Shown here in pieces: positions 1-32,287 of a stretch of 32,287 nucleotides of DNA; the first letter of the stretch is position 1; each line of letters opens with the position of its first letter. The position numbers and the translations under genes are program-made. The stretch covers positions 1 to 32,287 of the forward strand of contig JAFAJV010000024.1 in NCBI GenBank assembly GCA_019235995.1, in the 5' to 3' direction. Source of the stretch: Vulcanimicrobiota bacterium. Lineage in GTDB: Bacteria; Vulcanimicrobiota; Vulcanimicrobiia; Vulcanimicrobiales; Vulcanimicrobiaceae. The notes beneath the pieces are model-generated. The model searched no databases and was not told the origin of the DNA. It saw nothing but the letters and a program-made list of their open reading frames with translations.

Positions 1-556
1 CGTTGGGTCCCGTCCAGGTCGCCCGTACCTTGTCCTTGGTGCGGAACTTGCCGTTGAGCAGGACCGCGCCCGCGTGACAGACGACCGAGGGGCCGGACTG
101 CGTGCAGCGCATCGTCCCGAGGAAGCCGCCCGGGCCTCCCGCGCCCGTGACGTGCCAGGTTCCCGCAGCAGTGATCGGCGATGGCGGCAGCACCTTGTTG
201 CCGACGAACGACCCGTTTGCCGCGCGCCCGTTGTAGCCCCAGGTGCCGTTGAAGCTGTGCCCGTTCGCGCTCACGTAGACCGTCAGCCAGCCGGCCCCGC
301 TGGGGCCGTGCCACTTACCGTTGATCTGCGTGTCGTTGACGAACGTGCCGGTAAACCCGTTGCCGTTGGCGGCGTTGCTCCCGACGATGCCCATGCCGGA
401 CTGGCTCAGCGTGATCGTCGAGGTGCTCCCACCGTTCAGGCCCGTCTGCTGGACGGACCAGGTTCCGGTAACGTTCGGCGGCGCCGCGACCGCGACTGCG
501 AGGGACGTCGTGAGCATGGCCACCCCGCAGGCGAATGAAATAGCAAGACGTTTCAC
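1..556 (-). CDS. Secreted beta-rich repeat protein, 3' end outside window
   Basis: The start is GTG at 556-554, preceded at good spacing by GGGAGGAGAG. The first 25 residues form a signal peptide (VKRLAISFACGVAML..., ending near AVAAP). The mature part is rich in Gly, Asn, Thr and Ser and contains at least two related units. Each begins with GTW-x-V, followed by a TxxxSQSG-like strand, and further GTW, GKW or GTF turns follow, as in small extracellular beta-sandwich or beta-barrel repeats. Two cysteines in the second unit (MRCTQSG and VVCHAG) could pair. About 185 codons are visible, and the gene runs off the left edge without a stop. I do not recognise a named family. Export is well supported; function is unknown. 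Confidence 0.75.
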   Translation of the reverse strand, partial: MKRLAISFACGVAMLTTSLAVAVAAPPNVTGTWSVQQTGLNGGSTSTITLSQSGMGIVGSNAANGNGFTGTFVNDTQINGKWHGPSGAGWLTVYVSANGHSFNGTWGYNGRAANGSFVGNKVLPPSPITAAGTWHVTGAGGPGGFLGTMRCTQSGPSVVCHAGAVLLNGKFRTKDKVRATWTGPN

Positions 557-621
557 AATACTCTCCTCCCAGCGTCTAGTGTAGGAGGAACGAGGCTCGC
601 CCGCTATCCCGAAATTGCAGG

Positions 622-825
622 TTAGACGATGTCCTCGGGCTGGCCATGATGCTCGTCCAACTGATCGTCGCGGTTCTCGTCGAGGCTGCTCTCCCCGTAC
701 TTCTCTCGCTCGCGCCGCACGGCTTCCGCCGGGTCGATCGGCTGATCTTTGCGCGGCGCTACGTCGGGCGCGATCGCGTCGTCATCGTCGTCGGGGTATG
801 GGAACTTGTCGCTATCTATCGACAT
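622..825 (-). CDS. Small acidic hypothetical protein
   Basis: This 67-residue protein is strongly charged. It has an Asp run near residue 11 (PYPDDDDDAIAP), then RKDQPIDPAEAVRREREKYGESS and an acidic tail with HHGQPEDIV. No hydrophobic core, signal peptide or known domain is visible, so it is probably partly disordered. The ATG lies 2 bases after the stop of the zinc-ribbon-like gene, which suggests one transcript with translation by reinitiation; I see no strong Shine-Dalgarno sequence of its own. Its composition is protein-like and differs from the Arg-rich shadow frames here. Confidence 0.6.
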   Translation of the reverse strand: MSIDSDKFPYPDDDDDAIAPDVAPRKDQPIDPAEAVRREREKYGESSLDENRDDQLDEHHGQPEDIV

Positions 826-827
826 AT

Positions 828-1001
828 CTAGCGTTCAACCCGCGCCTGCTCCTTGCTCCAAACGTGGGTCTGACGGCAATGCGGACAATAGACAAAGTTA
901 CCGGACAGCGTTGCGGTGGCGAGAGTATGTTCGTCCATCGAAATGCCGGTCGGAACCGTTTTGCCGGTGTTGGGGCACGTAAAAACCACGTTTGGTGCCA
1001 T
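828..1001 (-). CDS. Small zinc-ribbon-like hypothetical protein
   Basis: This 57-residue protein starts MAPNVVFTCPNTGKTVPTGI and ends with a CPHC-x3-H-x-W segment (YCPHCRQTHVWSKEQ). The pattern CPxTGxxxPTGI ... CPHCxxxHxW matches a widespread family of small uncharacterised proteins with one metal-binding knuckle. Only three Cys are present, so if a metal is bound, His would complete the site. The ATG at 1001 is chosen because GAGGAA lies 6 bases upstream; the frame stays open further upstream but the residues there look non-coding. The acidic 67-residue gene follows after 2 bases. Confidence 0.65.
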   Translation of the reverse strand: MAPNVVFTCPNTGKTVPTGISMDEHTLATATLSGNFVYCPHCRQTHVWSKEQARVER

Positions 1002-1012
1002 GGCGTTCCTCT

Positions 1013-1057
1013 TCAGTGGTGAAAGAGCGCCATCACCTCGAGCGGTTGCGCGCTCAT
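1013..1057 (-). CDS. 14-codon ORF, internal-deletion copy of the neighbouring coiled-coil gene
   Basis: The ORF reads MSAQPLEVMALFHH. Its first seven residues equal the MSAQPLE that begins the 82-residue gene at 1226-1474, and its last four (LFHH) equal that gene's C-terminus. The shared codons differ only at synonymous third positions in the N-terminal part (CAA/CAG, GAG/GAA). A strong Shine-Dalgarno sequence, AAAGGAG, lies 6 bases before the ATG. It may be a translated micro-peptide or a decayed relic of a duplicate that lost its middle. The zinc-ribbon-like gene begins 11 bases after its stop. Confidence 0.35.
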   Translation of the reverse strand: MSAQPLEVMALFHH

Positions 1058-1086
1058 GTCCGGCTCCTTTCGCTAGTCTCCATACG

Positions 1087-1248
1087 ATGCCTATCACGCG
1101 CGACGTGGTGGCACGCGTTGTTCCCCAAAACCGCGCAGACGTCGAGACGGCGTTCACGTGGCTCGCGTGCCCCAACGTCGACGCCGCGACGCACGATGAC
1201 GGCGCGCTCGTGATCCTGGCGCAGGCTAGTGGTGAAAGAGCACTGTAA
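1087..1248 (+). CDS. Possible small hypothetical protein, plus strand
   Basis: This 53-residue ORF (MPITRDVVARVVPQNRADV..., ending LVILAQASGERAL) has a more protein-like composition than the opposite strand over the same bases. It fills the gap between two minus-strand small genes and overlaps the 3' end of the coiled-coil gene by 23 bases. No clear Shine-Dalgarno sequence precedes the ATG and no family is recognised, so it may be a chance ORF. Confidence 0.35.
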   Translation: MPITRDVVARVVPQNRADVETAFTWLACPNVDAATHDDGALVILAQASGERAL

Positions 1249-1474
1249 CGATCGTCGAGAGCCAACTCGCGATCACGATTCCGGTTAGCCAGTTGAACCG
1301 TTGATCGACGAGCGAAAAACGCGAATCAACTTGATTGAATCGAGACTCCATGTGCGAAGTGACATCGGCGAAGCGCGCCGTCATCGTGCGCTCGAGCGAC
1401 TCGAGCCTACGGTCGACTTGGAGAAAGGCTCCCTCGACGTGGGCCATGCGCGTTTCGAGCGGCTGCGCGCTCAT
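1226..1474 (-). CDS. Small coiled-coil protein with C-terminal membrane anchor
   Basis: Started at ATG 1474, the protein has 82 residues. Residues 1-60 form an amphipathic heptad region with repeats of the type RF-x-x-VDSRF/VDQRF. A single hydrophobic segment follows (WLTGIVIASWLSTIVTVLFHH), ending at the C-terminus. This resembles small XhlA-like or tail-anchored coiled-coil proteins common in soil bacteria. A TTG at 1504 would add ten residues but has only a weak ribosome site. MSAQPLE is preferred because the nearby 14-codon ORF begins with the same residues. Function is unknown; oligomerisation at the inner membrane is inferred. Confidence 0.6.
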   Translation of the reverse strand: MSAQPLETRMAHVEGAFLQVDRRLESLERTMTARFADVTSHMESRFNQVDSRFSLVDQRFNWLTGIVIASWLSTIVTVLFHH

Positions 1475-1535
1475 GATGGCGGACGTTCCAGGTTCGGCAT
1501 GCAATCCCTATCACACGAATCTGTGCAAGCGTCTA

Positions 1536-3116
1536 TCAGCGACGGCTCAGCATCACACGCGCGGCGTTCCAGCCGGCGGCGCCCATCACGCCGCCGCCGG
1601 GATGCGCGGCCGCGCCGCACAGATACAGGCCGCGAATCGGTGTCGTGTAGCTCGCGAACCCCGGTAGGGGTCGGAACGCGAACAGCTGATGCAGCGGCAT
1701 GGCGCCTTGGAAGATGCTGCCGCCGGTCAGGCCGAACGTCGATTCCAAATCCACCGGCGTGAGGATCTGCCGGTCGATCACGGAGTCCTTGAACCCCGGC
1801 GCGTAGCGCTCCACGACGTCGAAGCAGCGATCGGCGTACGCATTGCGTTTTTGGTCCGTCCACTCGCCCTCCGCGAGCCGGTACGGCGCGTACTGCGTGA
1901 ACATCGACATCAGATGCTTGCCGGGCGGCGCGACCGTCGGATCGAGCGACGACGGCATCGTGCATTCCACCACCGGCTCCCGCGAAAAGTCGCCGTATTT
2001 CGCGTCGTCATACGCGTGTTCGATGAAATCCTGGTCGGGGCAGAGGTGCACCGTGCCGAAGTGTTGCGGCCCGGGTTCGTGCCCGGGAAGCGCCGTGAAG
2101 CTCGGCAGGCGCTCCAGCGCGACGTTGATCTTGCAGGACGCACTGCTGTACGAAATCCGCTCGACGGCCGCCTTGAACTCCGGAGGCAGCTCCGCCGGAT
2201 CGAGCAGGTTCTCGAACGTCACGTGACAGTCGACGCCGCTCGCGACGCGCCGTGCCTGGAACTCGTCGCCGTTGGCCAGCGCGACGCCGGTTACTCGTCC
2301 GCTGCGCGTCAGGATCCTGGCCACGGCCGCGTCGGTGCGAATCTCGACGCCGAGCGCCGTCGCGGCCGCCGCGAGCGCCTGCGTGAGGCCGCCCATGCCG
2401 CCGCGCACGTAGCTCCACACGCCCCGCTTGCCGTTGGTCTCGCCCATCACGTGGTGAAACAAGACATACGCCGTTCCGGGCATCGACGGCGCCATGAATG
2501 CGCCGATGATCGCGTCGGTCGCAATCGTGCCCTTCAGCTCTTCCGATTCGAACCAGCGGTCGAGGATCGGGCGGGCCGCGCCGGTGAGCACCTCGATGGC
2601 CTCGCCCATGCAGGGGCCGAGGCGTTGCAGCGCTCGGCCCATCTTACCGGCCTCGAGCAGTTGACTCAGGCTGGGATGCACGAGGTTGGGTGGTACCTGC
2701 TTCAGCGTCGGTTCGACGACGGACGCCACCCGCTCGAGCATTGCCTCGTATTTGGGATAGTTCTCGGCGTCGCGCCGGCTGAACTTCGCGATCTCCCGGA
2801 CGTCGTTGTCGATCCCCGCTCCGAGCATCAGATAGCGTCCGTCCTCGAACGGCGAGAATGACGCCGGATTGCGTTCGATGGGCTCGAAGCCGAACTCGCG
2901 CAGTTTCAGGTCCTCGATGATCTCGGGACGGAACAAGCTGTTGACGTAGGCGGCCGTCGAGACCTTGAATCCGGGAAACGTCTCCTCCGTGACGCAGGCG
3001 CCGCCCACGATGTAACGGCGCTCCAGCACGAGCACCCGCCAACCGGAGCGCGCGAGATAGCACGCCGTGACGAGCCCGTTGTGCCCGCCGCCGATCACGA
3101 TCGCATCGTACTTCAT
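1536..3116 (-). CDS. PYROXD2/CrtI-type FAD-dependent oxidoreductase
   Basis: This 526-residue flavoprotein belongs to the phytoene-desaturase-like amine oxidase superfamily. The N-terminal Rossmann motif is clear (VIGGGHNGLVTACYLARSG, then ERR about 20 residues on). The C-terminal FAD motif RGLYLCGAAAHPGGGVMGAAG is characteristic of the PYROXD2 branch rather than true carotenoid desaturases. Substrate and reaction are unknown; an FAD-linked dehydrogenation or desaturation is expected. The ATG lies 10 bases after the stop of the receptor gene with AGGG upstream, so it is the last gene of the minus-strand operon. No carotenoid synthesis genes are nearby, which argues against a pigment role. Its length fits the family and no key motif is missing. 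Confidence 0.88.
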   Translation of the reverse strand: MKYDAIVIGGGHNGLVTACYLARSGWRVLVLERRYIVGGACVTEETFPGFKVSTAAYVNSLFRPEIIEDLKLREFGFEPIERNPASFSPFEDGRYLMLGAGIDNDVREIAKFSRRDAENYPKYEAMLERVASVVEPTLKQVPPNLVHPSLSQLLEAGKMGRALQRLGPCMGEAIEVLTGAARPILDRWFESEELKGTIATDAIIGAFMAPSMPGTAYVLFHHVMGETNGKRGVWSYVRGGMGGLTQALAAAATALGVEIRTDAAVARILTRSGRVTGVALANGDEFQARRVASGVDCHVTFENLLDPAELPPEFKAAVERISYSSASCKINVALERLPSFTALPGHEPGPQHFGTVHLCPDQDFIEHAYDDAKYGDFSREPVVECTMPSSLDPTVAPPGKHLMSMFTQYAPYRLAEGEWTDQKRNAYADRCFDVVERYAPGFKDSVIDRQILTPVDLESTFGLTGGSIFQGAMPLHQLFAFRPLPGFASYTTPIRGLYLCGAAAHPGGGVMGAAGWNAARVMLSRR

Positions 3117-3126
3117 GCTAAGGGCC

Positions 3127-6100
3127 CTAAATCTTCAACTTTACGCTGACGTATGCGTTGAAGGGCGTGTTCAACGAGCTCGTCTGATCGTTGTAGGTGC
3201 CGAAGTACGGCTCGTACGGATAACGCAGGAACGTTTGCACGTTCGCGCCCGGATTGTAGGCGTTGCCGACGGGCGGCGTCGTGGGGCCGCCGATGAGGTT
3301 CGTATAGAGGCACGTCGAGTTGCTCCAGTAATAGGTGAACGCGGTGTGCTGGCCGCCGAAGCAGGTCTGCAGCAGGTTCGCGAGCGTGACCGTGAGGCTG
3401 ACCCTCGGCGAGAGCTCGTAGCCGAGCTGCAGGTGACCGAGGAGCTGCGCCGGCTCGCGAAACGCGCCAATCGCATCGAACTGGCCCGTGTACGGATCCG
3501 GGATCGACAGCGTCGCCGCACAGTGCGGGGCGTTGGCATTGAACGGTCCGCCGCCGGCCGCGCCGTAGGGGTAACGCGAGTCGCCGGCCGTCGATCCGGG
3601 CAGCGGCGGTCCGCATCCCGACGCGGGATCGATGCCGGGCGTCGTCAGCGGCGCGCCATAACGGTTGCCGGCGACGAACTGCAACGACGGCGTTATCGTG
3701 AACCGGTTGTGCTTGTAGTTGAGCAGCAGCGTGGCCACATACGGATAGTTGTAGGCGTTCACGCCCGATCCGATCGGTCCCGGGAAAATCGAAAACGGCA
3801 AGTACGACGCCGTCGGATCGAACAACGAAAACGCCGGCGACCGCCAGTACGGGTTCGCGATGCTGCCCGCCGGGCAGTTCGGTGCGGGGATGCCCTTCTT
3901 GCTGTAGCAGGGCGCCGGCGGCTTTCCATTGCTGGTCGCGCCGCACATCGGCTCGCCGAACTGGCGCTTCCCGTACGCGTTGCCGCTGGGCGCGCACGCG
4001 GCGGTATACGCATTATATCCCGATATTCCAGCGTTGATCGGCGAGATTACGGTGGTGCCGTTGGGCAGCGTGCCGTACTTGACCGTCGCATAGGTGTATG
4101 CAAACGAGAGCTGCCCGGAGAACCCGTTGCGGCTAAAGTCGCCCTTGTCGAATTGGAATTCGAAACCGGATGACGTCTGATATCCCGCGTTCAAGCCGGA
4201 GGTGAGGCCGGTCACGTAGTTGATATAGAAGTTCTCGACCTGGTCCTGCGTCTGGCGCAGAAACGGCGTCAGCTTGAAGGACATCTCCGTTCCCTTGAAG
4301 TGATGCTCGATCGAGAAGTCGCTGTTATACGAGACGGACGGGGCCACTTCGTGGCCGGGGGTCGTGAAGCCGAGAGAATAAAACTGGGATAGCGTGTCGG
4401 GCAAGTTCTGCTGGAGGCCGTTGTACTGTTCGTAGGCGGAGCTCGGCTGTTCGTTGTAGCGGCCATAGCTCGCGCGCAGCACCGTATCCGGGCTTACCGT
4501 GTACGTGACGCCGAAACGTGGCTGCGGAATGTTGTAGTCAAAGCTGCCGGGGATGTTCTGCAGGTTCGCGTTGACGTATTGACCCCCGAAGGCGGAACAG
4601 GGCTTCTGTGAGTTCGTCGACCAGGACCCATTGCCGATGAGCGCCGTGCGGTCGACGAGCGTCAGCGTCTGAGTGTCGTAGCACGTGTCCTGGTTGAATG
4701 CGTCGAACCAGAACGCCCGGGCCGCTCCCGTAACGGTGTTGGCTCCCACGAAGCTGTAGTTGTCCACGCGGACGCCCGCGTTGACGAAAAGCCGATCGTT
4801 GGGACGCCACTCGTCGTTGAACGAATATCCCGCGAAGTACGGCGTCACCGTGTTATTCAGCCCGTACGCTCCGTTTTCCACGACGTAGAATCCGCACGGC
4901 CCGCCGCCGCAGGTCACGCCGGAGAGGTTGGGCGGCGGCGTCCCGCCGTAGATGCCGGAGAGCGAGGCGAAGCTGGGCAGCGTCTTGCCGTAGACCACGC
5001 CGCTGGCGCCGCCGTCACTGCACGTCGTCGGCGTCGTCGTGTACGCGCTGCTCGGGCCGGCGAGCGCATAGCAGGTGCCGCTGTTGGGATTGTTGCGATT
5101 TACGAGCACGGCGAAGCTGTCAGCGGAGCCAAACATCTGCTCGTTGTAGATGCGCGCGCCGGTCGCCGTGGTATAGCTGCCCTCTGCTTCGATGAGGTTC
5201 TGTGGGCTGAGCTGGTCCGTGAAGGAGATGCTCACGCCGCGTGTATGATTGTTGATCTCATAGTCGCCCGAGTCGTAGAAAGCGTACGGCTGGAGCGACA
5301 TCATCGGCCCGTTCTCGATCCAGTCGGAGTAGTACGTGTAACCGTAGACGCGCAGGAACGCGCTGCTGTTGAAATTTTTCTGGTATTGGAGTTTGACGAT
5401 CGCCTGTCCGTTGTAGCCACGATCGCGCTGGTTCCACGGGTCCGGAATTGGTCCGAAGAGCGGGTGGGGCGGTGACGACGGATAGAGGTAGGGCGTGACG
5501 AGCGAGGACGGATTGGCCGGCAAGAACGAGCCGAGCGGGCCGCGATACTGGTAGCTGTCGAGGTAGTACGGCGGGAAGGCGCCGACGGTGTTGATCCAGT
5601 TCGCGTAGCCTTCGTCGTTCACGGAGCTGAGGAACGTCGTGAAAATTTCGTCGTTATCGTAGAGCAGCTGGATGTCGTCGCGCAGTCCGTCGTTGCGGTG
5701 CGGGATCGCAATGTGAACGTTCGCGACCGCGGTGCGCGTCGCGACGTTGGCCGCGTTGATCGTGCCGAAGCCGGTCGGCCCGAGGATCCAGCCCGGCGTT
5801 CCGCTGAGGCCCACGTTGGGCGAACCGTTGGTGTAGCACGACGGCAGCACCGTCGTGTGTAAGACGCTCGGAGCCGGGCAGGTTCCGATCAGTTGCCCGA
5901 ATTCGCTGGTGTACGCGGCGCCCCCGAATTGATCGACGTAGCGGTGATCCTGGTTGTAGCCGCCGATGCCGACGTAGTAGGAAAACTCGCGGTCGGGCGT
6001 GGCGCCGCCCGCCTCGACGTTGAGGCTGTGATAGAAGGTCGGCGTGCCGGCGCTCGCGTTCAGCGTTGCATAGCCGGGAAACGTCCCCGTCTTGATCACC

Positions 6101-6819
6101 TGATTGACGAACCCGGCGAGCCCCTGGGCCTCGGCGTTCGAGGGCGTGGCGCCGGTGTACACCTGCAACTCGAGCTGCCCCAGCGACGAGAGCGACCCCG
6201 ACGGAAAGTTGTCGAACGCGCGATTGATGGGGATACCGTCGAACTCGTAACCGACCTCGTACGCATCGCCCCCGCGCACGTGGACCGCTTGCAGGTAGCC
6301 GTTCTGATTCGCCGGCACATAGGCGCCCGGGACCGAGGCGATCGCCGAGTACGCGCTGTTGAGGGCGCCGCCGCCGCCCAGCACCGCCGTGCGCTCTTGC
6401 TGCGCGGCGTTCACGGAGTAAAGATCGGCCGTCGTACCGGGCCGCACGAGGCTCGACGAGCTGCGCGATGTCACGTTCGCGATGGTCTTAAGCGCGACGC
6501 GCATCGAGAGCGTCAGCGTCTGCTGCGCGTCCGCGAACACGGCGATGCCCGCGTAGGAAATCGGCGAATAGCCGGCTCTTTTCAGCGAGATCGTGTATTC
6601 GTCGGGCGCCAGCGAGACGAACGCGAAGTGACCGCGCGCGTCGGTAGTCGTGCTCGCGCTCTGGGACGGGCTCGTCACGCTTACGGCGACGCCCGCGAGC
6701 GGCGTCGCCGTCCCGAATTCGGAAACGATCCCGCTGATGCCGCCCGTCGTTCCCGCCTGCACGGGCGTGAGTTGCACGACGCACAGAACGAGCACAGTCA
6801 TCAAAATCCGTAGCTTCAT
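3127..6819 (-). CDS. TonB-dependent outer-membrane receptor with N-terminal CarboxypepD_reg-like domain
   Basis: The receptor has 1230 residues. Residues 1-22 are a signal peptide (MKLRILMTVLVLCVVQLTPVQA). About 25-110 form a carboxypeptidase-regulatory-like beta-sandwich (ISGIVSEFGTATPLAGVAVSV ... DEYTISLKRAGY). About 120-240 form the plug, with VRGGDAYEVGYEFDGIPINRAF; the rest is a beta-barrel rich in aromatic strands and ending AYVSVKLKI. The family imports large or scarce substrates with energy from TonB-ExbBD, which are not in this window. ATG 6819 is preferred over GTG 6825: GGAGGAG lies 5 bases before it, and its ATGA overlaps the stop of the BNR gene. The mature protein has 16 Cys in eight local pairs, which is unusual. 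The substrate is unknown but probably feeds the adjacent oxygenases. Confidence 0.92.
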   Translation of the reverse strand: MKLRILMTVLVLCVVQLTPVQAGTTGGISGIVSEFGTATPLAGVAVSVTSPSQSASTTTDARGHFAFVSLAPDEYTISLKRAGYSPISYAGIAVFADAQQTLTLSMRVALKTIANVTSRSSSSLVRPGTTADLYSVNAAQQERTAVLGGGGALNSAYSAIASVPGAYVPANQNGYLQAVHVRGGDAYEVGYEFDGIPINRAFDNFPSGSLSSLGQLELQVYTGATPSNAEAQGLAGFVNQVIKTGTFPGYATLNASAGTPTFYHSLNVEAGGATPDREFSYYVGIGGYNQDHRYVDQFGGAAYTSEFGQLIGTCPAPSVLHTTVLPSCYTNGSPNVGLSGTPGWILGPTGFGTINAANVATRTAVANVHIAIPHRNDGLRDDIQLLYDNDEIFTTFLSSVNDEGYANWINTVGAFPPYYLDSYQYRGPLGSFLPANPSSLVTPYLYPSSPPHPLFGPIPDPWNQRDRGYNGQAIVKLQYQKNFNSSAFLRVYGYTYYSDWIENGPMMSLQPYAFYDSGDYEINNHTRGVSISFTDQLSPQNLIEAEGSYTTATGARIYNEQMFGSADSFAVLVNRNNPNSGTCYALAGPSSAYTTTPTTCSDGGASGVVYGKTLPSFASLSGIYGGTPPPNLSGVTCGGGPCGFYVVENGAYGLNNTVTPYFAGYSFNDEWRPNDRLFVNAGVRVDNYSFVGANTVTGAARAFWFDAFNQDTCYDTQTLTLVDRTALIGNGSWSTNSQKPCSAFGGQYVNANLQNIPGSFDYNIPQPRFGVTYTVSPDTVLRASYGRYNEQPSSAYEQYNGLQQNLPDTLSQFYSLGFTTPGHEVAPSVSYNSDFSIEHHFKGTEMSFKLTPFLRQTQDQVENFYINYVTGLTSGLNAGYQTSSGFEFQFDKGDFSRNGFSGQLSFAYTYATVKYGTLPNGTTVISPINAGISGYNAYTAACAPSGNAYGKRQFGEPMCGATSNGKPPAPCYSKKGIPAPNCPAGSIANPYWRSPAFSLFDPTASYLPFSIFPGPIGSGVNAYNYPYVATLLLNYKHNRFTITPSLQFVAGNRYGAPLTTPGIDPASGCGPPLPGSTAGDSRYPYGAAGGGPFNANAPHCAATLSIPDPYTGQFDAIGAFREPAQLLGHLQLGYELSPRVSLTVTLANLLQTCFGGQHTAFTYYWSNSTCLYTNLIGGPTTPPVGNAYNPGANVQTFLRYPYEPYFGTYNDQTSSLNTPFNAYVSVKLKI

Positions 6820-9755
6820 CGACACTCCTCCGTGGGGCCCTCGGGCGATAAGTGGTGCGCCGCCAAGAAGGTGCGATACGCGGCCATGGCGGTTTCGAAC
6901 TGCGCGTGAATCGCTGCGGCCTCGCGGTAGTGGGGCGGCAACGGCGGCCCTTGCGAAAGCGCGATCGCGCCCTGCAGGATGGTCAAACGCTCTCGCAACC
7001 GGTCCGGCATGAGTTGGTCGTCCTCCGAGTTGACGACGCCCGAGGTGAACAGCCTCCGCAACCTCGCGTCATCAATACGGTTGAGCGCCACGTCGATCAC
7101 CGAGAGCTCGTCATCCAGCGACTTCACGAATTCATAGCGCGCGACGTACTGCGCTTGTGTCCAAGCGGCGCGTGGATCCGGCTTGACCTCGAGCGCCTGC
7201 TGCGCCACGCGCGCCCCAGCGTGCAGCCTCATCGTGTAGCGCCCGGGCACGACGGTGGGACCCGAGCCGCCGCGGTTCCAGTCGCGGGCCGCGAGCCATG
7301 GCACGGGCGGCGTCTCGGTGAGATCCCAAGCAGCGCGCTCGACGCCGCCGTCGCCTGGGACGTTGAGGCAGCGAACGCGCCTGCCCGTGGCGTCGAGAAC
7401 CTCGATCCACGCGCGAGCCGGGGCGGGCAAATAGTAAGTGAGCAGCGCTCCCTCGGGCGGATCGTCGCCGCTGTAGGCGCCGGCCGCAACGCAGCACTCG
7501 TCCGGATGGGTCCCGTAGCCGCTCGTCCACCAGCGATACCACGTGTATGCGGTGCGCAATGGAAAGAGCGCCGGCGTAGCAGCCTCGACCGCCCGGCTCA
7601 GCCCGCCGATCGCTGCGATGTCGTCGAGGATCCAGAATCCGCGCCCGTGCGTCGCGACGAGCAGGTCGTGCTGCTGCGGCTGCACGCGAAGGTCGTGCAC
7701 GGCCACCGACGGCATGTTCAGCCGCAGGCTCCGCCAGTGTGCGCCGCGGTCGAGCGTGAACCAGACCCCCTGCTCGAGCCCCGCGTAGAGCACGTCGCGA
7801 TTGGTCGGGTCCTCGCGGACGACGTGTACGTACTGGTCGCTCGGGAGCCCATTGACGATCGGGCGCCACGATGCGCCGGAGTCGTCGGTGACGAGCGCGT
7901 ATGGTTGCGGATCGCCCATCACGTGCCGATCGAGGGCCACGTAGGCGCGCCTCGCGTCGAAGCGCGAGGCCTCGACCGTGTCGATGCGCCCCCACGGCGC
8001 CAGGTCCGGCGGCGTTACGTTGCGCCAGTGCAGTCCGCCGTCGGACGTCAGCTGCACGAGCCCGTCGTCCGTTCCCACCCAGATCAGGCCGGGCTCGCGC
8101 GGCGACGGCGCAATGTCGAAGATCGTGTCGTAGAACTCGGCACCCGAAACGTCCGTGTTGATCGGACCGCCCGCGACCTGCTGTCTTGACGGATCGTTGC
8201 GCGTCAGGTCCGGGCTGATCTGGGTCCACGTTCGGCCGAGGTCGCGCGTCTCGAACAGCACGTTGGCGCCGTAGTAGGCGGCGCTACTGAAGGGAGAAAA
8301 TGCGAACGGGGCCTCCCAGTTCGCGCGAAACGGCAGTCCGGCCAGCGCGCGACCGTTGGTGTCGGTGACGTCGGGCGTGATGTCGTAATTTTGACGCGAG
8401 CGCATGTCGTAGATACCGAGCTGCCCGTTGAGCTCGTTGACGCCGACATTCCAGATCGACGACGGATCGCCGGGCTGCGGCCAGACCCACGAGCCGTCGC
8501 CGTCGTCGCCGACGTCGCGCCAATCGGAGTTCTCGATCCCGAGCGGGCTCAGCGAGTCCGACGGGCCGCAATAGGAATCGTTGTCCTGGATCCCGCCGCA
8601 GACGCGGTAAGGGTTCTGCTCGTCGTAGCCGATCCGGTAGATCTGCGCGATGGCGACGTTGTAACGCCAGTCCCAGGTCTTTCCGCCGTCGATCGAGACC
8701 GGCGCTCCGCCGTCGTCTGCCTCGATGATGCGCCGTCCGTCTCGCGAGATCCACAGCCCATGGTGGTCTTGGTGCACGGCCGTCTCGACGTCCGAGTACG
8801 TCCGTCCGCCATCGCGCGTCTCGATCAGGTCTTCGGAGGAGAAGAAGACGCGATCGCGGTTCGATGGATCCACCGCGAGGCGGCTCATGTAGAAGGGCCG
8901 CTGATTGACGAGCGTGTCGCGCGTCATCAGACGCCAGTGCGCGCCGCCGTCGTCGGACCGCCACAGCACGCCCTCCCTCGACTGAATCACGGCGTACACG
9001 CGCCGGCCTGCGACCGCGACGCCGATTCGGCCCGTCTCGCCGCGCGGCAGTCCGTTGCCGCGCAGGCGGTGCCAGGTGGCTCCGCCATCGTTCGATTTGA
9101 AGAGTCCGTCGAGCGCGCCGCCGCTGCTAAACGTCCACGGCAGCCGCCGAAACTGCCAGATGCCCGCGAAGACCACGTCCGGATTGCGTGGATCGATCGC
9201 GACGTCCGACGCGCCGCTCGACGGGCCGAGGTAGAGGGTGCGCCGCCAGCTGCGTCCGCCGTCGGTCGTGCGATAGATGCCGCGCGCCGTGCTGTCGCGA
9301 TACGGATTGCCGACCGCCGCGACCAGGACGCGCCGCGAGTCGCGCGGATCGACCACGATTTGCGCGATCGCCCACGTCTCGCGCAGCCCGGCGTTGCGCC
9401 AGCTGCGGCCGCCGTCGTGCGTCATCCACACGCCGTCGCCGTACGAGACGTCGTTGCGCACGTTCGGCTCGCCGGTCCCCACCCAGACGGTGTTCTGATC
9501 GCGCGGGTCGATCGCGATCGCTCCGATCGCGCCGACGGCGTCGTGCGGCCAGACATCGCTCCACGTCAGCCCGCCGTTGACGGTCTTCCACACTCCGCCG
9601 CCTGCGGCGCCGAAATAGTACAAGTGGGGATTTTCATCGGTGCCCGCGACACCCGACACTCGACCGCCCGCGACCGCCGGCCCGATGTTGCGCCAGGCGA
9701 GATTCCGCAGCGACGGCAGCCCGACGCCGGCTGCGAGCAGCAGCCCGAGCGTCGT
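6816..9755 (-). CDS. Secreted BNR/sortilin-like beta-propeller protein (annotated in relatives as glycosyl hydrolase or VPS10-like)
   Basis: The protein has many BNR/Asp-box repeats of the type S/T-x-D-G-G-x-x-W: DGGRSWRN, DGGRSWRR, DGGATWHR, DGGAHWRL, DGGKTWDW, DDSGASWRP and others. They span about residues 50-700 and build one or two beta-propellers. The last 250 residues form a separate domain with a beta-sandwich (RAWIEVLDATGRRVRCLNV...) and helices. Such proteins are exported and bind or process peptides or glycans; no hydrolase active site can be assigned. The family N-terminus WRNIGP-x4-GGRVSGVAG lies upstream of the first GTG (9659), and an in-frame TAA bounds it. The only well-placed start is ACG 9755, 6 bases after GGAGG, giving 979 residues and a short hydrophobic leader. 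It starts 1 base after the Rieske gene's stop and overlaps the receptor ATG. Confidence 0.8.
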   Translation of the reverse strand, partial: TTLGLLLAAGVGLPSLRNLAWRNIGPAVAGGRVSGVAGTDENPHLYYFGAAGGGVWKTVNGGLTWSDVWPHDAVGAIGAIAIDPRDQNTVWVGTGEPNVRNDVSYGDGVWMTHDGGRSWRNAGLRETWAIAQIVVDPRDSRRVLVAAVGNPYRDSTARGIYRTTDGGRSWRRTLYLGPSSGASDVAIDPRNPDVVFAGIWQFRRLPWTFSSGGALDGLFKSNDGGATWHRLRGNGLPRGETGRIGVAVAGRRVYAVIQSREGVLWRSDDGGAHWRLMTRDTLVNQRPFYMSRLAVDPSNRDRVFFSSEDLIETRDGGRTYSDVETAVHQDHHGLWISRDGRRIIEADDGGAPVSIDGGKTWDWRYNVAIAQIYRIGYDEQNPYRVCGGIQDNDSYCGPSDSLSPLGIENSDWRDVGDDGDGSWVWPQPGDPSSIWNVGVNELNGQLGIYDMRSRQNYDITPDVTDTNGRALAGLPFRANWEAPFAFSPFSSAAYYGANVLFETRDLGRTWTQISPDLTRNDPSRQQVAGGPINTDVSGAEFYDTIFDIAPSPREPGLIWVGTDDGLVQLTSDGGLHWRNVTPPDLAPWGRIDTVEASRFDARRAYVALDRHVMGDPQPYALVTDDSGASWRPIVNGLPSDQYVHVVREDPTNRDVLYAGLEQGVWFTLDRGAHWRSLRLNMPSVAVHDLRVQPQQHDLLVATHGRGFWILDDIAAIGGLSRAVEAATPALFPLRTAYTWYRWWTSGYGTHPDECCVAAGAYSGDDPPEGALLTYYLPAPARAWIEVLDATGRRVRCLNVPGDGGVERAAWDLTETPPVPWLAARDWNRGGSGPTVVPGRYTMRLHAGARVAQQALEVKPDPRAAWTQAQYVARYEFVKSLDDELSVIDVALNRIDDARLRRLFTSGVVNSEDDQLMPDRLRERLTILQGAIALSQGPPLPPHYREAAAIHAQFETAMAAYRTFLAAHHLSPEGPTEECR

Positions 9756-9756
9756 C

Positions 9757-10866
9757 TTAGGCCTCCATTACGCGGCGATAGTGGCGATCGAACGCGCTGA
9801 GCAGGCCTTCCGCGTTGGAGTACGGCCCCGGAGAGTATGCGCGCGAGCTCAGGCCGAGCTGCGTGAGCTCGTTGACGTGCCAGTCCTGCCGGTTCGTGAC
9901 GTCCCAGAACTCGACGACGTCGCTCGGGTCGAAACCGGGCTCGGCCATCGTCTGCGGGTCGAACAAGAACGAGCAGATCACGCGCGTGCGATTGGGAGCG
10001 AGCGGTTCGACGTAGTGCACCATCACGTAGTCAGGATGCGTGCTCAGCATGAACGACGGAAAGATCGTGTAGTAGTAAACGCGGTGGAGCTCCTCCCCCG
10101 CGACGGTACCGAGCGGCGGCCGCGAGCTATGCCCGCTCATCGTCAGGCTCGTTCCGGCTTGGCGCATCTCCGAGTAGCCGCCGAGGAACGGCCCTTCAGA
10201 GAGGTCGTTGCGCCCGCTATCCGAGGGCGACAGCTTGTCGAGCTGCGGATGTACCAGCGGGCAATGGTAGCACTCCGAGTAGTTCAAGAAGATCAGCTTC
10301 CAGTTGCACGCGACGTCGTACGTGACGCTGCGCGCGGTCGTAAGCCCGCCGACGTTCCAGCGCGCGAACCGCCCCATCAGCGGCGCAAACGCCTCGTCGA
10401 ACCGGGCGCGCGGCGCGAGCGCGACGAAAACGAACCCCTCCCACAGTGCGACGGCGGCCTCTTTGAGCGGATACTCGGTGCGGTCGAAACCCGGCACCTC
10501 CACCATGTTGCGCGCGACCTTCAGCGCGCCGTCGAGTCCGTACGTCCATCCGTGGTACGGACACTGGATCGAGCCCTGGAAGTGCCCCGAGTCGCGCTCG
10601 CAGATGCGCGTGCCGCGATGCCGGCAGACGTTGAAGAATGCGCGCACCGTTCCGCCGGCGTCCCGTGTGACGATGAGGCTTTCCCCGGCGCGCTGCACGG
10701 TGAAGAAATCGCCGGTAAGCGCGAGCGACTCTTCTCGCCCGACGCACAACCAATCGCGTCCGAAGATGCGTTCTTGCTCGGCCGCAAAGATCTCGGCAGA
10801 GATGTAGCACGAAGCGTCCAACGTCTTTGCGCCGGCACCAACATTCGGTCGTACGAACGTTTGCAT
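9757..10866 (-). CDS. Rieske non-heme iron oxygenase, alpha subunit (carnitine/betaine-oxygenase-like)
   Basis: This 369-residue oxygenase carries a Rieske [2Fe-2S] site at Cys81, His83, Cys102 and His105 (CRHRG ... CPYHGW). The mononuclear iron site is His201, His206 and probably Asp322 (NYSECYHCPLVHP ... FWDV). The residue three before the first iron His is Glu198, not the Asp of naphthalene-type dioxygenases; Glu is typical of the CntA/GbcA group that attacks quaternary amines. That substrate class is inference. It would need a reductase, and none is encoded here. It is the first gene of the minus-strand operon, with a weak GAGGA about 10 bases before the ATG. It diverges from a second Rieske gene. 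Confidence 0.9.
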   Translation of the reverse strand: MQTFVRPNVGAGAKTLDASCYISAEIFAAEQERIFGRDWLCVGREESLALTGDFFTVQRAGESLIVTRDAGGTVRAFFNVCRHRGTRICERDSGHFQGSIQCPYHGWTYGLDGALKVARNMVEVPGFDRTEYPLKEAAVALWEGFVFVALAPRARFDEAFAPLMGRFARWNVGGLTTARSVTYDVACNWKLIFLNYSECYHCPLVHPQLDKLSPSDSGRNDLSEGPFLGGYSEMRQAGTSLTMSGHSSRPPLGTVAGEELHRVYYYTIFPSFMLSTHPDYVMVHYVEPLAPNRTRVICSFLFDPQTMAEPGFDPSDVVEFWDVTNRQDWHVNELTQLGLSSRAYSPGPYSNAEGLLSAFDRHYRRVMEA

Positions 10867-10941
10867 GGCAAGGGGTTCCTCAATGTTTGACGGAATGGCC
10901 GATCAGGCAGCAGTTCATTTGGCCTTTTGGCGAATCTAGCA

Positions 10942-12042
10942 ATGAAGCCTTCGGAAAATCTTGCCCTTGAGCCTTCACTTCCCCGCGCGGCATACTGGGA
11001 CGCGGGCTTCTACGCGCGCGAACAGCATGCCATTTTTTGGGATCAGTGGTTTTACGCGGGCCGCACCGAGCAGCTCGCGGAGGACGGCGCCTTCCGGGTG
11101 CTCGACGTGGCGGGCGAGAGCGTCATCGTGGTTCGCGACGGCGGGGCGTTGCGGGCGCACCTCAATTTCTGCCGCCATCGCGGCTCCAGGCTGCTCTGCG
11201 GCGAGGGCGTCGTGCGCGGCGCGATTCGTTGCCCCTATCACTCATGGGCGTACGCGCTGGACGGCAGGCTCGTCGCGTCGCCGTTCGTCGCCGCCGAGGA
11301 CGTGCCGCCCGCGGCGCGGCGTCTGCATCGAGTCGGGGTGGACCATTGGGGCGGCTTCCTCTTTCTTCACCTCTCGCCGGAGAAGGCGGAGGGCTCGCGT
11401 GCGACGCTGTCCGCGCAACTCGGCCCGATTCCGCAACGGCTGTCGCGCTATCCGTTCTCCGATCTGCGGATCGCGCGGTCCCTGCGTTACGACGTCGCCG
11501 CCAACTGGAAAGTGCTGCTCGAAAACTACAACGAGTGCTATCACTGCGCGGGCGTGCATCCCGAGCTCTGCCGCATCGTTCCAGCTTTCAAGCGGCGCGG
11601 CGGCGCCGACCTCGACTGGGAGCGCGGGATTCCGCACCGCGACGGGGCATGGACGTTCACCGCGAGCGGCACGAGCAACCGGTCCGCCTTCGCGACGCTG
11701 AGCGCGGACGAGAAGGAGCGTCACAAGGGCGAGCTGATCTACCCGAACTTCATGCTGAGCCTCTCCGCGGACCACGTCGCGGCGTTTTCGCTATGGCCGC
11801 GCGGTCCCGCACAGACGACCGTCGTTTGCGACCTGCTGTTTGGTCCCGCGGAGGTCGCGAAGCCGGGCTTCGACCCGTCCGACGCAGCCGAATTTTGGGA
11901 CGTCGTCAACCGGCAAGACTGGCGGGTGTGCGAGGGCGTGCAGGCGGGGATGCGATCGCGGCGCTTCGAGTTCGGCTATTACGCGCCGATGGAGGATGCG
12001 AGCCTCGACATCCGCCGCTACATCGCCGGCCTGCTTGAATGA
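10942..12042 (+). CDS. Second Rieske non-heme iron oxygenase, alpha subunit
   Basis: Taken from ATG 10942 the protein has 366 residues; TTG 10927 in the same frame would add five, and neither has a strong ribosome site. Rieske ligands are Cys77, His79, Cys97 and His100 (CRHRG ... CPYHSW). Iron ligands are His201, His206 and probably Asp320 (NYNECYHCAGVHPEL ... FWDVVNRQDW), with Glu198 at the bridging position. It is a diverged paralogue of the oxygenase on the opposite strand, sharing PGFDPSD-x2-EFWDV-x-NRQDW. Its stop overlaps the next start as ATGA, so it is translationally coupled to a sarcosine-oxidase-type enzyme. This suggests successive removal of N-methyl groups. An aromatic substrate cannot be excluded. 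Confidence 0.9.
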   Translation: MKPSENLALEPSLPRAAYWDAGFYAREQHAIFWDQWFYAGRTEQLAEDGAFRVLDVAGESVIVVRDGGALRAHLNFCRHRGSRLLCGEGVVRGAIRCPYHSWAYALDGRLVASPFVAAEDVPPAARRLHRVGVDHWGGFLFLHLSPEKAEGSRATLSAQLGPIPQRLSRYPFSDLRIARSLRYDVAANWKVLLENYNECYHCAGVHPELCRIVPAFKRRGGADLDWERGIPHRDGAWTFTASGTSNRSAFATLSADEKERHKGELIYPNFMLSLSADHVAAFSLWPRGPAQTTVVCDLLFGPAEVAKPGFDPSDAAEFWDVVNRQDWRVCEGVQAGMRSRRFEFGYYAPMEDASLDIRRYIAGLLE

Positions 12043-13220
12043 CGGAGTACGACGTCATCGTGCTCGGCCTCGGCGGCATCGGAAGCGGTGCGGCCTATTG
12101 GTTGGCGAAGCGTGGCGCCAAGGTGTTGGGGCTCGAGCAGTTCGAGCTCGGCCACGCACGGGGCGAGTCTCACGACCACTCGCGCATCATCCGGTACTCG
12201 TACTTTTCGCCGGCATACGTGCGGCTCGCGAAGGAGGCCTACGCCGCATGGGACGCGCTCGAGAGCGACACGGGCGAGCAGGTCGTCTTCAAGACGGGCG
12301 GTCTCGACATCCGCCCGCGCGATGGGGCGATTCCGCTCGAGCCGTACGCCGAATCGATGCGCGCCTGCGGCGTGCCGTTCGAGCGGCTCGATGCGGGAGA
12401 AATCCGCCGGCGGTGGCGCGCCTGGCGCATCGATGACGACATCCACGGCCTTTTTCAGCCCGACGGCGGGCTCGTTGCGGCGATGCGCGCGACCGCAGCG
12501 CACCAGCGCGCCGCGCGCGCGCACGGCGCGACACTGCTCGATCGTTCTCCGGTGACGGCGATCGCGCCGTCGGATGGCGAGGTGTCGGTCGAGGCGGGCG
12601 GCGAGCGCTACCGCGCCGGCAGGCTCGTGATCGCCGCGGGTCCCTGGACCGCGAACGCGCTCGCATATTTCGGGATGCGAGTGCCGCTCGAGGTAACGAA
12701 GGAACAGGTCATCTACTTCGAATCGCGCGATCTGGAGAGCTTCGCGTTCGGACGTTTTCCGATCTGGATCTGGATGGACGATCCGGCATACTATGGTTTT
12801 CCGGTTTTCGGTGAGATCGGCGCGGTGAAGATCACGCAGGACGCGGGAGGTAAGCCCGTGGACGCCGACACGCGCGGCTTCGAGGAGGACCCCGAGATCA
12901 CCGCGCGCGTCACCGCTTTCCTGGAGCGTTATCTCCCTGGTGCGCTCGGGCCCGTACGGCTGAGCAAGACGTGCCTCTACACGCTGCCGCCCGACCGCGA
13001 CTTCATCATCGACACCCTCCCCGCGCATCCGAACGTGAGCGTCGCCGTCGGCGCGGGACACGCGTTCAAGTTCGCGAGCGTCATCGGCCGGATCCTCAGC
13101 GAGCTCGCGCTGGACCCTCCTGGCCGCGTCACTCTGATCCGAGCCGGTACCGAAACCTCCTTCAAAATCGACCGGCCGATCTTGCAGATGGAAGCGCCTC
13201 CGAAGACGTATATGGTGTGA
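12039..13220 (+). CDS. Monomeric sarcosine oxidase/N-methyl amino acid oxidase-type FAD enzyme
   Basis: This 393-residue member of the DAO superfamily fits the MSOX/SolA branch. It has the N-terminal motif GLGGIGSGAAYWLA, then HDHSRIIRYSY with the two Arg seen near the flavin in MSOX. Cys312 in KTCLYTLPPDRDFIID sits at the site where FAD is covalently attached in monomeric sarcosine oxidase. GHAFKF carries the conserved substrate-binding Lys, and AVKIT matches the Lys that activates oxygen. Known relatives oxidise secondary N-methyl amino acids to the amine, formaldehyde and hydrogen peroxide. The ATGA overlap with the second Rieske gene supports action on that enzyme's demethylated product. 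The exact amino acid is unknown. Confidence 0.88.
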   Translation: MTEYDVIVLGLGGIGSGAAYWLAKRGAKVLGLEQFELGHARGESHDHSRIIRYSYFSPAYVRLAKEAYAAWDALESDTGEQVVFKTGGLDIRPRDGAIPLEPYAESMRACGVPFERLDAGEIRRRWRAWRIDDDIHGLFQPDGGLVAAMRATAAHQRAARAHGATLLDRSPVTAIAPSDGEVSVEAGGERYRAGRLVIAAGPWTANALAYFGMRVPLEVTKEQVIYFESRDLESFAFGRFPIWIWMDDPAYYGFPVFGEIGAVKITQDAGGKPVDADTRGFEEDPEITARVTAFLERYLPGALGPVRLSKTCLYTLPPDRDFIIDTLPAHPNVSVAVGAGHAFKFASVIGRILSELALDPPGRVTLIRAGTETSFKIDRPILQMEAPPKTYMV

Positions 13221-13287
13221 TGGCGCCGCGTCACATAGCACAGACTCGCGCGTTACCGTAGGGGTGCCGTTTTTGAAGGAGGCTTTG

Positions 13288-13914
13288 ATGAAGGCACGTT
13301 TGATCGCCGCCCTCGCGGTGAGCCTTTTTGCTACGTTTGCGATCGCTCGCGCGGACGAACAGGCGACCTATTACGGTCCCTTGTCGCCGGCCGAAAAGCA
13401 GTTCGTAGCCTCGGTCACAAAGGACCTGATGGCGCGCTATCCGCACGTCGCCGACGCGGAGAGGGCCGGGTATGTTCGCTACACGAGTCCCGACGATACC
13501 GGAGCGATCAGCTATGCCGACCAGCTTTGGAACGCGGACCCCACGCACCCCAGCCAGCTGTGGTACGACAAGGACGGCAACCTCATGGGCGCCGATTTTT
13601 CCGTCCCGCGGCCCAACGGCGAGGCGCGTCCGGAGCTCTGGGGCATCAATCCGGGTCGTTGGTACGAGTTCAACGGGCACGTTCACTACGTGATCAAGGA
13701 TCCGAGCAGCGGTAAGACGGTGTACGATCAGTGGATCTGGAACAAGGACTTCCAAGACGCCGGAGGCAGCCTCGCGAAACCGTCCGCCGACACGGTCGTC
13801 AAGCTCGGTCGCGTGCCGGACGCAAACTACATCTCGACCATCTTCGAGTTTCCCACTCAGTGGGACCTGATCGTGTGGCTGACGCCGCATGGCGACGACC
13901 CGTTCCACTGGTGA
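13288..13914 (+). CDS. Secreted protein of unknown function
   Basis: ATG 13288 is chosen because AAGGAGG lies 6 bases before it; an in-frame start at 13264 would place residues ahead of the signal peptide. The 208-residue product has a signal peptide (MKARLIAALAVSLFATFAIARA) and a soluble mature domain rich in Trp, Tyr and Asp, e.g. YADQLWNADPTHPSQLWYDKDG, RPELWGINPGRWYEFNGHVHYV and the end DPFHW. I recognise no domain. It lies 67 bases after the oxidase gene with its own strong ribosome site and no obvious promoter, so it may or may not share that transcript. Confidence 0.75.
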   Translation: MKARLIAALAVSLFATFAIARADEQATYYGPLSPAEKQFVASVTKDLMARYPHVADAERAGYVRYTSPDDTGAISYADQLWNADPTHPSQLWYDKDGNLMGADFSVPRPNGEARPELWGINPGRWYEFNGHVHYVIKDPSSGKTVYDQWIWNKDFQDAGGSLAKPSADTVVKLGRVPDANYISTIFEFPTQWDLIVWLTPHGDDPFHW

Positions 13915-13921
13915 CGTAGTA

Positions 13922-13942
13922 CGGCGGCCGATCGCGCCGCCG
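13922..13942. terminator. GC-rich hairpin between convergent genes
   Basis: A perfect 7-bp stem (CGGCGGC / GCCGCCG) with a 7-base loop lies 7 bases after the secreted-protein gene and 12 bases after the end of the convergent permease gene. There is no T-run on either strand, so intrinsic termination is doubtful; it may only protect or pause both 3' ends. Confidence 0.35.
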
Positions 13943-13954
13943 ATGCAATCGGCG

Positions 13955-15364
13955 TCAACTGTGCGATAAAGTGTGAGACCGGCGCTCGGCGGCTTTTCGG
14001 CGGCCGATGAGGTAGATCGCGGTTCCGCTCATCAGCACGGCCGCGGTGAGGCCGATCACCTTCGCCACCGCGAGCAATTTGTTCGGATCGTCATCGGCGG
14101 GGAAGCCGGCGAAGACGATTGCAATGAGCGTCGTGACCATTCCGACGAGTGCGGCAGCGAGCACGGTCCACTTGCCGCCCCAGATCCGCACCGTGCTCGG
14201 CGTTTCCGGCTCGGCGTGCATCTTGAGTGCGGAACCGAACAGGAACACGAAGGGGATGAGCGTCGTGATGACCGTGGAGCTGACCAGGACGGTGTACGCG
14301 CCCTTGACGCTCGTGCCGCTCTGACCGAGAAAGATCAGGATCGCCGAGATCACGGCCTGGGTTATCAGCGCGGCGACGGGGGATCCCCAGCGCGGATGCA
14401 TGCGCCCGAAGACCGGTGGAAGATAGTCGTCTATGCCTGCAACGAATGGAATGCGCGCGATCGCGCCGGACCAGGCGCCTGCGCTTCCGAGGCAGCTGAG
14501 ACCGACGAGCAGCGCCGCGATCGGCGTCAGCGCGTTCCAGCCGAACCGGGAGGCGATTTGGCCGATGGCCTGCATCACCCCCGACGCGGGGTCGACGTTC
14601 TGCGGCAGCACGGCCGTTAGGACGCTAACGGTGCCCGCAATATAAATGAGGGCAACCGCGGGTGCCGCGAGCGCGAGCCCCAACGGAATGGTCCGGCGGG
14701 GATTGCGGATCTCTCCGCCCATGAAGGGCACGCTTTCGGGACCCGTCCACGCGAACGCGATCACCGACCAAAAAATCAGATCTTTCAGTTGCAAGCCGGG
14801 CCGCAGCGTCTCGGTCGTGATGGGGGTCGTGGAGCCGAAGCGCCACCAGGCCGCGGCGCCCAGCGCGATGAGCAGGAGCGTTATGCTCCAACGCGCGATG
14901 CCGCCCGAGTTGCTCAGCCATTTCCCGATCGCCAGGCCGTAGACGTTGACGATCGTGGCAAGCGCCAACCCGGCCAGTGCAAACGCGATGAAGTACGCCG
15001 GCGCACTCGTCAGCGCCGCAGTGCGCGAACCCGCCGCGAACGCCGCGTTCCCCGCCGCAAAGTACAGGAGTGCCGGGAAGTAGGGGAGCGTGCTTGCCCA
15101 GTAAGTCCAACCGGTGAGGAATCCGGCGAACGGCCCGAAGGCGCGCTTGCTCCAGACGTACAGCCCTCCCTCGTCGGGATGACGCGACGACAAAAAAACG
15201 ACGGCGATGGAGAGCGGCGCGAACATCGCAAGGGCGCCGATGATCCATATCGTCACCGCGCTTGGGCCGCTCGCGGCCGCGGTCGCGACCCACTGCAAAT
15301 TGGAGCACGCAACGAGGAAGAATAGCGCGACGTCGAACAGGCCGAGCGTTCGCCGAAGCTCCAT
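13955..15364 (-). CDS. APC-superfamily amino acid permease
   Basis: This 469-residue integral membrane protein has about 12 hydrophobic segments. APC landmarks are visible: LGLFDVALFFLVACSNLQW in helix 1, HPDEGGLYVWSKRAFGPFAGFLTGWTYW across helices 2-3, and FAWTGPESVPFMGGEIRNPRRTIP with the conserved E-x-RNPRRTIP turn after helix 6. It should move amino acids or amines across the inner membrane by proton coupling or exchange. It sits convergent to the oxidase cluster, so uptake of an N-methyl amino acid or export of a product is possible but unproven. The ATG at 15364 has only a weak upstream purine stretch. The C-terminal tail is basic and cytoplasmic. Confidence 0.88.
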   Translation of the reverse strand: MELRRTLGLFDVALFFLVACSNLQWVATAAASGPSAVTIWIIGALAMFAPLSIAVVFLSSRHPDEGGLYVWSKRAFGPFAGFLTGWTYWASTLPYFPALLYFAAGNAAFAAGSRTAALTSAPAYFIAFALAGLALATIVNVYGLAIGKWLSNSGGIARWSITLLLIALGAAAWWRFGSTTPITTETLRPGLQLKDLIFWSVIAFAWTGPESVPFMGGEIRNPRRTIPLGLALAAPAVALIYIAGTVSVLTAVLPQNVDPASGVMQAIGQIASRFGWNALTPIAALLVGLSCLGSAGAWSGAIARIPFVAGIDDYLPPVFGRMHPRWGSPVAALITQAVISAILIFLGQSGTSVKGAYTVLVSSTVITTLIPFVFLFGSALKMHAEPETPSTVRIWGGKWTVLAAALVGMVTTLIAIVFAGFPADDDPNKLLAVAKVIGLTAAVLMSGTAIYLIGRRKAAERRSHTLSHS

Positions 15365-15394
15365 GCTCGGCGACGTTCCACGGACGAATGCGAG

Positions 15395-15425
15395 TCGCCC
15401 ACCGCTGCAAGGCAGCGGTGGGCGA
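15395..15425. terminator. Perfect 14-bp hairpin downstream of the YXWGXW gene
   Basis: The arms TCGCCCACCGCTGC and GCAGCGGTGGGCGA pair perfectly around a 3-base loop (AAG). The structure lies 22 bases after the stop of the minus-strand gene ending at 15448 and before the permease start. No U-run follows on either strand, so it could be a factor-assisted terminator, a processing site separating the two genes, or a REP-like element. A single copy is seen here. Confidence 0.5.
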
Positions 15426-15447
15426 GAACGGTCGGGCTAGTCGGTGC

Positions 15448-15774
15448 TTAGTACGGGTGTGCCCAGTGACCGGGTCGCCAGTACCAGCCCTGTGGCCCTT
15501 GGACCCAATGCCCCGGACGCCAGACGGCGCCCGAGTACGGCACTGCCGCGTAGTGACCGCGAACCCAGACGTAACGATAGCCGTTCCACGTCCAGTATCC
15601 GCCGACCCAATAGTAGTTTGTGCCCGGCGACGCCGGGACGGTCTCATAGACTGGAGCCGGAGGAGCGGTTTGAACGTAAACGCCGCCATAGACCTGCGCG
15701 GCGGCGGGCAGCGCTGCGCCCAGCGTCGCGGCGCCGAGCGCACAAGCAAGGAGGAAGCTTCTTAAGTTCATCAT
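15448..15774 (-). CDS. YXWGXW-type secreted aromatic repeat protein
   Basis: This 108-residue protein has a signal peptide ending in LPAAAQ and a mature part dense in Tyr, Trp, Gly, Pro and His. Repeats of the form G-x-W/Y and RPGHW recur (YYWVGGYWTWNGYRYVW, WRPGHWVQGPQGWYWRPGHW). This matches the YXWGXW/WXXGXW repeat families of small exported proteins, whose role is unknown though cell-surface placement is usual. Two Met codons begin the frame; AAGGAAG lies 4 bases before the first and 7 before the second, so MNLRSF may be the true start. A plausible own promoter lies upstream. Confidence 0.82.
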   Translation of the reverse strand: MMNLRSFLLACALGAATLGAALPAAAQVYGGVYVQTAPPAPVYETVPASPGTNYYWVGGYWTWNGYRYVWVRGHYAAVPYSGAVWRPGHWVQGPQGWYWRPGHWAHPY

Positions 15775-15807
15775 GTCTCTTCCTTACCACTCACGCGCCC
15801 TCGTCAC

Positions 15808-15836
15808 GCGATAGAGGGGATTAAAGGGCGATTCAA
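15808..15836 (-). promoter_or_regulatory. Predicted sigma70-type promoter for the YXWGXW gene
   Basis: Read on the minus strand, TTGAAT (15836-15831) and TATCGC (15813-15808) are separated by exactly 17 bases, about 34 bases before the start codon. The -35 box fits well (TTGA) and the -10 box only partly (TAT). The -35 overlaps the end of the CHAD gene. Confidence 0.4.
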
Positions 15837-16234
15837 ATCTCATGAGAGCCGTCGCGGCCGATGGGCTGCTTCCATAATTCGGCGGCGCGGTCGACGCACC
15901 GTTCGCGCTCTTGCTGGAGCCGTTGCTGCGTCTTTCCCATCGTGGGCGGAAGGATGGTAAGCAAGACGTCGCGGTCGTGCGCCTCGCCGAGCGCGTCCTG
16001 CAGCGCGCTAAAGTGCTGCGCCTGCTTGGCGAGCAACGGGTCCAGTTCTTCGAATCGCTCGAGCGCGTAGCGGAGCCGCTTGCAAGCGATGCGGAGATCG
16101 TGAAGCCCTTGCTTGTCGCGACGCTCGAGACCCGAGGCGAGCCCCTCGACTTCGCGCAGCCGCGTTTGCACGACGCGTCGCACGATGTCGTCGAGATCGC
16201 CGGCGCCGCGCAGGTCTATCCGTTCGGGCTTCAT
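15833..16234 (-). pseudogene. CHAD-domain protein, C-terminal half in a shifted frame
   Basis: These 133 residues carry the second half of a CHAD domain, with the conserved His/basic helix LHDLRIACKRLRYALERFEELDP and the helix HFSALQDALGEAHDRDVLL. CHAD domains bind polyphosphate or other polyanions through such His, Arg and Lys rows. The ATG at 16234 has no Shine-Dalgarno sequence. Reading this frame upstream gives ELPAVASR before the Met, which would join smoothly to the preceding ORF after a one-base shift. I therefore read the two ORFs as one gene broken by a frameshift, a recent mutation or a sequencing error. A natural two-subunit CHAD protein is the alternative. Confidence 0.6.
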
Positions 16235-16242
16235 GCGACTCG

Positions 16243-16611
16243 CTACGGCAGGAAGCTCGTGCGCCGCAGTCGTCTGCGCGCGATTCGCGTCGCGGACCTC
16301 TCTTGCTCCACCAGCTCCTCGATCAGCGGTCGCGCGACATCCACTTCCGAGGGATCCGTGCTGGTCTCGAGCAGCTGCCGAATGATCGTCGCGTCACGCG
16401 CGGCATCGGTCGCGGCCGCGGCGCGTCTGACGCGCCGCAGGAGACGAGGGTGCGGGAGCAGATCGGCTGCGTCCTCGAGCAGCGACCGAAAGCGTCGCCC
16501 GGTGGTTCGCACGTCGTGCAAATGCTTTTCGGTCGGCTCGCCGACGAAACGCCGCCGCGCGCGTTCCAATGCGCGGCGCTCGCGCCGAATCGTCTGTGCC
16601 AGCCAGCTCAT
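16243..16611 (-). pseudogene. CHAD-domain protein, N-terminal half
   Basis: These 122 residues begin MSWLAQTIRRERRAL and contain the first CHAD helical signature HLHDVRTTGRRFRSLLEDAADLLP, then Arg-rich helices ending RRLRRTSFLP. The stop lies 8 bases before the Met of the second half, which is in another frame. Together the halves make about 255 residues, close to a normal CHAD protein; either alone is half length. Polyphosphate binding is the known role of the family. The gene diverges from the GerMN cell-wall cassette, with about 60 bases between them. Confidence 0.6.
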
Positions 16612-16671
16612 GCTCTGCGGCGCGTTCGACGAGGGTATTTCGAGCGACCTTCGCGAATTGCCGATTCAGAC

Positions 16672-17193
16672 GTGAGATCGCCGCGCCTGCCCATCCTGAT
16701 CGTGCTTCTGGCAATCGTCGCCGCGGGCACATGGTACTCTCTCTCCCGCCGAGCGGCGCGAAATGGCGAAACGGTGGCGGTGTACTACACGAAAGTAAAC
16801 GGCACGACGCTGGGAGAGGTTCGCGTGTCCATGCGGCCGCGCCAGCCCGGCGAAAGCGCGGCCGAGCACCTGCACAATACCGCGCTCTACGCCGCCGTCG
16901 AAGCCGTCGCGGGGCCTCCGAACGACGTGCAGGCGATTCGATTTCCACCTGGAACGCGCGTGCTCGGCGTCACCGTGGACGGCTCGACCGCGACGGTCGA
17001 TCTTTCAAAGGACGTGGAGCGCCAAGCCGGCGGAACGTTCGGTGAGAACGGCGAGTTCAAGGCGCTGGTCTATACCGTGACCGGAATCCCCGGCATCGAC
17101 GCGGTCGCCGTGACGGTCGACGGCGCGCGGCTCGAAATACTCCCGGGAGGGCATTTGGAACTTGATCAACCGCTTCATCGCTCGGACTGGTAA
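16672..17193 (+). CDS. GerMN-domain membrane-anchored protein
   Basis: From GTG 16672 the product has 173 residues. A single N-terminal membrane segment (LPILIVLLAIVAAGTWY) is followed by a GerMN/sporulation-type domain from about residue 35: VAVYYTKVNGTTLGEVRV, FPPGTRVLGVTVDGSTATVDLSKDVE and FKALVYTVTGIPGIDAVAVTVDG. In spore formers GerM is a cell-wall-linked lipoprotein; in non-sporulating bacteria the domain accompanies wall enzymes. Here the next gene is a wall amidase whose TTG start lies 32 bases inside this gene. The start is not supported by a clear ribosome site; GTG is chosen because it directly precedes the membrane helix. Confidence 0.8.
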   Translation: MRSPRLPILIVLLAIVAAGTWYSLSRRAARNGETVAVYYTKVNGTTLGEVRVSMRPRQPGESAAEHLHNTALYAAVEAVAGPPNDVQAIRFPPGTRVLGVTVDGSTATVDLSKDVERQAGGTFGENGEFKALVYTVTGIPGIDAVAVTVDGARLEILPGGHLELDQPLHRSDW

Positions 17194-19057
17194 CCGCGCA
17201 GCGTTGGCGCTCTTCGCGCCGCTGCTCTGCGCGCTCGGTACTCCGGCGCTGGCAGACGGCTCGATCACCGCCGTCTATCAGCGGCAGACGATTCGCTTCA
17301 CCCATCTGTCGTCGTCGTACGGCGCATCCGCCATCGGGGTCGAGGATCCGGGATTTGCGGCGCTGTTGAAGGCCACCGGCGCGGTGCTGACGTGGAAGCC
17401 GGGCGAGCGCTACGTGCTCATCACGACGTCGGCGCCCGTCGTCGTGAGCTTCGCTCTCGGCGACCGCCGCTACGACGTCGGTCCGATCACTCTCGAGGCA
17501 GCGTTCGCGCCGTTCGCGCGCGGCGACGAGGCGTACCTGCCGCTCGACGACGTGCTGCGTTCGCTCGACCTCGCGTTGCGGCGCGATGGGCCGGTCACGA
17601 TTCTGCAGCCGCAGCTCGCGGCTCTCGACGTGCGCCAGGAGGGCAACCGCACGACGCTGCTGGCGCACGCGGCGGCGCCGCTCCGTCCTCGCGTCGTGCG
17701 CGAGGGCGATGGCACGGTGACGTATGCGTTCGACGGCGTCGGAACCACGCTGACCGGCACGCGGCAGATCAACGCCGCCGGCGTGCGCAGCGTGCAGATC
17801 GAAACGAGCGGAACGGTTCGCGATCCGCGCACGCTCGTCACCGTGAATCTCGCTCCCGGCGCGGTCGCCGAGGCGCCGCGCGAGGAAGAGCGTGACGTCG
17901 CGCTCGCCTTCGACGGCGCCGCGCCGTCGGCGCCGTCCATAGCCCAAGAAGCGCCGACGCCCGAGCCCGCGCCGGCGGCGCAAACTTCGAGCGCTCCGAC
18001 CCTCGTGACGGGCGTCACCACACGGCCGTCGGACGACGGCGTCTCCGTCGCAATCGCGATCTCGGGAAATGCCACGTATCAGTGGCATCGGTTGCGCGAT
18101 CCGGACAATCGCTTTTGGGTCGACGTCAACGGCGCGCAGCTGCAGGGCCCACCGATCGAAGAGGGCGCGCTCGCGCCGCTGACCGAGATACGCGTGCGAC
18201 AGGACGATCCCACGACGGTGCGCGTTGCTTTGACGCTCGCAGGCCCCAAGGCCGTCTCGGTCGCACCGTCGGCGAGCGGCCTCGAGATCATCGTGGGGCA
18301 GCAAGACGTCGCCGACGTGCCCCGCTCGGGGAGCGGCAGCGTCGGGAGCGTGATATCCGAGGGGCAGCAAAACGCCGCGCTGGTCACGCCCGCGCCGCTT
18401 GCGCCGGGCGCGTCCGGCTCGGAAGGCTCTGACGCCGGCTGGAAGTTCGGCGTCAGGAACAGCTACGTACCGACGAATCCGCGCTTGATCGTCTTGGATC
18501 CAGGCCATGGGGGAAGCGACCGTGGGACGATCCACGGCGGCGTCGCCGAGGCCGACCTGACGCTCGACATGGCGAAGCGTCTCCGCGACATTCTCGTCGC
18601 GCGCGGTTGGGAAGTGAAGATGACGCGCGACACCGACGTCGACGTGTACGCGCCGAACGACAGCGCTCACGACGAATTGCAAGCCCGGGTAGACGTCGCG
18701 AACAAGGCGGGAGCGCGGCTTTTCGTCAGCATCCACGCCAACGCGTTCATCAATTCGGGTCCATACGGCACGACCTGCTACGTTTCGAAGCCGGAAGACG
18801 TGGCGTTCGCGCGCATCGTCGAGTCGCGCTTGGCCGCAGACGGAACCAAGGACGACGGGGTCGTCAAGAGTCACCTCTACGTGACGCTCCACGCGCGGAT
18901 GCCTGCCGTGCTCGTCGAGACGGCATTCCTCTCTAATCCCAGCGATTATGCCCTGCTCACGTCCGCGGCGTGGCGGCAAAAGGTCGCCGAAGAGATCGCC
19001 GACGGCATCGGGCAGTACACGCGCGAGTACCCGGTCGCCAACCAGCCCGCTCAATAG
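17162..19057 (+). CDS. N-acetylmuramoyl-L-alanine amidase with AMIN and Amidase_3 domains
   Basis: This 631-residue exported peptidoglycan hydrolase has a signal peptide at about 1-32 (ending GTPALADG). It is followed by a copper-amine-oxidase-N-like region (about 35-155), two AMIN-like beta domains (about 160-245 and 280-380), a Gly/Ser linker and a catalytic Amidase_3 domain (about 440-625). Zinc and catalytic residues are visible in LDPGHGGSDRGT, EADLTLDMAKRL, SIHANAF and the ETAFLSNPSD end. It cleaves the amide between MurNAc and L-Ala during daughter-cell separation; AMIN domains target the septum or outer envelope. The start is TTG 17162, with GGGAGGG about 10 bases before it, inside the GerMN gene. 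murI follows after 5 bases, so the three form a wall cassette. Confidence 0.9.
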   Translation: MINRFIARTGNRAALALFAPLLCALGTPALADGSITAVYQRQTIRFTHLSSSYGASAIGVEDPGFAALLKATGAVLTWKPGERYVLITTSAPVVVSFALGDRRYDVGPITLEAAFAPFARGDEAYLPLDDVLRSLDLALRRDGPVTILQPQLAALDVRQEGNRTTLLAHAAAPLRPRVVREGDGTVTYAFDGVGTTLTGTRQINAAGVRSVQIETSGTVRDPRTLVTVNLAPGAVAEAPREEERDVALAFDGAAPSAPSIAQEAPTPEPAPAAQTSSAPTLVTGVTTRPSDDGVSVAIAISGNATYQWHRLRDPDNRFWVDVNGAQLQGPPIEEGALAPLTEIRVRQDDPTTVRVALTLAGPKAVSVAPSASGLEIIVGQQDVADVPRSGSGSVGSVISEGQQNAALVTPAPLAPGASGSEGSDAGWKFGVRNSYVPTNPRLIVLDPGHGGSDRGTIHGGVAEADLTLDMAKRLRDILVARGWEVKMTRDTDVDVYAPNDSAHDELQARVDVANKAGARLFVSIHANAFINSGPYGTTCYVSKPEDVAFARIVESRLAADGTKDDGVVKSHLYVTLHARMPAVLVETAFLSNPSDYALLTSAAWRQKVAEEIADGIGQYTREYPVANQPAQ

Positions 19058-19062
19058 GGCAG

Positions 19063-19806
19063 ATGATCGGTCTGTTCGACTCCGGCCTCGGCGGACTGAC
19101 GGTGCTCGCGCGGTTGCGCGAGCGGCTCCCTTCGGCCGATACGATCTTCTTCGCGGATCAAGCACACGTTCCGTACGGCGATCGAACGCACCGCGAGCTG
19201 CTCGGGCTGCTGCGCGCGAACCTGGGCCGTCTCGACTCCTACGGCGTCGACGCCATCGTCATGGCCTGCAACACGTCGTGCGCCATCGCCGAGCGATACG
19301 GGTGGCCTCCGTCGCGCGCCCCGATACTCGATTTGATTCAGTCGGCGGCGCTCGCGGTCGCGCGCGGCGGATTTCGCCGCGTCGGCGTCGTCGCGACGGC
19401 CGCCACCGTCGGCGCGGGCTCTTACGGACGAACGCTGCGCTCGCAAATCGGCGGAATCGACGTCGTCGAGGTGCCGGCGCCTGCGCTCGTGCCGCTCGTC
19501 GAAGCCGGCGAGGTCGACGGTGACGTGCCGCGCGCGGCCGTCGACGAGGTCTGCGCGCACCTTTCGCTCGATCTCGACGCCCTCGTATTCGGCTGCACGC
19601 ACTATCCCGTGCTGGAGCGTCACTTCCGGGCCGCCCTCGGTGAGCGCGTGGAGCTCGTCGACCCCGCGGCGATGCAGGCCGAGCGCGCGGCCGAACTGCT
19701 CGGAGAACGCGCGCGCGGCGCCGGGAGAACGACCTACGTCACGAGCGGCGACGAGGCAGCGTTCCTCGCGAAGGTTGCACGCATCGAAGGCTCAATGTGC
19801 CGATAG
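19063..19806 (+). CDS. murI: Glutamate racemase
   Basis: This 247-residue enzyme interconverts L- and D-glutamate for peptidoglycan. It starts MIGLFDSGLGGLTVL, with the conserved Asp, and has PYGDRT and the two catalytic Cys: Cys69 in ACNTSCA and Cys178 in GCTHYPVLE. The usual motif is ACNTASA; the extra Cys here is a small oddity. The frame is open upstream, but ATG 19063 matches the family start. The gene lies 5 bases after the amidase stop. Its last 15 bases overlap the convergent PAP2-like gene. Confidence 0.93.
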   Translation: MIGLFDSGLGGLTVLARLRERLPSADTIFFADQAHVPYGDRTHRELLGLLRANLGRLDSYGVDAIVMACNTSCAIAERYGWPPSRAPILDLIQSAALAVARGGFRRVGVVATAATVGAGSYGRTLRSQIGGIDVVEVPAPALVPLVEAGEVDGDVPRAAVDEVCAHLSLDLDALVFGCTHYPVLERHFRAALGERVELVDPAAMQAERAAELLGERARGAGRTTYVTSGDEAAFLAKVARIEGSMCR

Positions 19807-20454
19807 CAGGCCGACGTGGAACAGCGAGAAGAAGCCCGCGGTCGTCGCGATCGCCAGGGCCACGCCCGCGACGACCTGCATGACGGTGTGAGCCCGCAAG
19901 TAGACGCGCGCCCAGCAGACCATCGGTATCAGGATCATGAACGGCAGCGGCTGGCGCCCGTAGATCAGCGTCAAGGCGGCGAGCGGAGCCGTTATGCCCA
20001 GCGCGTGGGTGCTGATCTTCCAATAGCGCGTGATGTATTGCACGATCATCGTCGAAACCAGGTATCCGAGCATCGCGGCGATCATCAGGCGCGGCGCGTG
20101 AACGAGCCACAACGCCGCCGCGCCGAGCGAGTAGAAGATGACGAAGGCCGTGAAGACCATCTCCCGTTCGATGCGCACCGACATGTCTAAGTCGGATATG
20201 CGGTCGGTTGCATAGAGCCAGAAGACGTAGAGCATCGGGCCGATCGACGTGAAGAAGGTGGAGATGAAAAGCAGGCGCCAGAAATCGAACGTATCCTTGG
20301 CGCCGATGAGCGCCAGGATGACGAAGAGGGCGAGCGCCGTCAGGAACGGGTTGAATATGGTGGAGAGAATGCGAGCGACGTCGCGCCAAACTCGCCGGTT
20401 CTTGATTGGAACGACCGAGCGGAGCGACTGCTCGAGCCTCTCGGATTCGGACAC
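19792..20454 (-). CDS. PAP2-like integral membrane protein, probably altered active site
   Basis: This 220-residue protein has five or six membrane helices. The end of the PAP2 phosphatase pattern is recognisable: STHALG in place of PSGH, and ARVYLRAHTVMQVVAG in place of SR-x5-H-x3-D...G. Both His are kept but the final Asp is Gln and the first basic motif is unclear. It may be an inactive or divergent lipid phosphatase. GTG 20454 is the start. It is convergent with murI (15-base overlap) and divergent from secG; a link to undecaprenyl phosphate recycling is tempting but unproven. Confidence 0.65.
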   Translation of the reverse strand: MSESERLEQSLRSVVPIKNRRVWRDVARILSTIFNPFLTALALFVILALIGAKDTFDFWRLLFISTFFTSIGPMLYVFWLYATDRISDLDMSVRIEREMVFTAFVIFYSLGAAALWLVHAPRLMIAAMLGYLVSTMIVQYITRYWKISTHALGITAPLAALTLIYGRQPLPFMILIPMVCWARVYLRAHTVMQVVAGVALAIATTAGFFSLFHVGLLSAH

Positions 20455-20540
20455 GGCGAGGTCTTCGGAGCAGGCGCGCCGGAGCCTGCGGTCGTAGAGA
20501 GCATGCCGCCAACGCCCTTTCTAAAGGAAGACGACGCAGT

Positions 20541-20915
20541 TTGAGCCCTCTCCTCTTAGTCGCCGCCGCGCCGAAGGCCGTTCCATCGGCCGTCGCCACC
20601 GCTTTGCCCAACGCCGCGCTCCCCCCGAACGCGCCTGCAATTCCCGCGATCCAGTCCAAGACGTTCATCGCCCAGCACGCTCCGTGGCTCACACACGGCT
20701 TCGCCGGCATCTTCATCATCTCGGCGCTATTGCTGATCTTCTTGCTGGCCGTTCAGACGACCAAACAGGAGGGGCTGACCGGATCGATCGGGGGTCGTGT
20801 CGAGAGCGCCTATCACGGCCGGCTCGGCGCGGAGGAACAGCTCAAACGCCTGACCGGAGTGGTCGCCGTCGTCTTCGTCGTCGTTGGCTTCGTGCTCTCG
20901 CTGACGGGGATTTAA
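20541..20915 (+). CDS. secG: Preprotein translocase subunit SecG
   Basis: From TTG 20541 (AAAGGAAG about 10 bases upstream) the protein has 124 residues. It has a hydrophobic start and an Ala/Pro-rich spacer of about 40 residues, then the SecG core: helix GFAGIFIISALLLIFLLAVQ, the conserved loop QTTKQEGLTGSIGG...YHGRLGAEEQLKRLT, and helix GVVAVVFVVVGFVLSL. SecG is the small non-essential subunit of SecYEG that aids SecA-driven export. The N-terminal extension makes it longer than the usual 75-110 residues. The next gene starts 11 bases downstream. Confidence 0.85.
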   Translation: MSPLLLVAAAPKAVPSAVATALPNAALPPNAPAIPAIQSKTFIAQHAPWLTHGFAGIFIISALLLIFLLAVQTTKQEGLTGSIGGRVESAYHGRLGAEEQLKRLTGVVAVVFVVVGFVLSLTGI

Positions 20916-20926
20916 GGGACCGGCTA

Positions 20927-21946
20927 GTGCCGCTGCTCGAGGTTCGTAATCTCCGGACGACGTTTCGGACCGAAGACGGCCTCGTCACCGCGGTCAACGG
21001 ACTTTCGTTCAGCCTCGAAGCCGGCGAGACGCTGGGTATCGTCGGCGAATCGGGATCCGGGAAGTCGGTCACGGCGCTCTCGGTGATGCGCCTGTTGGCG
21101 CGCACCGCGACGGTAAGCGCCGATCGGATTTTCTTCGACGGAGAGGATCTTCAGGCCAAGAGCGAGACCGAGATGCGCCGGATTCGCGGATTCAAGATCG
21201 CCATGATCTTTCAGGATCCAATGACCTCGCTCAACCCGGTGCTGACTATCGGCGAACAGATCGCGGAGGCCGTGCGGCTCCACCTCGGTCTGGGGAAACG
21301 CGAGGCGCGCGAGCGCGCGATCGAGATGCTCCACAAAGTGCGCATCCCGCTGCCGGAAAAACGGCTCGGCGACTACCCACATCAATTCTCCGGCGGGATG
21401 CGGCAGCGCGTCATGATCGCCATGGCGCTGTCGTGCAATCCGCAGCTCTTGATCGCCGACGAGCCGACCACCGCCCTCGACGTCACGATCCAGGCGCAGG
21501 TGCTCGAGCTCATGAACGACCTGCAGCGCGAGACCGGGGCCGCCATCATCCTGATCACCCACGATCTCGGCGTCGTGGCCGAATTCTGCAAGAACGTGCT
21601 CGTGATGTACGGCGGAAATCTCGTCGAATACGCGTCGGCCGAACAGCTCTTCGCGCAGCCGCGAATGCCGTACACGCAGGGGCTGCTCGCCTCGCTGCCG
21701 CGGCTCGACGATAGCGAGCACCGGAAGCTCGAGCCGATTCAAGGCCAGCCGCCGAACCTGCTCCGGCTTCCGCCGGGTTGCGCGTTCGCGCCGCGCTGCA
21801 TGTACCGCATGCCCATCTGCGACGAGCCCGTGCCGCTGTATGACTTCGGCGGCGGCCACGTCGCGCGCTGCTTCCTCTACGACGAACGCGCTCGCGACCA
21901 GCGCCCCGAATCCGCGCAGGCGCTCCCCACGGTGCCCGCGTCGTGA
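20927..21946 (+). CDS. Oligopeptide/dipeptide ABC transporter ATP-binding protein (OppD/DppD type)
   Basis: This 339-residue ATPase starts at GTG 20927. It has Walker [10 protein letters not shown]-loop [10 protein letters not shown], signature FSGGMRQRV, Walker [13 protein letters not shown] and switch His ITHDLG. The C-terminal oligo_HPY domain has the Cys-rich pattern [18 protein letters not shown], which in OppD/DppD relatives binds an iron-sulfur cluster. It energises peptide or nickel-type import with the partner ATPase that follows. No permease or binding-protein gene lies in the window. Its end overlaps the next start by 4 bases (GTGA). Confidence 0.93.
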
Positions 21947-22953
21947 ACGACGGTAAGATCGTCGAGGCGACGGATCTCTTCAAGTACTTTCCGATCCATG
22001 CGGGCCTGATGTCGCGTCACGTCGCCGACGTGCGGGCCGTCGACGGCGTGAGCTTCAGCATCAGGCAGGGCGAGACGCTGGGACTGGTCGGGGAGTCCGG
22101 CTCCGGGAAGACGACCATCGGCCGTCTGCTGCTGCGCCTCTTACCGGCCACGGGGGGCCAGATCCGGTTCGAGGGGAGCGACGTTCTCGCGATGAACCGG
22201 GGCCAGCTTCGCCGGTTGCGCCGCTCGATGCAGATCATCTTTCAGGACCCCTTCGCCTCGCTCAATCCGCGGATGACGATCGGCGACATCGTGGCGGAGC
22301 CCTTGGAGATACACGGCATCACGAGAGGGAAGCAGACGGAGCGCCGCGTGCGCGAGCTGCTCGAACTCGTCGGCCTTCAGCCGTATCACGCCAACCGTTA
22401 TCCACACGAATTTTCGGGCGGTCAGCGTCAGCGCGTCGGGGTCGCGCGCGCGCTCGCCGTCAACCCGAAGTTCATCGTGTGCGACGAGCCCGTTTCGGCG
22501 CTCGACGTCTCGATTCAAGCCCAGGTGATCAACCTTCTCGAGGAACTCCAGGAGAAGTTTGGGCTGACCTATCTCTTCATCGCACACGATCTCTCGGTGG
22601 TGCGGCACATCTCGAGCCGCGTCGCGGTGATGTACGTCGGCAAGATCGTCGAGTTGGCCGACCGCGACGCCCTGTATCAAAAGCCGATGCATCCATACAC
22701 CCAGGCGCTCCTCTCGGCCATCCCGATTCCGGATCCGGTGCTCGAAAAGCGCCGCAAGCGCATCGTGCTCACCGGCGACATCCCATCACCGGTCAATCCA
22801 CCCTCGGGATGCCGCTTTCACACGCGCTGTCCAATCGCGTTCGACCGTTGCGTCTCCGAAGAGCCTCCGCTGCGCGAATACGAGCCCGGACACTTCGCCG
22901 CGTGCCATTGGGTCGAGGAGCACGGCGGGCGTCCCCCCGAGCTCGCGCGATAA
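21943..22953 (+). CDS. Oligopeptide/dipeptide ABC transporter ATP-binding protein (OppF/DppF type)
   Basis: This 336-residue partner ATPase starts with GTG overlapping the previous stop. Walker [27 protein letters not shown], signature [15 protein letters not shown] and Walker [13 protein letters not shown] are intact. The C-terminal oligo_HPY segment [15 protein letters not shown] marks the OppF/DppF side. Sequence order and coupling to the gene before it indicate a heterodimeric ATPase. The substrate cannot be told without the membrane and binding subunits. A bidirectional terminator follows. Confidence 0.93.
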
Positions 22954-22959
22954 GAAAAA

Positions 22960-22994
22960 GCGGGCGGTCGCATCGCGATCGCCCGCCCGATTTT
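22960..22994. terminator. Bidirectional intrinsic terminator
   Basis: A 12-bp stem including one G.U pair (GCGGGCGGTCGC / GCGATCGCCCGC, 3-base loop) lies just after the OppF-type gene. On the plus strand it is followed by CCGATTTT. On the minus strand it is followed by TTTTTCTTA, so it serves the H1-like gene even better. Confidence 0.8.
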
Positions 22995-23005
22995 GTCGCT
23001 GTGGC

Positions 23006-23386
23006 CTAGGCCTTTTTCTTGCGGCCGCCCTTGCGCTTCTTGCGCGCAACCTTGCGTGCGGCTTTGCGGACCTTGCGTCCGGCTTTGCGGCCGCCCTTGC
23101 GAGCCTTTCGCGCGCCCTTGCGAGCCTTGCGCGCGCCCTTGCGCACGGCTTTGCGCACTTTACGCCCGGCTTTGCGCACTTTACGCCCGGCTTTGCGCGT
23201 GGCCTTGCGAACCTTGCGAGCGACTTTGCGACCCGCCTTGCGCGTCTTGCGGGCACCCTTGCGCGCCTTCTTGCGGCCGGCCACGGCCTTCTTCACGGCA
23301 GCGGCCGCTTTACGACGGCGCGCTTTGCGACGAGGCTTCGGAGCCTCCATAGCCATGTCGCCGCCAAGTATGGAATCGGAGTCCAT
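23006..23386 (-). CDS. Histone H1-like Lys/Arg/Ala repeat protein (AlgP/HC2-like)
   Basis: This 126-residue protein has a short acidic N-terminus (MDSDSILGGDMAMEAPKP) followed by about 105 residues of almost only Lys, Arg, Ala, Gly and Val. They form degenerate units such as RKARKGARKARK and AGRKVRKAGRKVRKAVRK, ending GGRKKKA. Such tails bind DNA without base specificity in eukaryotic H1, chlamydial Hc2 and Pseudomonas AlgP. GAGGAGGA lies 4 bases before ATG 23386. A consensus-like promoter is present upstream and a terminator lies 20 bases beyond the stop, so it is a single-gene unit divergent from topA. A role in compacting or tuning the nucleoid is inferred. Confidence 0.85.
   Translation of the reverse strand: MDSDSILGGDMAMEAPKPRRKARRRKAAAAVKKAVAGRKKARKGARKTRKAGRKVARKVRKATRKAGRKVRKAGRKVRKAVRKGARKARKGARKARKGGRKAGRKVRKAARKVARKKRKGGRKKKA
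23147..23198. repeat. 21-bp in-frame tandem repeat within the H1-like gene
   Basis: A 21-base unit beginning GGCTTTGCGCACTTTACG is present at 23147-23167 and identically at 23168-23188, with ten bases of a third copy. On the coding strand it gives the heptad GRKVRKA/AGRKVRK. Exact copies imply recent slippage or recombination and a protein of variable length. Confidence 0.8.
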
Positions 23387-23453
23387 TCATTCCTCCTCGT
23401 CCCCGGGGACGATTAGCGTTCTGTGGACAGCGCCTTGCAGCGCTTTTGAGCGA

Positions 23454-23482
23454 ATCATAGAGGATTTTACCAAATGATGCAA
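23454..23482 (-). promoter_or_regulatory. Predicted promoter of the H1-like gene
   Basis: On the minus strand, TTGCAT (23482-23477) and TATGAT (23459-23454) are 17 bases apart, in an AT-richer patch. Transcription should begin near 23447, giving a leader of about 60 bases. Confidence 0.65.
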
Positions 23483-23522
23483 ATTCGCTTTTCGGGATAA
23501 ACTCCGTCGCAGGAGCGTTAAT

Positions 23523-23551
23523 TTGCGGAGCCTTGACCCCGGCGGTATACT
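23523..23551 (+). promoter_or_regulatory. Predicted promoter of topA, implying a leaderless mRNA
   Basis: TTGCGG (23523-23528) and TATACT (23546-23551) are 17 bases apart. The -10 box ends 7 bases before the GTG start of topA, so the expected transcription start coincides with the start codon. No Shine-Dalgarno sequence is present there. Confidence 0.6.
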
Positions 23552-23558
23552 AGGGCCC

Positions 23559-25685
23559 GTGAAAAAGCCCCTGATCATCGTGGAGTCGCCCACGAAGGCG
23601 CGGACGATCAAGAAGTTCTTGCCCGCGCGCTATGCCGTGAAGGCATCGGTAGGGCACGTGCGCGACCTTCCGAAGAGCACGCTGGGCGTCGATGTCGAGC
23701 ACGATTTCACGCCGAAATACCTGACGATCAAGGGCAAGGGCGAGCTCATCAAGGAGCTGCGCGGCGCCGTGAAAAGCGCGACCGACGTGTACCTCGCGAC
23801 GGATCCCGATCGCGAAGGCGAGGCAATCGCCTGGCACCTCAGCGAGCTCTTGAAACTCTCCGATCCAAAGCGCATCGAGCTCCACGAGATCACCAAAGAC
23901 GCCGCCCTGGCGGCGCTCAAGCACCCGCATCACATCGACATGGACCGCGTCAATGCCCAGCAGGCGCGGCGAATCTTGGATCGTCTCGTGGGCTACAAGA
24001 TATCGCCGCTGCTCTGGGCGAAGGTGCGCGGGGGTCTGTCGGCCGGCCGGGTGCAGTCCGTCGCCGTCAAGCTCATCGTCGATCGAGAGCGCGAGATCGA
24101 AGCCTTCGTTCCGCGCGAGTACTGGACGGTCGCGGCGCTCCTGGCGTCCAAGGACGCGGCCGCCGACGCGGCTTTCTCCGCTGATCTGGTCTCGTATCGC
24201 GGCGAGAAACTGGAGATTCCCACGCAGGCCGCCGTGGACGCCATCCTGCTCGCGCTCGAGGGCGCACGCTATCGCGTTTCTTCGATCAAGAAGCGCGAGC
24301 TGCGACGGCACGCGCCCGCGCCGTTTACGACGTCGACCCTGCAGCAAGAGGCGTCGCGCAAGCTCAAGATGCGCGTGCGTCGGGCCATGCAGATCGCGCA
24401 GACGCTCTACGAGGGCGTCGATCTCGGTGGCAGCCAGGGGACCGAAGGTCTCATAACCTACATGCGCACCGACTCGACGCGAATCAGCGATGCGGCGCGT
24501 GCGGCGGCCGAGCAGTTCATCGTGGACACGTACGGCAAGGAGTTCCACGGCGGGACGCGCCACCGCGTGCGCGAGGGCGCGCAGGACGCTCACGAAGCCA
24601 TCCGGCCGACCTCGGTCCACCACACGCCGGAGAGCCTCGCCGGCGTTCTCAAACGCGACGAGCTGCGGCTCTATACCATGGTCTGGGAGCGCTTCGTGGC
24701 ATCTCAGATGGCTCCGGCGCTGCTCGATCAGACGGTCATCGACGTGGCGGCCAACGATTACGGCTTCCGGGCGACCGGCACGGTCATGCGTTTCCCCGGC
24801 TTCACACGCGTCTACGAAGAAGGGCGCGAGGAGGAGTCCGCCGGCAAGGGCCGCGTTCGGCTCCCTCAATTAGAGGAAAACGCGGAGCTGGACTGCCGCA
24901 AGCTCGAGCCCAAGCAGCATTTCACCGAGCCGCCGCCACGCTACACGGAGGCCGCCCTCGTGAAGGCGTTGGAGGACAACGGCATCGGCCGGCCGTCGAC
25001 CTACTCCGCGATCGTGGAGACAATCCAGGCACGCGGCTACGTCACGCAGCAGGATCGGCGCTTCGTCCCGACCGAGATCGGGGCCGCCGTCAACGACCTG
25101 CTGGTCGAGCATTTCCCCAACATCGTCAGCCTGGACTTCACCGCCCAGATGGAAGGCGACCTCGATAAGGTCGCGGAGGGCCACGAGGATTGGATCGTCC
25201 TCTTGCAGCGATTCTACGGGCCCTTCGAGAGCGACCTCGACACGGCCGAGAAGAAGCTTCCGCGGCTCGAGCTGCGCGACGAGCCGACCGATGAGATCTG
25301 CCCCAACTGCGGCCGGCCCATGGTCATAAAGACGGGGCGCTTCGGGAGGTTCATCTCGTGCACCGGCTATCCCGAATGTAAGACCACGAAGCCGATCGTC
25401 AAAGAGACCGGCGCCGACTGTCCCAAATGCGGAGGCGCGGTCGTCGAACGGCGCTCGAAAAAGGGCCGGGTGTTTTACGGCTGCGCGAACTATCCGAACT
25501 GCGACTTCATCTCGTGGGACGCCGTGGCTCGAGAGCGGTGCCCGGTATGCGGATCCCACGTCGTCGCCAAGACGCGCCGCGGCGGCACCGTCCAACTGCA
25601 GTGCGCGGCCGATCGCAGCCACGACGTCAGCACGCTCGCGACGAGCGAGGCCGCCGCTTCGGAGCGCGAACCCCTCGAGGCGTAA
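23559..25685 (+). CDS. topA: DNA topoisomerase I
   Basis: This 708-residue type IA enzyme relaxes negative supercoils. From GTG 23559 it begins with the Toprim domain (IIVESPTKARTIKKFLP, DPDREGEAIAWHL). The active-site Tyr is residue 301 in LITYMRTDSTRIS. C-terminal zinc ribbons occupy about 581-690: CPNCGRP...CTGYPEC, CPKCGGA...CANYPNC and a third degenerate CPVCGSH...C. A longer frame from 23523 is rejected because it precedes IIVESPTK with residues that overlap the promoter. trmFO starts 1 base after the stop. Confidence 0.96.
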   Translation: MKKPLIIVESPTKARTIKKFLPARYAVKASVGHVRDLPKSTLGVDVEHDFTPKYLTIKGKGELIKELRGAVKSATDVYLATDPDREGEAIAWHLSELLKLSDPKRIELHEITKDAALAALKHPHHIDMDRVNAQQARRILDRLVGYKISPLLWAKVRGGLSAGRVQSVAVKLIVDREREIEAFVPREYWTVAALLASKDAAADAAFSADLVSYRGEKLEIPTQAAVDAILLALEGARYRVSSIKKRELRRHAPAPFTTSTLQQEASRKLKMRVRRAMQIAQTLYEGVDLGGSQGTEGLITYMRTDSTRISDAARAAAEQFIVDTYGKEFHGGTRHRVREGAQDAHEAIRPTSVHHTPESLAGVLKRDELRLYTMVWERFVASQMAPALLDQTVIDVAANDYGFRATGTVMRFPGFTRVYEEGREEESAGKGRVRLPQLEENAELDCRKLEPKQHFTEPPPRYTEAALVKALEDNGIGRPSTYSAIVETIQARGYVTQQDRRFVPTEIGAAVNDLLVEHFPNIVSLDFTAQMEGDLDKVAEGHEDWIVLLQRFYGPFESDLDTAEKKLPRLELRDEPTDEICPNCGRPMVIKTGRFGRFISCTGYPECKTTKPIVKETGADCPKCGGAVVERRSKKGRVFYGCANYPNCDFISWDAVARERCPVCGSHVVAKTRRGGTVQLQCAADRSHDVSTLATSEAAASEREPLEA

Positions 25686-25686
25686 C

Positions 25687-27051
25687 GTGCGCACAAGTTC
25701 CGTCGAGGCCCTCACCGTGATCGGCGGCGGGCTCGCCGGGTGTGAGGCCGCGTGGCAGGCGGCCCGCTGCGGCGTCGACGTCGAGCTCTATGAGATGCGT
25801 CCGCATCGCAGCGGACCCGCACACCACACCGCAACGCTGGCGGAGCTGGTCTGCAGCAATTCGCTGCGGGGCACGGCGCTCGAAAACGCGGTGGGACTGC
25901 TCAAGGAAGAACTGGCGCGCTTGGGCTCGCTGATCGTGGCGTGCGCCCGCGACACCGCGGTTCCGGCGGGCGGGGCGCTCGCCGTGGACCGCGATCGCTT
26001 CTCCGCACTGGTCGAATCGCGGATCTCGGCCGAGCCCCGGATACGCCTGCATCGCGAAGAGATCCGCGAAATCCCGATGGACGCACCGGCGATCGTTGCA
26101 TGCGGTCCTCTGCCCAGCGACGAGTTCCTGGCGCAGCTCGATGCGGTGCTCGCTCGAACCGGCGTAGCGGTCGCGGGCCGGCTGCACTACTACGACGCAG
26201 CGTCGCCGATCGTCGCGGCCGACTCGATCGACGAGTCCTGCATGTACCGGAAATCACGCTACGACAAAGGCGATGGAGATGATTACCTCAACATCCCGCT
26301 GGATCGGGATGGGTATCTCCAGCTCGTGGCGGACCTGCGAATGCTCGACCGCCATCCCGCAAAGGCGTTCGAATCCACGCGCTATTTCGAAGGCTGCTTA
26401 CCGATCGAGGAGATGGCGGACCGCGGCGACGACGTGCTTCGTTTTGGGCCGCTCAAGCCGGTGGGACTGCGCAACCCGAGCACCGGCCGCGCGCCCTATG
26501 CCGTCGTGCAGCTGCGTAAGGAGAACGCCGTTGGATCGGCCTATAATCTCGTAGGGTTCCAGACCCGCCTCTCGTGGCCCGCGCAGCGCGAGGCGTTCGG
26601 AAAGTTGCCCGGCCTGCAGCACGCGGAGTGGCTCCGCCTCGGCGTCATGCACCGCAACACGTTCATCGACTCGCCGCGACTGCTCGACGCGCAATTGAGG
26701 CTGCGCACCAGCGCGGCGCTCTATTTTGCGGGACAGATCACCGGAGCCGAAGGCTACGTGGAGGCGGCGGCGTGCGGCGCGATGACGGGAATCCACGCGG
26801 CTCGCGCGATGCGCGGCCTCGATCCGATCGTCTTTCCACGCGAAACCGCGCTCGGCGCCGTCGTCGCGCATTTGCAGAACAGCCACACGCCCGATTTCCA
26901 GCCGGCGAACGTGACCTGGGGCGCGTTCCCGCCGCCGCTCGCCGGCGAGGACGTTCGAGAGAAGAGGGAGCGTCGCAGGAAGATGGCCGAGCGCGCCCTG
27001 GCTGCGATCGAAGCCCTGCTCGCTGAAACCCTCGTTGCGCCTGCGGGGTAG
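25687..27051 (+). CDS. trmFO: TrmFO, folate/FAD-dependent tRNA m5U54 methyltransferase
   Basis: This 454-residue flavoenzyme makes 5-methyluridine at tRNA position 54 with methylene-tetrahydrofolate. The FAD motif is [24 protein letters not shown] carries Cys56, the counterpart of a catalytic Cys. The C-terminal motif [23 protein letters not shown] is typical. The second usual Cys, in Y-L-N-C-P, is Ile203 here (DYLNIPLD), while an extra Cys185 occurs in DESCMY. The GTG start is 1 base after the topA stop, as in the topA-trmFO pair of Firmicutes. Identity is certain; catalytic detail may differ. Confidence 0.93.
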
Positions 27052-27061
27052 TGACGCTAGC

Positions 27062-27592
27062 ATGAAAGTTCGGTCGACGACCATCCTCGCGGTGCGGCGC
27101 GACGGCGCGCTCGCGATCGCCGGCGACGGTCAGGTGACGCTCGACAAGACCATCGTCAAACACGGCGCGCGTAAGGTGCGTAAGACGAGCGGCGGCAAGG
27201 TGCTGGCAGGCTTCGCCGGCTCCGCCGCGGACGGCATCACGCTGCTCGAAAAGTTCGAAGGCAAGTTCGCGGAGTTCAAGGATCTCACGCGCGCGGCGGT
27301 CGAGCTGGCCAAGGACTGGCGGCAGGACCGCGCGTTGCGACGCCTTGAGGCGCTGATGATCGTAGGCAACACGGAGCATCTGTTCGTGCTCTCCGGAACG
27401 GGAGACGTGATCGAGCCCGACGAGGGCATCGCAGCGATCGGCAGCGGCGGCGCCTACGCGCAGGCCGCAGCCGCGGCGCTGCTGCGCAACACGCAGCTCG
27501 GCGCCGCAGAGATCGCGCGCAAGGCGCTGGAGATCGCCGCCGAGATCTGCATCTACACCAACGACGACATTATCGTGGAGACGCTGTTCTGA
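27062..27592 (+). CDS. hslV: ATP-dependent protease subunit HslV (ClpQ)
   Basis: This 176-residue proteasome-like peptidase starts [15 protein letters not shown]. Family rules place the catalytic Thr at residue 6, after a five-residue propeptide. [28 protein letters not shown] and [14 protein letters not shown] are conserved. Twelve HslV subunits form the core opened by HslU. ATG 27062 lies 10 bases after the trmFO stop. The stop TGA overlaps the CTG that appears to start hslU. Confidence 0.95.
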
Positions 27593-29007
27593 GCGCACCG
27601 ACTGCGCTGACGCCCAGACAGGTCGTCGCCGAACTCGATAAATACATCGTCGGACAGGCGAAGGCGAAGCGCGCCGTCGCCATAGCCCTGCGCAACCGGT
27701 ACCGCCGGGCGCGCGCCCGCGAGGACCTGCGCGAAGAGATCACGCCGAAGAACATCCTGATGATCGGCCCGACGGGAGTCGGTAAGACCGAGATCGCCCG
27801 CCGCCTGGCGGCGCTCGTCGGGGCGCCCTTCGTGAAGGTGGAAGCCACGAAGTATACCGAGGTCGGTTACGTTGGGCGCGACGTCGAGTCGATGGTGCGC
27901 GACCTCGTCGAGGCGTCGATTCGTACGGTGACCGAGGAGCGCCGCGCGGAGGTGCTCGAGCCGGCGAAACGCCATGCCGTGGAGCGCGTCATCGACGCGC
28001 TCCATCCGGAAACGCGCCCGCCGGGCCAGACTCAGAGCAACCCGTTCGGGGCGGCGCTGGGATCGATCTTCGGCAGCGGAGTCTCCGCGCAACAATCCCA
28101 GCCCGGGCCGTCCGTCTCCGTATCGCCGGACGCTGCGCGCGTCCGGGATCAGACCCGGGCCGAGATCGAACGCGGCTTCTACGACGTCCGGTTAATCGAG
28201 ATCGAGGTCGAAGAGACGCCGAGCCTGCCGATCGGCGTGATCGGCGGCAGCATGGATCAGACCGGTGACATCGGCGAGATGCTCGGCGGAATTCTTCCGA
28301 AACGCCGAACGAAAAAGCGCGTCACCGTCGCCGACGCGTTGAAGATCTTCGAGCAGGAGGAGGCCTCTAAGCTGATCGACGGTGACGCCGTCAAGCGAGA
28401 GGCGCTGCGCCGCGCGGGCGAAGACGGCATCATCTTCATCGACGAGATCGATAAGGTCGCGGGATCGCAGCAGCAGCGCGGCGGTCCGGACGTCTCGCGC
28501 GAAGGCGTCCAGCGCGACATCCTGCCCATCGTCGAAGGGTCGACGGTGAACACCAAACACGGTCCGATCAAGACCGATCACATTCTCTTTATTGCCGCCG
28601 GCGCGTTTCACATCAGCAAACCTTCCGATCTGATACCGGAGCTTCAGGGACGCCTTCCTATCCGGGTCGAGCTCGACTCGCTAACGGCGGAAGACTTCAA
28701 GACTATCTTGACGCAGCCCAAAAACGCCTTGGTCGAACAATACAAGGCGTTGCTTGCTACGGACAACGTCACGTTGGAATTCCGCGACGACGCGATCGAG
28801 CAGCTCGCGACTTTCGCGATGCGCGTCAACGAGCAAACCGAGAACATCGGTGCGCGGCGCCTGCACACGGTGCTCGAACGGGTCTTGGAGGAGGTCAGTT
28901 TCGTAGCTCCGGAAACGACCGGCACCGTCGTCATCGACGGTGCGTACGTGCGCGGGCGGCTCGCCGACGTCGTGGAGAACGCCGACCTTTCCGGGTATAT
29001 TCTCTAA
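27589..29007 (+). CDS. hslU: ATP-dependent protease ATPase subunit HslU (ClpY), CTG start
   Basis: This 472-residue AAA+ unfoldase begins with the family N-terminus [17 protein letters not shown]. Walker A GPTGVGKT is at about 61-68, the pore loop GYVGRD follows, then the I-domain, Walker [12 protein letters not shown], and the C-terminal DLSGYIL that docks into HslV. The first ATG (27760) lies inside Walker A and would delete essential sequence. The only suitable codon is CTG 27589, forming CTGA with the hslV stop. GGAG lies 8 bases before it (27577-27580). Translational coupling with hslV is likely. Confidence 0.93.
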
Positions 29008-29064
29008 GCATATTCACATTACGCCTTGCAGGCCGCAAAGGCCGGCATAGAGGATGGTTCTCCC

Positions 29065-29535
29065 ATGAACAAGTCGATTGGCGCGCTCTTGGCGATCCTT
29101 ACCGCAGCGCCGCTATTATCCGCTTGCAACGGCGGTAATAATCCCGGTCCCGCTCCGGCGCCGAGCGGCAACTGCGGCGGTCCTCCGAACCAGCTCGAGG
29201 TGCTCTATCCGATTCCCAACAGGAAAAGTGCCCCGCCGGCCTTGGGCAACGTCTACGTCTCGACCAAGGGGGCGTTGCCGACAAGCAACAGCTTCAACTT
29301 CTTCCTCGTCCAGTCGAACGGCGGTTCGACGTTCACCGGCAACTTCGGGCAGATCAGCGAATCGCAGATCCCCAATCCGCACGCGAAGCCGACGTACTCG
29401 GGCGCGGTGTTTTACGCGACGCCGCTTCCGCCCAGCTACATCATCGGGCCGAATCAGGCGGTGAGCCTGTTTTGGAACGACGGCGGCACGAACTGCTCGC
29501 CGCACTTCCTCGTGGCCTCGTTCAGAACGAAGTAG
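29065..29535 (+). CDS. Putative lipoprotein of unknown function
   Basis: The 156-residue precursor has a type II signal peptide with lipobox LLSAC (Cys21). A Gly/Asn/Pro spacer follows, then a small beta-rich domain (LEVLYPIPN, LGNVYVSTKGALP, FNFFLVQSN, VSLFWNDGG, HFLVASFRTK). GAGGATGG lies about 7 bases before ATG 29065. No named family is recognised. It sits between hslU and def and may have its own transcript. Its stop codon lies in a 12-base tandem duplication. Confidence 0.78.
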   Translation: MNKSIGALLAILTAAPLLSACNGGNNPGPAPAPSGNCGGPPNQLEVLYPIPNRKSAPPALGNVYVSTKGALPTSNSFNFFLVQSNGGSTFTGNFGQISESQIPNPHAKPTYSGAVFYATPLPPSYIIGPNQAVSLFWNDGGTNCSPHFLVASFRTK

Positions 29536-29548
29536 GGTACGAAGTAGG
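29527..29548. repeat. Tandem 12-base duplication spanning the lipoprotein stop codon
   Basis: ACGAAGTAGG occurs at 29527-29536 and again at 29539-29548. The 12-base period keeps frame, so the end reads TK-stop-GTK-stop, giving a second in-frame stop behind the first. Confidence 0.7.
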
Positions 29549-29555
29549 TACACAG

Positions 29556-29591
29556 TAGCGGGCGGCGACTACGAAGAATAGCCGCCCGCTA
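29556..29591 (+). promoter_or_regulatory. 11-bp hairpin reaching the def start codon
   Basis: TAGCGGGCGGC (29556-29566) pairs perfectly with GCCGCCCGCTA (29581-29591) around a 14-base loop. The last paired base is the A of the def ATG, and the only purine-rich, ribosome-site-like bases (CGAAGAAT) lie in the loop. It could limit def translation or mark the 3' end of the lipoprotein transcript; there is no T-run for intrinsic termination. Confidence 0.5.
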
Positions 29592-30097
29592 TGCCTTACA
29601 TCCGCGAGATCCTTACCGAAGGCCACCCGACGCTGCGCAAGGTGGCAAAGAAGGTCGATCCGCGCGAGATCGATGATCCGCTCTTTCAGCAGCTGATCGA
29701 CGACATGTTTGAGACGATGTACGCGGCGCCCGGCGTCGGGCTCGCGGCGCCGCAGGTCAACGTTCCGAAGCGCCTGTTCGTGATGGACGTCAACGACGAC
29801 GAGCATCCCCCGGCCGTCGTGATCAATCCCAAGCTCGAGGGTCTCTCTGAAGAAGTCGAGTTGCGGGAAGGCTGTCTTTCGGTGCCCGGGATGATCGGCG
29901 ACATCGTGCGCTTCAAGCAGGCGGCCGTTACCGGGCTCGACCGCGAAGGACGCAAGCTTCGCATCGAAGGCGTGGGGCTGCTGGCGCAGTGTCTACAACA
30001 CGAGGTCGATCACTTAAACGGCGTGCTTTACGTCGAGCGAGCGAAGAACGTGCGTCCCGCCGTCTCCGAAGAGGACAAGGAAACGGCCGAGGCGTGA
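29591..30097 (+). CDS. def: Peptide deformylase
   Basis: This 168-residue metalloenzyme removes the formyl group from new proteins. All three motifs are present: GVGLAAPQ (about 50-57), EGCLSVP with the metal-binding Cys, and QHEVDHLNG with the HExxH metal ligands and catalytic Glu. No ordinary Shine-Dalgarno sequence precedes the ATG, which sits at the foot of a hairpin. The stop overlaps the fmt start as GTGA. Confidence 0.95.
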   Translation: MPYIREILTEGHPTLRKVAKKVDPREIDDPLFQQLIDDMFETMYAAPGVGLAAPQVNVPKRLFVMDVNDDEHPPAVVINPKLEGLSEEVELREGCLSVPGMIGDIVRFKQAAVTGLDREGRKLRIEGVGLLAQCLQHEVDHLNGVLYVERAKNVRPAVSEEDKETAEA

Positions 30098-30924
30098 GGT
30101 CGGTCTTTCTCGGCACCGCCGCGTTTGCGGTGCCGAGCCTGCGGGTGGCCGCGGCCCGAACGCAGCTCCTGCGCGTCGTGACGCGCCCCGACCGCCCGGC
30201 CGGACGCGGGCAGCGCCTTACGCCGAGCCCCGTCAAGCGTGTCGCCGTCGAGCTCGGCTTCCGCGTCGACGAGCCGTCCGCTCTGCGCGCCTATGCCGCA
30301 GAACTGCGCAGCGAGTCTGTCGATCTCATCTTGCTGGCCGCGTACGGACGCATCTTGCCGCGGGAGCTGCTCGCGCTCCCGCGCCTCGGCGCCCTGAACG
30401 TTCACCCCTCGTTGCTTCCCAAGTACCGCGGAGCGACGCCCATTCAGAGCGCGCTCGCAAACGGCGAGCGCGAGACGGGCGTCAGCATCATGCTGATGGA
30501 TACCGGGCTCGACACGGGCGACGTCGTCCTCCAGGATCGCGTTGCGATCGAGCCGGAGGAGAACTACGGCGAGCTTCACGATCGGCTCGCGTCGCTCGGC
30601 GCGGAGCTGCTCGCCGAAGCGATCGACCTTGCAGATCGCGGCGAGCTGCGGGCGACGCCGCAATCGGGCGAGCCAAGCCTGACGCGGCCGATCGCCAAGA
30701 GCGACCTCGCCGTTGACTTGAACTGGCCCCCGCGACGCATCGTCGACCACGTGCGAGCCTACGCGCCGCGTCCCGCCGCTCGCGCGAGCATCGACGGAGA
30801 GAGCGTGAAGATCTTGCGGGCGCATGTGTCGCCGAACGGCGAGCTCGTCATCGACGAGCTCATCGCGCCGAACCGCGGAAAGATGAGCGGCGAAAGCTAC
30901 CTCCGCAGCCGCCGCTTGCGATGA
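30094..30924 (+). CDS. fmt: Methionyl-tRNA formyltransferase
   Basis: The 276-residue product starts at GTG 30094, coupled to def. VFLGTAAFAVPSL and VTRPDRPAGRGQRLTPSPVK form the N-terminal fold. LNVHPSLLPKYRGATPIQ and DTGLDTGD carry the formyl-folate site (Asn, His, Asp). The C-terminal tRNA-binding domain is short, about 75 rather than 100 residues, but keeps the terminal KMSGESYLRSRRL motif, so the gene looks compact rather than truncated. It formylates initiator tRNA, the partner step to deformylase. rsmB follows with an ATGA overlap. Confidence 0.93.
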   Translation: MRSVFLGTAAFAVPSLRVAAARTQLLRVVTRPDRPAGRGQRLTPSPVKRVAVELGFRVDEPSALRAYAAELRSESVDLILLAAYGRILPRELLALPRLGALNVHPSLLPKYRGATPIQSALANGERETGVSIMLMDTGLDTGDVVLQDRVAIEPEENYGELHDRLASLGAELLAEAIDLADRGELRATPQSGEPSLTRPIAKSDLAVDLNWPPRRIVDHVRAYAPRPAARASIDGESVKILRAHVSPNGELVIDELIAPNRGKMSGESYLRSRRLR

Positions 30925-32243
30925 ACGCGCGCGAGCTGGCGCTCAACGTGGTGCGCGACGTCTTCCCGCCGCCGGGACAACGCGCGGTGGAGCGGGGAGC
31001 CCAGGCGTCGTTCGACTACCGCGCCCGCCGAGCTGCGCAGAGCGATCGCGATCGCGCGTTCGCCGCCGAGCTGGCATACGGCGCGATCAAGATGCGCCGC
31101 ACGCTCGACTGGTACCTCGAACCGTTCCTCGTCTCGCAGCGAAACATTCCGGCCGTGGTTCGCGAGGTACTGCGCCTCGCAATTTACGAGCTGCGCTATA
31201 CACGCGCGGACGAGCACGCGACCGTCTTCGAGTTCGTCAACCTCGCCAAGCGGCACGCGCATCGCGGCCTGGCCAATCTCGTGAACGCCGTGCTTCGCAG
31301 CTTTCTTCGGCAGAATCCGCCCGAGCCGCGACGCGACCGCTTCGCCGATGACGAAGAATATCTCGCCACGCGCTACTCGCTGCCCACTTGGATCGTGCGC
31401 CAGTGGGGCGCGCTGTTCGGTCCAAATACAGAGAGGATTTGCGCGGCGGTCGACGATCCGCCGGCGGTCGCCTTGCTGATCAACGCGCTCAAGGCGACGC
31501 CGCACGAAGCGGCTCGGCGGCTCGCCGATCTGGGAGTGGAGACCCGCCCCTCGGCTTTCGTGGGGGAGACGCTGCTGCTGAAACGCGGAGGACTGCCGCC
31601 GGACGGCGACGGGGCATGGTGGCCGCAGTCCGAAAGCTCGGCGATGGCGGTGGACGTGCTGGGGCCCCAACCGGGAGAGAGGATCCTAGACGTCTGCAGC
31701 GGGCGCGGGAACAAGGCGCTACAAATCGGCGCGCGGCTCGCGGCTGAGGGGACCTTGCTCTGCGTGGAGCGCGACGAGCGCAAGGTCTCGACGCTGCGCC
31801 GGCGGATGGAGGAAGCCGGAATCGTCGGGGGCGTCGTGACTGGCGACGCGACGGCCGAAGCGCTGCTGGGCGACGCGCGCTTCGATCGAATCCTCATCGA
31901 CGCGCCGTGCTCGGGAATCGGGCTGCTTGGGCGTCACCCGGAGGCGCGCTGGAAGAAGGCCGGGTCCGACGGCGAACGCCTGTCGCTGACGCAGCGAGCC
32001 TTGCTCGAGCGGATGGCCGGTCACGTTTACCCGGGGGGCGCGCTGGTCTATGCGGTGTGTTCGACGGATCCACGCGAAACGACGGAAGTGATCGAAGACT
32101 TTTTAGCGCGAGATAACTTCGAGCGCGGCTTGATACCCGCCGCGTACGAGCGGCTGTTGACGGCCGAGGGTGACGTGCTCGTGCCACCCGGCATCGAAGG
32201 ACTCGACGGGTTTTTCATCGCGCGTCTCGAGCGCCGACCGTGA
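30921..32243 (+). CDS. rsmB: 16S rRNA m5C967 methyltransferase RsmB (Sun/Fmu)
   Basis: The protein has 440 residues. The first 150 form a NusB-like RNA-binding domain (ARELALNVVRDVF, AELAYGAIKMRRTLDWYL, NLVNAVLRSFLR). The rest is the SAM methyltransferase: motif I ILDVCSGRGNKALQIG, motif IV IDAPCSGIGLLGRHPEARW with Cys330, and motif VI YAVCSTDPRETTEVI with catalytic Cys380. It methylates C967 of 16S rRNA. The 4-base overlaps with fmt and with the next gene show a tightly packed operon. Confidence 0.94.
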   Translation: MNARELALNVVRDVFPPPGQRAVERGAQASFDYRARRAAQSDRDRAFAAELAYGAIKMRRTLDWYLEPFLVSQRNIPAVVREVLRLAIYELRYTRADEHATVFEFVNLAKRHAHRGLANLVNAVLRSFLRQNPPEPRRDRFADDEEYLATRYSLPTWIVRQWGALFGPNTERICAAVDDPPAVALLINALKATPHEAARRLADLGVETRPSAFVGETLLLKRGGLPPDGDGAWWPQSESSAMAVDVLGPQPGERILDVCSGRGNKALQIGARLAAEGTLLCVERDERKVSTLRRRMEEAGIVGGVVTGDATAEALLGDARFDRILIDAPCSGIGLLGRHPEARWKKAGSDGERLSLTQRALLERMAGHVYPGGALVYAVCSTDPRETTEVIEDFLARDNFERGLIPAAYERLLTAEGDVLVPPGIEGLDGFFIARLERRP

Positions 32244-32287
32244 GCGTGTTCTCGAAGATCGAACAGGTCTGCGCGACCTTCATCGAG
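32240..32287 (+). CDS. Start of a further gene, possibly an FhaA-like DUF3662/FHA protein
   Basis: A GTG overlapping the rsmB stop (GTGA) opens a frame reading MSVFSKIEQVCATFIE to the window edge. The pattern is like the N-terminus of DUF3662 proteins, which often carry an FHA domain and sit beside Ser/Thr phosphatase and kinase genes downstream of rsmB. With 16 residues this is only a suggestion. Confidence 0.45.
   Translation, partial: MSVFSKIEQVCATFIE

Follow-up and report, generated by a model that had tools for sequence, protein, structure and literature searches.

A conserved TTGAC in the promoter spacer of a predicted leaderless topA gene in Eremiobacterota

The topA gene in the window, a stretch of 32,287 nucleotides from a bacterium of the phylum Eremiobacterota (Candidatus Eremiobacterota genome), is probably transcribed without a leader from a sigma-70-type promoter that carries a conserved TTGAC in its spacer, the leader having been lost within the window's family, and the divergently read gene for an H1-like protein is probably a separate unit. 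Promoter geometry, conservation and phylogeny carry this reading; the transcription start, leaderless translation, the function of TTGAC and any co-control are inferred. The topA side comprises the following features.

23523 to 23528, plus strand: probable weak -35 hexamer TTGCGG, spacer 17, matching 3/6 consensus positions
23533 to 23537, plus strand: TTGAC element in the spacer, 8 nt from the -10 box
23546 to 23551, plus strand: topA -10 box TATACT, read from the sequence, ending 7 nt before GTG
23552 to 23561, plus strand: discriminator AGGGCCC and start codon GTG, placed by geometry
23559 to 25685, plus strand: topA, DNA topoisomerase I, GTG start, 708 amino acids

The window protein scores 798 bits against NCBIfam topA_bact (TIGR01051; cut-off 456), and Toprim, Topoisom_bac and Zn_ribbon_Top1 (a C4 zinc finger) were all found above their Pfam cut-offs, which is the set of domains (Toprim, topoisomerase and C4 zinc finger) that marks a bacterial TopA. 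The homologous start position was recovered in 105 topA loci of the class, and the proteins are about 60% identical between families that share TTGAC.

The sigma-70-type promoter would place its -10 box against the gene, so that the mRNA is predicted to begin with the G of GTG or with the base before it. The original prediction had set the box 7 bases before GTG and expected a leaderless transcript; the spacing is as described, and the comparison with relatives supports the expectation. The -10 box is TATACT in 92 of the 105 class loci and TATAGT in 13, and its distance to the start is bimodal. In 65 loci, all in the window's family, it is 6-7 nt (7 nt in 56, 6 nt in 9), and in the remaining 40 it is 27-111 nt; an extra locus added later (G040) has 24 nt. 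Core Shine-Dalgarno 4-mers precede only 2 of the 65 short-distance starts versus 28 of the 40 leadered ones, and with a looser set of 4-mers the counts are 17/65 and 39/40. The two marks of a -10-adjacent leaderless gene, a -10 box ending about 6-8 nt before the start and no Shine-Dalgarno sequence, are both present at the window's topA. It is therefore likely, on this geometry, that topA is leaderless, and its mRNA would be translated without a Shine-Dalgarno sequence.

Mapped on the topA tree, leaderlessness requires two changes (one is possible), and none of 500 shuffles gave so low a number. Since the outgroups are leadered, the state is derived; it probably arose within the window's family, in one event or two, from an ancestor whose leader measured about 24-111 nt. 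The pattern TATACT-N7-GTG is at chance level in the window's own genome (1 match versus 3 in the control), and what exceeds chance is the conservation of the 6-7 nt spacing in 65 of the 105 loci rather than the pattern itself. In 432 kb of the own and a sister genome, 10 TAYRMT hexamers lay 6-7 nt before possible starts, where other distances predict about 1.6; the starts were uncurated, and of three hexamer patterns tried this one gave the clearest signal. Because 51 of the 65 leaderless loci have no stop within 20 codons upstream of GTG, some of them may start further upstream. A literature search judged by titles, with subscription journals mostly outside its reach, returned nothing on leaderless topA or on leaderless genes in Eremiobacterota.

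The spacer TTGAC, which the original prediction did not mention, is nearly invariant. It lies 8-9 nt before the -10 box in 104 of the 105 class loci and also in G040, and the exception (G049) has TTGGG in its place. The -35 region is weaker: the claim of two good promoters holds for the H1-like gene, whose site scores 9/12, but the -35 hexamer of topA matches at only 3/6 positions and its promoter was left unlisted by the promoter scanner. The TTG of this hexamer stands 10 nt before TTGAC in the window, and an upstream TTG is found at spacer 17-19 in 83 of 92 loci of the window's order (families f1 and f2) and at spacer 17-18 in 13/13 loci of a third family. A search of 18 genomes for TTGAC-N6-10-TATAVT gave 62 matches, 17 of them at topA (17 of the 18 genomes); the 45 elsewhere compare with 40 for a reversed control pattern, and the idea that TTGAC marks a promoter type in general use in these bacteria was rejected on that ground. 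In a background of 400 kb, both strands, the strict form of the pattern matched once and the loose form nine times, and among 62 topA loci outside the class six match loosely, all in Bacillus or Gottfriedia and ending 151 nt before the start. No recurrence of the TTGAC-in-spacer architecture away from topA was seen in the searched genomes, and the element is most likely a putative topA-specific control element. Roughly one turn of the helix separates it from the -35 position upstream, and it might serve as the half-site of a regulator or offer RNA polymerase a second, shifted contact resembling a -35 box; no regulator was found for it.

One form that such a control element could take is a direct-repeat operator, with one half-site in the upstream TTG and the other, about 9-11 nt away, in the spacer TTGAC. 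OmpR/PhoB-type response regulators bind pairs of similar half-sites spaced by about 10-11 bp, and their sites usually serve several genes. TTGAC-N4/5-TTGAC occurs in 12 of 13 third-family loci and TTGAC is preceded by a TTG in the -35 position in most f1 and f2 loci, but there the first half-site is degenerate, mainly TTG, G049 has lost the second copy, and the 18 genomes hold no excess of the pattern outside topA. By analogy with OmpR/PhoB-type sites this operator is possible, and we propose it tentatively.

The other side of the intergenic region, read in the opposite direction, has these features.

22960 to 22986, strand unassigned: terminator-like stem between the convergent oppF and H1-like genes, from a scan of the plus strand only
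23006 to 23386, minus strand: gene for an H1-like K/R/A-rich protein with the acidic N-terminus MDSD, ATG start, 126 amino acids
23392 to 23397, minus strand: Shine-Dalgarno sequence AGGAGG of the H1-like gene, read from the sequence
23398 to 23411, minus strand: hairpin CGUCC-N4-GGACG beside this Shine-Dalgarno sequence, from RNA folding
23429 to 23444, minus strand: 5'-proximal hairpin of the H1 mRNA, from RNA folding
23454 to 23483, minus strand: H1 promoter TTTGCA-18-TATGAT (equally TTGCAT-17-TATGAT), scan score 9/12

The protein has the composition of an H1-like nucleoid protein, being small, very basic and K/R/A-rich (49% K+R, pI about 12), and 80 complete homologues have medians of 133.5 amino acids and 46% K+R. 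Of four proteins scanned against Pfam HC2 (PF07382), a family known from Chlamydia, one f2 homologue reached 43.4 bits (cut-off 40), while the window copy and two f1 homologues gave no Pfam match up to E = 1; the single match may reflect composition bias. No solved structure matched at E 0.01, and titles on Eremiobacterota and histones yielded nothing on this protein. A search with the H1-like protein found one match in the own genome and, among 17 genomes, matches only in G000, G013 (two) and, weak and broken, G043. Absence elsewhere is weak evidence because the query is composition-biased and the search missed G025, which has the gene.

The H1-like gene would be a separate, leadered unit strongly driven by its Shine-Dalgarno sequence, which is near-invariant in an alignment of 71 leaders (those left after removal of duplicates, twelve genomes whose leaders are odd or short, and the spurious G073). 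Blocks resembling its promoter recur in aligned relatives. A hairpin occupies the place beside the Shine-Dalgarno sequence in 74 of 88 leaders, with loops mostly of 3-5 nt, as counted by a finder run without a shuffled control; its stem arms are nearly invariant and so offer little support from covariation, whereas the arms of the 5'-end hairpin vary between lineages. Folding z-scores of the 88 leaders average -1.8, with 36 below -2. RNAalifold on a MAFFT alignment of the 71 leaders returned no pairs, and hairpins were counted per sequence because loop lengths and the first hairpin vary too much between alignment rows. At the terminator-like stem a T run follows on the plus strand and, read by eye, a U run would follow on the minus strand. 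Rfam yielded just two candidates, Xoo2 over this stem and SorY inside topA, both rejected as below the gathering score.

The H1 and topA starts diverge across 172 bases, as the original prediction had it, and conservation of the pair bears out a further part of that prediction: a divergent H1 gene is present in 88/88 testable loci of the window's order, 128-475 nt from start to start (median 207). On this arrangement rests the proposal that the two genes form a supercoiling-coupled unit, each promoter feeling the supercoils of the other and so balancing compaction and relaxation. The genome G097 keeps the pair even though oppD and oppF are missing from its flank, and parallels exist in Streptomyces coelicolor topA, described as induced by increased supercoiling (PMC5055605), and in mycobacterial HupB, whose H1-like tail accompanies a described interaction with TopA (PMC5676037). 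Against this, flanking oppD, oppF and trmFO are equally conserved (20, 20 and 21 of 21 genomes), the intergenic distance varies nearly fourfold, and the third family, with oppF upstream of topA in 8/11 loci and H1 between them in 0/11, retains the TTGAC of the topA promoter in 12 of 13 loci. Conservation of the pair is therefore no special evidence for co-control, since oppF is conserved too and the promoter element occurs without H1, and the topA promoter appears independent of its neighbour. G025 combines a leadered topA with both the TTGAC element and an H1 neighbour. Coupling would be compatible with a leaderless topA under its own TTGAC-bearing promoter, but we consider it unlikely.

Supercoiling might be read by the topA promoter itself. 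A second TTGAC one helical turn inside a sigma-70 spacer is a candidate built-in torsion sensor, in which twist would decide whether RNA polymerase engages a -35-like site in phase or out of it; topA would then read DNA supercoiling directly, and the one lineage that lost its leader would have coupled the promoter straight to leaderless translation. We offer this as a speculative and rather improbable extension.

It is highly unlikely that a special sigma factor reads the promoter as an unusual short-spacer type in which TTGAC does the work of the -35 box. TTGAC and TATACT match the consensus best, and the distance between them shifts by a single nucleotide, like that between -35 and -10 boxes in general, but five of six TTGAC...TATACT pairs in the own genome lie 17-20 nt apart, counted from TTGAC. 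Among all 15 TTGAC/TATAVT pairs of that genome, one is topA, three others are short-spaced (6, 8 and 11 nt) and eleven stand at 17-23 nt. A normally placed -35 element is also available, as TTG in 83/92 f1 and f2 loci and as TTGAC in 13/13 third-family loci, and outside topA the short-spaced pattern is at control level in the 18 genomes.

Least credible of all is that the block is coding, with topA starting upstream (for example at TTG 23523) and TTGAC and TATACT being codons: the window frame is open from that TTG, most leaderless loci are stop-free over 20 codons and TTGAC to GTG measures 26 nt in 64 of 65 of them, but in-frame stops occur within 20 codons in 14/65, seven of them 5 codons before GTG, and the leadered relatives start at the homologous residue, mostly with a core Shine-Dalgarno sequence, and retain both promoter elements, TTGAC and the -10 box, separated from it by 24-111 nt.

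Tallies of leaderless genes are normally made per genome, and here the switch of one orthologue from leadered to leaderless is placed on a tree. The same promoter core stands on both sides of the switch, which provides natural pairs for testing the cost or gain of leader loss, and the spacer TTGAC is a specific candidate, open to testing, for the means by which topA might sense supercoiling or answer a regulator. A cultured relative, Vulcanimicrobium alpinum, seems to be available.

Among known systems, the -10-adjacent leaderless genes described in Deinococcus-Thermus (PMC12340547) are alike in that about 6-7 bp separate the -10 motif from the start codon, and a GTG start is shown there for PprI of Deinococcus. 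They belong to another phylum and to other genes, and most Deinococcus -10-motif genes are described as having no classical -35 region, unlike Eremiobacterota topA with its conserved TTG and extra TTGAC upstream. In many bacteria, high-GC groups included, the TA-led leaderless genes of PMC3160421 have TANNNT about 12 bp ahead of the start; that survey is genome-wide and its main text does not contain the word topoisomerase, whereas the present case follows a single orthologue from leadered to leaderless. Streptomyces coelicolor topA has supercoiling-dependent promoter activity from two promoters, and topA promoter spacers are given as 13-16 bp (PMC5055605), compared with one predicted promoter here and a spacer of 17-19 holding TTGAC. 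The account of NrdR in PMC12051234 names topA, and its authors call the mechanism questionable. HC2 (PF07382) resembles the H1-like protein as a low-complexity basic protein, though the window copy has no Pfam match. Mycobacterial HupB, as described in PMC5676037, likewise has a lysine-rich H1-like tail and is a nucleoid protein functionally linked to TopA, but it has an HU-like N-terminal part, whereas the Eremiobacterota protein consists of a short acidic N-terminus and otherwise little but a K/R/A tail.

The window corresponds to contig C47 in a genome of 2.6 Mb. Among named organisms, its topA is closest to those of Candidatus Eremiobacterota MAGs. The region contains the following features.

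22960-22986: 12-pair terminator stem between the convergent oppF and H1 genes, which could serve both strands
23006-23386, minus strand: H1, encoding an H1-like protein of 126 aa (49% Lys+Arg, acidic N-terminal start MDSD)
23386-23447, minus strand: two predicted hairpins in the H1 leader, the second abutting the Shine-Dalgarno (SD) sequence
23533-23537, plus strand: TTGAC, between the -35 place and the -10 box of topA (spacer TTGAC)
23546-23551, plus strand: TATACT, -10 box of topA
23559-25685, plus strand: topA, a normal bacterial topoisomerase I gene with a GTG start
downstream of topA: trmFO, a GIDA family match (the name is our own reading)

The original prediction correctly described divergent H1 and topA genes whose starts lie 172 bases apart, with TATACT ending 7 bases before the topA GTG. 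Its claim of two good promoters needs qualification, as the topA -35 box is weak (3/6 match) and the topA promoter is absent from the promoter scan list. H1 has a strong SD and its promoter blocks recur in relatives. A hairpin lies beside the H1 SD in 74 of 88 leaders, with slight covariation support; seven loci of genus g52 (G095-G098, G100, G101) lack it.

A search of 117 genomes of the class found topA (E up to 1e-50) in 108; the comparison covers 105 topA loci from 104 genomes for which the start and the DNA preceding it were obtained. Genome G098 contributed two full loci (L163, L164); this bin has 7% listed contamination and is perhaps mixed. G061 and G082, where the topA match stops short of the gene start, and G046, where tblastn did not recover the start, are outside the set; a pattern search gave TTGAC-N9-TATAGT as the G046 promoter. 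G040, from the other family of the order (f2), was also left out of these counts but is consistent with them (TTGAC-N8-TATACT, a -10 box ending 24 nt before GTG, GGAGG present).

Nine loci have 6 nt between the -10 box and the topA start, 56 have 7 nt and the remaining 40 have 27-111 nt; no locus falls at 8-23 nt once G040 is counted. All 65 short-distance loci belong to the window's family (f1) and start with GTG, while the 40 leadered genes start with GTG (19) or TTG (21). Core SD 4-mers precede 2/65 leaderless versus 28/40 leadered starts, and looser ones 17/65 versus 39/40. G-rich DNA downstream of the -10 box is common to many leadered promoters (e.g. TATACTTAGGGCGTTT); leaderless loci have a short G/C-rich stretch that directly abuts the start codon. 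TTGAC lies 26 nt from the GTG in 64 of the 65 leaderless loci; those with a TTGAC spacing of 9 and a -10 distance of 6, such as L021, have a -10 box displaced by one base. On a topA tree of 109 proteins, four from other classes (quick search, SH-aLRT support only, shown midpoint-rooted), the leaderless label needs two changes, and one is compatible with the well-supported branches; none of 500 shuffles was as low. Leaders are found in f2, in a third family of the class (f3) and in the outgroups, so the leaderless state is derived within f1. G025, also of f1, has the leadered form, the spacer TTGAC and a divergent H1. The predicted leaderless topA is well supported as a conserved, derived state. 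RNA polymerase would likely start topA transcription at the GTG, and ribosomes would likely begin on the bare 5' end of the mRNA. Leaderless translation is established in other bacteria.

The conserved, apparently topA-specific spacer TTGAC is the more interesting find. Of 105 loci, 104 have it 8 (73 loci) or 9 nt (31 loci) ahead of the -10 box, the sole exception being G049, with TTGGG at that place. In the 56 leaderless loci that share one spacing, conservation of TTGAC and TATACT reaches 100%, a figure partly due to the search pattern, which required TTG and TAT..T; positions 40-60 nt upstream are conserved at 32-55%. A general promoter type was rejected: TTGAC-N6-10-TATAVT has 62 matches in 18 genomes, 17 at topA, and the 45 elsewhere are at control level (40 for the reversed pattern). 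Conservation at topA with control-level occurrence elsewhere makes the element look specific to topA and old, common to all three families. In the window's genome, five of six TTGAC...TATACT pairs have a spacing, measured from TTGAC, of 17-20 nt; allowing TATAVT raises the number to 15 pairs, of which four are short-spaced, the one at topA and another three at 6, 8 and 11 nt. A second TTGAC-N8-TATAAT lies distant from topA (G000:C14:7117-7135, minus strand). Outside the class, a loose match 151 nt ahead of the start occurs in 6 of 62 topA loci, all of them from Bacillus or Gottfriedia. The element would tune the topA promoter. The -35 place itself has TTG at spacer 17-19 in 83/92 f1/f2 loci and TTGAC in 13/13 f3 loci, which gives a tandem TTGAC-N4/5-TTGAC in 12/13 f3 loci. 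The spacer TTGAC may be part of a direct-repeat operator or a shifted second -35-like contact. All 13 f3 loci (L119-L121, L123-L130, L193, L195; same places in L214-L225) have a GTCCC word 32-33 nt ahead of the -10 box, and in 11 it recurs 28-36 nt after the first base of that box; these words may form a second control site that flanks the promoter.

A divergent K/R-rich ORF is present in all 88 loci of the order (f1/f2) that have sufficient upstream sequence, and in none of 11 f3 loci with >600 nt upstream. G073, G018, G038 and G039 had too little upstream DNA to be counted, and an apparent H1 match in G073 was discarded as spurious. Upstream oppF, the gene beyond H1, was detected in 23 of the 30 f1/f2 loci examined; the seven without it offer just 178-844 nt of upstream sequence. 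Among f3 loci, 8 of 11 have it (one by 55 residues only), and H1 is missing there between oppF and topA. Either f1/f2 gained H1 or f3 lost it. Of 21 genomes with longer flanks, 20 have oppD and oppF upstream (the exception, G097, keeps H1) and all 21 have trmFO downstream; the block oppD - oppF - H1 - topA - trmFO is therefore conserved as a whole. Because the whole block is kept and f3 lacks H1, pair conservation is weakened as evidence for co-control of the two promoters, which is putative and unproven. H1 and TopA may act on the same DNA topology, much as reported for HupB and TopA in mycobacteria (PMC5676037).

TATACT-N7-GTG alone is uninformative, with one match in the window's genome against three for the control; retention in 65 loci carries the weight. 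In 232 kb of this genome (window included) and 200 kb of its sister G013, with uncurated gene starts, -10-like hexamers are in excess 6-7 nt before possible starts relative to other distances (TAYRMT, 10 against ~1.6 expected; TATAVT, 5 against ~0.6; TANNNT, 22 against ~9), topA itself being among the matches as its site fits the pattern. This lineage thus seems to have a minority of leaderless genes. The topA geometry matches the -10 motif about 6-7 bp before the start reported for Deinococcus-Thermus (PMC12340547), and the leaderless pattern of this kind reported for many bacteria (PMC3160421).
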